Assembly: GCA_018475625.1 (NCBI GenBank)
Contig: JAAKEZ010000002.1
Coordinates: 1-64,000 of the forward strand
Direction of reading: 5' to 3'
From: Candidatus Bathyarchaeota archaeon A05DMB-2
GTDB lineage: Archaea; Thermoproteota; Bathyarchaeia; Bathyarchaeales; Bathycorpusculaceae
Length of the DNA stretch: 64,000 nucleotides
Below the pieces are notes generated by a model, which did not search any database, had not been told where the DNA came from, and saw only the letters and a program-made list of their open reading frames with translations. The position numbers and the translations under genes were made by a program. Below are positions 1 to 64,000 of this stretch, one piece after another (the stretch's first letter is position 1; each line of letters begins with the position of its first letter).

Positions 1-2137
1 GACTGGAACCTTGAGGAATGGCGGCCATAGGTGCCTCCACAGTCATAGCGCTTGGACCTTTGCCTACAGTGTAGATTTTCATGTCGTAGCAGTTGAGGAA
101 CACAAAGAAGCCGTCTGCAACAATGTCGCTTTGGCCGACGTACATGCCTGTACCCCAGCCCATCAAAGTCCAGAGTTCTTTCCCGGTGTAAGCATCAATG
201 CAGCGGTATCGCGCATCCTTGTAGAAGGGCGAGTCTGGAGAGTGTTCAGTAGTGCCTAAGTAGACTTTTCCGTCGGCAATAACATCTACGAAGATGGGGT
301 AATGACCCCACGCTGTCTCAAGACCAGCATAAGTGCTATTGCCAGGGCCACCATTACCGTAAGTCCACACCAAGTCTCCAGTAGTCAGGTTATAGCAGTG
401 AAGTACTCCATCAAAGCCAGAACGGTAGAGATTGCCGTAAGCAGCTAGGGTAGTGCTCCTCATAGTATCCCATGCGGCATCGGCAGGTACTATGCTCCAC
501 ACTTGCTTCCCATTGGCAAGACTGAAAGCAGTAAGTCGCAGGGTTTCTTTATCCTCCATGACGAATACGCCAGCTTCTTCACTGATTGCCATGATTTTCC
601 TTGTGCAATTGTTTGGTGCTGGTGGATAATAGTCGCTCCACAAGATGGTCCCTATGTTACCTGGCTTCAGACTTATGGCGGTTATGTTCACTCCTGTCCC
701 TTGTTCCCTAGGGCTCCCGAAGGTGCCTTGAGTGAGAAGCAGTATGTTGTTAAAAATAACGTGCCTGTTGATGCTCCATGAGCCAGAACCCACCGTTGGT
801 ATCGTTACGTTCCAGTCGTAGGCTGGCGTTGTCACTGACGCATACCCCTGTGCTGTTCTAACAGCGTTAGACACCCACATAGAACCGTTCCAGTACATGT
901 TAGTTGGCCGCGCCGGAGTAATTGGACAGTTAGCAGGTATATTCCCTGACGTCTCCGTTGTAATTACTTTTGATAGGTTCCACTGAGCTAACCACTTGCC
1001 TGTCGAGTCCCATACGTACCTCAGAACTTCTCCTTGTGGCCCAGCAACCGCTATGCCAGTAGGAACATTAGTTAGGTTAAGGCCGGATAGTCTTCCCGTC
1101 CTCGGATCATATGCTCTCGCATAGTTGATTGTGAATAGCCAGCCGTTTGGAATAACTCCGTGTTGATTCATCATGTCGTAAGAGTAAAGGTAGCCGTACA
1201 CTGGTTTTCCTGCGTCTGTAACGTTCTGTCGCCATAGTTCTTCTCCAGTGCGTAGGTCAACACAAACGTAGTCGCCGCCAGAACCAGAATTACCCCAAGG
1301 TTCTTGATAGTAAAGCCTTCCGTTCATAACCATAGCTTCAGTGAATCGGACATTGTATGAGCCGCCCATGTAGTAAGTTTTGCCTGAAACATCGTATAGA
1401 CTTCCGCCGACAACACCGCCATCCTGAATAGATTTTGACCACATGATGTGCGCGCTGTTAGGTGCAATACCGTCTGGTTGGAATCTGCCATAACCACCTT
1501 GGGTATCACAAGCAGAAACCGCTCCCTGAGTGCCACTGTCGCCAATGCGAATGAATGGGGGATTCAGCCAGTTTGACGAAATCGCATACCAATCCGTGTT
1601 CTGGCCCTCTATGGGGCGCGTCCAGTACTCAGTAGGCAACGGATAGCTAAGTACGGGCTGAGGTAATGGCTCTTCCTGTACAGTAAGCGTCTTTGATGCG
1701 CTGGCGGGTAGAAACATGTCGTTTTGGTATGTGCCACTCCAAGTGTAATTTTGTCCAGCGTAGTCGAACTTGAGCGTGTACGTGCCAACCTGATTAGGCG
1801 TGTAAGAATAATACTGTACACCAGTCGTGTCAGCGATGACCGCCCATTCCTTTACTTCTGTTTTTCCGTCAGGTGCTGTTACGGTAAGCTTGTAGCCAGT
1901 GCGTCGAATGTCATTAGTCGCGGCAGCACTTGGCAGAGGTGTGTCAACCCACATGTAAATCTTCACGGGTTGGCCTACTCCCACAGGGTCTGGTTGAGCA
2001 ACAATGTAGGCAAAGGAAGGGATGTTCCAAGGGGGGGTATGTGCAGTTGCGGTTTGCGTAACAACAGAAATGCTCATAGTTGCTATGAGAAACAACGCAA
2101 TCAACGAAATTTTATATTTTACTGTCGAAATTTTCAT
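1..2137 (-). CDS. Secreted PQQ-like beta-propeller protein (partial, C-terminus off window)
   Basis: The reading frame opens at an ATG preceded by AGGAGAGAGGG and runs unbroken to the left edge, so the C-terminus is missing. The first ~33 residues are a signal peptide (basic start, hydrophobic core, then TATAH). A region of about 120 residues with PDPVGVGQP and VGTYTLKFDY looks like an Ig-like N-terminal domain. It is followed by YPLPTEYWTRPI and repeated propeller blades such as RTGEELWRQNV and TTGDLVWTYG, typical of PQQ-type quinoprotein-like repeats. It is a paralogue of the proteins at 3489-5984 and 15264-17909. A cell-surface role, adhesive or enzymatic, is inferred; no catalytic residues can be assigned. 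A T/A-rich box near 2172-2180 is a plausible promoter. Confidence 0.85.
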   Translation of the reverse strand, partial: MKISTVKYKISLIALFLIATMSISVVTQTATAHTPPWNIPSFAYIVAQPDPVGVGQPVKIYMWVDTPLPSAAATNDIRRTGYKLTVTAPDGKTEVKEWAVIADTTGVQYYSYTPNQVGTYTLKFDYAGQNYTWSGTYQNDMFLPASASKTLTVQEEPLPQPVLSYPLPTEYWTRPIEGQNTDWYAISSNWLNPPFIRIGDSGTQGAVSACDTQGGYGRFQPDGIAPNSAHIMWSKSIQDGGVVGGSLYDVSGKTYYMGGSYNVRFTEAMVMNGRLYYQEPWGNSGSGGDYVCVDLRTGEELWRQNVTDAGKPVYGYLYSYDMMNQHGVIPNGWLFTINYARAYDPRTGRLSGLNLTNVPTGIAVAGPQGEVLRYVWDSTGKWLAQWNLSKVITTETSGNIPANCPITPARPTNMYWNGSMWVSNAVRTAQGYASVTTPAYDWNVTIPTVGSGSWSINRHVIFNNILLLTQGTFGSPREQGTGVNITAISLKPGNIGTILWSDYYPPAPNNCTRKIMAISEEAGVFVMEDKETLRLTAFSLANGKQVWSIVPADAAWDTMRSTTLAAYGNLYRSGFDGVLHCYNLTTGDLVWTYGNGGPGNSTYAGLETAWGHYPIFVDVIADGKVYLGTTEHSPDSPFYKDARYRCIDAYTGKELWTLMGWGTGMYVGQSDIVADGFFVFLNCYDMKIYTVGKGPSAMTVEAPMAAIPQGSS

Positions 2138-2250
2138 AGATCCCTCTCTCCTTTTAATTTTGTAAAGTTAATTTAAAAAACTGCTAATAAGACTTACTCA
2201 CCTATCGTGAATACCAAAAAAAAGGCATCTTTTTTGGGGATTGCAAGCAA

Positions 2251-2259
2251 ACTTAAATG
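2251..2259 (+). promoter_or_regulatory. Probable TATA box for the 7TM/winged-helix gene pair
   Basis: The sequence ACTTAAATG lies about 70 bases before the ATG at 2322, which fits an archaeal TATA element with a start site near 2281. The 2138-2321 gap also holds the divergent promoter of the propeller gene, and no other structure is evident there. Confidence 0.4.
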
Positions 2260-2321
2260 TTGGAATTTATCAATGAAGTTTAAGAAAAGACAGATAAAGA
2301 CAGAGCAGGACAGATAGCGTT

Positions 2322-3017
2322 ATGTCTATGTACCAAGAGATTCGGGTCACATACGAGGTCATTTCGACCATTCTATGTTTTATCCTCGTATGGTTTATGA
2401 TTAAACCGTATCTTTTTACAAGAGATCGTAGATATGTTGGCTTGCCTCTTGCATTTGGCTTGCTTGGCGCATCATACTTTTTTTCGGCTCTAATTTATAC
2501 CCAGCTTTCTTTTTTTCGTTGCGATATGTTATGGTTCCAACTGGTTGCAAGAACCTTTGCGTTTGTGTTTCTTGCGGTGACCTATTACTTTTCGAAGAAG
2601 CCCTTTAAAACTAGCTACCTTTTGTGGAATGTAACATTTAGTTTAATTGTTGTTGCCATTATAGCATCATTTTTAATGGTAATTTTCTCGCCCCAATTCG
2701 ATTTCCAAAGCTACCTAAACGCTTCGCCATATGTTCGCATTTTTATAATGATTTGTCTGATTTACATCATAATTCATGTACTAAAGAGTCATATGGAAAA
2801 TCCAGATTCAACAACATTATTGATTCCACTAGGCTACATACTGCTCGCAATAAGCCAATACTCACTGATAATTTGGGCCATCGATTCAAGTATGTTTGCA
2901 TTTTGGGGAGCCTTAGCCCTTCGCTGGTGGGGTCTTGCAATTTTTCTTTTCGTTACCTATTTGACGTTTTACAGAAAAGGAAAAAGGCAGAAAAATGAAA
3001 ATCTCACGCCGAGATAA
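2322..3017 (+). CDS. Seven-transmembrane protein of unknown function
   Basis: I do not recognise the family. The 231-residue protein has seven clear hydrophobic segments (approximately residues 10-30, 40-62, 70-90, 102-124, 134-155, 164-188 and 190-217), a short N-terminus and a basic C-terminal tail (FYRKGKRQK). There is no signal peptide or recognisable catalytic motif. The last 23 bases overlap the start of a winged-helix gene in another frame, so the two are almost certainly co-translated. Small 7TM proteins paired with a DNA-binding gene suggest a membrane sensor plus regulator; that role is inference. It lies between two divergent surface-protein genes. Confidence 0.75.
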   Translation: MSMYQEIRVTYEVISTILCFILVWFMIKPYLFTRDRRYVGLPLAFGLLGASYFFSALIYTQLSFFRCDMLWFQLVARTFAFVFLAVTYYFSKKPFKTSYLLWNVTFSLIVVAIIASFLMVIFSPQFDFQSYLNASPYVRIFIMICLIYIIIHVLKSHMENPDSTTLLIPLGYILLAISQYSLIIWAIDSSMFAFWGALALRWWGLAIFLFVTYLTFYRKGKRQKNENLTPR

Positions 3018-3270
3018 ACTCAAAATTTACGGTGACCTACTTTTAGTGCTTAACGATGAATCTAAAAATGGCAGAATAGTACTAACGCGAGTCCAAGTGA
3101 AAATTAATGTGCCTTTTGATCGACTGAAAAAATATATTTCTGAACTAAGAGAGTTAGGCTTAATTGAGGACGAGACTTCACTTAGACTGTCAGAAAAAGG
3201 GAAACAATATCTAAGAGATTATGGGAAGGTTCTTGATTTTATGAAGCGTATGGGCCTCGAATACCAATAG
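2995..3270 (+). CDS. Small winged helix-turn-helix DNA-binding protein
   Basis: This 91-residue protein resembles archaeal stand-alone winged-helix regulators of the ArnR1-like (HTH_45) type. Residues 1-25 form a basic first helix (SRRDKLKIYGDLL). The recognition-helix region is around FDRLKKYISELRELGLIE, with a wing near TSLRLSEKGKQYLRDYG. The ATG lies inside the end of the 7TM gene, 23 bases before that gene stops, implying translational coupling. A likely function is transcriptional control governed by the membrane partner, possibly of the neighbouring surface genes. No ligand domain is present. Confidence 0.8.
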   Translation: MKISRRDKLKIYGDLLLVLNDESKNGRIVLTRVQVKINVPFDRLKKYISELRELGLIEDETSLRLSEKGKQYLRDYGKVLDFMKRMGLEYQ

Positions 3271-3488
3271 AAGAGACGCGGCACCAACCCTGTACATAGA
3301 CAAAAGAAACATTTAAGGGTATGCTGAGGCTCTGTGTTCGCAAACTATGGGAGAATAGAGAATGACACGATGAAAGCTAAACATCGTGAGTTTTCTTTCC
3401 ACAGCCCTTTCAGCCCCCTGTTCTCCGTTGCCGATGATAGCCCACTAAAAAAGGGGGAAGTTGTTTTTGTTGGGGGTGTTGACGGGCG
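3271..3488. terminator. Convergent gap with T-rich terminator of the propeller gene
   Basis: The gap lies between the converging winged-helix gene and the propeller gene. On the minus strand a CCCCTTTTTTAGT tract (around 3447-3460) follows the propeller stop codon, which suits archaeal U-tract termination. A similar arrangement follows the paralogue at 15264. A plus-strand open frame here runs antisense into the propeller gene and is not credible. Confidence 0.45.
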
Positions 3489-5984
3489 TTACGGTCGCTT
3501 TCTCAGCAGCAACGCGAGCAAAGCAATAACAACCGCCATAGCGATGATCAAGCCCACCGACATCGGCAAGAAATACATCTCAGACATTAAGGCAGGCGTG
3601 GGTGTCGGTCCCGGAGTGGCTTCTGGCGCTGCGTCAACAGCAAAGGCGCTCACTGCATGTGAAGGATAGTAAGATTCGGAGCCAGCGAACGAGGCAATCA
3701 CTTTATACTTGCCCGGGATGTCAGGTGTCCACTGAAAACTGAAGAAGCCGTCAGCGTCGCTGATGGTTGAGCCTATGTCTCGGTAGTTGCCGTTCGAATC
3801 AAGCACACTTAAAGTGATTTGAACCCCGGTTGCGTTTGCTGGGCGTGGGAATTGCATATAGACGTATTGCATCCACTCGTCCATGCTTTCATCAGATACA
3901 ACAGGGACCCCCTCAGGGAAACGAACTGCCAAAGCGTAATCCGCTGTACCTGGAGACGTGTCAGTTACCGTGCCTTCAATCAGTACGCTGTTGCCATACA
4001 CCGAAACCTTAGGCGACACCGCGATTTTGATGGAACTTGGACCCCTGCCGATAGCATAAATTCGGTTGTCATATGTGCAGAACATAGCAATTGTGCTGTC
4101 TCCGATAATTGGATATCCGCCCCAGTGAGTCCCGCGTACGTTCAGTGACCATATTTCTTCACCAGTTGTCTCATTTAGACAGATGAATGGAGCGCCGCGT
4201 GGCATAGGCTGATTGACAGAGTGCTCCGCTACATGCAAGTAGATTTTTCCGTCCGCAACAAACGAAAGATAAAGAGGCCAATTTTCGCTCCACTGCATTT
4301 CCGTGTATTTTTGTTTAGCGTCATAGGTCCACAATAATTTGCCTGTTTTAGCATCGTAGCAGTGTATTCTTCCACCCATGCCGCCTGATATGACTCTGCC
4401 GTCACCAATGGATTTTGCACCACGCCTGTAGTTTGCAATCGTGAATAAATCAACGGGTGTTTGGGATTCAGTTGGACCCCATAGTTGTTGTCCGTTGTCG
4501 AGGCTTAGGGCGACAAGTTGTCTCGTTGACTTCAAGGCTACGATGAAAATGCCATCTTCTGAACTTGCACCGACAAAGGCGCTACCCATTTGTCCTGGCG
4601 GTGGATTCCAGGTTACATTAAACAGCAACTGCCCTTCTTGCCCTGGTTTAGTACTCAAGCACCAGAAAGTCTGCGAGTAGTCTCCACGGATTATGGCTAG
4701 ATGAGTATTCCAAGCGTCATCAGTCCCACCTATTATTCTGTCCTCAAGCGCTGAGAGAATTTGCCCTGGCAAGCCCAATGGAATGGTCTTGTTCCACTGA
4801 ATTCCTTTGGTGGCGTCCAATGTTTGTCCTTTGCGGCTCCTAATCCAACTTCCTACTTCTTGTCCACTCAGTTGAGATGTCACCACTAGGGTCGAGTTCC
4901 ACATGGACATCCAGCCACTGGCTGAGTTGACAGTGTATATCAGAAGCTCATTGTTAGGACCGTAGATGGGTGTTGTCCCTGAGGGAACATTAACCATCGC
5001 GTACTCGAAGCGTCCAGTTGCAGCGTCAAAAGCCTTCCATGTGCTGCCGGTCACTTGCCACAGATAGGGATAAGCACCTTGAGTGTTAAATGAGTTATAT
5101 TTCAATACTTGACCAAACGAAATCCTGGTGTTGTTCCAGTTTCTGGTCCAGAGCTCTTCACCTGTCTTCAGATTTATAGCAACAACTTCCTGATCGACAC
5201 GTGTGCCGCCATCTGCTTGGAACCTGTTGTAATAAAGCACTCCGCCGATTATTACTGCATCTAGGAAATAGCCTTCATATGCATCTCCCGGGAAGTAGCC
5301 TTCAACGCCAATATTTCCACCAGCTAATCCGCCGTGTGTTACTGATTTTGCCCATAGTATGTGACCGGACTCTGGTGCAAGAGCGTTATTTGAAACACGC
5401 CAATTATAATAAGGATAGTTGTTTAAGGCAGCGCCCCACAGCCAATCTCCTGTAATACTTGCCCATTCTCTGGCCTGTGCATTTATCGGACGAGTCCAAT
5501 ACTCAGTTGGAAGCGGAACTCCCGGATAATACTCACGTGGCTGCTCAGTAACGTTAAGAGCGCATTTTTCGCTGTCACTGGCTTCATACCATACATTAGC
5601 TTGTCCAGTCCAGTTGAACCATTGCGCGGGAAAATGCGTCTGCAGATAGTAAGTGCCTACCATAGAAGGCGTATATGTAGTGCCTGTTGACCCAGTCGAG
5701 TCAGTTCTGAACGGACCCAGAGTTTCAACGTCGCCATTAGGTTTCGTGACCGTCACTGTTAGACCCACCCAGCCATCAGTGTAGATGTTTAAGTAGTCCG
5801 AGATTCCCAGCCAGATTAACGTCTCTTGACCAACGCCCACAGGATTCGGAGTGGCTGTGCAAAAGGCATAGGTTTTCTTAGTGCGTAGAGGTACTTGTGC
5901 ATTAGTAGCTGGAAAAGCAACCAATGAAATAGCGAAAGTCAGCATCAAAAGCGCAGTTACCGCCATAGAAGCTAGTTTTCTCAT
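3489..5984 (-). CDS. Secreted, membrane-anchored PQQ-like beta-propeller protein
   Basis: An 831-residue surface protein. Residues 1-30 are a signal peptide ending FPATNAQ. Residues ~35-150 form an Ig-like domain (PNPVGVGQETLIWLG, TYYLQTHFP). The segment VPLPTEYWTRPINAQ leads into propeller blades with motifs such as KTGEELWTRNW, KTGKLLWTYDAK and TTGEEIWSLNV. Around residues 670-780 there is a second beta-sandwich (DADGFFSFQWTPDIPGKYKV), then a PTPTP linker and a C-terminal membrane helix ending LLLRKRP, so the protein is probably tethered to the outer face of the membrane. Several NxT/S sequons fit N-glycosylation by the AglB encoded at 58.3 kb. The substrate is unknown. The closest relative in the window is at 15264-17909. 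Confidence 0.88.
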   Translation of the reverse strand: MRKLASMAVTALLMLTFAISLVAFPATNAQVPLRTKKTYAFCTATPNPVGVGQETLIWLGISDYLNIYTDGWVGLTVTVTKPNGDVETLGPFRTDSTGSTGTTYTPSMVGTYYLQTHFPAQWFNWTGQANVWYEASDSEKCALNVTEQPREYYPGVPLPTEYWTRPINAQAREWASITGDWLWGAALNNYPYYNWRVSNNALAPESGHILWAKSVTHGGLAGGNIGVEGYFPGDAYEGYFLDAVIIGGVLYYNRFQADGGTRVDQEVVAINLKTGEELWTRNWNNTRISFGQVLKYNSFNTQGAYPYLWQVTGSTWKAFDAATGRFEYAMVNVPSGTTPIYGPNNELLIYTVNSASGWMSMWNSTLVVTSQLSGQEVGSWIRSRKGQTLDATKGIQWNKTIPLGLPGQILSALEDRIIGGTDDAWNTHLAIIRGDYSQTFWCLSTKPGQEGQLLFNVTWNPPPGQMGSAFVGASSEDGIFIVALKSTRQLVALSLDNGQQLWGPTESQTPVDLFTIANYRRGAKSIGDGRVISGGMGGRIHCYDAKTGKLLWTYDAKQKYTEMQWSENWPLYLSFVADGKIYLHVAEHSVNQPMPRGAPFICLNETTGEEIWSLNVRGTHWGGYPIIGDSTIAMFCTYDNRIYAIGRGPSSIKIAVSPKVSVYGNSVLIEGTVTDTSPGTADYALAVRFPEGVPVVSDESMDEWMQYVYMQFPRPANATGVQITLSVLDSNGNYRDIGSTISDADGFFSFQWTPDIPGKYKVIASFAGSESYYPSHAVSAFAVDAAPEATPGPTPTPALMSEMYFLPMSVGLIIAMAVVIALLALLLRKRP

Positions 5985-6009
5985 CTCCTACTTTTCTCCC
6001 TAAATTTCA

Positions 6010-6059
6010 GTACACGTTCTTGTGTACAGCTTATGCTGTGCAATCATGCTGTATATAAA
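6010..6059 (-). promoter_or_regulatory. TATA box and start-site inverted repeat for the propeller gene
   Basis: Read on the minus strand, TTTTATATAC (about 6051-6060) is a good TATA box that places transcription start near 6030. Just downstream, GTACAC (6010-6015) and GTGTAC (6022-6027) form a 6-bp inverted repeat with a 6-base spacer, close to the predicted start. That is a typical place for a repressor operator. The repeat is visible; the regulatory role is inferred. Confidence 0.45.
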
Positions 6060-6103
6060 ATTTTCATCTGTAAAACAAGCGAATTAAGCTTCCCCTCAAT
6101 CCA

Positions 6104-6237
6104 CTTCACCTCTTCATAAGGTTGAGAAGTAGAGGGAAGTGAAGGTGTAGCGTGGAAAATGGCTGAATCAGCAGCAGAAGAAATGATGAAAAGCGTGATT
6201 TTCTAAGAAAAGCCACTCAACTATATACATGATTTGT
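6104..6237. other. Gap after the ribosomal operon with an imperfect inverted repeat
   Basis: CTTCAC (6104-6109) and GTGAAG (6139-6144) bracket an imperfect, purine/pyrimidine-biased stem, and a minus-strand T-rich stretch follows the uL30 stop. It may serve 3' end formation of the ribosomal protein operon. No gene is evident between 5985 and 6237. Confidence 0.3.
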
Positions 6238-6726
6238 CTAAACCATGCGTTTTATGAGGTCATTTATGGCTTCGCCTCGGTACCCAGCCTCGCCGCCTGC
6301 ACGAAAGTTCTTCTTTGTCTTACCCTTAAAGCCTTTGCTGGGCGGGTGCAGCCTGAAAATCGGATGGATATCCGGCAGTTTCTGGTGCTCCACCTTGCAT
6401 GTTGCCACAGCCTCCGCAAGCTCGCTCAGTGACTTGTAGCCGATTTTCTGCGCGTACTCATCTGAAAGTTTCTTGTCGCCTGCAAGCCTTCCACGTTTCT
6501 GCAGCATCAACGCCACCGTTTCCTTCGACACCTCGCCCCAAGTGACGTAACTTTGCACACGCATGAGCATGCCCTTGAACGCTGGGCGGTCGTCAATTAG
6601 CACTGCATGGTTGGTTCGGGTTAAATGAAGCATCTTGAGGGTTTCGTTGGCTTCACGCTGCGCGCTTATGGCGCCTCGAATCTTGACCGCAGCGATGCAT
6701 CTGCGCATTTCAGTCTTCTGAGCCAT
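6238..6726 (-). CDS. rpl30: 50S ribosomal protein uL30
   Basis: The 162-residue archaeal-type uL30 is a large-subunit protein, recognised by the N-terminal RGAISAQREANETLKMLHLTR core and the archaeal C-terminal extension ending in HPIFRLHPPSKGFKGKTK. An in-frame ATG at 6744 overlaps the uS5 gene. The ATG at 6726 is preferred because a GGTGAGGTGAAG ribosome-binding sequence lies just before it. It is the last gene of the operon. In many archaea uL15 and secY follow here; they do not, so the operon has been cut at this end. Confidence 0.93.
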   Translation of the reverse strand: MAQKTEMRRCIAAVKIRGAISAQREANETLKMLHLTRTNHAVLIDDRPAFKGMLMRVQSYVTWGEVSKETVALMLQKRGRLAGDKKLSDEYAQKIGYKSLSELAEAVATCKVEHQKLPDIHPIFRLHPPSKGFKGKTKKNFRAGGEAGYRGEAINDLIKRMV

Positions 6727-6731
6727 CCTCT

Positions 6732-7379
6732 TCACCTCACCCAATCCGCTTGAGTAACAAGGCTGTAAGTCTTCTTCAACGCGTCAAAAACCGCGCATGC
6801 GTAAGACGGAACAGTCCTCGTGGAGCCGTAGCTGCGCATCCAAAGGTCCTTCACACCCGCCAAGCCCAGAATGACTTTGGAAACTTCGCTCGCCACCAAA
6901 CCTAAGCCTCTTGGACCTGGAACGATGACCACTCGCACACCGCCGCATTTTCCTTCAATCATAAACGGCACAGAATGCGGCTTTCCACAACCGCACTCCC
7001 AGCTTCCGCATCCGCGTTTAACAGGAACAATGTTCAACCGTGCAGCCACCGCGGCTTTCTCGATGGCGTTCCTGACCTGGCTTGCCTTGCCGGAGCCTAA
7101 GCCTATGTAGCCGTCCCTGTTGCCGACGGCCACAATTGCTTTGAAACGCGATTTTTCGCCCGCGTCTGTCTGCTTCTGAACTAGGTTAACGTTAATCACT
7201 TCCTCTTGGAGGTCGGGAAGTAGCGCGTCCACAATCTGAGATTCAGAAATCTTTAAGCCACTTAAGAAAACCTCGTCCATAGAAGTAATTTTGCCTTCCT
7301 GAATCATCTTGCCCAAACGCGTCTTGGGAACCCATCCCTCCAGATTCGCCGTTTCCCTTTCTCTATATTCGCTACTCAT
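6732..7379 (-). CDS. rps5: 30S ribosomal protein uS5
   Basis: 215 residues, the normal archaeal length. The N-terminal double-stranded-RNA-binding S5 domain lies around residues 60-125 (FKAIVAVGNRDGYIGLGSGKA), and the C-terminal S5 fold around 135-200 (VVIVPGPRGLGLVASEVSKVILGLAG). uS5 sits at the decoding fidelity region of the small subunit. A VKRGCGSWECGCG stretch carries three cysteines, a feature of archaeal uS5. The gene overlaps the end of uL18 by 4 bases, showing translational coupling. Confidence 0.96.
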   Translation of the reverse strand: MSSEYRERETANLEGWVPKTRLGKMIQEGKITSMDEVFLSGLKISESQIVDALLPDLQEEVINVNLVQKQTDAGEKSRFKAIVAVGNRDGYIGLGSGKASQVRNAIEKAAVAARLNIVPVKRGCGSWECGCGKPHSVPFMIEGKCGGVRVVIVPGPRGLGLVASEVSKVILGLAGVKDLWMRSYGSTRTVPSYACAVFDALKKTYSLVTQADWVR

Positions 7380-8026
7380 GCTTTCTTAGCCCTCTTCTTC
7401 ACAGCTTTTTTAGCAGTCTTTTTCTCATCCATCTTGGCTCCCTGCTTGAAAGAATCAATGATGCCAGCTTTCACCTTCGCGAAATGCTCAGGAAGCTTTT
7501 CAGGAGCCAACTTCTGCTCTAAGTACTTTGAGAACTTCGCGGCATACACCTCCGAGCCGGAACCCAAGCTTTTGGCGTACTTGGCTATATGCTCACCCTT
7601 TAGCCGCTCCTTAACAATCTTCTCCTCATCGTGTGGCACCTCAACTCCAGCATCCAGCACCCCGCTTAAGGCAGCGAAAATTCTTGAGCCGCGTGAGGGA
7701 GCCGCCAAACCAATATCCAAGTTCGCAGCTTCCACGCCCTTCGCTTTAGCCTTCAGCCCACAAAGAAGACCAGTCAGATATGCCGCTGGCACGTTGCCCA
7801 GAGGAGCTTGCCAGCCGAACTTCCTCAGCTCCCGGCTGTGTGCAGAGGCTAAAACCTCGTCGCCAAGCGGCTTCGCTGCGATAATCTGCGCTACAAAGTT
7901 CTTGATGGTGCTTCGGGCGACAAGCCGCGGTTTTCCGTAAAGAACCAAGGCTTTCCGTGCTCTATAGTCGGTTTTTCCTTTTCTTCTCCGCCTAGGCGCA
8001 ACCCGATACCTGGAACCGCGTGCCAT
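7376..8026 (-). CDS. rpl18: 50S ribosomal protein uL18 with Lys-rich tail
   Basis: 216 residues; uL18 binds 5S rRNA in the central protuberance. The family start MARGSRYRVAPRRRRKGKTDYRARKA is clear. The ATG at 8026 shares one base with the eL19 stop codon and is preceded by GGAGG, so it is chosen over an upstream in-frame ATG at 8041. The last ~20 residues (DEKKTAKKAVKKRAKKA) are a lysine-rich tail not needed for the fold, one of several such tails in this operon. Confidence 0.95.
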   Translation of the reverse strand: MARGSRYRVAPRRRRKGKTDYRARKALVLYGKPRLVARSTIKNFVAQIIAAKPLGDEVLASAHSRELRKFGWQAPLGNVPAAYLTGLLCGLKAKAKGVEAANLDIGLAAPSRGSRIFAALSGVLDAGVEVPHDEEKIVKERLKGEHIAKYAKSLGSGSEVYAAKFSKYLEQKLAPEKLPEHFAKVKAGIIDSFKQGAKMDEKKTAKKAVKKRAKKA

Positions 8027-8481
8027 TAACGTTTCCTCCATAAATCGTGAGCCTTCAGGTAACGCTCTAAATCCGCAACCGACCCAAACCTTCCGCTACT
8101 CGCCATCTTGTAAAGCTGCCTGTAATTCGCTTCCGTAACAACACGATTCGCCTTCAACTCCCGAAGCCTCTTCCTCAAAGAGCGAATCTTCATCATCCAC
8201 GCTTCTTTCTTGGAAATTTTCGCTTTCCCACTTCCAGTCACGCTGCCCGGACCCTTGCGGAGACCACGGCGCTTCTTCTCCCGAACCGTCTTCGCACGAG
8301 ACCGGCTTACGCCTTTTTCAGGCAGGGATATGATGACTTTTTCGTGAATAAGCTTCTTTATCTCTTCTCGAGTTATAGCTGATTCAACATCATCCATGCG
8401 TTCAGGGTCAATCCAAACCCTGTTCTGCCCCACTTTCAATATCTGAGCGGCTAAACGCCTTTGACTGCTAAGGTTCGTCAT
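8026..8481 (-). CDS. rpl19e: 50S ribosomal protein eL19
   Basis: 151 residues, the usual length for this archaeal/eukaryotic-specific large-subunit protein. Recognised from NLSSQRRLAAQILKVGQNRV at the start, the basic EKKRRGLRKGPGSVTGS segment that follows a long rRNA-contacting helix, and the RYLKAHDLWRKR end. It overlaps eL32 by 4 bases and uL18 by one, consistent with a tightly coupled operon. Confidence 0.96.
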   Translation of the reverse strand: MTNLSSQRRLAAQILKVGQNRVWIDPERMDDVESAITREEIKKLIHEKVIISLPEKGVSRSRAKTVREKKRRGLRKGPGSVTGSGKAKISKKEAWMMKIRSLRKRLRELKANRVVTEANYRQLYKMASSGRFGSVADLERYLKAHDLWRKR

Positions 8482-9032
8482 TGTTTCTCAGCTCCTACTT
8501 CAGTTTTAGTTTTCCGAGATTTCTTCGGCTTCTCCGCCTTTTTCACAGGTTTCTTCTTCTCTTCAGCTGGCTTTTCCTCTGGTGCTTCCGGCTTTTCCTC
8601 GGGTTTCGCCTTCTTTTCTTTTTCAGGCGTTTCCTCCATTAGCTTAAAATTCAAAATGTAGACTTTGCGTTTTTTGGCTTCCGCTATTATCTGAGCCCTT
8701 TTTCTCATGCCAACCGTGTGCGCGATTCGAGCAGCCTGAGTCTTGGGATCAATCTGCGCTATTTCGCTTGCGTTATGCACTAAGACTTCCCTGTACCCAG
8801 ATGGGTGAATACCACGTGCGATTTTCGGCCCTTTGTAGCCGACGCTCACCGTGGGCGGCCATCCCTTGATTTTCTGCCGCATCTTGTTGTCCAGTCCACG
8901 AGGTCTGCGCCAGCTTTCACTGAACTTGGCATAACGCCAGCTTTCGGATCTGACGAAGGCGGGTTTCTTCTTTTTAACACGTTCTCGTGCCTTCAAAGCC
9001 TTTTTCGGAAGAGCTACTTTTCTTTCAGCCAT
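8478..9032 (-). CDS. rpl32e: 50S ribosomal protein eL32 with long charged C-terminal tail
   Basis: 184 residues against about 130 for most archaeal eL32. The conserved body spans residues ~25-132 (SWRRPRGLDNKMR, GWPPTVSVGYKGP, HPSGYREVLVHN, RKRAQIIAEAKKRKVYILN). Beyond that the protein carries a ~50-residue tail made almost only of Lys, Glu, Pro and Ala. The tail is unexplained and resembles those on uL24, uL29 and uS3 in the same operon. The start overlaps the uL6 stop. Confidence 0.95.
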   Translation of the reverse strand: MAERKVALPKKALKARERVKKKKPAFVRSESWRYAKFSESWRRPRGLDNKMRQKIKGWPPTVSVGYKGPKIARGIHPSGYREVLVHNASEIAQIDPKTQAARIAHTVGMRKRAQIIAEAKKRKVYILNFKLMEETPEKEKKAKPEEKPEAPEEKPAEEKKKPVKKAEKPKKSRKTKTEVGAEKQ

Positions 9033-9577
9033 TACGCCATACCCTCGCTTCGTTCATAAACGAAAAGTCCGTCTAAGAAAACACGCGGATCCTTCTTCTT
9101 CACTTTGGTGGCTTGCTCAATGTTCGCGGCGGTTTGGCTTACGTCCTCCAAGTTTATACCTTCAACAATTATGTCTTCGCTTTGGATTTTAACCTGAGCA
9201 TCACCAATTATCTTGGCTTTCCGTGCTCTTCGCTCGCCCGTGAAGTTCTCGATTAGCAAAGTTTTGCCCTGAACCTTTAAGGATATTGGAAAATGTGAAA
9301 ACACGATTTTAAGCTTGTACGTGAAGCCTTTTCTGACGCCGCTGATCATGTTTTGAATGTGAGAGTATATCGTGCCAACTAAGGCGGCTTCCTTCTTGCG
9401 GGGCCACTCAGCCCAGATACGAACTAATTTGCCCTCTATCTTTATGGATATCGGCGCGTAGGAAAAGTCGCGAGTCAAAACTCCTTTTTCGCCTTTAACA
9501 GTGATTTTTCGCCCTTCTAAGGACAGTTCTACGTCTTCGGGAACTTGAATCGTCTTGGAGATTTCTGGCAGCCGCAT
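9032..9577 (-). CDS. rpl6: 50S ribosomal protein uL6
   Basis: 181 residues with the two tandem uL6 folds: residues ~1-80 (KTIQVPEDVELSLEGRKITVKGEKG) and ~85-165 (YKLKIVFSHFPISLKVQGKTLLIENFTGERRARKA). uL6 stabilises the base of the sarcin-ricin region. The ATG at 9577 has GGGTG six bases upstream; an in-frame GTG at 9586 is less likely. The stop overlaps the eL32 start. Confidence 0.96.
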   Translation of the reverse strand: MRLPEISKTIQVPEDVELSLEGRKITVKGEKGVLTRDFSYAPISIKIEGKLVRIWAEWPRKKEAALVGTIYSHIQNMISGVRKGFTYKLKIVFSHFPISLKVQGKTLLIENFTGERRARKAKIIGDAQVKIQSEDIIVEGINLEDVSQTAANIEQATKVKKKDPRVFLDGLFVYERSEGMA

Positions 9578-9592
9578 CAAAAACACCCGTGC

Positions 9593-9976
9593 TTAGTAGA
9601 CGAAGGCTAACAGCCTACCTCCTATGTTTTTTTCTTCAGCTTCCCGGTGAGCCATAACGCCCTTTGAGGTGGAAACAACCAGAAGCCCCACATCTCTTGA
9701 CGGCAGGAACTTTTTCTCCCAATCTTCGAACTCGTCGACCTTGACGGCGAAGCGTGGCTTGATGGCGCTGCACTTGTTTATTCTCCCCAGAAGTTGCACC
9801 TTAAACTTTCCAGCGCGACCGTCATCGATGAACTCGAATTCTCCGATGTAACCGTTCAACTGCATTATCCTCAACACGCGACCCAAAAGTTTGGAGGCAG
9901 GGCTAATTATGCATTCGCGCTTGTTGCGCATCTCGTTGTTTATGATGGTTATCAAGCCATTCGTTAAAGTGTCCAT
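9593..9976 (-). CDS. rps8: 30S ribosomal protein uS8
   Basis: 127 residues, the normal archaeal length of ~130. Family features are [20 protein letters not shown] at the N-terminus and the conserved [19 protein letters not shown] near the C-terminus. uS8 organises the central domain of 16S rRNA. In archaea it can also repress its own operon by binding an mRNA mimic of its rRNA site; I did not find an obvious mimic here. It sits between uS14 and uL6. Confidence 0.96.
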
Positions 9977-9988
9977 CTTGCTGCCTCA

Positions 9989-10153
9989 TTACTCATATTT
10001 TTTGAACCCAAGTTCTGGCGCTACTTCCCTAAAACAGTGCCTACATAAATATAAATCGTAGCGCCGTATGATAGGACCATAAGAGCCGCATCTAACGCAT
10101 GGTCTTGCGCCTTTGCCGTATTTTCGTTCTTTCTTCATCTGCTGTTTTCCCAT
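9989..10153 (-). CDS. rps14: 30S ribosomal protein uS14 (zinc-binding form)
   Basis: A 54-residue gene between uS8 and uL5. It begins [19 protein letters not shown] and contains two CxxC pairs (CVRC and CRHC) that bind one zinc ion, as in archaeal and zinc-type bacterial uS14, followed by [19 protein letters not shown] lies nine bases before the ATG. The position is the standard one for uS14 in archaeal operons. It is short enough to be missed by length-filtered gene calling. Confidence 0.97.
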
Positions 10154-10169
10154 CAATAAACCTCCAGTA

Positions 10170-10709
10170 TCATATGATCTCTACACCCAAGCTCTGTCTG
10201 GCGAAAGCAACGGACTCCTCAGGCGTCAACACATGCTTGTGGCCGACATGAGATTTCTGTCTTCTTCTGATTTTCACGCGGTTTCCAGGGCGGTTCACGG
10301 AAACACAGATATCCATGCCGAAAATGCCTACTTCAGGGTCGTATTTTACGCCTGCAATTTCGATGTGTTCTTTTAATCCGAAAGCAAAGTTTCCTTGCTT
10401 GTCAAAGGAAGAGCGCGGAATCTTGTTGTCCACAACCGGCAGAACCTTCTTCAAAAAGTCAATTGCCTTTTGTTTCCTAAGAGTAACTGTGCACGCGATG
10501 GGTTCGCCTTTCCTTATACCAAAATCCCTAATCGTTCTATTCGCGTTCCTCTTAATAGGCGTCTGATCCGTCAATTCCTTAAGCACGCGTGTCGCCTTCT
10601 CCAGAGGTTCACCTGACTTGCCGACGCTAAGATTGACGACGACCTTCTCGATCCGTGGTTTAAGCATGGGTTGCTCCTCCCACTTCTTAAACATCGCATC
10701 CTCAGACAA
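10170..10709 (-). CDS. rpl5: 50S ribosomal protein uL5
   Basis: 179 residues; binds 5S rRNA with uL18. Conserved text includes [44 protein letters not shown] and [20 protein letters not shown]. Three starts are possible: TTG at 10709, 8 bases after a GGAGGT; ATG at 10694; and ATG at the MLKPR position, which also has GGAGGAG upstream. The TTG start is kept because its spacing is best, but confidence in the exact start is low. It overlaps eS4. Confidence 0.94.
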
Positions 10710-11475
10710 CGCTGGCTACCTCCGGTAAAGATATGAGCGGTTCAGCATCGCCTACTGAAAAGACGAAATCCAAAATTGTTTGGTACCGATTGCCTTTTTC
10801 GTCCTCGATTACAACGAGCGCGTTTCGGCGCTTCTTGGCTTCAGTCTTTTCGATTTCAACGATTCTGCCCTGTTTTCCAATGTTCTGCCCACCTGTAATG
10901 ACGGCTAAATTGCCTTCCTTGATTTTTATGCTGCTAAGCACTTCCTTGTCTGGAAGACTGGCTTTTATTACGTCAAAGGTCGCGTATGGGACTTCTTGCG
11001 GGTTTTCAGGGTTCTCTATTTTCACCCGCAGGGTTGAACCATCATGAAGGGATACTTGCACGGTGTCATTGCTCATGACTATTTTGTCTTCCACCCTGAA
11101 CAGTTTGAACTTTGCTTCTTCTTCGCTTATCGGATTAAGCATCAGACCCTTATGTGAGGGCATAACCCTGTAGAACTTCTTCATGTCAGGCATAGAAATT
11201 ATATCCATCAAACCGATGGGGAAATCATCTTTCCGCCTGACTTTTCCATCAACGCAAACTTTACCTTGTGAGACTATTAACTTGGCTTCTTTTCTAGTTT
11301 TAGCCACCCCAACGATGTCGCGAAGCACAAGAGCCAAAGGTAAACACTTGTCCATAGAATGTGGCCCACATGAAGGTTTAACTATCCACTGGAACTCTTT
11401 TCGGTGAATTGGCCAGAATCTTGGTGCTGGCTTTCGTTTCAACCGGTTTGTTTTTCCCTTCTTACCCAAACTCAT
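10702..11475 (-). CDS. rps4e: 30S ribosomal protein eS4
   Basis: 257 residues, slightly longer than typical (~240). Order: N-terminal GKKGKTNRLKRKPAP motif, S4-type RNA-binding domain around residues 43-105 (LPLALVLRDIVGVAKTRKEAKLIVSQGKVCVDGK), central eS4 domain, and a C-terminal KOW motif around 188-222 (KEGNLAVITGGQNIGKQGRIVEIE). It is a small-subunit protein specific to archaea and eukaryotes. It overlaps both neighbours (uL24 and uL5) by a few bases. Confidence 0.96.
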   Translation of the reverse strand: MSLGKKGKTNRLKRKPAPRFWPIHRKEFQWIVKPSCGPHSMDKCLPLALVLRDIVGVAKTRKEAKLIVSQGKVCVDGKVRRKDDFPIGLMDIISMPDMKKFYRVMPSHKGLMLNPISEEEAKFKLFRVEDKIVMSNDTVQVSLHDGSTLRVKIENPENPQEVPYATFDVIKASLPDKEVLSSIKIKEGNLAVITGGQNIGKQGRIVEIEKTEAKKRRNALVVIEDEKGNRYQTILDFVFSVGDAEPLISLPEVASVV

Positions 11476-12200
11476 GTTCCTCCTTCTTTCTTCTTAGGAG
11501 CCGCTGCAGACTTCCGTTTCGCTGGTGTTTTCTTCACCGCTTTAGGTTTAGTTTCTTTTTCAGCGGGCTTCTCAGTTGCAGGTGCCGTTTCTTTCTTCTT
11601 TCTCGCCGCGAGTTTCTTTTCGGTTAACGGTGCTTCCTCTTTCTTTTTGGCAACGCGTTTTTTAGGCTCTGCTTTAGGTTTAGCTTTCGGCTTCTCTTCT
11701 GGAGGTTTTTCTTCTGCCACAGTTGCGATTTTCGGCTCCTCGACTAATTCTTCCTTCTTTGCTTCAGCGGCTTTCTTTGCAGGTTTCGGCGCCGCTTTCT
11801 TCGCTTCTTCTTTCTTGGACTGTTCAGTCAACTCCTGCTTTCTTTCAACAATTGCTTTTCGCCATTTGTCATCGAGATTCAGGCTTTTTATCATGACCTT
11901 TGAGGGATGCACAGAAACGAATATGTTTGTTCCGTCAACTTTCTCGCGTGTTAAGCCTTCAACAAAGATGCGGTAACGCTTCAGGTCCACCCGTGAAACT
12001 TTTCCTTCAAAGCCCGCGTTGTCTCCGCGGACTATGCGTATCGTGTCGCCCTTTCTGACTGGAAGTGTCTTGATGCCCCTCGATGCAGCAAGCTCATTTG
12101 AAAGCGGAGCTCCCATGAACTTGTGCCTCAGGTGAGCTGGCGCATTGTAAAGCATTTTACGCTGTTTGCGCGGGTTTTTCACTGGTTTGGTTGCTTGCAT
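11472..12200 (-). CDS. rpl24: 50S ribosomal protein uL24 with histone-H1-like tail
   Basis: The uL24 body occupies residues 1 to ~120: NPRKQRKMLYNAPAHLRHKFM, then the KOW motif LPVRKGDTIRIVRGDNAGFEGKV. It is an assembly initiator of the large subunit. At 242 residues it is twice the family length because of a ~115-residue low-complexity tail of Lys, Ala, Pro and Glu (for example AKKAAPKPAKKAAEAKKEE), similar in composition to H1-type histone tails. The ATG at 12200 is preferred to one at 12251 that overlaps uL14, because GGTGG precedes it. Confidence 0.95.
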   Translation of the reverse strand: MQATKPVKNPRKQRKMLYNAPAHLRHKFMGAPLSNELAASRGIKTLPVRKGDTIRIVRGDNAGFEGKVSRVDLKRYRIFVEGLTREKVDGTNIFVSVHPSKVMIKSLNLDDKWRKAIVERKQELTEQSKKEEAKKAAPKPAKKAAEAKKEELVEEPKIATVAEEKPPEEKPKAKPKAEPKKRVAKKKEEAPLTEKKLAARKKKETAPATEKPAEKETKPKAVKKTPAKRKSAAAPKKKEGGT

Positions 12201-12211
12201 TCTTTTGCCAC

Positions 12212-12652
12212 CTACACTATTATGCTTGAGGCACTTGCTATTCGAGGCCATCTTTCAGCAGCCTCTCTTGCCACGGGTCCGCGGATTTCTGAACCCTTCA
12301 TTTCTCCATCGGGAGTGATAATCACGGCGGCGTTATCTTCAAACTGAACCCAGACGCCGTCGATTCTTCTGTAAGCTTTTTTCTGCCGTACGATCACTGC
12401 TTGAAAAATCTTTTTTCTCATGTCCGGTGACCCCTGCCTCACGGAGACCGTGACCTTGTCACCGACTGTGGCTGAGGGATAACGTCTCAGTCTGCCTTTG
12501 TAGCCCATGGCTTGAACTAATCGCAGTACGCGGGCGCCAGTGTTGTCTGCGCATCGTAGAGTCGAGCCTGCGAGGAGGCCTCTCGAGATTTTTTGTCCGT
12601 GACTGAGCATTCCTTTTGCAACGAGTGCTCTCTGTTTTGCCTTCGCCGCCAT
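12212..12652 (-). CDS. rpl14: 50S ribosomal protein uL14
   Basis: 146 residues; a beta-barrel protein at the subunit interface. Conserved features: [42 protein letters not shown], and [40 protein letters not shown]. The ATG at 12652 follows GGAGGCGAAG and lies two bases after the uS17 stop codon; an upstream in-frame ATG gives a spurious WWKNWRR extension. Confidence 0.96.
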
Positions 12653-12653
12653 A

Positions 12654-12977
12654 TTACTTCGCCTCCAGTTTTTCCACCACAACGAATGCTACGGTTTTGC
12701 TGATTGGGCGGCATTCAGCTATCCGCACGCGGTCACCTTCTTTTGCGTCTATGCATGGCGGGTTGTGGGATGGGATGTGGCCGCGTCTGCGCTCGTACCT
12801 GACGAATTTTGGTGAGAACTGCAGGTATTCGCGTTCCACCACGACAGTTTTATCCATCTTGGCGGTGACGACGACGCCGTCCAGTACTCGTCCTCTCACG
12901 GAGAGTGTACCGTGGAACGGGCAGTTCCTGTCGGAGCAGGATTTTTTGGGTTTCTTAAAAGTTAGAGACATCACCAT
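12654..12977 (-). CDS. rps17: 30S ribosomal protein uS17
   Basis: 107 residues, the normal archaeal length. The OB-fold is visible in [25 protein letters not shown] and [28 protein letters not shown], with the archaeal [12 protein letters not shown] lead-in carrying two cysteines. The start could be ATG at 12977 or 12971, both overlapping the rnp1 stop; they differ by two residues. Confidence 0.95.
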
Positions 12978-13252
12978 AACCTCTTCACGGTTTTTTTAAG
13001 GCGGTCTTCAGGTCTGCCGACTAAGAGTTTGCCGTCTATTTCAACGATGGTCCCGTCGGAAAACCTAAAGCTAAAAACTGCTTGATCTTTTATGATGCTT
13101 TTGGCTTTTCCTCCATGCGTAATCGTGAAGGTGTTTTTTGTTTCGCCGATTACTTCGCCGTATAACCCGACGTAACCGGCGTGTGGGCTTTTGACTATTT
13201 TTGCTTCAGTTCCGACGAATTCGCCGCGTACTATGTCTGTTGTTACTTTCAT
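12971..13252 (-). CDS. rnp1: RNase P protein component 1 (Rpp29/Pop4)
   Basis: 93 residues; the archaeal Rpp29 homologue that forms part of the RNase P holoenzyme, which removes tRNA 5' leaders. The Sm-like fold is seen in RGEFVGTEAKIVKSPHAGYVGLYGEVIGETKNTFTI and FRFSDGTIVEIDGKLLVGRPEDR. Its place between uL29 and uS17 is standard for archaea. In several lineages an eIF1 (SUI1) gene lies next to it; none is present here. Confidence 0.95.
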   Translation of the reverse strand: MKVTTDIVRGEFVGTEAKIVKSPHAGYVGLYGEVIGETKNTFTITHGGKAKSIIKDQAVFSFRFSDGTIVEIDGKLLVGRPEDRLKKTVKRLW

Positions 13253-13518
13253 TGGGCTTTTTTCTCCTCCTTCTTCGGTTTTGCCTTCTTCTCAGGCGCC
13301 TCTTTTGTCTCTCTGAGTCCCAGTTTGCTTTCGTTTTCGACGGTGAGTATCTTGGCGATTGTTTTGCGCAGTTCCCTGACTCTGGCGGGGTTCTCCACGG
13401 CGCCGCCTGCTCGGATCATGGTTTTCAGTCGGGCTAGTTCTGTTCTGAGTTCGGAGAGTTTTTTGGCTCGGTCTTCGGGGGACATTCTGCTGATTTCTTT
13501 GAGTCTGAGTATGGGCAT
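13249..13518 (-). CDS. rpl29: 50S ribosomal protein uL29 with charged tail
   Basis: 89 residues against 65-70 typically. The two-helix hairpin that lines the polypeptide exit tunnel is residues ~5-65 (LKEISRMSPEDRAKKLSELRTELARLK, NPARVRELRKTIAKILTVENE). The final ~20 residues (KEAPEKKAKPKKEEKKAQ) form a Lys/Glu/Pro tail. uL29 helps form the docking site for SRP and the translocon. It overlaps rnp1 by four bases. Confidence 0.95.
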   Translation of the reverse strand: MPILRLKEISRMSPEDRAKKLSELRTELARLKTMIRAGGAVENPARVRELRKTIAKILTVENESKLGLRETKEAPEKKAKPKKEEKKAQ

Positions 13519-14280
13519 TTACTCTTTTGCCTCCTCGCTTTCGCCTGTTTCCGAGGTTTCCTGCTCAACTGGTTGTTCTTCGGTTTCCGGTTCTATAGGC
13601 GATTGCTCTGTTTCTGGCTGCTCCGCTGCTTTCTGCTTCTGTGGTGCTTCGGCTGTGGTTTCTTCTGTTTTCTCTTCGGGGGGTAGTTCTGATATGATTT
13701 GGATTTTGTCTGGGAATTGGGCGTCTGGAGGCATAATTTTGACCCTGACACCGATGATGCCGGGTTTAAGTTGAACGTGAACCTCGGCTTTTTTCATGTA
13801 CTTCAACGCGGGTTCGCCGCATCTTGGGAAGTATCCTGCGCGGAACTTTTCGAATCTGGCGCGTTCGGTGCGCAGTTTGCCGCTTATGACTATTTCGGCG
13901 CCTAATGCGCCTGCGTCCATGACCTGGTTTAATGCCCAGAATCCTGCGCGTCTGAAGTGTACGCCTCGTTGTAGGGCTGAGGCGATACGGGATGCAACGA
14001 CGTATGCGTTAAATTCTGGGACTTCGATTTCTGAGACTGAGATTTGAGGGTTTGTGATCTTGAAGTTTTCTTCTAGGGATGTGGCTAGGTCTTTTATGGT
14101 TTCTCCGCCGCGTCCGATTACTAAGCCAGGTCGCATGGCGTAGATTACCACATGGGTGCCTAGTGGGGTTTTGGATATGGTTACTCCGCCGTATCCGGCG
14201 CGTTCCAATTTCCTCTGCAAAAATTCGTCGATTTCGGTTTTTTTGATGGATTCGGTGATGAAGCGTTTGACTATGGACAT
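13519..14280 (-). CDS. rps3: 30S ribosomal protein uS3 with acidic tail
   Basis: 253 residues. The KH type-2 domain is residues ~18-95, with the GRGG loop in GLVIGRGGETIKDLATSLEE. The C-terminal uS3 domain spans ~100-195 (ALQRGVHFRRAGFWALNQVMDAGALGAEIVISGKL). It forms part of the mRNA entry channel. The last ~55 residues are a Glu/Thr/Pro/Gln-rich acidic extension, longer than usual, in contrast to the basic tails on uL24 and uL18. Confidence 0.96.
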   Translation of the reverse strand: MSIVKRFITESIKKTEIDEFLQRKLERAGYGGVTISKTPLGTHVVIYAMRPGLVIGRGGETIKDLATSLEENFKITNPQISVSEIEVPEFNAYVVASRIASALQRGVHFRRAGFWALNQVMDAGALGAEIVISGKLRTERARFEKFRAGYFPRCGEPALKYMKKAEVHVQLKPGIIGVRVKIMPPDAQFPDKIQIISELPPEEKTEETTAEAPQKQKAAEQPETEQSPIEPETEEQPVEQETSETGESEEAKE

Positions 14281-14281
14281 T

Positions 14282-14770
14282 TTATGGGATTTCTCCTGGG
14301 GCAGGTTTTTCGTTTAGTACGATTTCGATGTGGGTGGTGGTTTCGTATTTTGGTGAGGCTCTTCCGTGTGCTCTGGGGGTGTAGCGTTTGATTTTCATGC
14401 CTGGGTATGCTGCTGCGTGTGTTATCCGGAGGCTGTCTATGTCTAGACCTTTGTTTTCAGCGTTGGACTCGGCTGATTGGAGTGTGTTGAGGATTTGTTT
14501 GGCGGCTTTGATTGGGTAGCGTCCTGCGGCGGTTTTTGGTGTGGCGTGGCGGTGTCCGAGTTTTTTCTTGTATCTGCGGTATGGTACGGCTTTTTTCTTG
14601 TCGATTACATCTCTGAGGTACTGTTTGGCGTTGCCGAGCATCATGCCTTTGATGGTTCTGCAGATTTCTCTGGCGTGTTTGTGGGATACTCTGACTTCTC
14701 TTGCGCTGGCTTTCGCTGTTTTTTCTGGGTCGAGTTCTTCTGTGATTATGGAGTATCCCCATTTTGGCAT
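14282..14770 (-). CDS. rpl22: 50S ribosomal protein uL22
   Basis: 162 residues, first gene of the operon. Conserved features: REVRVSHKHAREICRTIKGMMLGNAKQYL, the basic PYRRYKKKLGHRHATP stretch, and the tunnel-lining beta hairpin near GMKIKRYTPRAHGRASPKYETTTHIEIVL. In most archaea uS19, uL2, uL23, uL4 and uL3 lie immediately upstream. Here a promoter lies upstream instead, so that half of the operon must be elsewhere. Confidence 0.96.
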   Translation of the reverse strand: MPKWGYSIITEELDPEKTAKASAREVRVSHKHAREICRTIKGMMLGNAKQYLRDVIDKKKAVPYRRYKKKLGHRHATPKTAAGRYPIKAAKQILNTLQSAESNAENKGLDIDSLRITHAAAYPGMKIKRYTPRAHGRASPKYETTTHIEIVLNEKPAPGEIP

Positions 14771-14811
14771 GTTTGATTTCTCCGACTGCGCTTTTCAACA
14801 GCGTAATGGCG

Positions 14812-14826
14812 ATTTATATGGCTTTC
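14812..14826 (-). promoter_or_regulatory. Promoter of the ribosomal protein operon
   Basis: Read on the minus strand, GGAAAGCCATATAAATC contains a purine-rich BRE followed by the TATA box CATATAAAT. Transcription should start near 14786, giving a short leader before the uL22 ATG at 14770. It is among the closest matches to the archaeal consensus in the window. Confidence 0.8.
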
Positions 14827-14834
14827 CGTATCAA

Positions 14835-14892
14835 AACTAGTTTGGCTAGTTCGAAGCGTGTAAAGTCCCGTTTTGCGGGACCGTTCGGAACG
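14835..14892. repeat. Three adjacent inverted repeats upstream of the ribosomal promoter
   Basis: AACTAG (14835-14840) and CTAGTT (14846-14851) pair across 5 bases. GTCCCG (14865-14870) and CGGGAC (14876-14881) pair across 5 bases. CGTTC (14882-14886) and GAACG (14888-14892) pair across one base. They occupy the region just upstream of the BRE, where archaeal activators or repressors bind. The repeats are directly visible; an operator role is inferred, and the second could instead be an RNA hairpin. Confidence 0.5.
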
Positions 14893-15263
14893 TGAGGTGC
14901 TGAAAATTCTGGGGCGCGAGAGTCTTTTATAGTTTTGCCCAAAAATACTGTGTGTCTTTGCAATTTGGTTATGCGGTTGGTTGCGGGTTGGACTGACGTG
15001 TTATTTTTCGTCTATACCACCTTCTATTTTATGGTTTAACTACAGTTGAACAAGAGCAAGACTGATGCTAACGGCTCATAAAGACGGTTTGTTGGGGTTC
15101 TGGACGCAACTTAAGAAGAGAAGAAAGAAAAACCAAATCAATATTCGACAATAGCGATTCTCTTCCAGAGCCACTCAGCCCTGTTCCCCCTTGCTACTCG
15201 TTTGAACTTAAGGATTCTGAAAAACTAAAAAAAGGGAAGTTGAAGTGCTTCTTGTCCGTAGCA
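14893..15263 (-). terminator. Gap between ribosomal operon and propeller gene, with T-rich terminator
   Basis: No gene is seen in this stretch. On the minus strand the propeller gene stop is followed by CCCTTTTTTTAGTTTTT (about 15222-15238), a typical archaeal U-tract terminator. The flank shares word-level similarity (cagccctgttccccctt; ctaaaaaaaggga) with the sequence after the paralogue at 3489, suggesting that the gene duplication included the 3' end region. Confidence 0.45.
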
Positions 15264-17909
15264 CTATGGACGTTTCCTAAGCATCAGTATTATGACGACG
15301 CCTACTACAGCGATCGCAACGATGATGCCGATAACTGAAGGCACGAAGTACGCTTCGGCCATCGAAACAGGTGTCGGTGTAGGACCAGGAGTAGCTTCGG
15401 GTGCAGGTTCAACAGTAAACGCAGTTACTGCATGTGAGGGCCAGTAGGATTTGGAGCCAGCAAACGAAGCGTATACTGTGTATTTGCCATCGATGTCGGG
15501 TTTCCAGTTGAAGCTGAAGAAGCCGTCTGCGTCTGTTGTGGTTGTGCCGATGTTCCTGTAGTTGTTGTTAGCGTCAAGCACATCGATGGAGACGGTGACT
15601 CCGGTGGCGTTCATCGGACGCGGGAACTGATTGTAGACGTATAGCATCCAGTCGCTCATGGAATCGTCAGATACGGCGGGAACACCGTTTGGAAAACGAG
15701 CCTTCAAAGCGTATTCCTGTGTGCCTGGAGATATGTCGATCACTGTGCCCTTAATCGTCACTGAAGTGCCAAAAGGTACGGCAGTGTCTGGTGCGGTAAC
15801 ACTAGTGGCACTTGGACCTCTGCCTATAGCGACCACTTGGTTGTCGTATGAGCTGAAACCGGCTATTATGCTGTCCCCGATGAGTGGTTGTCCGCCCCAG
15901 CGGGTACCGAGTCGCAAACCATTTACTCGCCAAATTTCTTCACCAGTTGTAGCATTGAGGCAGACTGCGGGCGCACCGCGTGGGACAGGGGTGTTGGCAG
16001 AGTGCTCCTGGTGGAATAGGTAGATTTTTCCGTCGACGATGAAGTTGATTGGTGCTGGCCAGTTTTCGCTGAACAGCTGCTCGGTGTAGGGGTCTGTGAT
16101 GTTGTACCTCCATAGGTGCTTGCCGGTTTTGACGTCATAAGCGTTTACCACACCTTGCATGCCTGCCGTGAAAAGTTTGCCGTATTTGATAACTGCTGCT
16201 CCCCAAGGATTCATGTATAGGTTGGTGAACACGCTCAGGTATGGTTCTGGTTCGGTTGGTCCCCATAATTGTTCTCCCGTGGCGAGGCTGAAGCCATAGT
16301 GGGTTCTCAGCTCTTTTGCTGACACAACGAACACACCGTCTTCCAAGCTTGCAGGTTCAGATCCAGGAATGTCCACGTGCACATCGGCCATCGGTAGCGT
16401 CCAAGTTCTATTGAACAATAGCCTTGCTTGTTGACCTGGTCTAACGTCTGCCGGTTTGATGCTTACAGCCCAGAACACAGGGTTAGGTTGTGCGGCTCCG
16501 CCAGCCCAGTTGGTGTTGCTGCCCAGTATTATGTCGTTGCCGACCACTGTCTGTATGTTGTTCACCATAGGTAAGTCGGGCATTGTCATGTTCCACTGGA
16601 TTCCCACGGCACCGTCGAATGTGAGCCCAAAGGGTCTCCAACGACCTGCATAGTAGTCCGCTACAGCTGAGTCATTTGATGTCCCACCAGCTTGACCCCA
16701 ATCACCAGGTTGACCTGCATAGCCTGTACGAGATCTGTAGAAGTTATAGTAGGTTTTGTAAACGCATTCAGTTGAATTCCACATTGTCAACAAGCGCGTG
16801 GCAGGGTTAATTGAGTAGATTAGGATTTCACCGTTTGGACCGCTTGTTCTGTAGCCTGAAGGCACATTTGTAATGGTGTACTCCCAGCGTCCAGTGAAGG
16901 GATCATAAGCTTTCCAGGTAGTTCCAACTGTTGTCCATAGGTATGAGAACGCACCGTACATGTTCATTGTCTTCCAGTAGAATATTTGACCATGCGACAG
17001 TCTCTCGTTGTTTCCCAAGACTTTGTTCCAGAGTTCTTTACCTGTGTGAAGGTCTACTGCAACTACTCTTTGCTCAGCTTCGTAACCAGTGGAATTAAAT
17101 AAGGTATAGTTGTAGCTCATTGCATATTGAGGACTGTATTGGTTGTAGAAGAGTATGCCGTTCATTATGACTGGGTTGATGAATTTGCCTTCGTATGCGT
17201 CTCCGTGCTCGTAGCTAATGGCGTCTATATTTACAGCGTCAAGATCTACTCCGCCGACAAGACCGCCTTCCGCATATTGCTTTGTCCATAGGATGTGAGC
17301 TGTTTCTGGGGCATCGTCGTTGTCGGGTGGGAGTCGGTTATCATATCCACGTATACCCAGCCAGTTTCCTGCGATCGGCGTCCATTCTCTAAACTGTGCA
17401 TTTATTGGACGTGTCCAGAATTCGGTTGGAAGCGGTACACCTGGATAATATTTTCGTGGCTCCTCTGTTACGACAAGTGCCAGTTTATCGCTGGTGCTCG
17501 CTTTCATTATCGTACCTGCGGGGGTACCAGCCGCCGTGTATTGTATCACCTGCTGGGGGAAGTTTGTCTGCAAATAGTATGTGCCAACCTTGTCAGGTGT
17601 GTAATCGATGCCTGTCATCCCAGTCGTATCAGTCGTTACGGGTCCCAGCGTCTCTGTGCTGCCGTCTGGCTTCGTAACAGTAACTGTTACGTTATACCAG
17701 CCGGGCTGTGGCCACGCCGTCGCGTGTGTAATGCCAGTAAGAATCAGCGTTTCTTGGCCAACTCCCACTGGGTTAGGCAAAGCGCCAATGATAGCAAAGG
17801 TGTTCTTTGTAGCTTGCGCGTTGGCTGTTGGCAGAACAACAAGTGAGATGGAAGAAGCCAGTATCAGAAGCATAGCAATTGCTGTAGTCTTTTTTCTCGG
17901 AAATTGCAT
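15264..17909 (-). CDS. Secreted, membrane-anchored PQQ-like beta-propeller protein
   Basis: 881 residues, a full-length paralogue of 3489-5984. Signal peptide residues 1-31 (basic start, LLILASSISLVVL, then ANAQ). Ig-like domain with PNPVGVGQETLILTG. VPLPTEFWTRPINAQF precedes propeller blades (HTGKELWNKVLG, KTGKHLWRYNI, TTGEEIWRVNG). A C-terminal beta-sandwich (DADGFFSFNWKPDIDGKYTV) is followed by a PTPTP linker and a transmembrane helix ending MLRKRP. It has inserts in the middle blades relative to its paralogue. A surface role is inferred. Its own promoter lies at 17961-17970. Confidence 0.88.
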   Translation of the reverse strand: MQFPRKKTTAIAMLLILASSISLVVLPTANAQATKNTFAIIGALPNPVGVGQETLILTGITHATAWPQPGWYNVTVTVTKPDGSTETLGPVTTDTTGMTGIDYTPDKVGTYYLQTNFPQQVIQYTAAGTPAGTIMKASTSDKLALVVTEEPRKYYPGVPLPTEFWTRPINAQFREWTPIAGNWLGIRGYDNRLPPDNDDAPETAHILWTKQYAEGGLVGGVDLDAVNIDAISYEHGDAYEGKFINPVIMNGILFYNQYSPQYAMSYNYTLFNSTGYEAEQRVVAVDLHTGKELWNKVLGNNERLSHGQIFYWKTMNMYGAFSYLWTTVGTTWKAYDPFTGRWEYTITNVPSGYRTSGPNGEILIYSINPATRLLTMWNSTECVYKTYYNFYRSRTGYAGQPGDWGQAGGTSNDSAVADYYAGRWRPFGLTFDGAVGIQWNMTMPDLPMVNNIQTVVGNDIILGSNTNWAGGAAQPNPVFWAVSIKPADVRPGQQARLLFNRTWTLPMADVHVDIPGSEPASLEDGVFVVSAKELRTHYGFSLATGEQLWGPTEPEPYLSVFTNLYMNPWGAAVIKYGKLFTAGMQGVVNAYDVKTGKHLWRYNITDPYTEQLFSENWPAPINFIVDGKIYLFHQEHSANTPVPRGAPAVCLNATTGEEIWRVNGLRLGTRWGGQPLIGDSIIAGFSSYDNQVVAIGRGPSATSVTAPDTAVPFGTSVTIKGTVIDISPGTQEYALKARFPNGVPAVSDDSMSDWMLYVYNQFPRPMNATGVTVSIDVLDANNNYRNIGTTTTDADGFFSFNWKPDIDGKYTVYASFAGSKSYWPSHAVTAFTVEPAPEATPGPTPTPVSMAEAYFVPSVIGIIVAIAVVGVVIILMLRKRP

Positions 17910-17960
17910 TTTTCTCTTTCTCCTCTAATTTTTCGGTATTCCCTATATTTCTGAGTTTTA

Positions 17961-17970
17961 CTTATAAGCT
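17961..17970 (-). promoter_or_regulatory. TATA box of the propeller gene
   Basis: Read on the minus strand, AGCTTATAAG lies about 55 bases before the ATG at 17909, which fits transcription start near 17940. Confidence 0.6.
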
Positions 17971-18200
17971 TTCTGCGATTTCGAGGGTGTCGGCTAATTC
18001 TAGTTTAGGCGTTTTGCATCGTACCTTTTGGGATTGGGCTACGGTCTTTTCTTGTTTGCCTGATAACTTTTTTCTCCGGGTATGCTTCTGCGAGGATTGG
18101 CCTGCGAGGCCTTCAGGGTTCGACAGTGCATGCTGAGGCTACGTGCTTATCGTGTGCCTTATCTCTTCGGCTGAATCATTGCTCTGTTACTCCAGCGCCT

Positions 18201-18554
18201 TTATGCTTCCACATCCAGAAGAATCGGCTTTACCTCAATACTGAGCTGCTTGGCGCATCTGAGCCTGTTCAGCACGGCCAAGTTGTGGCTTATAGTACTC
18301 GCAAACCCCACCTTCTCTGCATCCATCGCAGCCTGCGCCTTTTTTCGAGACCGTTCTCGGTCTCTTCCGCCCCAGAGATGCCTTCTACAAGGCCCCTGCA
18401 ACGGTATAGTGCCTCGTTGAACTTTTCGGCAGCCCGTCTCCTATACCTGAGCCCCCTGTTTGTTCCCTCAGTTTTCCGCTGTTTGATGTTAGGCTCCATC
18501 CTCTTAGCGTATTGGGTTTTGGGTGCGGTCAGGTGCGGCTGGTTGCGGGCTCAG
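18201..18554 (-). pseudogene. Decayed transposase C-terminal fragment
   Basis: Two overlapping minus-strand frames join into one protein-like stretch. The first reads RGLRYRRRAAEKFNEALYRC, then RGLVEGISGAEETENG. The second, after a frameshift near 18310-18330, reads TISHNLAVLNRLRCAKQLSI. The pattern (basic YRRR, a VEGxxGAEE region with a catalytic-type Glu, then a helix like SHNLAVLNRL) resembles the C-terminal part of DDE transposases in archaeal insertion sequences. The N-terminal part and the terminal repeats are not found, so this is a remnant. Family assignment is tentative. The rest of the 17971-18640 gap shows no gene. Confidence 0.5.
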
Positions 18555-18660
18555 GATAGTCTCGTGAGTATCCACAAAAAATGACAATTTTGGCTATAGA
18601 TGCGATGTGTTTATGTTTCTCCCTTAAAGTTACTTATCCCACAAACAAGAAGTGGATCAA

Positions 18661-19728
18661 ATGACTGATAAAAAAGACACAATCACCATGCTACATGGTG
18701 CTGGCGGCACCGTCATGCATGACCTCGTCAAAAATTATGTCGTAAAGTACTTCGCCAGATTCACTAATGCGGAGGTCCCATTGGAAGCCATGGATGACGC
18801 CGCCGTCGTCGGCGACACCGTGCTCAAGAGCGACTCGCATGCGGTGAAGCCCATTTTCTTCCCGGGCGGCGACATCGGGCGCCTTGCCATCTCTGGCACC
18901 GTCAACGACATTGCGTGTTTGGGAGCGGAGCCTTACGCCTTGGCGTGCGGGCTGATTCTGGAGGAGGGGTTGGCGATTTCCGACCTTGAGCGGATTCTGG
19001 CGAGCATGCGGCAGACCTGCGCGGAAGCAGGCGTGGGCATTGTCACGGGCGACACCAAAGTCGTTGAGAAGGGCAGTTTGGGCGGCTGCGTTATGAACGT
19101 GTCGGGAATCGGCAGAAGAACCACAGCGCTCGAAAACAACCTCGAAATCGTCAGGCAACACTGCAGCGGTTTCGCGGCGCGGTGGGTTCTCGACTCTAAC
19201 CTCAGCGTCGGCGACAAGATAATACTGTCAGGCACCATAGGCGACCACGGCTTGGCAGTGCTGTCCGCGCAGCAAGGCTTAACGTTCGGCAGCGAAATCA
19301 AAAGCGACGTTAAACCCCTGAACCGCTTAATCCAGCGCTTACTAGGCGAAGTCGGCGGAGTCGTCGCCATGAAAGACCCCACCCGAGGCGGCTTAGCTGA
19401 CGCCCTGAACGAGTTCAGCGAAAAATCTAAAGTCGGCATACTCATCCACGAAGACAAAATCCCCATCCGCGAAGACGTGCGCGCCGCCTCCGAAATGCTG
19501 GGGATAGACCCGCTTGAGGTGGGCAACGAAGGCAAAATCATCATCGGCACCGTCCCAGCCAAAGCCGAGCAGGTGCTGAAATGGTTGAAGCAAACGCCTG
19601 AGGGCAGGGACGCGGAGATAATCGGTGAAGCCACAAGCGACTTCAAGGACGTTGCCATGCAGACGGCGGTAGGCGGCAAACGCATAATCGCCAGACCAGT
19701 GGGCGACCCTGTTCCGAGAATCTGCTGA
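18661..19728 (+). CDS. hypE: Hydrogenase maturation protein HypE
   Basis: 355 residues. HypE dehydrates a carbamoyl group on its C-terminal cysteine to thiocyanate, making the cyanide ligands of [NiFe]-hydrogenase with HypF. Visible features: HGAGGTVM at the start, the AIR-synthase-like N domain (DDAAVVGDTVLKSDS, IGRLAISGTVNDIACLGA), the ATP-binding KDPTRGGLADALNE, and the obligatory PRIC at the very end. The ATG at 18661 is favoured over a GTG at 18652. hypD, hypC and hypF lie nearby on the other strand. No hydrogenase subunits are in the window. Confidence 0.95.
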   Translation: MTDKKDTITMLHGAGGTVMHDLVKNYVVKYFARFTNAEVPLEAMDDAAVVGDTVLKSDSHAVKPIFFPGGDIGRLAISGTVNDIACLGAEPYALACGLILEEGLAISDLERILASMRQTCAEAGVGIVTGDTKVVEKGSLGGCVMNVSGIGRRTTALENNLEIVRQHCSGFAARWVLDSNLSVGDKIILSGTIGDHGLAVLSAQQGLTFGSEIKSDVKPLNRLIQRLLGEVGGVVAMKDPTRGGLADALNEFSEKSKVGILIHEDKIPIREDVRAASEMLGIDPLEVGNEGKIIIGTVPAKAEQVLKWLKQTPEGRDAEIIGEATSDFKDVAMQTAVGGKRIIARPVGDPVPRIC

Positions 19729-19768
19729 CCGCCGCGCATGCGTCACATGCTCCTTGATTTTTTGAAAG

Positions 19769-19778
19769 ACTTAAATAA
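19769..19778 (+). promoter_or_regulatory. TATA box of the cyclophilin gene
   Basis: ACTTAAATAA predicts transcription start about 26 bases on, at ~19798. This coincides with the ATG at 19801 and implies leaderless translation from that codon rather than from the upstream in-frame ATG at 19738. Confidence 0.6.
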
Positions 19779-19800
19779 ACAACAGCATGATGCTTTGGCT

Positions 19801-20406
19801 ATGAACTACCGTAAATCAACCAAACGCAAAATCAAGTCCCACAAAAGCAGGAAGCTTCCGCTTGCGATAGGCTTATTGACTATAATCGCCGTAGCAACAG
19901 TGGTGTTTTACGTATTCAGCATGAACAATGTGCCAGCGGGAAAGGTTCTTCTGCACACCAGCATGGGAGACATAACCATCCAGCTTCGAGACGACAAACC
20001 CACAACCACCAACAACTTCAAGAACTTGGTTAAGCAAGGCGTGTATGACGGCACGATTTTCCACCGCGTAATCGCTGATTTCATAATCCAAGGCGGAATG
20101 AACACAAGCGCGTCAGTCGCCACCATACCTGATGAGATAGGCAACGACAACCACAATGTCATAGGCACCGTAGCCATGGCGAAGACAAGCCAGCCTAACT
20201 CGGCTACTAGCCAATTTTTCATCAACGTAGCAGATAACAGCAAAATCACTTATCAAGACGGCACCAAATTCGACGAAACCTACACGGTCTTCGGCACCGT
20301 AATCTCGGGTATGGATGTCGCCAACGCAATATCCAAAGTAGCAACAGATTCAAACGATAAACCGTTGACCGATGTGACGTTAATCAAGGCGGAAATAATC
20401 AGCTAA
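19801..20406 (+). CDS. Membrane-anchored cyclophilin-type peptidyl-prolyl isomerase
   Basis: 201 residues. A basic N-terminus (RKSTKRKIKSHKSRK) and one hydrophobic helix (residues ~20-42) anchor a cyclophilin domain outside the membrane. Cyclophilin hallmarks: DITIQLRDDKPTTTNNF, YDGTIFHRVIADFIIQGG (catalytic Arg in FHRV), and SATSQFFINVADN. It probably helps fold secreted proteins such as the large surface propellers. The start is set by the TATA position (see 19769). It converges on hypD with an 8-base overlap. Confidence 0.9.
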   Translation: MNYRKSTKRKIKSHKSRKLPLAIGLLTIIAVATVVFYVFSMNNVPAGKVLLHTSMGDITIQLRDDKPTTTNNFKNLVKQGVYDGTIFHRVIADFIIQGGMNTSASVATIPDEIGNDNHNVIGTVAMAKTSQPNSATSQFFINVADNSKITYQDGTKFDETYTVFGTVISGMDVANAISKVATDSNDKPLTDVTLIKAEIIS

Positions 20407-21493
20407 CCCGCTGAGTCGCAGCGGTTTTCGCCCAAACCCTGCAAGTGCCCTCACTGCTGACCATGCAGGCGCCCACGGGCTTCGCAGGTGTACACGCCTT
20501 CATAAACATGGGGCATTCGTCTGGCTTAATTTTGCCGATAATCACCAAGTGGCACTCGCAGCCAAGCAAAATGTCCCTGCCCTGCTCAACGTGCACGCCG
20601 AATTTTTCGCGGGCGTCATACTCCTTAAGCTCCTCGCGAAGCTTCAGCGCCGAGTCGGGCAACCTGCCGATTCCCCGCCAGTTTCCACCAGTAACCGCGA
20701 ACGCTCTGCTCATCACATCCAGCGCCCTCGTGTTGCCTTCCCACTTCACGATGCGGGAGTACTCGTTCTCCAACCGCGCCGCCCCATCGCTAAGCTGCTT
20801 CAGAATCATGTAAACCGCCATCAACACGTCAATGGGCTCGAAGCCAGCCACCACAGTCGGCATCCGATAAACCCGCGGAAAAAGCTCATAAGGCTTCATG
20901 CCGATGATGGCGCTCACATGCCCCGGTGCAATGAACCCGCTAATGTTCAAGTCACCTAGACCCAGCAACAGCTCCATGGCAGGCGGAATCAAACGATGCG
21001 ACACCAGAAAGCTAAAGTTTTCAGGTGGCTTCCCAAGCGCTTCCACCGCCGTCGAAGGCGCAGTGGTCTCAAAACCCATCGCGAAAAACACAAACTCTCT
21101 GTCCCGCTCACGCCTTGCCATCTCAACCGCATCCGACACGCCGTAAACCACGCGCACGTCCGCGCCTGCCGCCTTCGCCTCCAACAGGCTCATTTCGCTG
21201 CCCGGCACTCGGAGAGCATCGCCGAAGCACGTTACAACGACACCTTTATGCGCCAGCTGCACCGCCTCATCAATCTCCGCCGCAGGCACGATGCAGACTG
21301 GGCAGCCTGGACCCGCTATGACCTCCACGTTCCGCGGCAACAGGCTACGCAAGCCATAATGCGTAATAGTCCACTCATGCGTGCCGCAGACGTGGCAGAG
21401 CTTAACGGTGCCGTCTTTCGGCGCGAATTTCTGAATTTGCTGGGCTATGGTTTTTGCGAGATCAGGGTCTCTGAACCTGAGTTTTTCAGCCAT
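20399..21493 (-). CDS. hypD: Hydrogenase maturation protein HypD
   Basis: 364 residues. HypD is a [4Fe-4S] protein that assembles the Fe(CN)2CO unit with HypC. Diagnostic cysteine motifs are present: CHVCGTHE near residue 32, GPGCPVC near 62, and the C-terminal GCECH together with the conserved cysteines in the last 40 residues. The GFETTAPSTA motif also matches. The ATG at 21493 is chosen because the family begins just before the RFRDPDLAK segment; the open frame extends upstream into hypC without support. Confidence 0.95.
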   Translation of the reverse strand: MAEKLRFRDPDLAKTIAQQIQKFAPKDGTVKLCHVCGTHEWTITHYGLRSLLPRNVEVIAGPGCPVCIVPAAEIDEAVQLAHKGVVVTCFGDALRVPGSEMSLLEAKAAGADVRVVYGVSDAVEMARRERDREFVFFAMGFETTAPSTAVEALGKPPENFSFLVSHRLIPPAMELLLGLGDLNISGFIAPGHVSAIIGMKPYELFPRVYRMPTVVAGFEPIDVLMAVYMILKQLSDGAARLENEYSRIVKWEGNTRALDVMSRAFAVTGGNWRGIGRLPDSALKLREELKEYDAREKFGVHVEQGRDILLGCECHLVIIGKIKPDECPMFMKACTPAKPVGACMVSSEGTCRVWAKTAATQRVS

Positions 21494-21506
21494 AATCCCT
21501 TGCGCT

Positions 21507-21731
21507 CTATTGTTTTCCAGCTGCAAGAACCTCATTCCAGAGGCTAATAGTCTCAAGCGCTTCCTTCTCATCCACGGTTTCAATCGCGTAGCCCGCATGC
21601 ACCAAAACGTAGTCGCCCACCTTGGTGTCCACAAGCGTCACGTTAACCTCTCGCAGGACGCCTTCTCCGAAGTCTACTTGGGCTTTGCTGCCGTCTACGC
21701 GCACGACCCGCGCTGGAATCGCCAAACACAT
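21507..21731 (-). CDS. hypC: Hydrogenase maturation chaperone HypC
   Basis: 74 residues. It starts MCLAIPARVV; Cys2 is the residue that carries the iron centre during transfer to hydrogenase. The OB-fold continues with KAQVDFGEGVLREVNVTLV and VGDYVLVHAGYAIETVDEKEA. It lies 13 bases before hypD and 48 bases after hypF on the same strand. One HypC is usually specific to one hydrogenase, so a group 3 or 4 enzyme should be encoded elsewhere. Confidence 0.95.
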   Translation of the reverse strand: MCLAIPARVVRVDGSKAQVDFGEGVLREVNVTLVDTKVGDYVLVHAGYAIETVDEKEALETISLWNEVLAAGKQ

Positions 21732-21779
21732 GACTAATCAACAATAGACGTGAAGGAACCGCGATAAAAAGAGTATGGT

Positions 21780-24059
21780 CTAAAACCGCCAAAACCCACC
21801 AACAACCGCCTGCCCGAAGGAGACGCCGCCGTCGCCCGCAGGAACCGCCCTGTGGACCAAAAAACGCAAGCCAGCCGCCTCTATCGGCTTCCGCATCTCT
21901 TCGGCGAGGATCTGGTTGCAGGCTGCGCCGCCCGAAAAACCAATGACCCTGACGCCGTGCTCATGCGCCTTATCGACGGCTAAGGACGCCAAGCCTCGGG
22001 CGAGATAGGCGTGGGCGGAATAGGCTAAATCAGCCACTGAAGCCTTACCGATGTTTTCGAATATGGCGTGAACCATGTGGGATGTGTTGAGCACATTTCC
22101 ATTTATCTCGGGATGCATCTTCAACACGTCTCTGCCCCTTATGGCGGCGGATTCCAGCTTCATGGCTGGTTCGCCCTCGTAAGTGCGTTCGTAGCAGACG
22201 CCCAATACTGCGGCGACCGCGTCCAAGACCCTGCCGCAGCTTGTGGTTTCGGCGACGCCGTCGCCTCTTCGGAGTTGGTCGATGACTAGGCGGGCTTCGG
22301 TTTCGCCGTGCGGCAGGTGCCCGCTGTTCTGGAAAAGCCAGTTTTCCACGTTAATCGTCTTGCCGAGTATCGCGGCTGCCATGCGCAGAGGAAAACGTGT
22401 GGCTGTGTCTCCGCCGACTAGTGGTTGCGGCTCCAAGTGCCCCACCCGCTTGAAATCGCTTGATTCGCGGGTGCAAAACAGTATTTCGCCGCCCCATGCT
22501 TTGCCGTCGGTGCCATAACCGTATCCATCGCAAATCACGCCTACTATCTCATCCACAGCGTGTTCCATCATCAGGGCTGCAGCGTGTGCGTGGTGGTGCT
22601 GCACCTGAACGAGGCCCCAGCCATTCTGCTCAGCCAGTTCTCTCGCAAGCGCCGTGGTGGTGAATTTGGGGTGCAGGTCGCACGCCATGGCTTCGATGCG
22701 GCTGTTGGTTAAGCGAGTCAGGTGTGCAGTGGCTTCTTTGAGGAAGGTTTTGGTTTCGACGTTTTCGACGTCGCCAATGTGCTGGCTGAGGAACGCCTTG
22801 TTGCTGAGCAGGATACAGGAGGTGTTGTTGAGTTCGCCGCCTAACCCCACGACGCAGCGACAGGCTTCTGCGTTGAGCATTATGGGCGCAGGCGCGTAGC
22901 CTCTGCTTCGCCTGAGAAACACGGTGCGGCTGCCGTGAACGCGAAGAACTGAGTCGTCGCAACGCTGGGCGATTTTGCGGTTGTGAAAAAGGAAGTAGTC
23001 AACGGTGCCGCCCAGCGTGCGCAGTGCCTCGTCGTTGTCGTTTATGATGGGCTGGTTGGGCGGGTTCGCAGAAGTCATAACGAACGCCGCGTCACTTACG
23101 CGGTCGAAGAGCATGTAGTGCATGGCGGTGTAGGGCAGCATCACGCCGACATTGTGCAGGTCTGGCGCCACTAACGACGAAAGCGAATAGTCATCGCTCT
23201 TCTTAAGAAGTACTATTGGACGTGCGGCTGAGGTGAGCAGCGCCTCCTCCTTCAAATTTACTTCGGCGAATGATTTTGCGGCTTCCAAACTTCGCGCCAT
23301 GATGGCGAAAGGTTTGGCGCTGCGGTGCTTCGTTCTTCGAAGCGCCAGCAACGGCTCATCGCGGGTTGTGGATGCGGCGATGTGAAAGCCGCCGTAGCCT
23401 TTCACGGCTAAGACCGCGCCTTCAGAGAGCAGTCGCCCTGCTTCGCGCACCGGGTCCCTGTGCTGAATCTGCTCGCCATCCGCCGTGGTCAAGTAAGCCC
23501 TTGGACCGCATTCTGGACACGCCACCGTCTGCGCGTGAAAACGCCTGTTCAGCGGGTCGCTGTACTCTTTTTGGCAGATGCCGCAGAGAGGGAACTCGCG
23601 CATGGTAGTGTTTTCGCGGTCGTACGGCAAACGCTCAATTATGGTGAAGCGTGGTCCACAGTTGGTGCACGTGATGAAAAAATACTCGAACCTGTGGTCT
23701 TTGGGGTCGCGCAGCTCTCGAAGGCAGTCGTCGCAGATGGCGATGTCTGGCGGTATGACCGAGCCTGAATTTTCAGCTTCTTCGGAGCTTTTGATGATGG
23801 TGAATTCCGCGTATTGACTCTTGCCCTTGAACACCTTCGTGGTGACGCTATGGATTTGGGCTAAGGTAGGCTTCTTCTCTTTCAAGTCACGCAGGAAACT
23901 CTGAACGCTCGGCTCGCTGCCTTCGAGGAGGATTTCTACGCCTGCGTCGCCACGGTTCCGCACGTAACCTGCCAAGCCGTATTTGACGGCGGTCCTGTAG
24001 ATGAAGGGACGGAACCCAACGCCCTGAACGATGCCCGTAACGTTTACTTTGACCCGCAA
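21780..24059 (-). CDS. hypF: Carbamoyltransferase HypF
   Basis: 759 residues, the usual length. Order: acylphosphatase domain, residues 1-90 (VTGIVQGVGFRPFIYR); two zinc-finger-like units ~100-180 (CDDCLREL, CTNCGPRF, CGICQKEY, CPECGPR); YrdC-like adenylation domain ~195-370 (LAVKGYGGFHIAA); Kae1-like carbamoyl transfer domain to the end (VQHHHAHAAALMMEH, SGGAACNQILAEE). It makes the thiocarbamate on HypE. The TTG at 24059 puts the start right at the acylphosphatase fold; an ATG at 24173 gives an unsupported 38-residue extension. Confidence 0.93.
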   Translation of the reverse strand: MRVKVNVTGIVQGVGFRPFIYRTAVKYGLAGYVRNRGDAGVEILLEGSEPSVQSFLRDLKEKKPTLAQIHSVTTKVFKGKSQYAEFTIIKSSEEAENSGSVIPPDIAICDDCLRELRDPKDHRFEYFFITCTNCGPRFTIIERLPYDRENTTMREFPLCGICQKEYSDPLNRRFHAQTVACPECGPRAYLTTADGEQIQHRDPVREAGRLLSEGAVLAVKGYGGFHIAASTTRDEPLLALRRTKHRSAKPFAIMARSLEAAKSFAEVNLKEEALLTSAARPIVLLKKSDDYSLSSLVAPDLHNVGVMLPYTAMHYMLFDRVSDAAFVMTSANPPNQPIINDNDEALRTLGGTVDYFLFHNRKIAQRCDDSVLRVHGSRTVFLRRSRGYAPAPIMLNAEACRCVVGLGGELNNTSCILLSNKAFLSQHIGDVENVETKTFLKEATAHLTRLTNSRIEAMACDLHPKFTTTALARELAEQNGWGLVQVQHHHAHAAALMMEHAVDEIVGVICDGYGYGTDGKAWGGEILFCTRESSDFKRVGHLEPQPLVGGDTATRFPLRMAAAILGKTINVENWLFQNSGHLPHGETEARLVIDQLRRGDGVAETTSCGRVLDAVAAVLGVCYERTYEGEPAMKLESAAIRGRDVLKMHPEINGNVLNTSHMVHAIFENIGKASVADLAYSAHAYLARGLASLAVDKAHEHGVRVIGFSGGAACNQILAEEMRKPIEAAGLRFLVHRAVPAGDGGVSFGQAVVGGFWRF

Positions 24060-24232
24060 ATGACATCCGACAGTAATAGAGTAAAATGTGGACTTTGTTA
24101 AGTCTTCGGGTTTTTGACGCTCCTCTGAGAAATTTGTTAATTGGCAGAATTTTTCGCGGAAATATGCAATCAAATTTTCCGTGGGTCAGGTCTGTTTCTA
24201 TCATTAAAGCTGGTGTCACCTTTTTGCACTTT

Positions 24233-25969
24233 TTACAGCGTCTTCTCTCTTGCAAGTTTTTCAGCTTCAATTTTTAGCTGTTTCCTTCCTTTGCTGGTAG
24301 GCAGCCATTTTTCTGCTTCTTTTTGCTCCGTTTTCTTTTCTTCCTGAAGTAGTCGCCTAAGCACTTTGCCAGCTGAACTTATAGGCAAGTCTTTTCTGAA
24401 CTCCACCTCTCGAACTGCCTTGTACGGAGCAACCTTGTCTTTGACGAACTGCATAATTTCCTCTGCCGTGGCTCCCACGCCTTCTTTCAATACTATGAAA
24501 GCTTTCGGAACCTCGCCAACTATCGGGTCGGGTTTGCCCACCACGGCGCAGAGCTTCACGGCTGGGTGCTCATACAAAACATCTTCGACTTCGCGTGGGT
24601 AAACGCTGTAGTCCTTGTACTTGATGAGGTCTTTTTTGCGGTCTGTTATGTAGAAGTAGCCGTCCCGGTCCATGCGTGCGATGTCGCCCGTCAGCAGCCA
24701 ACCGTCGCGGAGGACAAGCGCGGTTTCGTCTGGGTTCCGCCAGTAGCCTCGCATCACCTGTGGTCCCTTGACAGCAAGCTCGCCCGTTTCTCCCGGCGGA
24801 AGCGTTTTCTCGCCCGTTTCCAAGTCCACGATGCGGGCATCTGTGTCGGGCAGCGGCAGCCCGATGGAGCCGACCTTAACGGTTTCCATGCTCCTGTCCA
24901 CAGGAGTACAGTGCGTGACGGGTGACGCTTCGGTTAAGCCATAACCTTCCGCAAGGAATCCACCGGTGATTTCCATGAATCGCTTCTGAACCTGTGGCGG
25001 GAGCGAGGAGGCACCTGAGATACAAACGCGGATGCTGGTTAAGTCGTAGTTGCCCAGCGCGGGGTTGGCAAGCAGTACCGAGTACATGGTGGGGACGCCG
25101 CAGAAAATCGTGACCCTGTGCCGTTGGATAGTTTCCAGCACTGTCTGCGGGTCGAAGCGGGGGAGCAGCACCATCTTCGCTGCAAGGTTGACGGGCGCGT
25201 TCATGCTTGTGGTCATGCCGTAGATGTGGAACAAGGGTAGCGCGGTCAGGAACGTTTCCTCTGCCGGGATGCCTCGTATCCAAGCAGCGAAGGCGACAGC
25301 GTTCGAAACTAGGTTCGTGTGGGTTAGCATGGCACCTTTGGCTGTGCCTGTGGTTCCTCCCGTGTACTGGAGCGCCGCCAAATCCTTCTGAGGATCAATC
25401 GTTATTTTTGGAGCGGTTGCCTTCCTGTTTTCGTCGAGCAGCGCTTGGAATGAATGGATGTTGTTTTTAACAGGTGAAGCCGACTCGGGAGCGTACTTTT
25501 CGAGGCTGGTGACCACAGCGTGTTTCAACTTGGTTTTCGCCCACACATTTTCCAAGACTGGATAAAGCGAGTCCAACGCTACTATGGTTTCGGCTCCAGA
25601 ATCGCTTAGTTGATGCTGGACTTCGCGCTCCTTGTGCAGCGGACTTACCGTTGTCAGGACGGCGCCTGCTTTGAGTATTCCGAAGTATGCGATGGGGAAC
25701 TGGGGGATGTTGGGCAGATAAACAGCGACTCGGTCACCTTTCCTAACACCTAAAGCTGCAAGTGCCGCGGCGAACCTGGTGGCATAATCGTTCAGTTCTC
25801 GATAAGTGGTTTCCCTTCCAAAACAGGCTATGGCAATTTTGTCAGGGTGATGTTCTGCGGCTTTCTCCAGAAGCCCATGCAACGGAATAGGCGGATACTC
25901 GATGTGTTGTGGCACGTCTTTGGGATATGAGCTTAACCATGGCTTTTTTTGTGCTTGCAAAGGTAACAC
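24233..25969 (-). CDS. AMP-forming acyl-CoA synthetase (fatty acid-CoA ligase)
   Basis: 578 residues. It activates a carboxylic acid, probably a fatty or aryl acid, to acyl-CoA through an acyl-adenylate. Visible ANL motifs: P-loop YTGGTTGTAKGAMLTH (~205), YGLTEASPVTH (~345), GWLLTGDIARMDRDGYFYITDRKKDLIK (~430-457), and the catalytic lysine in SSAGKVLRR (~530). A 40-residue basic tail after that lysine (EEKKTEQKEAEKWLPTSKGR) is unusual. It is preceded by hypF on the same strand but separated by 170 bases with no sign of an operon. The exact substrate is not inferable. Confidence 0.92.
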   Translation of the reverse strand: MLPLQAQKKPWLSSYPKDVPQHIEYPPIPLHGLLEKAAEHHPDKIAIACFGRETTYRELNDYATRFAAALAALGVRKGDRVAVYLPNIPQFPIAYFGILKAGAVLTTVSPLHKEREVQHQLSDSGAETIVALDSLYPVLENVWAKTKLKHAVVTSLEKYAPESASPVKNNIHSFQALLDENRKATAPKITIDPQKDLAALQYTGGTTGTAKGAMLTHTNLVSNAVAFAAWIRGIPAEETFLTALPLFHIYGMTTSMNAPVNLAAKMVLLPRFDPQTVLETIQRHRVTIFCGVPTMYSVLLANPALGNYDLTSIRVCISGASSLPPQVQKRFMEITGGFLAEGYGLTEASPVTHCTPVDRSMETVKVGSIGLPLPDTDARIVDLETGEKTLPPGETGELAVKGPQVMRGYWRNPDETALVLRDGWLLTGDIARMDRDGYFYITDRKKDLIKYKDYSVYPREVEDVLYEHPAVKLCAVVGKPDPIVGEVPKAFIVLKEGVGATAEEIMQFVKDKVAPYKAVREVEFRKDLPISSAGKVLRRLLQEEKKTEQKEAEKWLPTSKGRKQLKIEAEKLAREKTL

Positions 25970-26024
25970 AGCTTTATCTGTAGGCGCTGAATGGCTAAAT
26001 AACGTTTCTCCACCGCCGCAACAA

Positions 26025-26726
26025 CTAGAAAAAGGTTATGCTTATCCAGTAAAGCAGTGCCAAATGCAACGGATAGTAAGCGTAGAAGGCGTATTTCCTC
26101 ACCGAGTACAAACGCGAGTTGTCAGAGATGATGATTTCCATTTTCAGCACGTTTTTTACGTGAAGAAGAATCAGAGGCACCGCAAGCAACGCAAGCACCT
26201 GAATATCAGGCAGAAGTACAAGGTTCAGTGCTAAGAGGACGATGACGCCGAGTTCAGGCTTGCTCCTCAGCAATTTCATGGCGCCCACCATAAGTATCAC
26301 GTAGAAAGTGCCTTCCATGTTAAAGAAGATTGAAGACAGAAACGCCAGAGACAAGATGGGAACGAAAACCTGCATGTTGCCCCTGTTGAAGAAGTAGAGC
26401 GAAAGGGCACTTAGGAATAGCGGGAACAGAACGTTGAGCCGTTCAAACGGCTGGATTCCGAAAGCAAGGAAATACGGAACCTGCGAGACCACGGCAAAAG
26501 CTAAGAGCGTCGTCAAGTATCTGCTTGGTTTCTTGGTGCTTTCAATCCCCAAGGTTACGAGGTAAGCGAACAAGGGAAACGCAAGTCTTCCCACAGCGTG
26601 AAGAACTATCAGGTCAGGATAGAAAATCGCGCCAACATGGTCTGCCGTCATCGTTACGAGGGCGGCTACTTTGAGCAGTTCTCTGCCGAAATCAAACGTC
26701 CTCACGGTTGAAGCACGGCTAAACAT
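26025..26726 (-). CDS. TraX-like multi-pass membrane protein
   Basis: 233 residues with about eight hydrophobic segments. The TraX family pattern is clear: LLKVAALVTMTADHVGAIFYP, then VGRLAFPLFAYLVTLGIESTKKPSRYLTTLLAFAVVSQVPY, and a C-terminal VRKYAFYAYYPLHLALLYW. TraX acetylates pilin in F plasmids, and chromosomal relatives are predicted acyl- or acetyltransferases acting at the membrane. The substrate here is unknown. It stands alone between the acyl-CoA synthetase and a tRNA gene on the same strand. Confidence 0.8.
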   Translation of the reverse strand: MFSRASTVRTFDFGRELLKVAALVTMTADHVGAIFYPDLIVLHAVGRLAFPLFAYLVTLGIESTKKPSRYLTTLLAFAVVSQVPYFLAFGIQPFERLNVLFPLFLSALSLYFFNRGNMQVFVPILSLAFLSSIFFNMEGTFYVILMVGAMKLLRSKPELGVIVLLALNLVLLPDIQVLALLAVPLILLHVKNVLKMEIIISDNSRLYSVRKYAFYAYYPLHLALLYWISITFF

Positions 26727-26851
26727 ACCACGTTGCAGATATAGCTTTTACCGTATTCTGGCAGACAACGAGCCAAACGCTTCAGAAACCAGAACCAGCA
26801 TAATAAATATGGGGCACAGCCAAAAACCACACACTAGTTCCAGTGGAAAAA

Positions 26852-26949
26852 TGGTGCGGTCGCCGGGATTCGAACCCGGGATCGCAAGCTTGGAAGGCTT
26901 CCACAGAGTGTATTGCTTTTGTGTCCTAAACCAGCTAGACGACGACCGC
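26852..26949 (-). tRNA. tRNA-Gly(UCC) with a ~20-nt intron in the anticodon stem
   Basis: Acceptor stem GCGGTCG pairs with CGACCGC, followed by A73 and an encoded CCA. The D stem is GTCT/GGAC; the T stem is CCGGG/CCCGG with loop TTCGAAT; the anticodon loop is CTTCCAA (anticodon TCC). The 3' anticodon strand GCTTG needs CAAGC opposite it. That strand forms only if about 20 bases are removed after AC, ACA or ACAA (the exact cut is ambiguous because of repeated A). CACA at the 5' junction can pair with TGTG near the 3' junction, as in a relaxed bulge-helix-bulge. The intron lies at position 27-30 rather than the common 37/38. Confidence 0.88.
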
Positions 26950-26982
26950 TCTGGGTTAAGTCCTTATTCTAAGCTTAATTTA

Positions 26983-26990
26983 AGGTTATC
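26983..26990 (-). promoter_or_regulatory. Probable TATA element of the tRNA gene
   Basis: On the minus strand TTAAATTAAG lies ~35-40 bases before the tRNA 5' end. The rest of the 26950-27087 gap holds nothing recognisable. Confidence 0.4.
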
Positions 26991-27087
26991 TGGGTCATCT
27001 GGACTCTGCACGCTTTTAAAGGAAGCAAGGCGTGAGGAACAGCCAGCAAAAAAACGGCTCGGTGACCAGCTTCGTTAGGCGCTTTAG

Positions 27088-27444
27088 CTAACAGGTCAGT
27101 TCAGTCGCTTTTTTCAACAGCTCAATAATTTCAGCTTCATTCACGGCGTCTACGGTTTTTATTTCAATATGTCTTCGTTCGAGTCCTTGACCTCTTCCTT
27201 TCAGGCGTTCAGAGCTTAGTCTTGTTCCGCACATAAATTCCAAATCCACATGACTCTCAGCGGTGGTAATCCATGCAAAATCCTTTCCTTCTATACTGTA
27301 AGCTATTTTTCCCTGTCTCACAGCCTCTATAGCATCCGGCACCGCGATTTTGACTGTGGAACGAAGTTTCTGCGCCACCTGTTTTTGCTCTGGGCTGACT
27401 TTGCTGAGTATTTCTTCGATGTTTTTTCTCTTGTATTTCGTCAT
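27088..27444 (-). CDS. DUF1801 / YdhG-like small protein
   Basis: 118 residues. The pattern IEEILSKVSPEQKQVAQKLRSTVKIAVPDAIEAVRQGKIAYSIEGKDFAWITTAESHVDLEFMCG matches DUF1801 proteins, a small alpha/beta fold related to the iron-chaperone-like Fra/YdhG group. The molecular function is not established. It ends ELLKKATELTC. It is a lone gene with no operon partners. Confidence 0.75.
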   Translation of the reverse strand: MTKYKRKNIEEILSKVSPEQKQVAQKLRSTVKIAVPDAIEAVRQGKIAYSIEGKDFAWITTAESHVDLEFMCGTRLSSERLKGRGQGLERRHIEIKTVDAVNEAEIIELLKKATELTC

Positions 27445-27581
27445 AAGTAGAAAATTGTTTCCCAGCCTTTTATTGATTTTCTATCCTGAAGTTGCTCAAG
27501 CACTAAGACGGTAAAAAATTGCCAGCGTAGAGGTCCCCTAATAAGTCAGTCTGTGCTATTGAGTTGAAGAGAGTTCAAACC

Positions 27582-28049
27582 ATGATCGACATCAAATATG
27601 AGTACACAAAAATCCAACTAATCTCCGGTAACCTTGCACTCCTCCTGTGGATTGTCGTGGCATCATTGGCTTTTTGGTTCTACAACCCGCTGGCTTTCTG
27701 GTTTTTCCTACTTTTTGCAGCCTTTATGGTTTTCGCCATCTTGCGCAGGCTCGGCTGCAGCACTTGCGCTTACTGCAAATCCTGCACCATGGGATTCGGA
27801 AGGTTGTCAGCTTGGTTTTTCGGCAAACGCTCCAATAAGGACCTCCGCAACAAAGACGGATTAGTCATGGTCGCCATAATCTACTGCCTGATAGCTCTGA
27901 CTCCGACCGCTATTTTAGTCGTTTCCTTATTCCAAGCATTCACGATACTCAAATTTGCAGTGTTCATCGGAGTTTTGGTGTTTTCACTCTACAGCGTAAC
28001 TACATGGCGTAAAGGGAGGCAAACAGCAACCGCGCAAACTTCAGCTTAA
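27582..28049 (+). CDS. Membrane protein with cytoplasmic CxxC-type cysteine cluster
   Basis: I do not recognise the family. The 155-residue protein has four hydrophobic helices (roughly residues 17-35, 38-53, 95-118 and 120-140). Between helices 2 and 3 is a loop with GCSTCAYCKSC, four cysteines in C-x2-C-x2-C-x2-C spacing, which could bind a metal or an Fe-S cluster or undergo thiol chemistry. The ATG at 27582 is preferred to a TTG at 27564. It converges on the next gene with a 9-base overlap. Confidence 0.7.
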   Translation: MIDIKYEYTKIQLISGNLALLLWIVVASLAFWFYNPLAFWFFLLFAAFMVFAILRRLGCSTCAYCKSCTMGFGRLSAWFFGKRSNKDLRNKDGLVMVAIIYCLIALTPTAILVVSLFQAFTILKFAVFIGVLVFSLYSVTTWRKGRQTATAQTSA

Positions 28050-28577
28050 CAGACTCAATGTTTCTTCAGCGAAAGCGTTAATCCTGAAATGCGCGTACAA
28101 GGCAATCACCACTTCTAAAACGATTACGACAGCCAAGAAGACCGCAAGCCCTCTACACAGATTTGCAAGCATCTGCGCTACCTGCAAGTTCGCATAGCCG
28201 TCAACCGTTGCTATCCAAGTCCAACTGCTCGGTTTCTGAGTAGCCGCGAATGTTTCTAGGTCTATGGCAATCCATCCGCACATCGTCGCCACAAACACTG
28301 CGAGAACGCTGCCGACTATGGTTAGATTTTTCCAGTCCGAAGCCAGCAAGGAAGAGGCAGTTATCCGCGTCCCAGAATTATGAGGAAGAAGGTGGTAAAT
28401 CACCTGTTTTTTAGCGGTTCTTGGAGTGATGCCCCACAGAGAACCCTGCACCGCAGAGATAGACATCGATGTTTCGTCCGTAACGATTTTGCAGCCTTTC
28501 TTAAGCAGAACCTCTTTCAGCTTGGCATAAGCATCCTCGATTTTCCAGTCCACGATTTTTTCAGTCAAAAACCCCAC
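28041..28577 (-). CDS. Hypothetical membrane protein
   Basis: 178 residues. The first ~75 form a soluble alpha/beta domain (DWKIEDAYAKLKEVLLKKGCKIVTDETSMSISAVQGSLWGITPRTAKKQVIYHLLP), which looks like the small fold seen in archaeal proteins that sense or bind at the membrane. Two transmembrane helices follow (residues ~85-103 and ~140-168). No catalytic motif is seen. Function unknown. Confidence 0.7.
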   Translation of the reverse strand: MGFLTEKIVDWKIEDAYAKLKEVLLKKGCKIVTDETSMSISAVQGSLWGITPRTAKKQVIYHLLPHNSGTRITASSLLASDWKNLTIVGSVLAVFVATMCGWIAIDLETFAATQKPSSWTWIATVDGYANLQVAQMLANLCRGLAVFLAVVIVLEVVIALYAHFRINAFAEETLSLLS

Positions 28578-28600
28578 TCTTCAGTCCCTAAGCAGGTTTG

Positions 28601-29251
28601 CTACTGTGGTTTTTCGTCAGGTTTGAAAAGCCTTTTCTCGTAACGCGACTTAGGTTTTAAGCCTCTAATGCTTCCACGTGAAGCAGTTCGCTGGCGCTCC
28701 AAGTTCTTAATTCTCGCATAAAGCTTCGACACCTTTGTCTTAGAAGGCATTTTAGGCTTAGAAGGGCGAAACCGCACGGGAGTAAACGGCTTAATCTCAC
28801 TCTTCGTGCGTCCAGATTTTTTGAAAGGCACATCACGCACCTTCTTGAACGTTACGACACCCTCTTTCAAGTTTACCTCCTGCACCTCCCAACCAGCATC
28901 CAGCCAGCTTTTGGCGTGAGCACTCGACGAGTTACTCCACCAAGCCTCATCCCTGTACGCGCTCATGGGAAGATTGCTGCCGATTAACCCGTCTATGCGT
29001 GCAAAAGAAAGCTTAACAAGGCGGGTAAACGAACCCCGAAACCTCAAATAACTGGTAAGCCCGCTGTACTTCGACTTGGACACAGATGAAACAACGCGTC
29101 TAGCGCAGTGCAGGCAAAGCATCGCCGTTGGATCGCCAGTGGCAACATCGGGCACCATGCAATCACGGCAGAACAAGCGCTTGCACCGCTGGCACTTTCG
29201 CAGGTAACTGGTGCTGAGAACCCTGCCGCAGATACCGCACTCGTCTTTCAT
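28601..29251 (-). CDS. Zinc-finger protein with basic C-terminal region
   Basis: 216 residues from the ATG at 29251, which follows GGTGA (an in-frame ATG at 29290 lacks support). The N-terminal ~50 residues hold four CxxC pairs (CGIC, CQRC, CRDC, CLHC), a B-box/FYVE-like cross-brace zinc site. The middle part reads DEAWWSNSSSAHAKSWLDAGWEVQEVNLKEGVVTFKKV. The last ~70 residues are strongly basic with a coiled-coil-like KVSKLYARIKNLERQRT. A nucleic-acid or protein adaptor role is a guess. Confidence 0.75.
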   Translation of the reverse strand: MKDECGICGRVLSTSYLRKCQRCKRLFCRDCMVPDVATGDPTAMLCLHCARRVVSSVSKSKYSGLTSYLRFRGSFTRLVKLSFARIDGLIGSNLPMSAYRDEAWWSNSSSAHAKSWLDAGWEVQEVNLKEGVVTFKKVRDVPFKKSGRTKSEIKPFTPVRFRPSKPKMPSKTKVSKLYARIKNLERQRTASRGSIRGLKPKSRYEKRLFKPDEKPQ

Positions 29252-29368
29252 GCTGTCACCTTTTTGGGGGCGCTTTAAGAAAACCGCCATTAAACACTAT
29301 CGTGCAATACAAACGATATTAACTTTCACTACAAAAAATGGAAAAATCATGGAAAAACGCTATTGCGC

Positions 29369-29554
29369 TTACCTTCCAATCCTTCGCAGAATCAAGTTAG
29401 CAACTACCGCAACAATCAAGTCCGCAACTATCCACTCTATGAAAGACAGGACGCCGGCAAACGCCAGGACAGTGAAAACCAGCAAAAGAGCAATGGCCGC
29501 TACGCCGACAGCGTTCTTCTTCCTTCTTGCCGATAAACCGCTGGTTGCAACCAT
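29369..29554 (-). CDS. Small two-helix membrane protein
   Basis: 61 residues; one long or two short hydrophobic stretches (VGVAAIALLLVFTVLAFAGVL and EWIVADLIVAVVANLIL) between basic ends. The ATG is 7 bases after the rtcB stop codon, on the same strand, with AAGGGT in the right place for ribosome binding, so it is probably co-transcribed with rtcB. The function is unknown. Confidence 0.6.
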   Translation of the reverse strand: MVATSGLSARRKKNAVGVAAIALLLVFTVLAFAGVLSFIEWIVADLIVAVVANLILRRIGR

Positions 29555-29560
29555 GGTTGT

Positions 29561-31039
29561 TTAACCCTTAACGACCGCTATTGGCACAAGCCGCGCAACC
29601 TTCGTGGCAATCCCAACCTGGTCACTAACATCCGCCACCACATCCACGTTCTTGTACGCAGAATCTGCTTCCTCAGCCAAAACAACCGTGCTCGCAGCAC
29701 GAACCACAATTCCACGCCTCTCCAAACCAGCCTTTATGTCGCCGCCCCACCATTTGCGCTTCGCCGCGGAACGACTCATCATCCTGCCTGCGCCATGTGC
29801 CGTGGAGCCGAAAGTCAACTCCATAGCTTTATGGGAGCCCACCAGCACCCAACTGCTTGTCCCCATGCTGCCTGGAATAAGCACAGGTTGACCTTCAGCA
29901 CAGTAATCGGCTGGAATCTCGGCGCTTCCGGGTGGGAAAGCTCGCGTGGCACCTTTCCTGTGAACCCACACCTTCTTCTTGCTGCCGTTAATCTGGTGCG
30001 TTTCCACTTTGGCGATGTTGTGCGCCACATCATAAACAAGTTTCAACCCGAACTTTTCGGCGTCCTCGTGGTAAACCTGTTGAAAACTCTGCCTCACCCA
30101 ATGCATAATTGCCTGCCTGTTCGAGAAGGCATAGTTAACTGCACATGCCATCGCCTGAAAATAATCTTCTGCCTCGTTGCTGCTTCCCGGTGCGCACGCC
30201 AATTCTCTGTCGGGCAAGTTAATCTTGTACTTTTTCACCGCGTACTCCATGATCCGCAGATAGTCGGAACACACCTGATGGCCATAACCTCGAGAACCGC
30301 AATGAATCATCACCGTAACTTGATTCTTTTCTTCGATGCCAAAAGTCTTGGCTTTTCGCTCATCGTAAATCTTGTCCACTTTCTGGATTTCTAGGAAATG
30401 GTTTCCGGAACCCAAAGTGCCAATCTGCGGCAAGCCCCGATTTTTTGCAGTTGCTGAAACCTTGTCAGGGTTCGCGTTCTTCATGCATCCGCGCTCTTCG
30501 CAGTGCTCAGCATCTTCAGCCCAGCCCAGTCCACGGTCGATGAGCCACTGCACGCCTTCGGTCACCAACCTGTCCAAGTCACCAGAGCTCACGTTGAAGT
30601 CCTTTCGGCGGCTTCCCAGCCCAGAAGGAACGTTCTCAAAAATTGCGCCCGCCAGCTGCGCAAGCTTTGGACGTAGCTCTTGCTCTGTTAGATTTGTGGT
30701 TAAAAGCCGCACTCCACAGTTGATGTCGTAACCAACACCGCCTGGACTGATAACGCCTTCGTCATAGTCGGTTGCTGCCACGCCTCCGATGGGGAAACCG
30801 TAACCCTCGTGTCCATCAGGCAAAGTCACAGCGTACTTGTAAATTCCAGGCAAATGCGCAACGTTCGCGCACTGCCAAAGTGTCCGGTCAGTCTGCATCT
30901 TCTCCAGTAAGGCTTGATTTGCGAAAACCATGCCTGGAACGCGCATTCCCTGCTTGTACTTGGGGATGCGCCATGTGCAATCATCTAATTTTTCTAAAGG
31001 AACTTTTTCCGGTGGTGGACGACCTTCGCCTTCACCCAT
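29561..31039 (-). CDS. rtcB: RNA-splicing ligase RtcB
   Basis: 492 residues. RtcB joins 2',3'-cyclic phosphate and 5'-OH RNA ends using GTP and Mn2+, completing tRNA splicing in archaea. Key residues are present: the metal-binding cysteine in GVGYDINCGVRLL, HCGSRGYGHQ, and the guanylylated histidine in STAHGAGRMMSR. The ATG at 31039 follows GAGGT. A TATA-like GTTTTATATTC at ~31071-31084 lies within the longer open frame, which rules out the earlier start. An intron-bearing tRNA (26852) and archease (32791) are close by. No intein is seen. Confidence 0.96.
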   Translation of the reverse strand: MGEGEGRPPPEKVPLEKLDDCTWRIPKYKQGMRVPGMVFANQALLEKMQTDRTLWQCANVAHLPGIYKYAVTLPDGHEGYGFPIGGVAATDYDEGVISPGGVGYDINCGVRLLTTNLTEQELRPKLAQLAGAIFENVPSGLGSRRKDFNVSSGDLDRLVTEGVQWLIDRGLGWAEDAEHCEERGCMKNANPDKVSATAKNRGLPQIGTLGSGNHFLEIQKVDKIYDERKAKTFGIEEKNQVTVMIHCGSRGYGHQVCSDYLRIMEYAVKKYKINLPDRELACAPGSSNEAEDYFQAMACAVNYAFSNRQAIMHWVRQSFQQVYHEDAEKFGLKLVYDVAHNIAKVETHQINGSKKKVWVHRKGATRAFPPGSAEIPADYCAEGQPVLIPGSMGTSSWVLVGSHKAMELTFGSTAHGAGRMMSRSAAKRKWWGGDIKAGLERRGIVVRAASTVVLAEEADSAYKNVDVVADVSDQVGIATKVARLVPIAVVKG

Positions 31040-31098
31040 AAACTTCTGAACCTCACAAAGAAAATAGAAGCTGAATATAAAACAGTTTTGAGCAGTCA

Positions 31099-32076
31099 TT
31101 AAGCTTGTGATTTCTCGGCGTAATCGATGAAGCCCTGCACGCTGTTTTCGATGGCTGTCTTCATTAGAACTGGATGCGGCTTGAAAAAAGACGCGGCTTT
31201 TCTCATTACCTCGTCTTCTCGAAGTATCCTTTCAGTAATGATGTATGCGTTTTGCCCCTTCCTTACACCTTCTTCTGCGATTTCGCCCCAACGCTTAATC
31301 TGCAACGCATAATCCTGAAGCCGCTTAACGCCATCGCTCGCTTTTCCAAAGTGACTGTAATACAAAACCTGCGGTTTGAAGCTGGCAAGCTTATCCAAAG
31401 ACTGCAGCGCAACATCAAGGTGGAATGGCGGCGGCGTTGTTGGAACCACCACGTCAAACTCGCTTATGTACATGCCAGCGGCGTCTCCTGGGAAAATGGC
31501 TTCGTTTAAGGACTCATGGTAGCTGAGGTTATGTGAAGCGTGACCAAGAGTTTCGATGGCTTCCAAGTGCAGGTTGTTTCCAGCGTTAATGGCGAAGCCG
31601 TCTTCCGCTGCGATTATGCGGTTTTCAGGAACTGGTTCAGGTGCACCGTATATATCCGCAACTTGTCCCAAAACCTGTTTTGATTGCAGCCAAAGCTTAG
31701 TGGGGTCAACTAGGTGAGCTGTGCCTCTTGGATGAACTATAACTTTGGCGTTCGGCAGAGACTTCAGCAGGGTTCCAACTCCTCCACCGTGGTCGATGTG
31801 CACGTGCGATATTGCAACGTAAGCTACCTCATCGAGTGCTACGTTCAGTTCTTTTAAGCCTAAGAGGAGGTTTGGAATTGAGGATGTTGGTCCTGTTTCA
31901 ACGATTATTATCTTCGTTCCTTTGAGGACATAGCTGGCTATCAGGTTTTTGAATCCGCCTGTTTCCAAGTCTATTAGGAAGATGTGTTCGCCTACTTGCT
32001 TCGTGTGCAATAAAACACCTTGCTGAGTAGAAGGTTTTTTCCAGAATAAACATTTCCTTTGCTGAACAGGAATCAT
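31099..32076 (-). CDS. Metallo-beta-lactamase-fold hydrolase
   Basis: About 325 residues. The metal site SHVHIDHGGGVGTLL (HxHxDH) is around residue 90, followed by further ligands in ETLGHASHNLSYH and FPGDAAGMYI. The core begins VGEHIFLIDLETGGFKNLIASYVLKGTKIIIVETGPTSSIPNLL. The family includes hydrolases of lactones, thioesters and cyclic nucleotides; no substrate is evident. The ATG at 32076 is listed, but a TTG at 32010 with AGGTG upstream is a serious alternative because TATA-like sequences near 32085-32098 would place the transcript start downstream of 32076. It is divergent from adk. Confidence 0.85.
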   Translation of the reverse strand: MIPVQQRKCLFWKKPSTQQGVLLHTKQVGEHIFLIDLETGGFKNLIASYVLKGTKIIIVETGPTSSIPNLLLGLKELNVALDEVAYVAISHVHIDHGGGVGTLLKSLPNAKVIVHPRGTAHLVDPTKLWLQSKQVLGQVADIYGAPEPVPENRIIAAEDGFAINAGNNLHLEAIETLGHASHNLSYHESLNEAIFPGDAAGMYISEFDVVVPTTPPPFHLDVALQSLDKLASFKPQVLYYSHFGKASDGVKRLQDYALQIKRWGEIAEEGVRKGQNAYIITERILREDEVMRKAASFFKPHPVLMKTAIENSVQGFIDYAEKSQA

Positions 32077-32140
32077 CGCATAAAACTTAATTATGCATTC
32101 ATTTCTTCTTAGAGTAGCACCGTAAGGAAAGTGGAAGTGT

Positions 32141-32794
32141 ATGAACGCGATAATATTTGGAGCGCCAGGTTCTGGAAAAGGCACTTACGCTTCGAGACTT
32201 CAGGCTAAGCTCGGCTTAACGGTCATCGCCATGGGCGACATTTTCCGGGAAACAGTGAAGCAGGAAACTGAGTTGGGGAAGAAAGTTAAGGGCTACGTGG
32301 AGAAGGGGTTGCTTGTCCCTGACGACATAGTGATAGAAGTATTGAAAGAGCATGTGGCGAAGGTTCCTGAGGGAAAAGGTTTCCTTTTGGACGGGTTCCC
32401 ACGCACTTTGGATCAGGCGAAGGTTCTGGAGAAAATCGCTAAAATAGACGTGATAATTCTGCTGATGGTTCCCGATTGGATTATTGTCGAGCGTTTGTCA
32501 ACGCGGCGTATATGCCACAACTGCGGCGCCGTTTACAACACCCGTTTCTTGAAGCCGAAGGTGGATATGGTCTGCGACAAATGCGGTGGACCCTTGTATC
32601 AGCGTCCTGATGATACGCCTGAAGTGATAAAGAAGCGAATCGAGGTGTACGAGGCGCAAACCAGACCGATTTTGCAGTTCTTCCGAGAGGGAACTGTGCC
32701 TTTCGTCGTGGCGAGTTGTGACGCGTTGGATACGCCACCAGAAAAGGTGGTGGACGCCATCATGAAGGATTTGAGGGAACTGAGTTTGGCTTAG
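32141..32794 (+). CDS. adk: Adenylate kinase (zinc LID form)
   Basis: 217 residues, the long bacterial-like type rather than the short archaeal AdkA. P-loop GAPGSGKGT at residue 7. NMP-binding region MGDIFRETVKQETELGKKVK. DGFPRTLDQA. The LID domain has four cysteines (CHNCGAVYN, CDKCGG) that bind structural zinc. It interconverts ATP, AMP and ADP. In many archaea adk sits beside secY in the ribosomal superoperon; here it stands alone, in keeping with the broken operon at 6-15 kb. ATG preceded by GGAAGTG. Confidence 0.96.
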   Translation: MNAIIFGAPGSGKGTYASRLQAKLGLTVIAMGDIFRETVKQETELGKKVKGYVEKGLLVPDDIVIEVLKEHVAKVPEGKGFLLDGFPRTLDQAKVLEKIAKIDVIILLMVPDWIIVERLSTRRICHNCGAVYNTRFLKPKVDMVCDKCGGPLYQRPDDTPEVIKKRIEVYEAQTRPILQFFREGTVPFVVASCDALDTPPEKVVDAIMKDLRELSLA

Positions 32795-33228
32795 ATGTCC
32801 AGGATGAACTCTAACGTGGCCTTGTCTAGTTCTTTGATTATTTCCATTCTGTGATAAGTGACTGCCTTGACGGCGACTTTCTGTGTGTGTTTTTTGGGGT
32901 TGAATGTTTCTCCGTGTGCGGTGGCTTTGATTCTGAAGCCTTCCGCCGTATCTTCGAGGCTTGTGATGGTGAATTTTGAGTAGAGCCTGTTTTTGGTTTC
33001 GAATTTGACCAGTAGGGCTTCGAGCCAGTTGTAGAGGAGCGCGTACTCGTCTTCTGCTTCAACCTCAACCGTGTCTTCTTCGGTTTGGGCGACTTTGTCG
33101 GTGTCGGTCATGACCTCGAACATGGCTAAAGCAGCGTTTTCGAATGCTTCTGCCAGTGTTTTGCCATGCGCGGCTATGTAGACGTCTGCGGTGTGTTCGA
33201 GAAACTCGAATTTGCCCGTTTTATCCAT
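32791..33228 (-). CDS. Archease
   Basis: 145 residues. Archease activates RtcB by promoting guanylylation and turnover. Conserved features: FEFLEHTADVYIAAHGKTLAEAFENAALAMFEVMTD with metal-binding His/Asp, LLYNWLEALLVKFETKN, and the C-terminal VKAVTYHRMEI. The stop overlaps the convergent adk stop by 4 bases. It lies 1.8 kb from rtcB rather than beside it. Confidence 0.94.
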   Translation of the reverse strand: MDKTGKFEFLEHTADVYIAAHGKTLAEAFENAALAMFEVMTDTDKVAQTEEDTVEVEAEDEYALLYNWLEALLVKFETKNRLYSKFTITSLEDTAEGFRIKATAHGETFNPKKHTQKVAVKAVTYHRMEIIKELDKATLEFILDI

Positions 33229-33289
33229 AGTTCAAGGTCACTTAGGTGTAGAGTTAATGGGCTAAAAACGGTTTCGCCTGCATTGCTGG

Positions 33290-33652
33290 CTACCGTTTAA
33301 CAGTTTTGGATATCTCATCTAAGCAATCCGCAAAGTCAGCCTTTTTCGGTTTCACGCCTCGTTTGTTCTTCCGATAAAGCTTTGAGTGCGCCACCTTTCG
33401 CGAAAGTGTACGTGCAGAAAAGAATAGCTTTTTGCCTTCGCCGCTTTGCAGTTGCTTCATAAAGGCTGTGGCTTCAGGTGCGGATTTGAGACCAAAAACT
33501 GGCGTGCCAATGACTAAGAGGTCATAATTGTCGGCGACTGATAGCTCGGATTTTGTTATGTCAAAAATTGGGGCTTCGGGCAGGTTGGAGATGGCTTCTG
33601 CTAATCTTTGGGTGTTTCCGGTGTGCGATACGTACAAAACGCATGGCTTCAT
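33290..33652 (-). CDS. Small flavodoxin-like protein
   Basis: 120 residues. The N-terminal strand-loop VLYVSHTGNTQRLAEAI is the FMN phosphate loop of flavodoxins, and DLLVIGTPVFGLKSAPEATAFM is the second FMN-contacting loop. It is shorter than classical flavodoxins (140+), and its C-terminal half (SRKVAHSKLYRKNKRGVKPKKA) is basic and atypical. It may carry electrons or bind FMN weakly. The ATG at 33652 lies 11 bases after the M42 peptidase stop, so the two are probably co-transcribed. Confidence 0.78.
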   Translation of the reverse strand: MKPCVLYVSHTGNTQRLAEAISNLPEAPIFDITKSELSVADNYDLLVIGTPVFGLKSAPEATAFMKQLQSGEGKKLFFSARTLSRKVAHSKLYRKNKRGVKPKKADFADCLDEISKTVKR

Positions 33653-33662
33653 GATTGTGATC

Positions 33663-34712
33663 TCAGAAGAGTTTTGGGATTTTCTGAATTGCAGCTGCCG
33701 CGAGTTTAGATGCGTTTTCCATGTCTTCCAAGCTTGCCATCGACACTGGACTGTGGATGTATCTGGTTCCGATGGATATTGTTCCACTTGGGACCCCTTG
33801 CCGAGTCAGGGATATGCGTGCGGCGTCCGTGGAGCCCAGTAATCCTGTTTCAAGCTGGTATGGGATTTTTTGCTCTTTCGCCGTGTCAATGAGCAAACGT
33901 AAGACTTTGGGATGAGTGATTAAACCTGAGTCTGAAACGGTCAAGGCTGGACCTTTCCCCATCTTAACTGTGGTGTCGAATTCCTTTACACCCGGAACGT
34001 CACCTGCGACGGTTACGTCTAATGCAATGCCGATGTCGGGGTCGATGCCAAATGCGGCGGTAGCTGCGCCTCTTAACCCTACTTCTTCTTGGACGGTCCC
34101 GACAGCGCAGATGGTGCAGTCAGTTTCTGTTTTTTCCAGTTTTTTGAGGGTTTCAATCATTACGGCGCATCCTGCACGGTCGTCGAAGGCTTTGCCTGTG
34201 ACTGTGTTTTGGTTTATTTGTTGGTATTTTATGTCGAAGCTGATTGGGTCTCCGATTGCTGCACCCATTTTGGTGGCGTCTTCTCGGTTTTCTGCACCGA
34301 TGTCGATGAAGAGTTCGTCAAAGGTTATGATTTTCTTGCGTTCTTCTTCTTTTTGTATGTGAGGTGGTTTGGAGCCTACTATTCCTGGGAGTGGGCCTTT
34401 TCTGGTGTGGACGATTACTTTTTGGGCTTGGAGGATGCGGTCGTCGATTCCGCCCATTTTTGTAAATTTGATGAAGCCTTCTTTGGTGATGTTTTTCACC
34501 ATGAGTCCGATTTCATCCATGTGGGCTGCGAGCATGACTTTGGGCGCGGTTTTTCTGCTCTTTTTTATGGCGATGACGTTTTCCAGCTTGTCCACCAAAA
34601 TTTCGTCCACGTACGGTTTCATAAGGTTAATCATTAGTTTTCTGACTTCTTCTTCGCTGCCTGTTACGCCTTTAGCGTTTGATAATATTTCCAGGTTCTC
34701 GTTTAATGTCAT
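33663..34712 (-). CDS. M42-family (TET) aminopeptidase
   Basis: 349 residues. Di-zinc peptidase fold with AAHMDEIGLMV (first metal His), FDDRAGCAVMIE (bridging Asp), VQEEVGLRGA (catalytic and metal Glu), ALDVTVAGD (Asp), and a C-terminal TRYIHSPV (metal His). Archaeal M42 enzymes form 12-subunit tetrahedral particles that trim peptides released by the proteasome. The ATG at 34712 has AAGGTAGA upstream and is better than the codon at 34730. Confidence 0.94.
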   Translation of the reverse strand: MTLNENLEILSNAKGVTGSEEEVRKLMINLMKPYVDEILVDKLENVIAIKKSRKTAPKVMLAAHMDEIGLMVKNITKEGFIKFTKMGGIDDRILQAQKVIVHTRKGPLPGIVGSKPPHIQKEEERKKIITFDELFIDIGAENREDATKMGAAIGDPISFDIKYQQINQNTVTGKAFDDRAGCAVMIETLKKLEKTETDCTICAVGTVQEEVGLRGAATAAFGIDPDIGIALDVTVAGDVPGVKEFDTTVKMGKGPALTVSDSGLITHPKVLRLLIDTAKEQKIPYQLETGLLGSTDAARISLTRQGVPSGTISIGTRYIHSPVSMASLEDMENASKLAAAAIQKIPKLF

Positions 34713-34839
34713 GAAATCTACCTTCTGCAATTTACCGTTAGAATTCTGGACGTTTTGCTATTAACGGTTGCGGTTAGCAGACCTGCCCGGTTACGGGTTT
34801 GGAAAGAAAAAAGGAGGAAAGCGAAGTGCTTTGAGGCTG

Positions 34840-35049
34840 CTATGACTTGGTTGGCTGTTGACCTTTGATTTCCATGTATTCAGTGAGCAGTAGCACGCCT
34901 TGAATTATGAGAAATATGCCGACCACCAAACCGATGATGTCTGGGAACACGATGACGATTATGCCAAAGATTATGCAGAGCACTGCCAGCGCTGGTTTGG
35001 AGATTGTGATACCTATCTTCTTCAATCCTCTGTCAACGACATCTGTCAT
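34840..35049 (-). CDS. Small DUF3096-like membrane protein
   Basis: 69 residues with two adjacent hydrophobic helices (KPALAVLCIIFGIIVIVFPDIIGLVVGIFLIIQGVLLLTEY). The KPALA...FGI..VFP pattern is that of DUF3096, small membrane proteins of unknown function. The ATG at 35049 fits the family length; the frame extends upstream without support. It stands alone. Confidence 0.72.
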   Translation of the reverse strand: MTDVVDRGLKKIGITISKPALAVLCIIFGIIVIVFPDIIGLVVGIFLIIQGVLLLTEYMEIKGQQPTKS

Positions 35050-35158
35050 ACGCTTGTTCTCCAGTTTCTGTTGTCTCTGGCAAGATGTATTAAAGAATAT
35101 TGGCACAAAATGCGCTCTGATGTGCAATTTTTGACTTATAATCTCTTAGATAGCTTTT

Positions 35159-35249
35159 AACATGGTTTTGGGTTGTTTCGGCGCCAATAGCGATAGCCCC
35201 TCTATAGAAGGTAGATCCTACTGGCATTTTCCACGGTCAAAACCATGTT
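35159..35249. repeat. 91-bp element bounded by a perfect 12-bp inverted repeat
   Basis: AACATGGTTTTG (35159-35170) and CAAAACCATGTT (35238-35249) are exact inverted repeats about 67 bases apart; the stem extends outward a few bases with one G-T pair. Smaller internal stems are possible (GTAG/CTAC near 35211-35221). It could be a miniature inverted-repeat element or a structured RNA. It lies upstream of the predicted aro promoter, so it is not part of the aro leader transcript. Confidence 0.55.
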
Positions 35250-35391
35250 GAAACATGAGGGGGAAGTGTTACCAGCAGAGACATTCGCTTTACAATCAGC
35301 GAATAATGGAAAAGCTCATTTCGTAACGAAAAATTGTCAATTTGTTCTCTCAATACTTTAATTCGGATATGGATTTTTGATATGGTTTTTC

Positions 35392-35406
35392 CGAAACGCT
35401 TTTATC
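35392..35406 (+). promoter_or_regulatory. Predicted promoter of the aro operon
   Basis: CGAAACG (BRE-like, 35392-35398) followed by CTTTTATC (TATA-like, 35399-35406) places transcription start near 35428, about 17 bases before the leader peptide ATG. No better TATA element was seen between the leader ORF and lysC, although that stretch is AT-rich. Confidence 0.5.
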
Positions 35407-35444
35407 CATGCAGCAATGTCTCATTCAACAGGTTCGAAGCTACA

Positions 35445-35528
35445 ATGTCAAATCAAGCCGACACTCAAACAAGCTGGCAAATGCGCTTCTTTAGCTTCGG
35501 CTATTACTTTTACTATTATTTTCATTAA
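35445..35528 (+). CDS. Aromatic leader peptide of the aro operon (putative attenuator ORF)
   Basis: A 27-codon ORF ending RFFSFGYYFYYYFH. Between residues 15 and 26, ten of twelve residues are Phe (5) or Tyr (5), and one Trp occurs at residue 11. The TAA stop (35526-35528) is directly followed by the first base of a strong hairpin. The next gene begins an operon that makes Phe and Tyr precursors. Leader peptides rich in the end-product amino acid are the hallmark of ribosome-mediated attenuation in bacteria. The 8-mer CGAAGCTA just before the ATG (35435-35442) is complementary to 35492-35499 inside the ORF. An alternative start at the internal ATG (35481) would leave the aromatic run intact. 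Confidence 0.65.
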   Translation: MSNQADTQTSWQMRFFSFGYYFYYYFH

Positions 35529-35583
35529 GCCCAGAGACTGACAAAAATTTTCAAGTTTCTGGGCGCAAGGGATGGTTGAAAAA
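35529..35583 (+). promoter_or_regulatory. Attenuator-like hairpin between leader peptide and lysC
   Basis: GCCCAGAGAC (35529-35538) pairs with GTTTCTGGGC (35555-35564), ten pairs including one G-T, and TGA/TCA (35539-35541/35551-35553) can extend it past a bulged A. No U-tract follows, so a classic intrinsic terminator is unlikely. A second pairing, TTTTCAA (35548-35554) with TTGAAAA (35577-35583), would loop out the GGGATGG ribosome-binding region just before the lysC ATG. The two pairings could compete or form a pseudoknot. A ribosome at the leader stop codon would cover the 5' arm of the first stem. All pairing was done by hand. Confidence 0.55.
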
Positions 35584-35585
35584 TA

Positions 35586-36830
35586 ATGGAAAATAACAAG
35601 TCTTACCGAAAAATTGTGGTCAAATTTGGCGGTTCCTCACTAGCCGACCACGAACGCCTACTGAAAGCCGTAAATGTCGTAATAAACGAAGCCAAAAAAG
35701 GCACACGCATCGTCGTAGTCGTCTCCGCCATGGGCAAAACAACTGACACACTTCTGGCAACAGCCAAGAACACCAGCAACGGCAAACTCCAAAAACACGA
35801 GTTAGACGACATTCTCAGCATGGGAGAACGCACAAGCGTCCGCATATTCGCAGCAGCACTTCGCAACAACGGCGCACCAAGCCGCTACTTCGACCCGCTT
35901 GACGATGATTGGCCGATAATCACGGATGCAGCGTTCCAAAACGCCAACCCACTTCTGTCTGAATGCAAAGCACGCATCCGCAAACATGTCCAGCCCATCG
36001 TCGAAAAAGGCACCATACCAGTCATTGCGGGCTTCGTCGGCAGAACCAAAACCGGCAAAATCACTACGCTCGGACGCGGTGGAAGCGACACAACCGCCTT
36101 CATCCTCGCAGAGGCGCTTGACGCTGATGAAATCATACTCGTCACGGACGCAGACGGAATCATGTCCGGCGACCCTAAACTCATAGCCAACCCGCAAAAG
36201 CTCCCCGAAATCGACGTAGCAACACTGGTTGGCTTAGCGGATTCAGGCGCAAAATTCATCCACACCAAAGCCCTCAAGTACAAGCCAAAAAACATAAACG
36301 TCCGCGTAATCAGCAACAAACAAGCCAGCCTCGACCAAGACGGTACAGTAATCACAGGCGCATTAGCCACCGAACTCGACGTGGAGATTGCTCATCCCAT
36401 GCCAGTGGCAGAAATCACCGTTGTGGGACGACGCCTCAGCGAAAGCCCTCAAACCATCCTCAAAATGGTCGAAGCCGCCAAAGCGCACTCGCTGCTGCTG
36501 GGCATGTCTATGAACCAAAACAGCATCATCCTCTATGTCAGTCAGCAGCAGAACACAGACAAGCTCCTCAACCAAATCCACCAGACAACCGTGGAAAAAC
36601 CAGAAACCATCGCCATGGCAGTCAAAAAAGACTTAGCGTTCCTCAAAATCAGTGGCGTTGGCTTGGAAGAAACCCACGGCATCATCGGAAAAATCACCGA
36701 AGAACTCCGCTTAAACGAGCTGAACATAAGTGGCATACTCACTATCACCTCAAGCATACTCCTCTTCGTGGACTGGGACGAACGCGAAAAAGCGCTCAAC
36801 CTAATCCACAACTCACTAAGGAGACACTAA
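35586..36830 (+). CDS. lysC: Aspartate kinase dedicated to the aromatic pathway
   Basis: 414 residues. Kinase domain residues 1-~280 (VVKFGGSSLADHERL, GRGGSDTTAFILAEAL, TDADGIMSGDPKLI), then two ACT domains (~310-375 and ~340-410; AEITVVGRRLSESP and AFLKISGVGLEETHGIIGKI). It makes aspartyl phosphate, the first step toward aspartate semialdehyde. That compound is a direct substrate of the AroA' enzyme encoded next, which explains its place at the head of an aromatic operon. The ACT domains may bind an amino acid effector, whose identity is unknown. The ribosome-binding region is GGGATGGTTGA. Confidence 0.93.
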   Translation: MENNKSYRKIVVKFGGSSLADHERLLKAVNVVINEAKKGTRIVVVVSAMGKTTDTLLATAKNTSNGKLQKHELDDILSMGERTSVRIFAAALRNNGAPSRYFDPLDDDWPIITDAAFQNANPLLSECKARIRKHVQPIVEKGTIPVIAGFVGRTKTGKITTLGRGGSDTTAFILAEALDADEIILVTDADGIMSGDPKLIANPQKLPEIDVATLVGLADSGAKFIHTKALKYKPKNINVRVISNKQASLDQDGTVITGALATELDVEIAHPMPVAEITVVGRRLSESPQTILKMVEAAKAHSLLLGMSMNQNSIILYVSQQQNTDKLLNQIHQTTVEKPETIAMAVKKDLAFLKISGVGLEETHGIIGKITEELRLNELNISGILTITSSILLFVDWDEREKALNLIHNSLRRH

Positions 36831-36831
36831 A

Positions 36832-36864
36832 ATGATAAACACAAAAAGGAATGAAAACCCATGA
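36832..36864 (+). CDS. Ten-codon mini-ORF coupling lysC to aroA'
   Basis: ATG at 36832 preceded by AAGGAG at good spacing; ten codons; its TGA overlaps the aroA' ATG (ATGA). It may be a translation-coupling minigene or chance. No function is proposed for the peptide. Confidence 0.3.
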   Translation: MINTKRNENP

Positions 36865-37652
36865 ACCAAGGCAAAACCCGCAGACTAAAACGCATCCTCC
36901 AACCCGACAACCGCACAGTCATAACACCAATGGACCACGGCGTAAGTATCGGGCCAGTCAAAGGCATAACCAACATGCAAGAAATCGTTGACAAGCTGCT
37001 CAAAGGCAAAGTTGACGCCATACTCGTACACAAAGGCATCGCTAGGCGCATCGACACAGGAAACGCAGGCCTTATCGTCCACCTTTCAGCCATGTCAGTT
37101 TTGACTCCAAGCGCCACCAGCAAAGTCCAAGTCTGCACAGTCAAAGAAGCCATCCGACTAGGCGCAGACGCCGTAAGCGTACACGTCAACATAGGCGCAC
37201 AAGACGAAGACAAAATGCTCACCACACTCGGCAAAGTCTCCGACCAATGCGACCAATACGGCATGCCACTCCTCGCCATGATGTACCCACGAGGACCAAA
37301 AATCCAAGACGAACACGCCGCCGAACCAGTTGCACACGCGGCTCGCATCGGCGCAGAACTCGGCGCAGACATCATCAAAACAAACTACACAGGCGACATA
37401 GAATCCTTCAAAGCCGTCGTAGAAAGCTGCCCCGCACCCGTAGTAATCGCAGGAGGACCAAAATGCAAAACACCCCAAGAAATCCTGCAAACTGCACATG
37501 ACTCGGTGAAAGCGGGAAGTGCAGGACTCTCCATCGGACGCAATATATTCCAACACGAAAACCCCACACTGATGGTTAAGGCGCTGTCCGCCATCGTGCA
37601 CAACGGCGCATCTGTTGAGCAGGCAATGAAGATTCTGGGTGAAAAGCAGTGA
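36861..37652 (+). CDS. aroA': ADH synthase (2-amino-3,7-dideoxy-D-threo-hept-6-ulosonate synthase)
   Basis: 263 residues, class I aldolase-like TIM barrel related to archaeal fructose-bisphosphate aldolase. Conserved features: VITPMDHGVSIGPVKGI, DAILVHKGIARR, ADAVSVHVNIGAQDE, LLAMMYPRGPKI, DIIKTNYTG (Schiff-base lysine region) and SIGRNIFQHENP. In methanogens and other archaea without DAHP synthase it condenses aspartate semialdehyde with 6-deoxy-5-ketofructose 1-phosphate. Gene order with aroB' supports this function over glycolytic aldolase. The stop overlaps the aroB' start (GTGA). Confidence 0.92.
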   Translation: MNQGKTRRLKRILQPDNRTVITPMDHGVSIGPVKGITNMQEIVDKLLKGKVDAILVHKGIARRIDTGNAGLIVHLSAMSVLTPSATSKVQVCTVKEAIRLGADAVSVHVNIGAQDEDKMLTTLGKVSDQCDQYGMPLLAMMYPRGPKIQDEHAAEPVAHAARIGAELGADIIKTNYTGDIESFKAVVESCPAPVVIAGGPKCKTPQEILQTAHDSVKAGSAGLSIGRNIFQHENPTLMVKALSAIVHNGASVEQAMKILGEKQ

Positions 37653-38683
37653 AGGAACTCTGGCTCCAGATAGCTCCCTCTGCCTCTTCAGCCGATAAAG
37701 AAAGCCTCCTCAAACTCGCAGCCGAAAACTGCGACGCCACCGTCCAAGACTCAACAGCAACCACCCAACAAGGCAAAATTGCAGTGTTAGACAGTTTCAA
37801 CAAAGCCAAACTAGCCCAGCTCAAACAAGAAGGCAAAACCGCCGCACAAAAAATAACCATAAAAGGCAAAGAAGACGAAAACGCAGCCGTCAAAGCCGCA
37901 GAACTCCAAGCCGACTACATAATCCTCAACTGCCAAGACTGGCGAGTAATCCCACTCGAAAACCTCATCGCCCGAACCCGAGGCAAAAGCAAACTAATCG
38001 CCGAAGTCTCAACCGCCGAAGAAGCCAAACTGGTCTTGGAAGCACTGGAGTTGGGCACAGACGGCGTGTTGCTCAAAACCGCCGACCCCCACGAACTCGC
38101 TAAAGCCATCGCCATCGTCAAGAAACAAACTCCGAAAATCGAGTTGACCCCAGCAAAAATCACGGCAATCCAGCAAATCGGCACCGGCGCACGAGTGTGC
38201 GTGGACACTTGCGACCTCATGACACAAGGCGAGGGAATGCTCGTTGGCTGCCAATCTGCAGGTTTCTTCCTCGTCGAAGCCGAAGTTCACGAAAACCCTT
38301 ACGTGCAGCCCAGACCCTTCCGAGTCAACGCTGGCTCCCTCTCCATGTACACGTTGGCGCCTCAGCAGCGCACGCGATACCTGTCAGAACTGAAAGCAGG
38401 CGAAGAAGTCATCGTAGTCGACAGGAAAGGCAACTTGCGACCGACGAATGTTGGCAGAGTGAAAATCGAAAAACGACCCCTAATACTTGTAGAAGCAGAA
38501 GTCCAAGGCGCACAAATCAAAGTCATACTCCAAAACGCTGAAACCATCCACCTCGTAACGTCTGACGCTTCAAAACCAGTGACTGAACTGAAAACCGGCG
38601 ACGAAGTCTTAGCCCACATCGCAATGTCGGGAGGAAGACACTTCGGCGTAGCCGTGCCAGACGAAACGGTGATAGAACGGTGA
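37649..38683 (+). CDS. aroB': 3-dehydroquinate synthase II
   Basis: 344 residues. The archaeal enzyme that oxidatively deaminates and cyclises the AroA' product to 3-dehydroquinate using NAD+; unrelated to bacterial AroB. Typical text: DYIILNCQDWRVIPLENLIA, GTGARVCVDTCDLMTQGEGMLVGCQSAGFFLVEAE, NPYVQPRPFRVNAGSLSMYTLAP, and the C-terminal ISMSGGRHFG-like segment (IAMSGGRHFGVAV). GTG start overlapping the aroA' stop; its own stop overlaps the aroD GTG. Confidence 0.95.
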   Translation: MKELWLQIAPSASSADKESLLKLAAENCDATVQDSTATTQQGKIAVLDSFNKAKLAQLKQEGKTAAQKITIKGKEDENAAVKAAELQADYIILNCQDWRVIPLENLIARTRGKSKLIAEVSTAEEAKLVLEALELGTDGVLLKTADPHELAKAIAIVKKQTPKIELTPAKITAIQQIGTGARVCVDTCDLMTQGEGMLVGCQSAGFFLVEAEVHENPYVQPRPFRVNAGSLSMYTLAPQQRTRYLSELKAGEEVIVVDRKGNLRPTNVGRVKIEKRPLILVEAEVQGAQIKVILQNAETIHLVTSDASKPVTELKTGDEVLAHIAMSGGRHFGVAVPDETVIER

Positions 38684-39363
38684 CCCCCAGAATCTGCGTC
38701 TCCCTTCTGCCCAAAACCACGCAGGAAGCCCTGTGCTTAATCGAAAAAGCAGAAGCCCAGCACGCAGATTTCATCGAAGTCAGACTGGACTGCCTCAAAA
38801 AACCGCAAGAACTGACTGATTTGGCGGGCCACGGGAAAACGCTAAAAATCGCCACAATCATGCCCACCAGCCTTAAAGGAAAATTTTCTGGAACAGAGAC
38901 AGAACGACAGCACATTCTTCTCAGCGCCGCGAAAAACGGCTTTGCGTACGTAGACTTGGAACTGTCCACTCCAAACCTCAAGGAGTTCGTCAGTAAGGTG
39001 AAAGCTGCAGGCGCCAAACCCGTAGTTTCCTTCCACGATTTCCACGGTTCCCAGAGCCTTTCAGGGCTAAACGATATTCTTGAACGAGAAATCAGCAGCG
39101 GCGCAGAAGTGTGCAAAATCGTAACAACCGCAAAACAGGTCGAAGATAACCTCACCCTCCTCAATTTCACGTCAGCAGCCAGCAAAAACGCGAAAATCGT
39201 ATGCTTCGCCATGGGAGAACAAGGCAAAATCTCCAGACTCCTGTCACCAGTGTTCGGCGGCTTCTTTACCTTCGCCTCGCTTGAACGCGGCAGCGAAACC
39301 GCTGCTGGACAGATGACCATCCAGGAAATGAGGGCAGCGTACGAACTCTTGAGGCTGAAATGA
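38680..39363 (+). CDS. aroD: 3-dehydroquinate dehydratase, type I
   Basis: 227 residues. Third step of the shikimate pathway via a Schiff-base lysine. Seen: FIEVRLDCLKKP (substrate carboxylate region), VVSFHDFHGSQ (catalytic His), VCKIVTTAKQVED (Schiff-base Lys), and CFAMGEQGKISRLLSPVFGGFFTFASLERGSETAAGQM. GTG start overlapping the aroB' stop (GTGA), and only 3 bases separate it from aroE. Confidence 0.94.
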   Translation: MTPRICVSLLPKTTQEALCLIEKAEAQHADFIEVRLDCLKKPQELTDLAGHGKTLKIATIMPTSLKGKFSGTETERQHILLSAAKNGFAYVDLELSTPNLKEFVSKVKAAGAKPVVSFHDFHGSQSLSGLNDILEREISSGAEVCKIVTTAKQVEDNLTLLNFTSAASKNAKIVCFAMGEQGKISRLLSPVFGGFFTFASLERGSETAAGQMTIQEMRAAYELLRLK

Positions 39364-39366
39364 GAG

Positions 39367-40233
39367 ATGACGATTTCGGGAAAGACGCGCGTGTGCGGCG
39401 TTATCGGCGACCCCATAGAGCACACCCTAAGCCCAGCCATACAGAACGCAGCGTTCACACACTTGAAACTGGACTTTGTTTTTCTGGCTTTCAGAGTCAA
39501 AGCCGTCGAGCTGGAAGATGCGATGCGTGGCATGCGTGGTTTAGGTATCCACGGGTTAAATGTGACGATGCCTCACAAGAAAGCTGTAACTGCCTTCTTG
39601 GACGAGATAGACTCGACTGCTAAATTCCTATGCGCAGTCAACACTGTTCTCAACGATAACGGACGGTTATGCGGCTTCAACACCGACGGCGTTGGCGCCT
39701 TGAAGGCTCTGCAAGAAAACGGCGTAGACCCATCTGGGAAAAAGGTGCTTTTGCTCGGAGCAGGAGGCGCAGCTAAAGCCATAGCGTTCCAGCTTGCCAA
39801 AGAAGCTGAAGAACTTGTCCTCCTGAACAGGACTCCGGAAAAAGCCACTGAATTGGCAGAATTGTTGAATCAGGCTTTAGGTAAAGAAGTCAAGGGTGCC
39901 ATGCTTTCGCCGAACACGATACAGAAAAACCTGCGAGACTCCGATCTGTTGGTCAACGCGACTTCCGTGGGCATGCATCCCAACGATAACCAGAGTCCAG
40001 TGGCACGCGAATGGTTGAAGCCTGACTTAACCGTGATGGACATAGTTTACAACCCGGTGGAGACGCAACTCGCCAAAGACGCCAAAGCTGCAGGTGCTCG
40101 GGTCATCAGCGGCGTCGAAATGTTGGTTCACCAAGGTGCGGCATCGTTTGAAATCTGGACTGGCCGTCCAGCGCCAGTTGAGGTCATGCGGAAAGCTGCC
40201 ATGTGGAAACTCGTGGAGGACGTGAGCAGATGA
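39367..40233 (+). CDS. aroE: Shikimate dehydrogenase
   Basis: 288 residues. NADP-dependent reduction of 3-dehydroshikimate. N-terminal substrate domain: CGVIGDPIEHTLSPAIQNAAF, GLNVTMPHKKAV (catalytic Lys), NTDGVGALKAL (catalytic Asp). Rossmann domain: LLLGAGGAAKAIAFQLAK and LLNRTPEKA, the latter suggesting NADP. C-terminal SGVEMLVHQGAASFEIWTG. Overlaps aroK by four bases (ATGA). Confidence 0.96.
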   Translation: MTISGKTRVCGVIGDPIEHTLSPAIQNAAFTHLKLDFVFLAFRVKAVELEDAMRGMRGLGIHGLNVTMPHKKAVTAFLDEIDSTAKFLCAVNTVLNDNGRLCGFNTDGVGALKALQENGVDPSGKKVLLLGAGGAAKAIAFQLAKEAEELVLLNRTPEKATELAELLNQALGKEVKGAMLSPNTIQKNLRDSDLLVNATSVGMHPNDNQSPVAREWLKPDLTVMDIVYNPVETQLAKDAKAAGARVISGVEMLVHQGAASFEIWTGRPAPVEVMRKAAMWKLVEDVSR

Positions 40234-41099
40234 CTGGAACCGCCTCGGCAATGGCTCATGGCGCGGCAACTATCGTGAACGCAATTGCTTTGGGTAAAGG
40301 CGCCGCTTTCGGAGTTGACCTGTGGACGAAGGCTGAAGTCAGTTTGACAGAAGAGCCTCAGGTAATAAAGGGCGAAATCACGTCAGATCCAGCGGAAAGC
40401 CCGCTTCTAATCGAGAAATCTGTTTCGCGGGTGCTCCAGCACTTCGGTGTGGAGAAACGCTTCGGCGCTAAAGTGAAGACATGGTCAAACATTCCTGTCG
40501 CCAGAGGCTTGAAAAGCAGTAGCGCCGCGGCGAACGCCATTGCCTTAGCCACAGTTGCAGCATTAGGCGAGACGCTTGACGACTTCGAAGTCGTTAAGCT
40601 TGGTGTGGCGGCGGCTTTTGACGCGAACGTCACAGTAACAGGCGCTTTCGACGATGCTTGTGCATCCTACTTCGGAGGTGCCGTTGTTACGGATAACCTG
40701 AAGAGAAAACTGCTTAAACGCGTCGCTTTGCCTGAAGATTTGACAGTTTTGTTCCATGTTCCATCCCGTAAAGCCTACACGGCTGATTCCGACGTTAACA
40801 GGCTGCAGACTGTTAAGCCGCTTGTGAAAATAGCTTACAGAGAAGCGCGGGCAGGAAATTTTTGGGCGGCTCTGACACTTAACGGCTTAATCTACTCGTC
40901 AGCTCTGGGCTACGACCCCTCCCCTTCCATAGACGCACTAACCGCCGGGGCAATAGCGGCTGGGCTGTGCGGCAAGGGTCCCGCTGTGACGGCGGTGGTT
41001 CCTGATGATAAAATCGATTCGGTGGAGGCAGCCTTAAAGCGCTACCCAGGCGAGGTTTTGCATGCGCGTTTGAATTGTGAAAAAGCGAAGGTGCTCTAA
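40230..41099 (+). CDS. aroK: Shikimate kinase, archaeal GHMP type
   Basis: 289 residues. A GHMP-superfamily kinase, not the P-loop AroK of bacteria. Seen: HGAATIVNAIALGKGAAFGVDLWTKAEV, the ATP-binding PVARGLKSSSAAANAIALAT (~95), TGAFDDACASYFGG, and the C-terminal GLCGKGPAVTAVV. The ATG at 40230 overlaps the aroE stop and has GGAGG upstream; a longer in-frame start at 40203 is unlikely. Confidence 0.95.
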   Translation: MTGTASAMAHGAATIVNAIALGKGAAFGVDLWTKAEVSLTEEPQVIKGEITSDPAESPLLIEKSVSRVLQHFGVEKRFGAKVKTWSNIPVARGLKSSSAAANAIALATVAALGETLDDFEVVKLGVAAAFDANVTVTGAFDDACASYFGGAVVTDNLKRKLLKRVALPEDLTVLFHVPSRKAYTADSDVNRLQTVKPLVKIAYREARAGNFWAALTLNGLIYSSALGYDPSPSIDALTAGAIAAGLCGKGPAVTAVVPDDKIDSVEAALKRYPGEVLHARLNCEKAKVL

Positions 41100-41101
41100 C
41101 C

Positions 41102-42406
41102 ATGACTGAGGTTACGATCCGAAAAACTGAAAAATTGAAGGGCGAAGTCTGTGCGCCGCCGTCTAAGGCGTACACGCAGCGGATGCTAATAGCCGCCGCG
41201 CTTTCGCATGGGATCTCGCGGATTTCTGGTCCTTTGGCGTCGGACGACACTGATGCGACTTTGCGGGCTGTTAAGGGTTTGGGGGTAAAAGTGACGGATG
41301 GACGGGACTGCTGGACGGTTGAGGGCGCCTCACCGCTTAAAGGTTCAAAAAAGCCTATTGACTGCGGCGAGTCCGGAGCGACATTGCGGTTCATGGTTCC
41401 CGTGGCAGCCTTGGCGTTGGAACCCTCGGTTTTCACCTTTGGAAGCTCTTTAGGGCGGAGACCCATCGAGCCGCTGCTTCACAGTCTCAAGCAGTTAGGT
41501 GCAGAAGCGCATTTTCAAAGCCAAGGCGGCAAGGCGTCTATTTATGTCCAAGGCGGCGGCATTTCAGGCGGAAAAGCCACTATTCGCGGCGATGTGAGCT
41601 CTCAGTTTATCTCAGGGCTGATGTTCTCTTGCCCGATGGCACGGAAAGACACAGAATTAACCGTAACCACGCCTCTCGAGTCGAAGGGCTACGTCCAAAT
41701 GACTAAGACGGTTCTAGCCGCGCACGGCATAGAGGTGTCAATCGCAGAAGATTTCAGCCGCCTCAGCATACCGTCACAGCAGACGTATAAGCCGTGTGAC
41801 CACAGGGTTCCGGGCGATTTTTCGTCAGCCGCGTTTCTGTTGGCTGCTGCCGCGATAACCAATTCGGAAGTTGCTGTCAAAAATCTTGATTACACCACTG
41901 TGCAGGGAGACAAGGCTATACTCGAAATCCTCAAGCGGATGGGCGTGAACGGCAGGGTTTGCGCTGATAGCGTTGAGATAAAGGGTGGTGGCAGCTTGCT
42001 CAAGGCTGTGGATGTGGATGCGAGGAATGTTCCTGACCTTGTTCCAGTCTGTGCTGCTCTCGCCTGCTTTGCGGAGGGCACTTCTAAAATACATAACGCT
42101 GGCAGATTGCGGTTTAAGGAGTCTGACAGGCTCTTGTCGCTTTATCTTGAACTGAAAAAGATGGGCGCCGACATAGCCATGACTGAAAGCAGCTTAACCC
42201 TTAAGGGTCCCTGCGTTCTGCATGGTGCCGTCATAGACTCACATAGTGACCACCGTATTGCGATGGCTTGCGCGGTTGCTGCTTTAGGCGCCAGCGGCGA
42301 AACCACTATAAGAGATGCTGAGTGTGTTCGAAAGTCTTATCCGCGGTTCTTCACTGATTTACGCTTGTTAGGAGCTGATGTTGTTGGCGGGGAATTCGAT
42401 AGGTAA
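41102..42406 (+). CDS. aroA: 3-phosphoshikimate 1-carboxyvinyltransferase (EPSP synthase)
   Basis: 434 residues. Transfers enolpyruvyl from PEP to shikimate 3-phosphate. Two-domain repeat fold with KLKGEVCAPPSKAYTQRMLIAAALSHG (substrate Lys/Ser), DCGESGATLRFMVPVAAL, GRRPIEPLLHSLKQLGA, RGDVSSQFISGLMFSCPMA, and KESDRLLSLYLELKKMGAD and DSHSDHRIAMACAVAAL near the end. Overlaps aroC by 29 bases, a strong sign of coupling. Confidence 0.96.
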   Translation: MTEVTIRKTEKLKGEVCAPPSKAYTQRMLIAAALSHGISRISGPLASDDTDATLRAVKGLGVKVTDGRDCWTVEGASPLKGSKKPIDCGESGATLRFMVPVAALALEPSVFTFGSSLGRRPIEPLLHSLKQLGAEAHFQSQGGKASIYVQGGGISGGKATIRGDVSSQFISGLMFSCPMARKDTELTVTTPLESKGYVQMTKTVLAAHGIEVSIAEDFSRLSIPSQQTYKPCDHRVPGDFSSAAFLLAAAAITNSEVAVKNLDYTTVQGDKAILEILKRMGVNGRVCADSVEIKGGGSLLKAVDVDARNVPDLVPVCAALACFAEGTSKIHNAGRLRFKESDRLLSLYLELKKMGADIAMTESSLTLKGPCVLHGAVIDSHSDHRIAMACAVAALGASGETTIRDAECVRKSYPRFFTDLRLLGADVVGGEFDR

Positions 42407-43490
42407 AGAATTCACGGTAACCTCCTTCGGAGAGAGCCACGGCAAAATCGTAGGCGCAGTCGTGGACGGTTGCCCAGCTGGGCTCCGGCTTTCGGAGGCG
42501 GATGTTCAGGCGGAACTGGACAGAAGAATCCCTCTAAAGCCTGAGATTGTTTCGGGAAGAATTGAAAAAGACAAAGTGCAGATTCTCTCAGGCGTCTTCA
42601 ACGGATTCACCACGGGCGCGCCAATCAGCATGATGGTGGAAAACAAGGAGGCAGACTCCAGCGACTACGAAGCTATCAGAGACCTGCCCAGACCCGGACA
42701 CGCTGATTATACGGCACGCGTCAGGTACGGCGGCTTCAACGACTACCGCGGCGGTGGACGGTTTTCAGGAAGGGTTACGGTCGCTTTGATTATGGCTGGT
42801 GCTGTAGCCAAGAAGCTGCTCGGCACTGTCGATGTTGACATTCTGGCGTACACCCGTGCTATTGACAGAATAAAAATGGATAAGTCGCTTAGTTTCGAGG
42901 AGATTCGAAGGCGCAGGTACGAAGCCGCCGTTCGCTGCCCCGACCTGGCATGCGCGAAAAAGATGGAGGAAGCCATCGTGAACGCTAGAAAAGAAGGCGA
43001 CAGCCTTGGCGGCGTAATCGAGTGCATCGCACTGAACGTTCCAGCGGGAGTCGGCGAGCCATTGTTTGACTCTTTGGATGCTGACCTCGCGAAGATGCTG
43101 CTGTCGGTTCCCGCCGTGAAGGGAGTCGAGTTCGGTGCGGGTTTTAGGGCTACGGAGCTGAAGGGTTCAGAGAACAACGATGCGTTCCGAGTGCAGGGCG
43201 GGAAGGTTGCGGCTTCTACGAACAATGCGGGAGGCATTTTAGGCGGGTTATCTTCAGGGATGCCGATTGTGGTTCGGGTGGCTGTGAAGCCCACACCGTC
43301 CATTGCGAAAGAGCAGCGCACAGTTAACATCGCAGAAATGAAAGACGCCACCATAAGGGTGACGGGCAGGCATGACCCGTGTGTGGTTCCTAAAGCGGTG
43401 CCTGTTGTAGAATCTGCTGTGGCGATTGTTCTTGCGGACCACATGATTCGCGCGGGCTTCATACCGAAAGTCCTGAAGGAGAGGAAATGA
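42378..43490 (+). CDS. aroC: Chorismate synthase
   Basis: 370 residues. FMN-dependent elimination of phosphate from EPSP to give chorismate. Signatures: TVTSFGESHGKIVGAVVDGCPAGL (catalytic His), RPGHADYTARVRYGGFNDYRGGGRFSGRVTVALIMAGA, and GILGGLSSGMPIVVRVAVKPTPSI, with RHDPCVVPKAVPVVESAVAIVLADH at the end. It starts inside the aroA gene. It needs reduced FMN from another enzyme; the flavodoxin-like gene at 33290 may or may not be related. Confidence 0.96.
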   Translation: MLLAGNSIGKEFTVTSFGESHGKIVGAVVDGCPAGLRLSEADVQAELDRRIPLKPEIVSGRIEKDKVQILSGVFNGFTTGAPISMMVENKEADSSDYEAIRDLPRPGHADYTARVRYGGFNDYRGGGRFSGRVTVALIMAGAVAKKLLGTVDVDILAYTRAIDRIKMDKSLSFEEIRRRRYEAAVRCPDLACAKKMEEAIVNARKEGDSLGGVIECIALNVPAGVGEPLFDSLDADLAKMLLSVPAVKGVEFGAGFRATELKGSENNDAFRVQGGKVAASTNNAGGILGGLSSGMPIVVRVAVKPTPSIAKEQRTVNIAEMKDATIRVTGRHDPCVVPKAVPVVESAVAIVLADHMIRAGFIPKVLKERK

Positions 43491-43748
43491 ATGGAAGACA
43501 TCACACGATTGCGAAAGAGAATCGACGAAGTGGACGAGCAAATCCTGCATTCTCTAAGCGAGAGAGTGAATATATGCAGGTCCATCGGGGTAGTGAAGAA
43601 AAAGCACAAAATCCCCATCAAGGACATTCCAAGGGAAAACGACGTTTACATGCACATAAAGGAAAAAGCCGCCACTCTTGGACTTGACCCTGAACAGGTT
43701 GAGGCAATCTACAATCGAATAGTTAAAATGTGCAGCTCCGTACAATAA
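43491..43748 (+). CDS. Chorismate mutase (AroQ type)
   Basis: 85 residues, all alpha. Seen: LRKRIDEVDEQILHSLSERVNICRSIGVVKKKHKIPI (active-site Arg and Lys residues in register with AroQ), then PREN. It converts chorismate to prephenate. Stand-alone rather than fused to TyrA or PheA. Starts directly after the aroC stop codon. Confidence 0.93.
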   Translation: MEDITRLRKRIDEVDEQILHSLSERVNICRSIGVVKKKHKIPIKDIPRENDVYMHIKEKAATLGLDPEQVEAIYNRIVKMCSSVQ

Positions 43749-43775
43749 TCAAAACTCCACGGGGTATCTGCAAAA

Positions 43776-44846
43776 ATGCTGTATGAAATAAACGAGAAAG
43801 CGCTCAAACTTGAGAGTGAAGGAAAGAAGATAATACGATTGAACATAGGTGACCCTGACCTGGCGACACCTAACGAGATAATTGAAGCTGCTTACGCGGC
43901 GATGAAGAAGGGAAAAACCAAGTACTCTTCCAGCTACGGCGAGCTGAGTCTCCGGGAAAAGCTTGCGGAAATCCATGGGGTTTCAGCCGACAATGTTGTG
44001 ATAACGGCAGGGTCAAAATGGGGTATTTTCGCCACCATGTACCTGATGCTGAGAAACGGCGGAAACGTAATAATCCCCACGCCTTACTGGACGGCGTATG
44101 AGTTGACGGCTAAAACTCTCGGTGCCCAGACTAAGCTGTTGAGGACGGAGCTTGACGATAAATGGCGAATCGACTTGGACAAGCTGGAAAACCTCATAGA
44201 CAAGGAGACTCGAATGATTATCTTGAACAACCCGAACAACCCCACCAGCAAAGTCATGGACCCAGACGTTCTCGACGGCATAGTTGGAATAGCTAACAGG
44301 AAAGGAGTCACCATCCTGTCAGACGAGGTTTACGGCACTATAGCCTTTGTTAAAACTAAAAGCATCCTCGAGTACGGTGACAACCACATTCTGTCGAACG
44401 GGTTCTCCAAGACGTTTACGATGACGGGCTGGCGCATCGGCTACATCATCGCCAACAAAGAATTCGTCGACCAGTTAACGAGGCTGAACCAGATAACCAT
44501 CAACAACGTGCCCGTGTTCACCCAAGAAGCCGCGCTGAAAGCGTTGGAACTGCAAGGGCAACTCTCTAATGCAATCAAAGAAGAATATCAAAAGCGGGCG
44601 AAGATGGCTAGCGAAATCCTGAAGACAGTCCTAGAATTCACAGAGCCGGAAGCGCCATTCTACGTCTTCCCGAGGAAACGAGGCTTAGACTCAGAGAGGT
44701 TCACCTTGGACCTGCTCGACAAGGGCGTGGCGGTGGCGCCTGGCACAGCATTCGGCGATTACCGAGAGCACTTCCGCATCTCTTTAACGGCGCCACGAGC
44801 AGAGATTGAGGCGGGCTTGGACAAGATTTGCGAGGCTCTGGAATGA
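43776..44846 (+). CDS. Class I aminotransferase (aspartate/aromatic type)
   Basis: 356 residues, PLP fold type I. Seen: IRLNIGDPDLATPNEIIEA, YSSSYGELSLREKLAE, PTPYWTAYE, ILNNPNNPTSKVM, ILSDEVYGTI (Asp), and the Schiff-base lysine in SNGFSKTFTMTGWRIGYI. Given its position between chorismate mutase and tyrA it probably aminates prephenate, phenylpyruvate or 4-hydroxyphenylpyruvate. The N-terminus is a little short, but the frame is closed by the chorismate mutase stop upstream. Overlaps tyrA by four bases (ATGA). Confidence 0.92.
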   Translation: MLYEINEKALKLESEGKKIIRLNIGDPDLATPNEIIEAAYAAMKKGKTKYSSSYGELSLREKLAEIHGVSADNVVITAGSKWGIFATMYLMLRNGGNVIIPTPYWTAYELTAKTLGAQTKLLRTELDDKWRIDLDKLENLIDKETRMIILNNPNNPTSKVMDPDVLDGIVGIANRKGVTILSDEVYGTIAFVKTKSILEYGDNHILSNGFSKTFTMTGWRIGYIIANKEFVDQLTRLNQITINNVPVFTQEAALKALELQGQLSNAIKEEYQKRAKMASEILKTVLEFTEPEAPFYVFPRKRGLDSERFTLDLLDKGVAVAPGTAFGDYREHFRISLTAPRAEIEAGLDKICEALE

Positions 44847-45715
44847 GAACTGCTATTCTCGGCGCGGGAAAAATGGGCGTCTGGTTCGCAAAATTCTGCA
44901 AGGAAAACGGCGAACACGTCATTCTCGCAGACAGAAAGAAGGAAAAACTAGCCAAGTTAGCCAAGGAACTCGACGTGGAAACCGCCGACTTCACGGAAGC
45001 CGTCAAGAAAGCCGACAACATAATGATCTGTGTTTCCATAAGCGCCTTCGAGGATGTTGTGAAGAAAATCGCGCCCTACGTGCACAAAGGACAGAACGTT
45101 CTCGATATCTGTAGCGTCAAGGAACAGCCAGTTCGAATCATGCATAAGTACATTAAGAACGCTTTGGTTCTTGGCACGCATCCAGTGTTCGGCCCAGGTA
45201 GCAAAGGCGTCCGCAACAAAGCCTACGTGCTCACACCCACAAACATGGAGGAGCGGGCGTTCGCCGAGAAGTACAAAGGTTGGCTGGAGAAGGTCGGCGC
45301 ACGCGTCTTTGTCATGTCGCCAGAAAAACACGATCAGCTCATGTCAGTAGTACTTGGAATGCCCCACTTTATCGGTTTAGTCGCCTGCGATACGCTGCTT
45401 GAACAGGCTGATTATGCTGAAACGAAAAACTTAGCAGGCACAACCTACAGAATGCTGTTTACGCTGGCTGAGGTCACGGCACTGGAGAATCCAGAGCTAT
45501 TCTCCAGCCTCCAAATCAACCTTCCAGACATGGACAAAATAGAGAGCCTGTTTATTGAGAAGGCACGTGAGTGGCTGAACCTTATCAAACAGAAGAATCC
45601 AGAAGTTGTTGCTGCCAAAATGGAACAGTTAAAGTCAAGGCTTAAGCGAACAAGCCGAGACTACGAAAAATCTTACGAAATCATGTACAAGATGTTAGAG
45701 GTAGCGGAAAACTAG
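44843..45715 (+). CDS. tyrA: Prephenate (or arogenate) dehydrogenase
   Basis: 290 residues. Rossmann motif AILGAGKMGVWFAKF at the N-terminus, D-R-K after the second strand (ADRKKEK, suggesting NADP is possible), DICSVKEQPVR, and GTHPVFGPGSKG with the catalytic His. It oxidatively decarboxylates prephenate toward tyrosine. A C-terminal helical region ends in a coiled-coil-like stretch (MEQLKSRLKRTSRDYEKSYE). The ATG at 44843 overlaps the aminotransferase stop. Last gene of the aro operon; converges on pheA with a 4-base overlap. Confidence 0.94.
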   Translation: MRTAILGAGKMGVWFAKFCKENGEHVILADRKKEKLAKLAKELDVETADFTEAVKKADNIMICVSISAFEDVVKKIAPYVHKGQNVLDICSVKEQPVRIMHKYIKNALVLGTHPVFGPGSKGVRNKAYVLTPTNMEERAFAEKYKGWLEKVGARVFVMSPEKHDQLMSVVLGMPHFIGLVACDTLLEQADYAETKNLAGTTYRMLFTLAEVTALENPELFSSLQINLPDMDKIESLFIEKAREWLNLIKQKNPEVVAAKMEQLKSRLKRTSRDYEKSYEIMYKMLEVAEN

Positions 45716-46533
45716 CCTTGCGATTCGGCTTTGGGGTACGAACCCAAGATTTTCAGGAATGCTCCACTCTTCGCCAATGCTTCCAGCGCTTCAGCGCATC
45801 GTGGCTCACTTCTGTGCCCTTCAAAATCCAAGTAAAAGTTGTATTCCCAAGGCGTTTGCTTCGTGGGTCTTGACTCGATTTTCGTGAGGTTTATGTTACG
45901 CTTCGCGAATTCACCCAAGGCATGGTAGAGCGAGCCTGGCGTGTGAGCGGCACCGAAGATTATCGAGGTCTTGTCCCTGCCCGTTCTTGAGGCGTCTTCT
46001 TTGGATAGTACGAAGAACCTTGTGTAATTGGAAGGATTATCTTCTATTTCCCGTGCGAGGATTTTCATGCCGTAGATTTCGGCTGCTTTTTCGCTGGCAA
46101 CCGCCGCGGCGTCCTTCAGCCCTTTCTCTTTCAGCATTTTGACGCTACCCGCCGTGTCATAGGTTGGGATGAGTTCCCGCCCTAAGCGCTCTAGAAAGCG
46201 GCGGCACTGCGCCAACGCTTGAGGATGCGAATAAACTGCTTTGACATCATCTAGATTTGTACTTGGATTCGCGATGAGGCAGTGACTGACTCTCAGAATG
46301 ATTTCTCCACAGACTTTCAAATCATGCGTGAGGAAGAGGTCGTAGGTCTGGTTTACGCTGCCCTCCAAGCTGTTCTCCACGGGCACCACCCCGAATTGCG
46401 TTTTCTGCTCTTGCACGCTGTCGAAGACCTCGGTGAGGTCGCGGCATGGCTTAACCTCAGCTTTTGCTCCGAAGAAGGCGTAAACTGCGCTCTCGCTGAA
46501 AGCGCCCCTTTCTCCTTGAAAAGCTACCTTCAC
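45712..46533 (-). CDS. pheA: Prephenate dehydratase with ACT domain
   Basis: About 273 residues. Catalytic domain residues 1-~185 (VAFQGERGAFSESAVYAFFG, GVVPVENSLEGSVNQTYDLF, the catalytic TRFFVLS), then an ACT domain (SIIFGAAHTPGSLYHALGEFAKRNINLTKIESRPTK) that binds Phe for feedback inhibition. It completes the Phe branch but is transcribed with the branched-chain genes. The GTG at 46533 overlaps the preceding gene's TGA; a GTG at 46569 is possible but lacks a ribosome-binding site. Confidence 0.94.
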   Translation of the reverse strand: MKVAFQGERGAFSESAVYAFFGAKAEVKPCRDLTEVFDSVQEQKTQFGVVPVENSLEGSVNQTYDLFLTHDLKVCGEIILRVSHCLIANPSTNLDDVKAVYSHPQALAQCRRFLERLGRELIPTYDTAGSVKMLKEKGLKDAAAVASEKAAEIYGMKILAREIEDNPSNYTRFFVLSKEDASRTGRDKTSIIFGAAHTPGSLYHALGEFAKRNINLTKIESRPTKQTPWEYNFYLDFEGHRSEPRCAEALEALAKSGAFLKILGSYPKAESQG

Positions 46534-48053
46534 TTTTTGTTTCCCAGCTTCCTGCTTTTTATCAGACACTTGTTTATGCCGTTTATCATTGCCTCAACGC
46601 TTGCCATAACGATGTCCTCTCTGGCAGCGCGTGCCGAGACTATGTGCCCCTTCTCGTCTTCCACTTTTATGACCACTTCAGCCACAGCGTTTGAGCCGCC
46701 TGTGATGGCTTCAAGACGGTACTCCTTCAGCCTGATTTTCGCTAGGTTGTGCGTAAGTTTCTGTATGGCTTTCAGCACCGCGTCCACGGGTCCGACACCC
46801 GTCTCCGCGGCAATGTACTCTTTCCCGTCAAGGACTAGTCTGACCGACGCAGTTGGAATAACTTTAATCCCCGTCACAACAGCCAAGTCGCACAAGTCCA
46901 CGACTTTCTCTTCCGCAATCACTTCGCCCATGACCGCGGACGTCAAAGCCAGCAGGTCAGCGTCCGTCACCAACTTGCCCTTGTCGCCCAAGTCTTTGAC
47001 TCTTTGAACGATTTCTTTCAGCTGCTCTTCACTCGGATGGATTCCTATCTCTTCCAATTCGGCTTTGATGCCGCGTGTTCCCGCCAGCTTTCCAGCCACC
47101 AGTTTCCTCGTGCGCCCCACAACTTCAGGCTTTATAGGCTCAAACGTCAGGGGTTTCACTGTGACTCCTCGAGTGTGGATGCCTGACTCGTGGGCGAACG
47201 CGTTCTCGCCGACAATCGCCTTGTTCGCCTGCACCGAGATGCCCGTTAACGTGGCGACCATTCTGGAGGTACTGTAGAGTAAACGCGTGTTGACGCCTGT
47301 TTTGAGCTTGTAAATCATGTGCAAAGCCATAACGACTTCCTCCAGCGAGGCGTTTCCGGCGCGTTCGCCTAAGCCGTTTATGGTGCAGTGCACTTGAGTG
47401 GCGCCTGCTTCGACGGCGGCCAGCGAGTTTGCGACTGCCATGCCGAAGTCATCGTGGCAATGTATGCTGATGGGCACTGTGACTACAGTTTTGATGTCTT
47501 CGATGAGCTTGTTCATGGTGCGGGGAATCATTATGCCCACGGTGTCAGGAACGTTCAGCCTATCCATGCCTGCCTTCTCTGCTGCTTGGCACACCTGCTT
47601 CAGGAACGGCAGTTCGGACCGTGTGGCGTCCATCGGCGAGAATTCGCAAATCAAGCCATGCTTCTTAACGTACTCGACAGACTCCACAGTGGCGGAAACC
47701 ACCTGCTCAGGCGTGAGGTTAACGGCGTACTTCATCTGCACAGGCGATGTTGGAATGAAAACGTGAACGGCGTCAACGTCGCATTCGATTGCGGCGTCAA
47801 TGTCGTTTCGATTGGCGCGTGCCAAACCACAGATTTCCGTGCCCAATCCTGCCTTGGCAATTTCCTTGATTACCTTTCTTTCGCCATCGGATGACGCAGG
47901 AAACCCGGCTTCAATCGTGTCCACGCCCAGCAGACTCAGTTGACGCGCAATCTCGATTTTATCTTCAAAAGTCAGTGAAACGCCTGGTGTCTGCTCGCCA
48001 TCTCTCAATGTGGTGTCGAAGATGCGGATGTACTTCGCGGTTTTCGCTGGCAT
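46530..48053 (-). CDS. leuA: 2-isopropylmalate synthase / (R)-citramalate synthase
   Basis: 507 residues. DRE-TIM metallolyase: IFDTTLRDGEQTPGVSL, metal motif ISIHCHDDFGMAVANSLAAVEAG, GLGERAGNASLEEVVMALHM, HESGIHTRGV, and a C-terminal LeuA allosteric domain (~375-507). It condenses acetyl-CoA with 2-oxoisovalerate (Leu) or pyruvate (Ile via citramalate). The motif HESGIHTRG does not settle which. With a single leuCDB set adjacent, the operon could serve both. No threonine-deaminase gene is in the window. Confidence 0.88.
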   Translation of the reverse strand: MPAKTAKYIRIFDTTLRDGEQTPGVSLTFEDKIEIARQLSLLGVDTIEAGFPASSDGERKVIKEIAKAGLGTEICGLARANRNDIDAAIECDVDAVHVFIPTSPVQMKYAVNLTPEQVVSATVESVEYVKKHGLICEFSPMDATRSELPFLKQVCQAAEKAGMDRLNVPDTVGIMIPRTMNKLIEDIKTVVTVPISIHCHDDFGMAVANSLAAVEAGATQVHCTINGLGERAGNASLEEVVMALHMIYKLKTGVNTRLLYSTSRMVATLTGISVQANKAIVGENAFAHESGIHTRGVTVKPLTFEPIKPEVVGRTRKLVAGKLAGTRGIKAELEEIGIHPSEEQLKEIVQRVKDLGDKGKLVTDADLLALTSAVMGEVIAEEKVVDLCDLAVVTGIKVIPTASVRLVLDGKEYIAAETGVGPVDAVLKAIQKLTHNLAKIRLKEYRLEAITGGSNAVAEVVIKVEDEKGHIVSARAAREDIVMASVEAMINGINKCLIKSRKLGNKK

Positions 48054-48060
48054 AACCCAT

Positions 48061-49098
48061 TCAACCTTTCGTTTGCGTTATCGCGTCGGCTATGGCTTCT
48101 GCCATGCCCAGAGTCGTCTTTTTTCCGCCCAAGTCCGGTACAGTATTGCCATCACGCAAAGTTTTTACCACGGCCGCCTCTATGGCGGAAGCCGCTTTTA
48201 TGCACTTAGGGTCGCTGTACTTTTCGCCCAGCCAGTCCAGCATCATCTTCGCGGCAAGTATCTCCGACAACGGGTTCGCGGTTTGCTTGCCCGCCCTGTT
48301 GGGCGCCGAACCGTGAATGGGCTCGAACAATGCGAAGGTGTCGCCTACATTTGCGCCCGGCGCCATGCCCAAACCGCCTATTAGCTGTGCTGCTTCGTCG
48401 GAGAGGATGTCGCCGAACATGTTGCATGTGCATAGCACATCGAATTCTTGTGGTTCTTTGATGAGGCGCATGGCTGCGGCGTCCACGTACAACTCGTTGA
48501 ACATGATGTCAGGGTACTGCTTTGCCGTTTCGCGGCAGACGCTTGCGAATAAGCCGTCGGTGACGCGCATAACGTTGGCTTTGTGAATAGCTGTGACCTT
48601 TTTCTTGCCGTTTCTGAGCCGTGCGGTTTCGAAGGCTTTTTTGGCTATGCGCTCGCAGTTCCGTCTCGTGATGACTCTTAGGCATATGGTTGTGTCGTTG
48701 CCTATCGTGAACTCCTGGCCTTTGTACACGTCTTCGGTGTTTTCTCTCACGAAAATCATGTCGATGTCGGGGCGTGCCACCGAGGCGGCTGGATAAGCCT
48801 TTATTGGTCGCAGGTTAGCGTAAAGGTCAAACATCAGCCTCAGCTTCACGATGACGTCGGCGGCGGTTTCTCCGACTGGCCCTTTCAGGCACGCGTGGGA
48901 AGCCTTGATTTTTTCCACGCTGTCTTCGGGCAACGCTACGCCTCTTCGCTGGAAGCAGGCGTCTCCAGCCTCCGCCTCGAACATTCTAAGTTTTAAGCCG
49001 AACCGGGCTTGAGCTGAAATCAGCACTTTCAGGGTTGCTTCGGTCAATTCGGGTCCTATCCCGTCGCCGGGAACCACGGATATCCTGTACTCGGTCAT
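48061..49098 (-). CDS. leuB: 3-isopropylmalate dehydrogenase (beta-decarboxylating dehydrogenase)
   Basis: 345 residues. Features: VPGDGIGPELTEATLKVL, LKGPVGETAADVIVKLRLMFDLYANLRPIKAYP, the RENTEDVYKGQEF phosphate/carboxylate region, HKANVMRVTDGLF (catalytic Lys), and FGDILSDEAAQLIGGLGMAPGANVG. NAD binding at FEPIHGSAPNRAGKQTANP. It may also act on erythro-methylmalate or related substrates. Overlaps leuD by 4 bases. Confidence 0.92.
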   Translation of the reverse strand: MTEYRISVVPGDGIGPELTEATLKVLISAQARFGLKLRMFEAEAGDACFQRRGVALPEDSVEKIKASHACLKGPVGETAADVIVKLRLMFDLYANLRPIKAYPAASVARPDIDMIFVRENTEDVYKGQEFTIGNDTTICLRVITRRNCERIAKKAFETARLRNGKKKVTAIHKANVMRVTDGLFASVCRETAKQYPDIMFNELYVDAAAMRLIKEPQEFDVLCTCNMFGDILSDEAAQLIGGLGMAPGANVGDTFALFEPIHGSAPNRAGKQTANPLSEILAAKMMLDWLGEKYSDPKCIKAASAIEAAVVKTLRDGNTVPDLGGKKTTLGMAEAIADAITQTKG

Positions 49099-49592
49099 TT
49101 CTTTTTCAGCCTCTTTCGTAAATTCTCTATCAACCCGCCGTCCGCCAAGATTTCCAGGATGAACGGCGGCAGCTTGGGCGCCTCCAGGCTCTTGCCTTTC
49201 GTGACGTTCCGCACTTTTCCTGCCTCGAAGTCCACGGCAACTTCGTCGCCGTTATCCACGGCGGTTGAGATGCCTTTGAACTCGATGGCGGGTAAGCCTA
49301 TGTTTATGGCGTTTCGGAAGAAGATGCGTGCGAACGACTCGGCGAGGACGCATTTTACGCCTGCGTACTTCAGCGCTAGCGGTGCTTGTTCTCTGCTGGA
49401 GCCGCAGCCGAAGTTCTTTCCGCCCACCACGATTACGCCTTTCGCTGCTTTTTCTGGGAACGCTGGGTCTAAGCCTTCCATGGCATGTTTCGCTAAGTCG
49501 TCTAGGCTAATCAGCACTAGGTATTTTCCTGGCAGGATGACGTCTGTGTCGATGTTGTCGCCGAATTTTATTGCCGTTCCAGTAACCTTCAT
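49095..49592 (-). CDS. leuD: 3-isopropylmalate dehydratase small subunit
   Basis: 165 residues. Aconitase swivelling domain with GDNIDTDVILPGKYLV at the start, GKNFGCGSSREQAPLALKYAGVKCVLAESFARIFFRNAINIGLP, and VDNGDEVAVDFEAGKVRN. It pairs with leuC, with which it overlaps by 4 bases. Length is typical of archaeal LeuD. Confidence 0.95.
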   Translation of the reverse strand: MKVTGTAIKFGDNIDTDVILPGKYLVLISLDDLAKHAMEGLDPAFPEKAAKGVIVVGGKNFGCGSSREQAPLALKYAGVKCVLAESFARIFFRNAINIGLPAIEFKGISTAVDNGDEVAVDFEAGKVRNVTKGKSLEAPKLPPFILEILADGGLIENLRKRLKKK

Positions 49593-50863
49593 GCTTTCGA
49601 AGCCTCCAGTTCTTGCGGGTCAGTTATTCGTCCAGTCACGGCGGAAGCCGCCACAGTGGCTGGAGACGCCAAGTAAACGTTGGCTTGGGTGCTGCCCATC
49701 CTGCCGATGAAGTTGCGGTTGGAAGTGCTGACGCATATTTCGCCAGGCGCTAGTAAACCGATGTGCCCGCCCAAGCAGGGTCCACATGTTGAGCCGCACA
49801 CCAGAGCGCCAGCGTCGGTGAAGATTTCTATCAAGCCCTCGTTCAGCGCTTGGCGGTACACTTCCTGCGAAGCGGGAATCACCAGTGTTCGCACGCCGTC
49901 TTTGACCTGTTTGCCTTTCAGGATTTCCGCTGCCACCCGCAGGTCCTCGATTCTTCCGTTGGTGCATGAGCCGATGAAGGCTTGGTCTAACGTGACGTTG
50001 CTTAGTTCGCTGGCGGGTTTCACGTTGTCCACTTGTGATGGGCAAGCAACCTGTGGACCTAAACTGGTTACGTCAATGTGTACGGTTTTCTCGTATGTGG
50101 CGTCGGGGTCGCTTATCAGTGATTCGAACGGCGGCAACATTTTGGTGGTTCTTCCTTTCAGGAATTCTCGGGTGGTTTCGTCTGGTTCTACAATGCCGTT
50201 TTTAGCGCCCATCTCCACGGTCATGTTGCACAGCGTCATCCTGCCCGCTATGCTCATCGCGCGTATGGTTGGACCCCTGAACTCGACGCATTTGTATATG
50301 GCGCCGCCCGCGCCTAGTTTGCCAATTACATGCAGAATCAAGTCTTTGGGCGCGGTGTACTTTCTGAATTTACCTTCAACGTTCACTCTTATGGCGCTGG
50401 GGACTTTCAGCCAGATTTTGCCAGTGGCGAACACTGCTGCGGCTTCAGTTGACCCGATACCAGTGGCGAAGGCTCCGAAAGCTCCGTAAGTGCAAGTATG
50501 TGAATCAGCACCTACTATGACGGTGCCTGGCAGTACGTGTCCTTTCTCGGGCATGACTTGGTGGCAGATGCCGCCCTTGCCTACGTCGTAGAGGCGGATT
50601 CCCTGTTCTTTGGCGAATTGGCGCATCATCTTGTGCAGTTCGGCTGCTTTGACGGATTCGGCTGGCACCTGATGGTCCAAGATTATCACTGCTTTTTGGT
50701 TGTCCCAGACTTTTTCGACGCCTATGCGCCTGAACGCTTCGACAGCCAACGGTCCGGTCAGGTCGTGAACCATAATCATGTCAACGTTGGCGTCTACGAT
50801 TTCTCCAGGGCTTACGCTGGGTTTTCCTGATGCTTTTGCCAGGATTTTTTCAGTTATGTTCAT
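49589..50863 (-). CDS. leuC: 3-isopropylmalate dehydratase large subunit
   Basis: 424 residues. Aconitase-family [4Fe-4S] enzyme: DANVDMIMVHDLTGPLAVEAFRRIG, GADSHTCTYGAFGAFATGIGSTE, and three cluster cysteines in GSCTNGRIEDLRVA and CGSTCGPCLGGHIGLL. Archaeal length (~420) rather than the longer bacterial form. It is 110 bases after ilvN; the gap holds a weak TATA-like CATTTAAGG but no evident leader ORF. Confidence 0.95.
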   Translation of the reverse strand: MNITEKILAKASGKPSVSPGEIVDANVDMIMVHDLTGPLAVEAFRRIGVEKVWDNQKAVIILDHQVPAESVKAAELHKMMRQFAKEQGIRLYDVGKGGICHQVMPEKGHVLPGTVIVGADSHTCTYGAFGAFATGIGSTEAAAVFATGKIWLKVPSAIRVNVEGKFRKYTAPKDLILHVIGKLGAGGAIYKCVEFRGPTIRAMSIAGRMTLCNMTVEMGAKNGIVEPDETTREFLKGRTTKMLPPFESLISDPDATYEKTVHIDVTSLGPQVACPSQVDNVKPASELSNVTLDQAFIGSCTNGRIEDLRVAAEILKGKQVKDGVRTLVIPASQEVYRQALNEGLIEIFTDAGALVCGSTCGPCLGGHIGLLAPGEICVSTSNRNFIGRMGSTQANVYLASPATVAASAVTGRITDPQELEASKA

Positions 50864-50973
50864 GCGTTTTGCCTCTTTCTAAATTATCCTTAAATGATGA
50901 AACGAGGTATGTCTTGGCTCGGGTTTCCGATTTGCCGTCGAGGAAGTTAAGGTTTCCGCCTCGGTTCCGCGTT

Positions 50974-51492
50974 TTACTCGTCGATTCTGATTGATTTTAC
51001 TCCGCGGGAGAGCGCTGTTAACCCTGTCCTCGCGAGTTCGATTATCCCGTATGTCCTCATGAGGTTGAGGAACGCGTCCACCTTGTCAGGGGTTCCTGTT
51101 ATCTCGACCATGAGAGACTCCGGTGAAACATCGACGACGCGTCCGCGGAACACCTCGACGCAGTTGATTATGTCACTGCGGCTTTTGACGTCGGGCACGC
51201 TGATTTTCACGAGCGCCAGTTCGCGTGTGACGATGGCGTCAGGTTCTAGCTGGTTGACTTTAATGACATCGATGAGTTTGTTCATTTGCTTAGTGATTTG
51301 TTCGAGGGTTTTTTCGTCGCCGCTGACGGTTATGGTCATGCGTGCCACGCCTTTTTGTTCGGTGTGTCCGACGGTGATGCTTTCGATGTTGTAGCCTCTG
51401 CGTCGGAACATATTGGATACGCTGTGGAGGACGCCTGGTTTGTTTTCGACGAGGGCTGCGATGACGGTGGTTTTCTTGTTTTGGTTTTCCAT
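50974..51492 (-). CDS. ilvN: Acetolactate synthase small (regulatory) subunit
   Basis: 172 residues. ACT domain at residues ~8-80 (VIAALVENKPGVLHSVSNMFRRRGYNIESITVGHTEQKGVARMTITVSGD), then the IlvN C-terminal domain (RELALVKISVPDVKSRSDIINCVEVFRGRVVDVS). It binds valine to inhibit IlvB. The ATG at 51492 has AGGTGA upstream and lies 2 bases after the IlvB stop; a GTG at 51504 is the alternative. Confidence 0.94.
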   Translation of the reverse strand: MENQNKKTTVIAALVENKPGVLHSVSNMFRRRGYNIESITVGHTEQKGVARMTITVSGDEKTLEQITKQMNKLIDVIKVNQLEPDAIVTRELALVKISVPDVKSRSDIINCVEVFRGRVVDVSPESLMVEITGTPDKVDAFLNLMRTYGIIELARTGLTALSRGVKSIRIDE

Positions 51493-51493
51493 T

Positions 51494-53200
51494 TTAGTAG
51501 TCACCTACCTGCTGGTTTAAGCCGCATCCTGGCGGAATCATGGGGACGACGTCTTCTTCCATGCTGATGGGGACGTCGATGACGGTTGTGACTTTGCTTT
51601 TGATGGCGATTTGGACGGCTTTCTGGAATTCAGGGATGGTAGTAACGCGAAAGCCTTGGGCGCCGTAGGATTCGGCGAGTTTGACGAAGTCTGGGTAAGT
51701 GCCCAGTTTGGTAGCGATGTAGCGTCGCTTGTAGAACATGCGTTGCCACTGGGCAACCATGCCGAGGACGCCGTTGTTGAGGACTATGACGGTGACTGGG
51801 ATTTCTTCGATGACGCTGCACGCCAACTCCTGCTCGGTCATGATAAAGCTGCCGTCGCCTGCTATGTCCACCACCACGCGGTCTGGGCAGGCGGTTTTGG
51901 CGCCGATGGCTGCGGGGAATCCGAAACCCATGGTTCCTAAGCCTCCGCTGCTGATGAACGTGCGCGGTTTTAGGGCTTTAAAGTATAGGGCTGCCCACAT
52001 CTGGTTCTGTCCGACTTCGGTGGTGACGATGGCGCTGTCTGGTAACAGTTTCCGCAGAGTTTGCAGTAACGATTTGGGCTTAAATTCCTTGTTTTCGTTT
52101 GGCGGATTCAACTGTGCCCTAGCTTCCTCCAAGCGCTTCATCCACGGGTTATCAGGCTTCCGCTTGGCTTGCTTGATTAAACGCTCATAGATGGCAGCTA
52201 GGGATTTTTTGGCGTCGGCGACTATGGGAATATCAACGTCAATATTTTTGCCGATTTCCGCGGCGTCTATATCGATATGAATCTTTTTAGCTTCGGGACA
52301 GAACGTGTCCAAGTTTCCCGTGGCTCGATCGCTGAAGCGCGTGCCCACCGCAAGCATCACGTCCGCCTCCAACAGCAGCTTGTTGGCAAGTGGATTGCCA
52401 TGCATGCCGATAGTGCCTACGCTCAGTGGATGGATTTCTGGGAAAGCTCCTTTACCCATAAACGTGGTAGCGACCGGAGCCAGCAGCAGCTCCGCCACGG
52501 TTAACAGTTCATCTGCAGCGTTGGCGGATATGACCCCGCCGCCTGCCAAGATTATCGGGCGCTCAGCGTCTGCGAGGCACTCGGCGGCTTTGCGTATCTG
52601 CAGCGGATGAGGGGTGATGGTTGGGTTGTAGCCGCGAATGTCTATGTGGCTGGTGAATTCGACGTTGGCAGTATCTGTCTGTATGTTTTTTGGGAAGTCA
52701 ATGAGGACTGGCCCTGGTCTTCCAGTGGTGGCAATGTAGAAGGCGGTGCTTATGGTTTTTGGGATTTCTGCGACTGAACTTAGCTGACAGTTGTACTTGG
52801 TGATTGGTGTTGTGATGCCTATGATGTCTGCTTCTTGGAAGGCGTCGCGCCCTATCATGTAACTGGAGTTTTTGGCTACGCTGGGAACCTGCCCTGTTAA
52901 CGCTATAATGGGCGAAGAGTCCATGTATGCGTTAGCTATGCCCGTTACTAGGTTCGTTGCGCCTGGTCCGCTGGTGGCGAAGCACACGCCAGGTCGTCCA
53001 GACGCTCGTGCGTAGCCGTCGGCTGCGTGGGCTGCCCCTTGCTCATGGCGCGCGAGTATATGCCTTATTCCTGAGTGGGTGCATAGTGCATCATAGACTG
53101 GCAGTATTGCTCCGCCTAGGATGCCGAAGACATGTTTGACTCCTTGTCGTTCAAGGGATTCTAGTAGCGCGTTTGCGCCGTTCATTTTCGCTGTTGCCAT
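51494..53200 (-). CDS. ilvB: Acetolactate synthase large (catalytic) subunit
   Basis: 568 residues. ThDP enzyme: catalytic Glu in RHEQGAAHAADGYARASGRPGV, central FAD-binding-like domain with PHPLQIRKAAECLADAERPIILAGGG, and the ThDP/Mg2+ motif GDGSFIMTEQELACSVIEEIPVTVIVLNN. It forms acetolactate or acetohydroxybutyrate, the first step of Val/Leu/Ile synthesis. First gene of a seven-gene operon with a long 5' leader. ATG preceded by AAGGAGCATAAGG. Confidence 0.96.
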   Translation of the reverse strand: MATAKMNGANALLESLERQGVKHVFGILGGAILPVYDALCTHSGIRHILARHEQGAAHAADGYARASGRPGVCFATSGPGATNLVTGIANAYMDSSPIIALTGQVPSVAKNSSYMIGRDAFQEADIIGITTPITKYNCQLSSVAEIPKTISTAFYIATTGRPGPVLIDFPKNIQTDTANVEFTSHIDIRGYNPTITPHPLQIRKAAECLADAERPIILAGGGVISANAADELLTVAELLLAPVATTFMGKGAFPEIHPLSVGTIGMHGNPLANKLLLEADVMLAVGTRFSDRATGNLDTFCPEAKKIHIDIDAAEIGKNIDVDIPIVADAKKSLAAIYERLIKQAKRKPDNPWMKRLEEARAQLNPPNENKEFKPKSLLQTLRKLLPDSAIVTTEVGQNQMWAALYFKALKPRTFISSGGLGTMGFGFPAAIGAKTACPDRVVVDIAGDGSFIMTEQELACSVIEEIPVTVIVLNNGVLGMVAQWQRMFYKRRYIATKLGTYPDFVKLAESYGAQGFRVTTIPEFQKAVQIAIKSKVTTVIDVPISMEEDVVPMIPPGCGLNQQVGDY

Positions 53201-53300
53201 TTTATTCCTTATGCTCCTTTATTGTTGGAAAATGACTTGGCACGTACCGTGAGTGATTAACGCTCGAGAATTTATTTCTAACTGTCACGGCGGCTTCAGA

Positions 53301-53345
53301 GTTGGGACTAAATAAAACAGTCTGTCGGTACCCGACAATCCCAAC
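53301..53345 (-). promoter_or_regulatory. Structured 5' leader of the ilv-leu operon
   Basis: On the minus strand GTTGGGA (53345-53339) pairs with TCCCAAC (53307-53301), seven pairs, enclosing a second hairpin TGTCGG/CCGACA (53337-53332 / 53328-53323) with a 3-base loop. Upstream, CGTGA/TCACG (53382-53386/53391-53395) is another small stem. The sequence CACGTACCGT occurs twice (53231-53240 and 53392-53401). The ~255-base leader is unusually long for an archaeal mRNA. Confidence 0.5.
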
Positions 53346-53431
53346 TATTGAGGTGACGATCCCTCATTCTTAATTTGCCTCCGTGAAACCTCACGTACCG
53401 TAAAGGATACACCCTGTACAAATAAAAACAT
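53345..53431 (-). CDS. Possible leader ORF of the ilv-leu operon
   Basis: A 28-codon frame begins MFLFVQGVSFTVREV; the first 15 residues include four Val and one Leu. Its TAG stop overlaps the first base of the 7-bp stem at 53345, the same layout as the aro leader. Branched-chain residues are only mildly enriched and no clear ribosome-binding site was seen, so this is a weak call. Confidence 0.25.
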   Translation of the reverse strand: MFLFVQGVSFTVREVSRRQIKNEGSSPQ

Positions 53432-53481
53432 TACGGTGTCCAAATCTTTGTTTTCAAACTCCGAATTCCCTTCATTCATTC

Positions 53482-53517
53482 CTTATATAGGGGAAGGGGT
53501 ATCTGCCTAGGCAGATA
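53482..53517 (-). promoter_or_regulatory. ilv-leu promoter with an 18-bp palindromic operator
   Basis: On the minus strand CCTATATAAGG (TATA at 53482-53489) predicts transcription start near 53456. Ten bases upstream of the TATA box is the perfect 18-bp palindrome TATCTGCCTAGGCAGATA (53500-53517), located where archaeal Lrp-type activators usually bind. The palindrome is certain; its role is inferred. Confidence 0.65.
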
Positions 53518-53672
53518 GAACTGAACCCGCGTATTTATAGCCTAATGGCGTTTCATTGCCGGAACGACAGAGGAGAGCGAGCACACTCCGAGCAACACGC
53601 CTTCGACGCTGTTTATAGCATTTATAGAGGGGCTATGGACTTCCGAGATAGCAGGCACGGCTTGGCACCACG
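53518..53672. other. Gap between polB and the ilv promoter
   Basis: No protein gene is seen. On the minus strand two further TATA-like boxes occur (CTATAAAT around 53619-53626 and GGCTATAAATAC around 53530-53541), which could drive a short RNA or an upstream ilv transcript. Nothing else supports a gene. Confidence 0.3.
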
Positions 53673-56366
53673 CTAACCCAGGAATCTTTCCAGCTTCGTC
53701 AAGCCAATGATTTCGTCAAAACTCAAACCCAACGCATCCAAAACCTGGTCAAACGTGCTGTGGAGATAAGCGATGTATTTGTCCACGTCAACCTCGTTCT
53801 TCATGGCTAACTCAACAGGCTTCACATGAGGCTCCCTCATTGTCTTCACGAAGCTTATCAAGTCTCCTGCTCTTATCTCAATCCCGCTTTCTTCCAGCAT
53901 CTTCGCGGCTTTAACGTGCTGCGGCGTAGTTTTCGTGTAACGGTGCAAATCATCTCCCAAAACCACGTGAAACGCAAGCTCATCCATGTTTTGCCATTCT
54001 CTTCTTTTCAGCAGCGTGTAACGTTCGCGAACAATGCTAGCGATATCTTTCTTCGCCGCTTCGAAATCCGCGGGATTCTTCACCCGCGCTAAACGTTCCT
54101 TCATCTGGTTAAACGCGTTCTTTATGAAAATGGGCACATGCTTTTTCTTACCCGTTAACCCCTTCACGTCAACGGTGCCATCCTCCAAAACTCCCAGATA
54201 ATTCTTCTTGCGGCTGCTGAAAACTGCGTAACGGTAAATTTTCTCCATGTCAATGCTCATCTTCAGCTCATGCTCGGTCCAGCGAACCAACTCTTCAACT
54301 TGCTCTTTCGACGGGTTCTTGAGGAAAAGGCTGTCCGTGTCTCCGTAAAGAACCTGAATGCCCAGTTGCTCAGCGCGACCAAGTATCTGGGTGATACTGT
54401 GCCTTCCAATGGCTGCCGTGGCTTCTGCGACTGGTGGGCAGTACAGGTCAAAGCTGTCGGCGCCGAACACGCCGTAACTCGCATTCAAAATAACCTTCAA
54501 CGCGCCTTGCGTGATTTTGTACCAGCTTCTGAGTTCAGCGGGCAACGCTTTGTCCTTGGCTTTCAGCTTGTACCACCGCACACGCAAATCCCTCAGCGAA
54601 CCAATCAGCAAGCTTTCTAACGCGCGTTCGCGGGTGCAGACCCAGTGGGTGGTTCCCGGCACGATGTTGCTTCGGCATTCGGGATGCGGGCAAAGTACGG
54701 ATTGGTAGCCGAGGTTCCACACTTTTATTATAGATGGGTACAGGCTTGGGAAATCCATGACGGCAACGTTGAAGTGCACGCCAGGTGTGGGTTCGACGAC
54801 TATTGCGCCTTTGTATTTTTTTCCTTTTATGATGGCTGTAGTTGTGGTTTTTCCCTTTTGCGCAAGTATATCCTCTGGGTTCGGGATGAGCATGTTTTTT
54901 TTGCGGTGTTCACGGTGCATGAAGTTGCGTATCCAGCGGCTTACGCCTTGACGGCTTACGTCTTCCATGGGCATGCTGCTGATTCGTGCCAAGACCAAAA
55001 TCAGCTTCATAGCTAACTCGTCCTCAGCACTGGTGAGTTTGAAGGTGATTTCTGAGTCTCTGAGGCAGTACTTGGCAAGTTCAGTGTAAGTTAGGTCTCC
55101 GAAGGCTTTCTCCAGTTTGATTTTTTCCACGCCGATAATAGCGCTACCAACGTCGTCCAGCGTCACGTCGCGGTAGCGGTTGCTGAAGGCGTAAATCTGG
55201 ATGGAACGGTTGAAGAAGAACTTGTACAGGTCGATATGGACTCCGTATCTTAGCAAGCACACGCGTCTGCCGACTTCTATGGGAATCTCGTTTCTTCGCA
55301 TACCGAGATTCAATGCGCGGTGCGTCAGGTAGCGCAGGTCAAAGTCATCGCCGTTAAACGTGATGACAAAGGGGTATTCCCAGAGCACTTCGAAGACGGC
55401 TTTGAGCAGTTTCTCTTCCGTATCATAATATTCGAGCTTCACGTCTGCTGGCAAGTGTTCGTTTCCTTCGCGGACACCTTCACGTTTGAGGAGCATCACT
55501 TTTTTCTGGTTGTCTGAGGTGTACACGGAGATGCAGATGACTGGGTATGCGGCTTCGCGTGGGTCTGGTACTCGTGTGGATATGGGCGCGTAAACTTCGA
55601 TGTCTATGGCTGCTCGGCGAAATTTGGGTGCTGGATACTCGAGCAGTCTTGCCCATTCTGTGAGATATTCGAGTTCTTTCGGAGTTGCTTCTGAGAAGGT
55701 GGTTTTCATTTGCTCAATGGTTTTTTCTGTTTCCGCTAGTATCGTGGGTGTTAGGTTTCCGTTTTTTACTTCGAAAATCATTCCTGGAAGGAATTGTTTG
55801 TCGTAGATGTAGCATTGGTAATATTTTATTCTAGCTTCCCAAACCTTAGCTTCTTCAACGCTTGCCATCGACGGCGAGATTTTGGGGAAATCTTCTGGAA
55901 TGATGTCGCGTATGGTGCCTTGGGGTTTGCCGCCGATGGCTAAAGGGTCATTTGCCACGATTTTTGTGACTTGCATTTTCCTGTCAAGCAGCGGGTTAAA
56001 TTTCACTGCCGTTTCAAGGTGGTCAAAGCCTGGATGAGTCATGAGTCGCTCAATTTTCTTCAGCTCGTACTCTGACAAGTTGGTGAGGCAGTAGGGCTTA
56101 TGCCCAGTGTTGTCGTACCAGAAGTAAATGTTGCCGCTTTCCGGCTCATACAGCTTGATTACAGCTTTTCTTTGGCGTCCCTCATAGCCTGCGGAAACAA
56201 AGTAAGATGGCGGCAAGTTCTCGGGAGCGACAGGTGGAAAAACGCGGCGTTGCCGTTCTCTTTTCTCCTGCTCGTTAATGGCGGTCGGCGGCGTTTCCGA
56301 TTTGGCCTCTGCTTTGACAGTTTTTTCAGGCGGTTGAGAGTAAAGGTCTAAGCTTTGCTGCGCCAT
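53673..56366 (-). CDS. polB: Family B DNA polymerase
   Basis: 897 residues. Exonuclease domain: Exo I RAAIDIEVYAP (~255), Exo II VITFNGDDFDLRYL (~335), Exo III KYCLRDSEIT (~440). Polymerase domain: motif A VMDFPSLYPSI (~545), motif B KVILNASYGVFGAD (~645), motif C YGDTDSLFL (~705); all catalytic Asp residues present. A cysteine group (CPHPECRS and a following C) lies after motif A. The N-terminus QQSLDLYS resembles a PCNA-interacting QxxLxxY motif. Residues 1-45 are otherwise disordered-looking. Single continuous frame, no intein. Confidence 0.95.
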   Translation of the reverse strand: MAQQSLDLYSQPPEKTVKAEAKSETPPTAINEQEKRERQRRVFPPVAPENLPPSYFVSAGYEGRQRKAVIKLYEPESGNIYFWYDNTGHKPYCLTNLSEYELKKIERLMTHPGFDHLETAVKFNPLLDRKMQVTKIVANDPLAIGGKPQGTIRDIIPEDFPKISPSMASVEEAKVWEARIKYYQCYIYDKQFLPGMIFEVKNGNLTPTILAETEKTIEQMKTTFSEATPKELEYLTEWARLLEYPAPKFRRAAIDIEVYAPISTRVPDPREAAYPVICISVYTSDNQKKVMLLKREGVREGNEHLPADVKLEYYDTEEKLLKAVFEVLWEYPFVITFNGDDFDLRYLTHRALNLGMRRNEIPIEVGRRVCLLRYGVHIDLYKFFFNRSIQIYAFSNRYRDVTLDDVGSAIIGVEKIKLEKAFGDLTYTELAKYCLRDSEITFKLTSAEDELAMKLILVLARISSMPMEDVSRQGVSRWIRNFMHREHRKKNMLIPNPEDILAQKGKTTTTAIIKGKKYKGAIVVEPTPGVHFNVAVMDFPSLYPSIIKVWNLGYQSVLCPHPECRSNIVPGTTHWVCTRERALESLLIGSLRDLRVRWYKLKAKDKALPAELRSWYKITQGALKVILNASYGVFGADSFDLYCPPVAEATAAIGRHSITQILGRAEQLGIQVLYGDTDSLFLKNPSKEQVEELVRWTEHELKMSIDMEKIYRYAVFSSRKKNYLGVLEDGTVDVKGLTGKKKHVPIFIKNAFNQMKERLARVKNPADFEAAKKDIASIVRERYTLLKRREWQNMDELAFHVVLGDDLHRYTKTTPQHVKAAKMLEESGIEIRAGDLISFVKTMREPHVKPVELAMKNEVDVDKYIAYLHSTFDQVLDALGLSFDEIIGLTKLERFLG

Positions 56367-56558
56367 CCTCGAGTCTTTCCTCGGCTACTTCTATGACGAG
56401 GCCAGACTAAAATGTTTGCTGACTCACCAAAAACCTATTTTCATTCACTGCGGTATGGCTGAAGCCATATTTTCAAGAAGTCAAGTATAATGGTACTCGC
56501 GGGTGCGATTCTTGATTTATATCCCCTATATAGCTTCAACTGCTTCTCGAAACAGGGA

Positions 56559-57228
56559 TTAGGTAGGAAAGGTTTGAACTCTGCTCTGAGAATTATACCC
56601 GCCCTTATTTGAAGGATCACAAGAAATGGGTGATTTTGGATTCGTGTCTTGCTGGCGAAAGGACTTCCGCTGATGACAGGGGTCATTTTTAGGCGTGACT
56701 TTTAGTCCGTGAGACTTTAACGGTTTCAGAATGCTTGGGCGGCTGAGTGTTGAAAGCAGCAGGTATCCTATTACTGCTATAGCGACGAAGCTGCTAATGG
56801 TTACGCTAACAATCAGCCCTGCCCACGCTGGATAAGCGCCGAGAATTTCCGGCGTCGGAAAGAACAGCCAAAGGTAGCCGCCAACGATCAAGCCTACGGG
56901 CAACGCGCCGATCACGCAAGCCAGCAAACGGCGCTTTCTTAAGCGCATTATCAGCTAAGCAGCAACCAAGTTAGCTATAGAACCGAAAATCACGTCTGTG
57001 CACCAAGAAAATAGTACGCGTCAGTCACAAAGCAGCCTAAGGTGACTCCGCCGATCCATGCCAGCCGAACCAAGCTGCCAAAGCTATCAAAGCGTCAGCC
57101 ACACGCAACTGGACTGGATCGGACATGAACACTATACTGCCCACAACAAAGGATTCAACAACGTTTATGACGATGTATAAAGCCGCAAAGACAGTAGTGG
57201 AATTTACATCTCGACTATCGAACTTCAC
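56559..57228 (-). pseudogene. Broken QueT-like transporter gene
   Basis: Three frames read in order make one QueT-family-like membrane protein. The first, to 57037, contains ALYIVINVVESFVVGSIVFMSD and PVQLRVADALIALAAWFGW. The second reads GGVTLGCFVTDAYYFLGA. The third reads DVIFGSIANLVAA, then an in-frame TAG, then RLRKRRLLACVIGALPVG and TISSFVAIAVIGYLLLST. Two single-base losses (near 57060 and 56998) and one stop codon (~56957) break it. QueT proteins import queuosine/archaeosine precursors. The start is taken as the GTG at 57228. Assembly error is possible for the frameshifts, less so for all three lesions. Confidence 0.6.
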
Positions 57229-57229
57229 A

Positions 57230-57320
57230 CCTCCTACACCGGGGTTTTTATGGCGGAACGGGTGGAGGCCCACCTACCCGCCATCTGCTTATGCACTTGC
57301 AAATAGCCCTATTAAACTTA
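57230..57320 (-). promoter_or_regulatory. Hairpin leader and promoter of the QueT-like gene
   Basis: A TATA-like TTTAAT (57311-57320 region, minus strand) precedes a two-part hairpin: GGCGG/CCGCC and GGTGG/CCACC between 57252 and 57282. Its loop-side CCTCC can also pair with the GGAGG at 57230-57234 next to the start codon. Structures like this often control translation. The pairing is seen; a ligand is speculation. Confidence 0.4.
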
Positions 57321-57379
57321 GTCTACAGCGGTTTGCTTAATGGACGCCACATCAAAGTGAAGCAGTATGCGGAAAACGA

Positions 57380-58252
57380 TTAGAAAAGCCCTGTGAGCAC
57401 GGCCATCATGGTGAACACCACAAAAATTATCGAGATTATAGCAACCACTTGGCGTTCAGTTAAGGGTCGTCGATAAGTTATAAGAGTAACTAAGCTTCGC
57501 CGATGGTCGGATACGAGTTTGCCACCTGCCATGGAGAGGCTTGCCCGTTTCTTCACGAAGAATATGGTTAAAAGTATCAAGGCTGAGTTGAAAACATAGG
57601 GAAGAATCGAAATCAAAAGGGTTGATTTCAAGTCTGTAATCACCGCGAACGAGGCTATCGTCATTCCTATGGCGAATGACCCGGTGTTCCCAACGAAGAT
57701 TTTTCCTTGAACATTCAACGCTGCAAGGATAAGCCACATGATTAATGGCCCAATCATAAGAATTTGGGCTGTTTGAGAAGCAATCGACGTCAGTCCAATT
57801 AGGACTATTGCGGGGCAGATTGTTTCTAAACCGTTAAGCCCGCCCAGCATGTTTACGGTGTTAGTGACTATCATTATGATTAAAGGAATTATCACAAAAT
57901 AGTATACGTCTGGGGGAGAAAACTGTAGCACCCCTATAAAAGGCAAGGTGATTGAAGTTCGTAAACCGTTCTCTATCGCCAAGTAGATGAGCGGCAAAGC
58001 CGCAATCAACGGCATGAATGCTTTGTAGCGCCATTTTAGGTCCATCCAGTCATCCAGCAGACCCATGAAGCCGCCGAACAGGATGCATACGGCGAAGGTT
58101 AGCGGCGATGAAACGCCATTTGGCGCGCTGCCGATGCCCATTAGGTAAACAAAGAAAAGGTAGATTATTGCGAATAGGACGTAAAAAACGCCCAGCCCAT
58201 TTGGAATTAAAGGATTTCCTGGCTTATGTTGGTCGGGAACTTTGGGAAACAA
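57380..58252 (-). CDS. UDP-sugar:dolichyl-phosphate sugar-1-phosphotransferase (GT4 / AglH-like)
   Basis: 290 residues, about eight membrane helices. Family 4 motifs: DQHKPGNPLIPNGLG, LLDDWMDLKWRYKAF (catalytic DD), NTVNMLGGLNGLE, and FVGNTGSFAIG. It probably starts lipid-linked oligosaccharide assembly by moving a HexNAc-1-phosphate onto dolichyl phosphate. The protein lacks the first helix that most relatives have before the HKP motif, and stop codons directly upstream prevent an extension. TTG start with GAGGAAG upstream. The aglB stop is 18 bases away, so the two genes are an operon. Confidence 0.88.
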   Translation of the reverse strand: MFPKVPDQHKPGNPLIPNGLGVFYVLFAIIYLFFVYLMGIGSAPNGVSSPLTFAVCILFGGFMGLLDDWMDLKWRYKAFMPLIAALPLIYLAIENGLRTSITLPFIGVLQFSPPDVYYFVIIPLIIMIVTNTVNMLGGLNGLETICPAIVLIGLTSIASQTAQILMIGPLIMWLILAALNVQGKIFVGNTGSFAIGMTIASFAVITDLKSTLLISILPYVFNSALILLTIFFVKKRASLSMAGGKLVSDHRRSLVTLITYRRPLTERQVVAIISIIFVVFTMMAVLTGLF

Positions 58253-58270
58253 CTTATCGCTTCCTCAGCA

Positions 58271-60472
58271 TCAGCTTGTTCCTGTAGCGTTGTAGTAGGC
58301 TTGATAGTCAATTTCGTACAGGGCTACCAGAGGTATAAGACCGCCATATTTGTAGTATGGTACATTCGCACCTGTGATGTATGCCAGTTTGAAGTAGGTA
58401 GGCACTACCGCCGTATCGCTTAAAGTTATTCCTGACGGGGAGCCTGAAGTGTCTTCCCATTGTTTCCATGCAGTGCTCATTAGCTTGTATATGGTTGAGT
58501 TCATTCCTTTATCATTCCACTGGAACGTGTTAGTCTCGTTGTTGACGGCGCCGAAAGGCGTCTCATCTGTCCACATGTCCTCTGCACTTATGAAACCCTG
58601 TTTGATTAGTCTGTCGTGTGCTTGGCCTGAGATTCTGGCCATCCATATCCATTTGCCTTCGTCTCCGAGATTAGCCGGCGTCGCCACGAGCTGCTGACCA
58701 GATTGCCCTATGGCTAGGACGGTGAAGACAAGAATGTATTTGGCGTTGTAAAGTCGTAGCATTTTCAGTGCCTGTGTCTCGTTAGACATGAATATGAAAC
58801 CAATATTTTCTATCTGCGTGCCGTTCACAGTAGCGTTATCGGCCAAAGTTGTGACGTTGCCTAACATGGTTAGCCAGTATCCGTAATCCCACCATGAGCA
58901 AACAACAGTTGTCGACTGGAGGGTGCTCTTGGTCCAGCTAAGCATATCCAACCATTCCGGTATCTGGTCGCTAGGCACTATTGGTAGGCTGGATGCACTG
59001 ATTGTTATAGGGGCATAGGCTTGACCGTAAACCCTTGGCACTCCACCAGTTTGAGGTGAAAAAGCAAGGTTGGTGACTAGTATGATAAAAATCAAGAAAA
59101 CAGCTATTCCACTGTATTCTTTACTTACCCGCTCTAACTTGCGTTTCGATTTAACGGCGAGTTGCGGTGCTTCTCGCAGCAGAGTATAGAACGGTTTCAG
59201 TAGGCCAAATACTCCGATGGCCACAATGAGGCTGAAGGCTGGAGCGAAAATAACCAGCAAGCGCACCATAGAGGACGCGAAGTAAAGCGATGTTAAGCCG
59301 AAAATCAGTAGGAACACGTTTCTGTTAGTGGGATTCCGAACGGTAAAGTACAAACCTGCAATGAAGAACAGTATGCTTATACCCAAGTCGAAGTAAATGT
59401 TTCCCCAAGACGAAATCCTGTGTTCAGCTACTGACTCTATGAGAGGCGACGCGGAGCGAGCAAATGGGTCTATTACGCTGATGAATTTTCCCGCTATATT
59501 TGATATGTCGCCGAATATCCACAATAAAGCGAAACCACCTATTATCACTGCAAATGATGCAACTGTCAAAGCGACTTTCGTTCTAGCTGATATGTTGTTA
59601 CGCAGAATCTCCGCTAGGACAAGCAAGACAAAAACCCCCACGACAGGGATAACCGCTCCTGACGTTAAATAACTAAGGGATATGTAGGGAAACTTGGTGG
59701 CGAGAAGAAGCCCCACACCGAAACTTATGCTATAGCTAAGCAACAAGCGTTGGCTGTATCTTTTCAATAGGATTAGAACAAAAACGAAAAGTGCAATCAG
59801 GTTAAGTAAGTAGTATGCCGCTCCCCAGCCTAAAATGAAGTATGCTAAGGTGGCTCCGGCTCCTAAAGAGTACATTAAACACGAACGCAACGGCCTAGTT
59901 TCTTCAATTGCCCTCAAAAACAAGAAAATGAAAAGTACAAGCGCCAGCACTCCTGGAACCTCAGTGTCAAAGAATCCAAGAGCACTTCTCTGTAAGAACG
60001 ACGGCGCCAATCCTAAAAAGAGTGCAGCGAGCAAGCCAACTGCTCTGCCTCCCATGTCCTTGCCGACAAAATAAAGCACCAGAACGGCAAGTGTGCCCAG
60101 AAATGCTGGCAGGAAAGCGCAGAACGACATTAAGTCAATGTTTACTCCAAAAAAGGATACGATAGTGTACAGTGTTGCAGCTGTCATAGGCAACGCAGGC
60201 AGCGAAGAAGACATATCCAGCCCAGCGGGATACCACTGCTGAGTGTTTATCCAAGGTGTAGGCCAATAAGGCGAGAGTAAACCGTACTGAACCATATGCC
60301 TTGTGATGCTGTACTGGTAATAGGGGTCGAATTCGTTAAGGCGCACGGTGCCTGAGGGGATTTCCCAGCGTATTGGCAAAATACGGATAGTGAAGGATAC
60401 GAAAAGTATAAGCAGCAAAGCCGAATAACATATTATTGACGCATGGCTTGTTTGAATGCGCAGTCTCCCCAC
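58271..60472 (-). CDS. aglB: Oligosaccharyltransferase AglB (STT3)
   Basis: 733 residues. N-terminal multi-pass membrane region (~13 helices, residues 1-470) with the first acidic catalytic motif in LNEFDPYYQYSIT, then a C-terminal periplasmic-side domain bearing the sequon-binding WWDYG (~525). It transfers the lipid-linked glycan to Asn in N-x-S/T of secreted proteins, such as the surface propellers in this window. Several sequons (NVTT, NATVNGT, NETQ) occur in its own outer domain. Upstream of the GT4 gene in the same operon. Confidence 0.95.
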   Translation of the reverse strand: MGRLRIQTSHASIICYSALLLILFVSFTIRILPIRWEIPSGTVRLNEFDPYYQYSITRHMVQYGLLSPYWPTPWINTQQWYPAGLDMSSSLPALPMTAATLYTIVSFFGVNIDLMSFCAFLPAFLGTLAVLVLYFVGKDMGGRAVGLLAALFLGLAPSFLQRSALGFFDTEVPGVLALVLFIFLFLRAIEETRPLRSCLMYSLGAGATLAYFILGWGAAYYLLNLIALFVFVLILLKRYSQRLLLSYSISFGVGLLLATKFPYISLSYLTSGAVIPVVGVFVLLVLAEILRNNISARTKVALTVASFAVIIGGFALLWIFGDISNIAGKFISVIDPFARSASPLIESVAEHRISSWGNIYFDLGISILFFIAGLYFTVRNPTNRNVFLLIFGLTSLYFASSMVRLLVIFAPAFSLIVAIGVFGLLKPFYTLLREAPQLAVKSKRKLERVSKEYSGIAVFLIFIILVTNLAFSPQTGGVPRVYGQAYAPITISASSLPIVPSDQIPEWLDMLSWTKSTLQSTTVVCSWWDYGYWLTMLGNVTTLADNATVNGTQIENIGFIFMSNETQALKMLRLYNAKYILVFTVLAIGQSGQQLVATPANLGDEGKWIWMARISGQAHDRLIKQGFISAEDMWTDETPFGAVNNETNTFQWNDKGMNSTIYKLMSTAWKQWEDTSGSPSGITLSDTAVVPTYFKLAYITGANVPYYKYGGLIPLVALYEIDYQAYYNATGTS

Positions 60473-60628
60473 CGATTTCAGACCATTAACGACCCGTTCC
60501 TTCGACAGTGTTTCCTTCCTCCGAGTTAAGCCATCTCTTCACATAGATTGATGACGTCTCTATTTATTTTTGTGGTTAATATTCGTTTATACTCAAAGCT
60601 CGTTTATTTATGGCTTTCCAAAATTAGG

Positions 60629-61345
60629 TCAAGAACACTTAGAAAAGGGTTTGACAGTTTTCATAGCGTGAACTATAACCCAGGGGCTTAAACTCGGGAT
60701 TCTTCTTAAAGCAAAAAGCTTTTCAATTCTTGCCAGAAAAGGCACCAATCGGCTTTCCGAAGTTCTACCAAGTGGCAACCAGCTGTAGCCCATCTTCTTT
60801 CTTACTTCGAACCCTGTTTTGGACAGGCACTGCATGACTTTGCTGTAAGAATGCATGTAAGCTTTTCCACGCAGTTCTCTTAGCTTAGATTTCAAGCTGG
60901 ATTTGTTTCCAAACGAAAGGAAAAGCGGAGCACCTAGTTTTAAGGCGCGATGACACTCGGCTAAGGCTTCATCTAATTCAGCTATGTAATCCACAACTTC
61001 GATCATAAAAATAGCGTCAAATATTTCGTCTTCCAGAGGGATTTTTCTTGCGTCGCATTGAATGACGTTAATTTGTTTGTTTTTGAGTTTTAGCCTCTTT
61101 AGACCATAAGAATTGAGGTCTATGCCTATCACAGTTGCGTCGTTGCTTGCTGCCAGCAGCGAAAACCTGCCTGCTTCTGCGCCTACATCCATGATTGTAT
61201 GCATCTGGAGTGGGTCGATTGATTTGAAAATGAAGTCTACTTCCATCTGCGTCAAGTATTTTCCCATGCGGGTTTTGGCTGCCCTTTCCCAATGTGTCTC
61301 AGCAGATATGCTTGCGTTAATGATAGCGTCGGAAGTTTTTTCCAA
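60629..61345 (-). CDS. SAM-dependent methyltransferase (class I)
   Basis: 238 residues. SAM-binding motif I IMDVGAEAGRFSLLAAS, motif II acidic end of strand two VIGIDLNSYGLKRLK, then CDARKIPLEDEIFDAIFMIEVVDYI and LAECHRALKLGAPLFLSFGN. Methyltransf_11 type. The substrate cannot be told. The C-terminal ~60 residues are an extra basic region. It lies 156 bases upstream of the aglB start on the same strand. Confidence 0.88.
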   Translation of the reverse strand: MEKTSDAIINASISAETHWERAAKTRMGKYLTQMEVDFIFKSIDPLQMHTIMDVGAEAGRFSLLAASNDATVIGIDLNSYGLKRLKLKNKQINVIQCDARKIPLEDEIFDAIFMIEVVDYIAELDEALAECHRALKLGAPLFLSFGNKSSLKSKLRELRGKAYMHSYSKVMQCLSKTGFEVRKKMGYSWLPLGRTSESRLVPFLARIEKLFALRRIPSLSPWVIVHAMKTVKPFSKCS

Positions 61346-61364
61346 ACTACTTCACTGCAAATCG

Positions 61365-61529
61365 TTATTTTACGGGTTTCACTTCGACATCCAGAGGCAG
61401 CAAGGACAGTTTTCTGCCACATTTCGGGCAATTCCCATCATACTGACGCAGAATCTCATCTGGAGGTTTAAGCTCAGCGCCCTCGTACAGTACATGATGA
61501 CATTCATGGCAAATGACACGTTGCGGCAA
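61365..61529 (-). CDS. Small zinc-ribbon protein
   Basis: 54 residues, too short for most gene callers. From a TTG at 61529 it reads PQRVICHECHHVLYEGAEL, then PPDEILRQYDGNCPKCGRKL and ends VEVKPVK. Two CxxC pairs form a zinc ribbon. GGAGTGAG sits seven bases upstream of the TTG; a GTG at 61541 is a second choice. Codon choice and cysteine conservation make it a real gene. Function unknown; small zinc-ribbon proteins of this kind are common in archaea. Confidence 0.75.
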   Translation of the reverse strand: MPQRVICHECHHVLYEGAELKPPDEILRQYDGNCPKCGRKLSLLPLDVEVKPVK

Positions 61530-61621
61530 CCAGCAACTCACTCCTTGCGATAGTCAACAGTAACCTCTGCGACGTATTTATCGGTTACTAGTTTTCCAAG
61601 CGAAAGGCGCTTGCGAATAAC

Positions 61622-62626
61622 TCAGGTGGTGGATGTAGGTGACGTTACCTGTATTGCACCAAAGCTAATGGCAAGGAACAAAGCATACATAAAAAGCAGA
61701 ATTGCCCCTTCTCGCCGACCTGCTCTCTCGTTTGACAGGAAGTACCACAAGAGAAGATTCGCCATCAACGCGAAAATAGCCACGTTTGAAAACGCACCCA
61801 CATTGATGCTTAAGGGTGATGATATCAAGGTCACTCCAAGAATACACGTGATATTTACGAACCCACTCCCAACAATGTTCCCCAGCGCCATATCCATGTG
61901 TCCTCTGTTAACGGCACCGACACTGGTTGCCAATTCAGGTATGGTTGTTCCGAAAGCGACAATCGTAGCGCCTATTATGACTGTTGGGATTCCGGCGCTA
62001 CTAGCTATGTAAGACGCTGATTCAACTATTAAAAAAGCGCAAGCAACAATTCCAGCAGCACCAACAAAGGTCAAGATTACGTACTTACGCAACTGCTGTT
62101 TCTCTGCTTCTGATGTAGGCTGCTCTTTAGGAGTTTTAGCCTTAGAGAGCTGGTACATGTAAAATACGAAAATAAACAATAAGAAAGCGCCTATAAACCG
62201 ACTTGCATGACCAAGGTAAATCAGAGCTAGAGGAACAATTGAAGCAATGAAAAGACCGAAATAAAGGCTCTCCATTTCACTTTGCGCCATCTTTGGCAGC
62301 ACCCGCGATTTAGCTGGGCCTCTGGAAGCCACCAGAACAAAGCAAATTCCAAGTATAAAGCATACATTTACAATGTTTGCGCCCAACACGTTCCCTATAG
62401 ACACACCCACATCTTCAGGGTTCAGCACCGAGAAAAACGCCACGAAAAGCTCAGGCAGTGAAGTGGAAAAAGCGACGAGAATAAAGCCTACTGTTGTTTT
62501 CCCCAAACCCGTTACGCTCGCCACGTTTATTGAATGAGTGATTGTAAGGTCGCTGGCTTTGTAGAGGATAACTAACGCGGCAATGAGAATCAGCGCATTA
62601 CCTAATAGCCCGAGGTCTTCGAACAC
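61622..62626 (-). CDS. Ca2+/cation antiporter (CaCA family)
   Basis: 334 residues, ten helices in two halves. Alpha-repeat 1: GFILVAFSTSLPELFVAFFS with SIGNVLGANIVNVCFILG; alpha-repeat 2: IGATIVAFGTTIPELATSV with ALGNIVGSGFVNITCILG. These carry the ion-binding Glu and Asn/Ser. A cytoplasmic loop (SKAKTPKEQPTSEAEKQQ) joins the halves. GTG start at 62626 with AAGGTGA; a TATA box around 62677-62685 lies inside the longer open frame and argues against the ATG at 62725. Confidence 0.92.
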   Translation of the reverse strand: MFEDLGLLGNALILIAALVILYKASDLTITHSINVASVTGLGKTTVGFILVAFSTSLPELFVAFFSVLNPEDVGVSIGNVLGANIVNVCFILGICFVLVASRGPAKSRVLPKMAQSEMESLYFGLFIASIVPLALIYLGHASRFIGAFLLFIFVFYMYQLSKAKTPKEQPTSEAEKQQLRKYVILTFVGAAGIVACAFLIVESASYIASSAGIPTVIIGATIVAFGTTIPELATSVGAVNRGHMDMALGNIVGSGFVNITCILGVTLISSPLSINVGAFSNVAIFALMANLLLWYFLSNERAGRREGAILLFMYALFLAISFGAIQVTSPTSTT

Positions 62627-62794
62627 TGCTTCACCTTCCGTTATGCTTCGTTCCCATTGTGCGCAAAACCCACCAAAGTTATTATAAAATGCGGTGAAAC
62701 AATTCCTTAATAAATTAATAAACATTGTGAAGTTTTGATATCAAAAAGACAAGAATTCGAGAACCGGAAAGCTTTTTGAAGAGAGAATAAACCA

Positions 62795-64000
62795 ATGGAG
62801 AACCGTGGACGGCAACACTTGCAAAAGTATACGCTAATCATCACTGAAAAACCCGATGCCGCAAAAAGAATAGCGTTTGCGCTGGACTCGTCAGGAAAAG
62901 CTGAGAAGAAAGCAAAAAACGGCGTCCCATACTACTCGGCGAAACGGCAGAGCGAGGACATAATTGTAGTTCCCGCGCTTGGTCACTTATACACCGTCAC
63001 AGGTGCCAAGAAGGGAAGAACTGAATACCCTGTTTTTGACTTTAAGTGGGTTCCACGGCACTTAGCCGAGCGTGGTGCAACACGCATCCGCACCTGGCTT
63101 AAAGTTATCTCGGAACTGGCTGAGAACGCAGACGTGTTCATTGACGGCTGCGACTACGACGTTGAAGGAAGCATAATCGGCTACTGCATACTGAAATACG
63201 CTTGCGCTGGCAAAGAGAAGATCGCAAAACGGATGAGGTACTCCACTCTGACACCGGAGGAGCTAGAAGAGTCATACATGCAAACCCTGCCCCATCTGGA
63301 TTTCGCACTCATTGAGGCTGGATTGACAAGGCATGAGGTTGACTGGCTCTACGGCATAAACCTGTCCAGAGCCCTGACGAACGCGGCGAAAAACCACAGC
63401 GGGTACTACGCGACTCTCAGCACGGGAAGAGTGCAGGGACCAACGCTCAAGTTTCTGGAAACACGTGAACAAAGAATAAGGTGCTTCGTGCCGACCCAGT
63501 ACTGGAACATAAAAGCTAAAGTCAGCGCAGACGGTGCAGTTTTCGACGTTGAATACGAAAAGAGCCCTATGGAAACGCGGGCGGAAGCAGACGCGTTAGT
63601 GGATAACTGTCGAGGAAAAGAGGGCACGGTGGAGACAATTGCGACGCAAGAGTTTTTGCAGAAGCCACCGTTCCCTTTCGATTTAGGTTCTCTCCAAAGT
63701 GAAGCCTACCGCTTTTTCAGGTTCACGCCCATGCAGACCTTGAACATCGCCCAGCGACTGTACCTGGATGCGTTAATCTCGTACCCGCGCACGAGCAGCC
63801 AGAAACTTGCCCCAACAATCGGTTACGAAACGATACTGAAGAAGCTGAGCAGGAACACGGAGTACCAAAGACATGCGGCTGAACTGCTCGCCAAGCCAGC
63901 GCTAAAGCCAAACGAGGGAAAAATGGATGACCCCGCACACCCCGCAGTTTACCCAACTGGAAACACGCCTGAGAGGAGCCTTAACAGCGTTGAAAAGAAA
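62795..64000 (+). CDS. topA: Type IA DNA topoisomerase (partial, runs off window)
   Basis: The first ~400 residues are visible. Toprim domain: LIITEKPDAAKRIAFAL with the catalytic Glu, and IDGCDYDVEGSIIGY (DxDxEG). Domain with RVQGPTLKFLETRE. The active-site tyrosine is in LISYPRTSSQKL. No reverse-gyrase helicase domain precedes it, so this is an ordinary archaeal topoisomerase I/III that relaxes negative supercoils. ATG at 62795. It is divergent from the antiporter. Confidence 0.95.
   Translation, partial: MENRGRQHLQKYTLIITEKPDAAKRIAFALDSSGKAEKKAKNGVPYYSAKRQSEDIIVVPALGHLYTVTGAKKGRTEYPVFDFKWVPRHLAERGATRIRTWLKVISELAENADVFIDGCDYDVEGSIIGYCILKYACAGKEKIAKRMRYSTLTPEELEESYMQTLPHLDFALIEAGLTRHEVDWLYGINLSRALTNAAKNHSGYYATLSTGRVQGPTLKFLETREQRIRCFVPTQYWNIKAKVSADGAVFDVEYEKSPMETRAEADALVDNCRGKEGTVETIATQEFLQKPPFPFDLGSLQSEAYRFFRFTPMQTLNIAQRLYLDALISYPRTSSQKLAPTIGYETILKKLSRNTEYQRHAAELLAKPALKPNEGKMDDPAHPAVYPTGNTPERSLNSVEKK

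Follow-up and report, generated by a model that had tools for sequence, protein, structure and literature searches.

The bacterial prfB gene, which encodes release factor 2 (RF2), is autoregulated by +1 slippage: a slow codon in the ribosomal A site triggers the slip, a purine-rich stretch resembling a Shine-Dalgarno (SD) sequence lies just upstream, and the gene product relieves the shortage. Frameshifting is also on record in leader open reading frames (ORFs). Passages of a 2016 review (PMC5009743) describe how ketolide-induced frameshifting in ermCL takes ribosomes into the spacer and switches on ermC, with the shifted ribosome unfolding the mRNA, and how frameshifting at the last codon before the stop of the Escherichia coli pheL leader was judged incidental to attenuation. 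The same passages recount the hungry-codon frameshifting of Gallant, in which shortage of one aminoacyl-tRNA leads to single-base slippage in starved E. coli; report that trans-frame proteins with a starvation-specific function have no known examples; and mention a likely +1 event for a virus of haloarchaea. In archaea, programmed -1 frameshifting in fucA1 of Saccharolobus solfataricus is given as the only reported case, other events being hypothesised, in the relevant part of a 2021 review (PMC8211752). As these reviews date from 2016 and 2021, later work may exist. For ilvB itself, PMC11857589 places an attenuator, modelled as alternative hairpins, in the leader before ilvB of the Corynebacterium glutamicum ilvBNC operon.

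The ilvB leader and its mini-ORF

The DNA analysed (the window, 64,000 nucleotides) comes from Candidatus Bathyarchaeota archaeon A05DMB-2. On its minus strand, where all features of the ilvB leader given below also lie, ilvB (acetolactate synthase large subunit, 51494-53200; TIGR00118, 765 bits against a cut-off of 538) is the first gene of an ilvB-ilvN-leuCDBA-like run and is overlapped by ilvN (small subunit, 50974-51504, minus strand; TIGR00119, 213 bits against a cut-off of 57). These two genes and the 2-isopropylmalate synthase gene were called by family, and the genes between ilvN and leuA were read by eye. Also read by eye was the upstream neighbour of ilvB, a family B DNA polymerase gene ending at 53673, which leaves a gap of 472 nt. 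The closest named relatives of the A05DMB-2 IlvB protein come mostly from Candidatus Bathyarchaeota metagenome-assembled genomes (MAGs). The SD sequence of ilvB, AAGGAG (53214-53219), is predicted to be accessible.

A sequence-only reading of this region had described a structured leader of about 255 bases, with a nested stem, a duplicated element and a 28-codon frame whose stop codon abuts the outer stem. The stem is present as described, GTTGGGA (53345-53339) facing TCCCAAC (53307-53301) around TGTCGG (53337-53332) and CCGACA (53328-53323), and the 256-nt leader folds slightly better than its dinucleotide shuffles (z = -1.84; 9 of 200 shuffles equal it). Both copies of the duplicated CACGTACCGT exist (53241-53250 and 53392-53401), but the second was seen only in the genus, being exact in G000 (A05DMB-2) and changed at one position in G034 in alignment A1. 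The 28-codon frame (MFLFVQ...SPQ*, 53345-53431) exists too, from a start at 53431 to a TAG at 53347-53345, but we judge it non-functional. It begins inside a TATA-like box, its ATG belonging to GTAATGTTTTTATTTG; many relatives have AAACTTTTTAT at that place and, as read by eye, the ATG was not seen there outside the genus. The stop codon relevant to the stem is a different one, the TAG at 53310-53308 of a shorter ORF, beside the 3′ arm.

This mini-ORF, MRDRHLNSWDCRVPTDCFI, starts with an ATG at 53367-53365 (53308-53367 in all) and encodes 19 residues, among them one Leu, one Val and one Ile; the nested stem (53301-53345) lies in its 3′ half and abuts its stop codon. An SD match, GGAGG, precedes it at 53378-53382, and a predicted BRE/TATA region, ACCGTAATGTTTTTATT (53421-53437), overlaps the MFLF start of the 28-codon frame. 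Both signals recur in relatives: GGAGG, GAGG, GGAG, GGGGG or GGTG stands before the mini-ORF in 75 of 77 leaders (with a spacing of 7 nt in 41 of these), and a TATA-like hexamer lies 46-66 nt upstream of its start in 71 of 75. Judging by the hexamer, transcription probably starts near 53400, which would make the leader about 200 nt long. Upstream from this promoter is a perfect 16-bp palindrome, ATCTGCCTAGGCAGAT (53501-53516), possibly an operator, adjoined by a second TATA-like stretch (53490-53483). Still within the region upstream of ilvB, the segment 53525-53636 is 71% similar to a stretch of the same genome (L002, 1501-1605) that lies upstream of an apparent ribosomal protein gene after argS.

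Relatives confirm that ilvB is preceded by a genuine, conserved leader. A DNA search matched it in 38 of the 162 genomes of the order (its own counted), and ilvB was found downstream in each of the 19 loci examined among the 37 matches from other genomes, so the lack of conservation that would have counted against the sequence-only reading was not observed. The genomes compared are uncultured and mostly MAG-like. By protein search, ilvB is present in 87 of the 162, and 85 upstream regions were examined, leaving out G007 (truncated) and G014. An equivalent mini-ORF, starting with [AG]TG and 7-23 codons long to its stop, was found in 77 of the 85, the next codon being AGG in 76. The encoded peptides are of type A (for example MRDRHLNSWDRRVLIL; 38 genomes including A05DMB-2), type B (MRDRHLCAVFVRRFVQATL; 7 genomes), type C (MRDRILKQVHFL; 3 genomes), type D (MRDSRVRRNRFLPK; 21 genomes) or type E (MRDHFLVH; 6 genomes), and two further leaders are of another type. 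The other eight regions have, in place of the mini-ORF, a LeuA-type frame directly upstream that ends at ilvB; it is at least 230 residues long in seven and shortened to 143 in G026.

Repeated units ending in branched-chain codons

The mini-ORFs hold one or two in-frame units, each consisting of xGG-NAY-YGY-NNN, or something close to it, with a fifth codon for Leu, Val or Ile. Unit 1 of the A05DMB-2 leader is AGG-GAT-CGT-CAC-CTC (53350-53364), with the Leu codon CTC at 53352-53350 as the proposed sensor; unit 2 is TGG-GAT-TGT-CGG-GTA (53329-53343), with the Val codon GTA at 53331-53329 as the proposed second sensor. Across 24 ORFs of the window no Val codon is rarer than GTA (15%). First units were found in 73 of the 77 leaders, and the fifth codon is branched-chain in all 73, as it is in all 54 second units. 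When units were chosen by in-frame xGG-NAY alone, 127 of 127 in the order ended in a Leu, Val or Ile codon. Since the units had been spotted in these sequences before they were counted, and the genomes are related, the control carries more weight than this raw figure: the same selection in the ilvB coding sequence of 30 genomes returned a branched-chain fifth codon in 3 of 34 cases. Outside the order, 54 of 55 xGG-NAY units have a branched-chain fifth codon.

The codons of the unit are fixed beyond what a protein would need. Arg is AGG and Asp is GAT in 30 of 30 cases each in the leaders, whereas at invariant residues of ilvB the commonest codon reaches a fraction of 0.44 for Arg and 0.68 for Asp; Val is encoded by GTA despite the rarity of this codon in the window. 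Such nucleotide constraint, and a UGAGG/CCUCA hairpin with four pairs that are invariant and hence uninformative, could speak for a metabolite-binding riboswitch, as the sequence-only reading had entertained, or for a protein-binding RNA, the ORF being incidental. However, the units keep their codon register (97 of 97 occurrences of GGNAYYGY in leaders of the order), their Leu, Val or Ile end codon changes with the downstream gene (see below), and no Rfam family was matched: the window's only match to Rfam 15 at gathering score, riboswitches included, is a tRNA elsewhere, and the best hit in the leader is SNORD65 (E = 2; score 14.4 against 41). We regard an RNA element of this kind as very unlikely. 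A T-box was set aside by inspection.

The choice of end codon varies. Two leaders of the order (MRDRFLR and MRDRFLNRHR) are without Val. In the five genomes that were read out of seven with two ilvB matches, one copy is preceded by Ile-containing units without Leu (Ile only or Val and Ile) and the other by Val and Leu. Mini-ORFs may also follow one another: in one family, 19 of 22 consecutive pairs abut exactly, one pair overlaps by a base, one is separated by a 3-nt gap and one is nested in a single frame. A unit-like sequence without a start codon, GGGGTATCGC or GGGTACCG, recurs just before the ilvB start in L258 (G243), L252, L253 and L260.

A +1 frame open to the downstream gene

From the first branched-chain codon onward, no stop interrupts the +1 frame until it has come within 25 nt of the ilvB start or passed it, in 77 of 77 leaders. 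By the same test, frame 0 is open in none and the +2 frame in seven. In A05DMB-2 this runway (SIVGIVGYRQ...TIKEHKE, 53202-53351) extends from the Leu codon to a TAA at 53204-53202, just before the ilvB ATG, and in 18 leaders the +1 stop overlaps the ilvB start codon as in ATGA, beginning one base later. In seven close pairs, substitutions in the +1 frame fall 34/48/46 times on codon positions 1/2/3, and 24 codon changes are silent against 75 replacements. The +1 sequence therefore drifts without protein constraint, which indicates that openness is kept, and not a peptide. Of 58 units from the remaining families of the class, 54 are followed by an open +1 frame, none by an open frame 0 and one by an open +2 frame, figures that are not independent as tandem units share one runway; the four exceptions are L214, the first unit of L238, L244 and one probably spurious match in L216. 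The leader of the aro operon, used as a control, is +1-open in 1 of 13 cases.

The +1 ORF might instead be an ordinary second upstream ORF, initiated at a start of its own, whose overlap with the mini-ORF is accidental. Some ATG, GTG or TTG does occur in 51 of the 77 +1 ORFs, and outside the order 16 of 17 Val units of families f21-f27 have a TTG at the shift site (UUU-GUY) when read in +1, compared with none of 26 Ile units and one of 11 Leu units; neither unit of the A05DMB-2 leader has one. Yet in 76 of 77 leaders a stop that overlaps the start codon of the mini-ORF closes the +1 frame, in 26 of 77 the frame is entirely free of ATG, GTG and TTG, and a start before the shift site was found in one of 77. 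The lack of peptide conservation likewise argues against a second upstream ORF, as do LeuA-type frames devoid of a start (below), and we find this explanation very unlikely.

Units are present before other genes as well. Of the 256 genomes of the class, 102 contain the RTGGGGTATYGYTTTRTY pattern; its reverse gave one match among the genomes listed. In 30 of 30 loci examined, ATG-GGG-TAT-YGY-TTT-ATY is followed in the +1 frame by the DTTLRDGEQ-type catalytic motif of a LeuA-type protein. Upstream of the motif, this frame contains no ATG, GTG or TTG in 16 loci and some in 14; it spans at least 344 residues to the end of the locus in 29 of the 30. Nine further LeuA-type loci agree, seven of them having no in-frame start. 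NCBIfam places three of the LeuA-type proteins in a 2-isopropylmalate synthase subfamily and the isopropylmalate/citramalate/homocitrate synthase subfamily; the Ile codon suggests that the protein behind an Ile unit could be a citramalate synthase. The A05DMB-2 genome has a second unit of its own, ATGGGGTATCGCTTTATC (L277, position 1501; G000:C102:74614), which opens a LeuA-type gene in the +1 frame, again with no in-frame start. In G026 (L276 and L175) an Ile unit is followed by a LeuA-type remnant of 114 residues ending at ilvB, which looks like the outcome of an internal deletion leaving a runway, or of an assembly fault.

Val-only units precede the valine-tRNA ligase gene (valS) at eight loci of families f26 and f27, and the +1 frame ends there at the start of the gene or close to it; the ligase was identified by family search above curated cut-offs at three of the eight and by position at the rest. 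The same holds for 8 of 8 further f27 genomes (in all L309, L310, L313, L315-L318, L325 and L338-L345), and none of 12 valS upstream regions outside f27, A05DMB-2 included, contains a branched-chain unit. Given the TTG found at the shift site of nearly all Val units outside the order, a plain TTG start is an alternative for valS. Ile units before LeuA-type genes, Val units before valine-tRNA ligase and the split units of genomes with two ilvB copies point to a sensor codon that follows the product of the downstream gene.

The sequence-only reading was right to see before ilvB a leader ORF that probably senses branched-chain amino acids, in parallel with the aromatic leader of the aro operon. 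It suggested an attenuator, a mechanism that is probably wrong. In a classical ribosome-mediated attenuator, stalling on the Leu or Val codons would decide the fold, hence termination or masking of ilvB, with no frameshift. The conserved Leu and Val codons, the nested stems and the T runs of 5-7 found behind the leader in some type A genomes, where they are scattered, would suit attenuation, as would the presence of classical-looking leaders in the same window and in other genomes. One such leader encodes an aromatic peptide, MSNQADTQTSWQMRFFSFGYYFYYYFH (35447-35570, plus strand; hairpin by eye), before the aspartate kinase/aro operon; its stop codon abuts the hairpin GCCCAGA..TCTGGGC, with a loop that is U-rich in most relatives. 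A DNA query with it matched 33 of 162 genomes in the order, although in two the match was confined to sequence upstream of the ORF; the aromatic ORF was found in 20 of 20 aro loci read. Outside the order, 60 ilvB upstream regions from 55 genomes were read. In 14 of them, from families f11-f15 (L215, L217-L220, L222-L227 and L229-L231), Val, Leu or Ile account for 7-12 of the last 13 residues of a leader peptide, and leader peptides of a few other archaea (L036, L039, L040, L063 and L064) have 8-11 in a 12-residue stretch. Some of these Val/Leu/Ile-rich leaders have a hairpin immediately after the stop. Both kinds of leader, unit-type and Val/Leu/Ile-rich or aromatic, thus occur in the class.

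Several features of the A05DMB-2 leader speak against an attenuator. Regulatory codons do not form a run near its stop, and no regular U-run follows that stop, the longest T run after it being 4. No masking of the ilvB ribosome site is predicted in the window: its opening cost, 0.7 kcal/mol, is unchanged by a ribosome on the leader in all states tested. A ribosome on the leader hardly changes the mean opening cost in types A-C and E; in type D, one at the Val codon raises the mean from 4.9 to 6.2. Related leaders of type A, when aligned, keep the P1 and P2 stems paired in most rows (35-37 of 37 for the outer stem, UGGG/YYYAG, with one-sided changes only), but no two-sided compensatory changes were seen in the P1 and P2 pairs counted. 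Attenuation further leaves unexplained the openness of the +1 frame in every leader and the LeuA-type frames with no in-frame start. All this makes attenuation an unlikely explanation for the ilvB leader.

Two pairings with the region after the mini-ORF stop were tried and rejected. One, involving the ribosome site of the mini-ORF (SD/anti-SD helix), is weak against shuffles individually, with p ≤ 0.05 in 4/37 leaders of type A, 0/7 of B, 1/3 of C, 4/20 of D, 1/6 of E and 0/2 of X; its inner part is paired in 29-35 of 37 rows of alignment A1, through largely invariant bases. The other, involving the start region, reached p ≤ 0.05 in 2/38 (A), 0/7 (B), 1/3 (C), 3/21 (D), 0/6 (E) and 1/2 (X), and in 7/32 outside families. 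A nascent arrest peptide as the sensor became needless once the +1 frame was seen, and may have a role as a stimulator.

Proposed mechanism and comparison with known systems

We consider it likely, judging from these sequence patterns, that the ilvB leader is an amino-acid sensor working by +1 ribosomal frameshifting. We infer the frameshift, its dependence on starvation and the way ilvB is switched on as follows. A ribosome would start on the mini-ORF and meet, after the xGG-NAY-YGY-NNN context, a single Leu codon (codon 6) and, in the A05DMB-2 leader, a second sensor, the Val codon (codon 13). With charged tRNA plentiful, the ribosome would stay in frame 0 and terminate at the end of the 19 codons, with 107 nt still separating it from ilvB. 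Scarcity of charged Leu- or Val-tRNA would leave the A site empty, and the ribosome would slip one base forward at the sensor codon; encountering no +1 stop until the TAA at the end of the runway, it would reach the ilvB start. There it might act through termination-reinitiation coupling, by keeping the nascent mRNA covered so that transcription continues, or both. As the ilvB ribosome site is predicted to be open anyway, coupling would not be needed for unmasking, which favours transcript protection or the mere supply of ribosomes. Where a leader has several units, they would behave as OR inputs, since each of them leads into one shared +1 frame. Against the model, pairing of the slipped P-site tRNA would be poor (CAC to ACC, CGG to GGG), so that an empty A site, or out-of-frame decoding in the A site, would have to drive the slip, and NAY-YGY is conserved more strongly than a spacer requires. 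The four units outside the order that are not +1-open, the two leaders without Val, the LeuA-type loci with some in-frame start, the TTG of the Val units and the valS regions without a unit count against it as well. A GAGG or GGGG stands six bases before the codon that precedes the sensor codon and could make a hypothetical internal SD contact, as in prfB.

More generally, the data are likely to reflect a modular hungry-codon sensor. Its unit, 15 nt long and ending in a codon for Leu, Val or Ile, is placed singly or in tandem before genes for acetolactate synthase, LeuA-type synthases or valine-tRNA ligase. Shortage of the amino acid so specified would cause a +1 slip into a stop-free runway or into the gene itself, tandem units would form OR gates and, in one family, abutting mini-ORFs would feed one runway. 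Among the matches listed, a literature search in which frameshifting was narrowly queried, and whose scope left subscription journals and preprints mostly outside, returned no described example of this amino-acid-sensing element. If true, the model would provide a natural regulatory use of starvation-induced frameshifting, conserved across many genera of archaea, in which each sensor could be re-aimed by a single codon change. It would also explain why some LeuA-type genes seem to lack a start codon.

Each of the systems outlined at the start shares something with this model. As in C. glutamicum ilvBNC, the leader lies before ilvB; here it has single codons and a kept-open +1 frame. With fucA1, in the summary drawn on above, it would share programmed frameshifting in an archaeon; fucA1 differs in shifting by -1 and in having an enzyme split between two ORFs. 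With pheL, as portrayed in the 2016 review passages, the common element would be frameshifting in the leader ORF of an amino acid biosynthesis gene. By the same account, frameshifting within the ermCL leader ORF carries translation on into the spacer and thereby activates the gene behind it, as is proposed for the ilvB leader; ermCL differs in that its signal is an antibiotic, its target a bacterial resistance gene and the effect of its shifted ribosome the unfolding of mRNA, whereas the ilvB leader would respond to an amino acid. Hungry-codon frameshifting, again as those passages present it, likewise arises from shortage of one aminoacyl-tRNA, but was studied in starved E. coli, mainly in laboratory cultures. 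With prfB the proposed device would have in common a slow A-site codon, a purine-rich SD-like stretch upstream and a product that relieves the shortage. The difference is that prfB senses a stop codon through RF2, whereas the archaeal leader would sense Leu, Val or Ile codons, before several genes and often from a leader that runs to the next gene.
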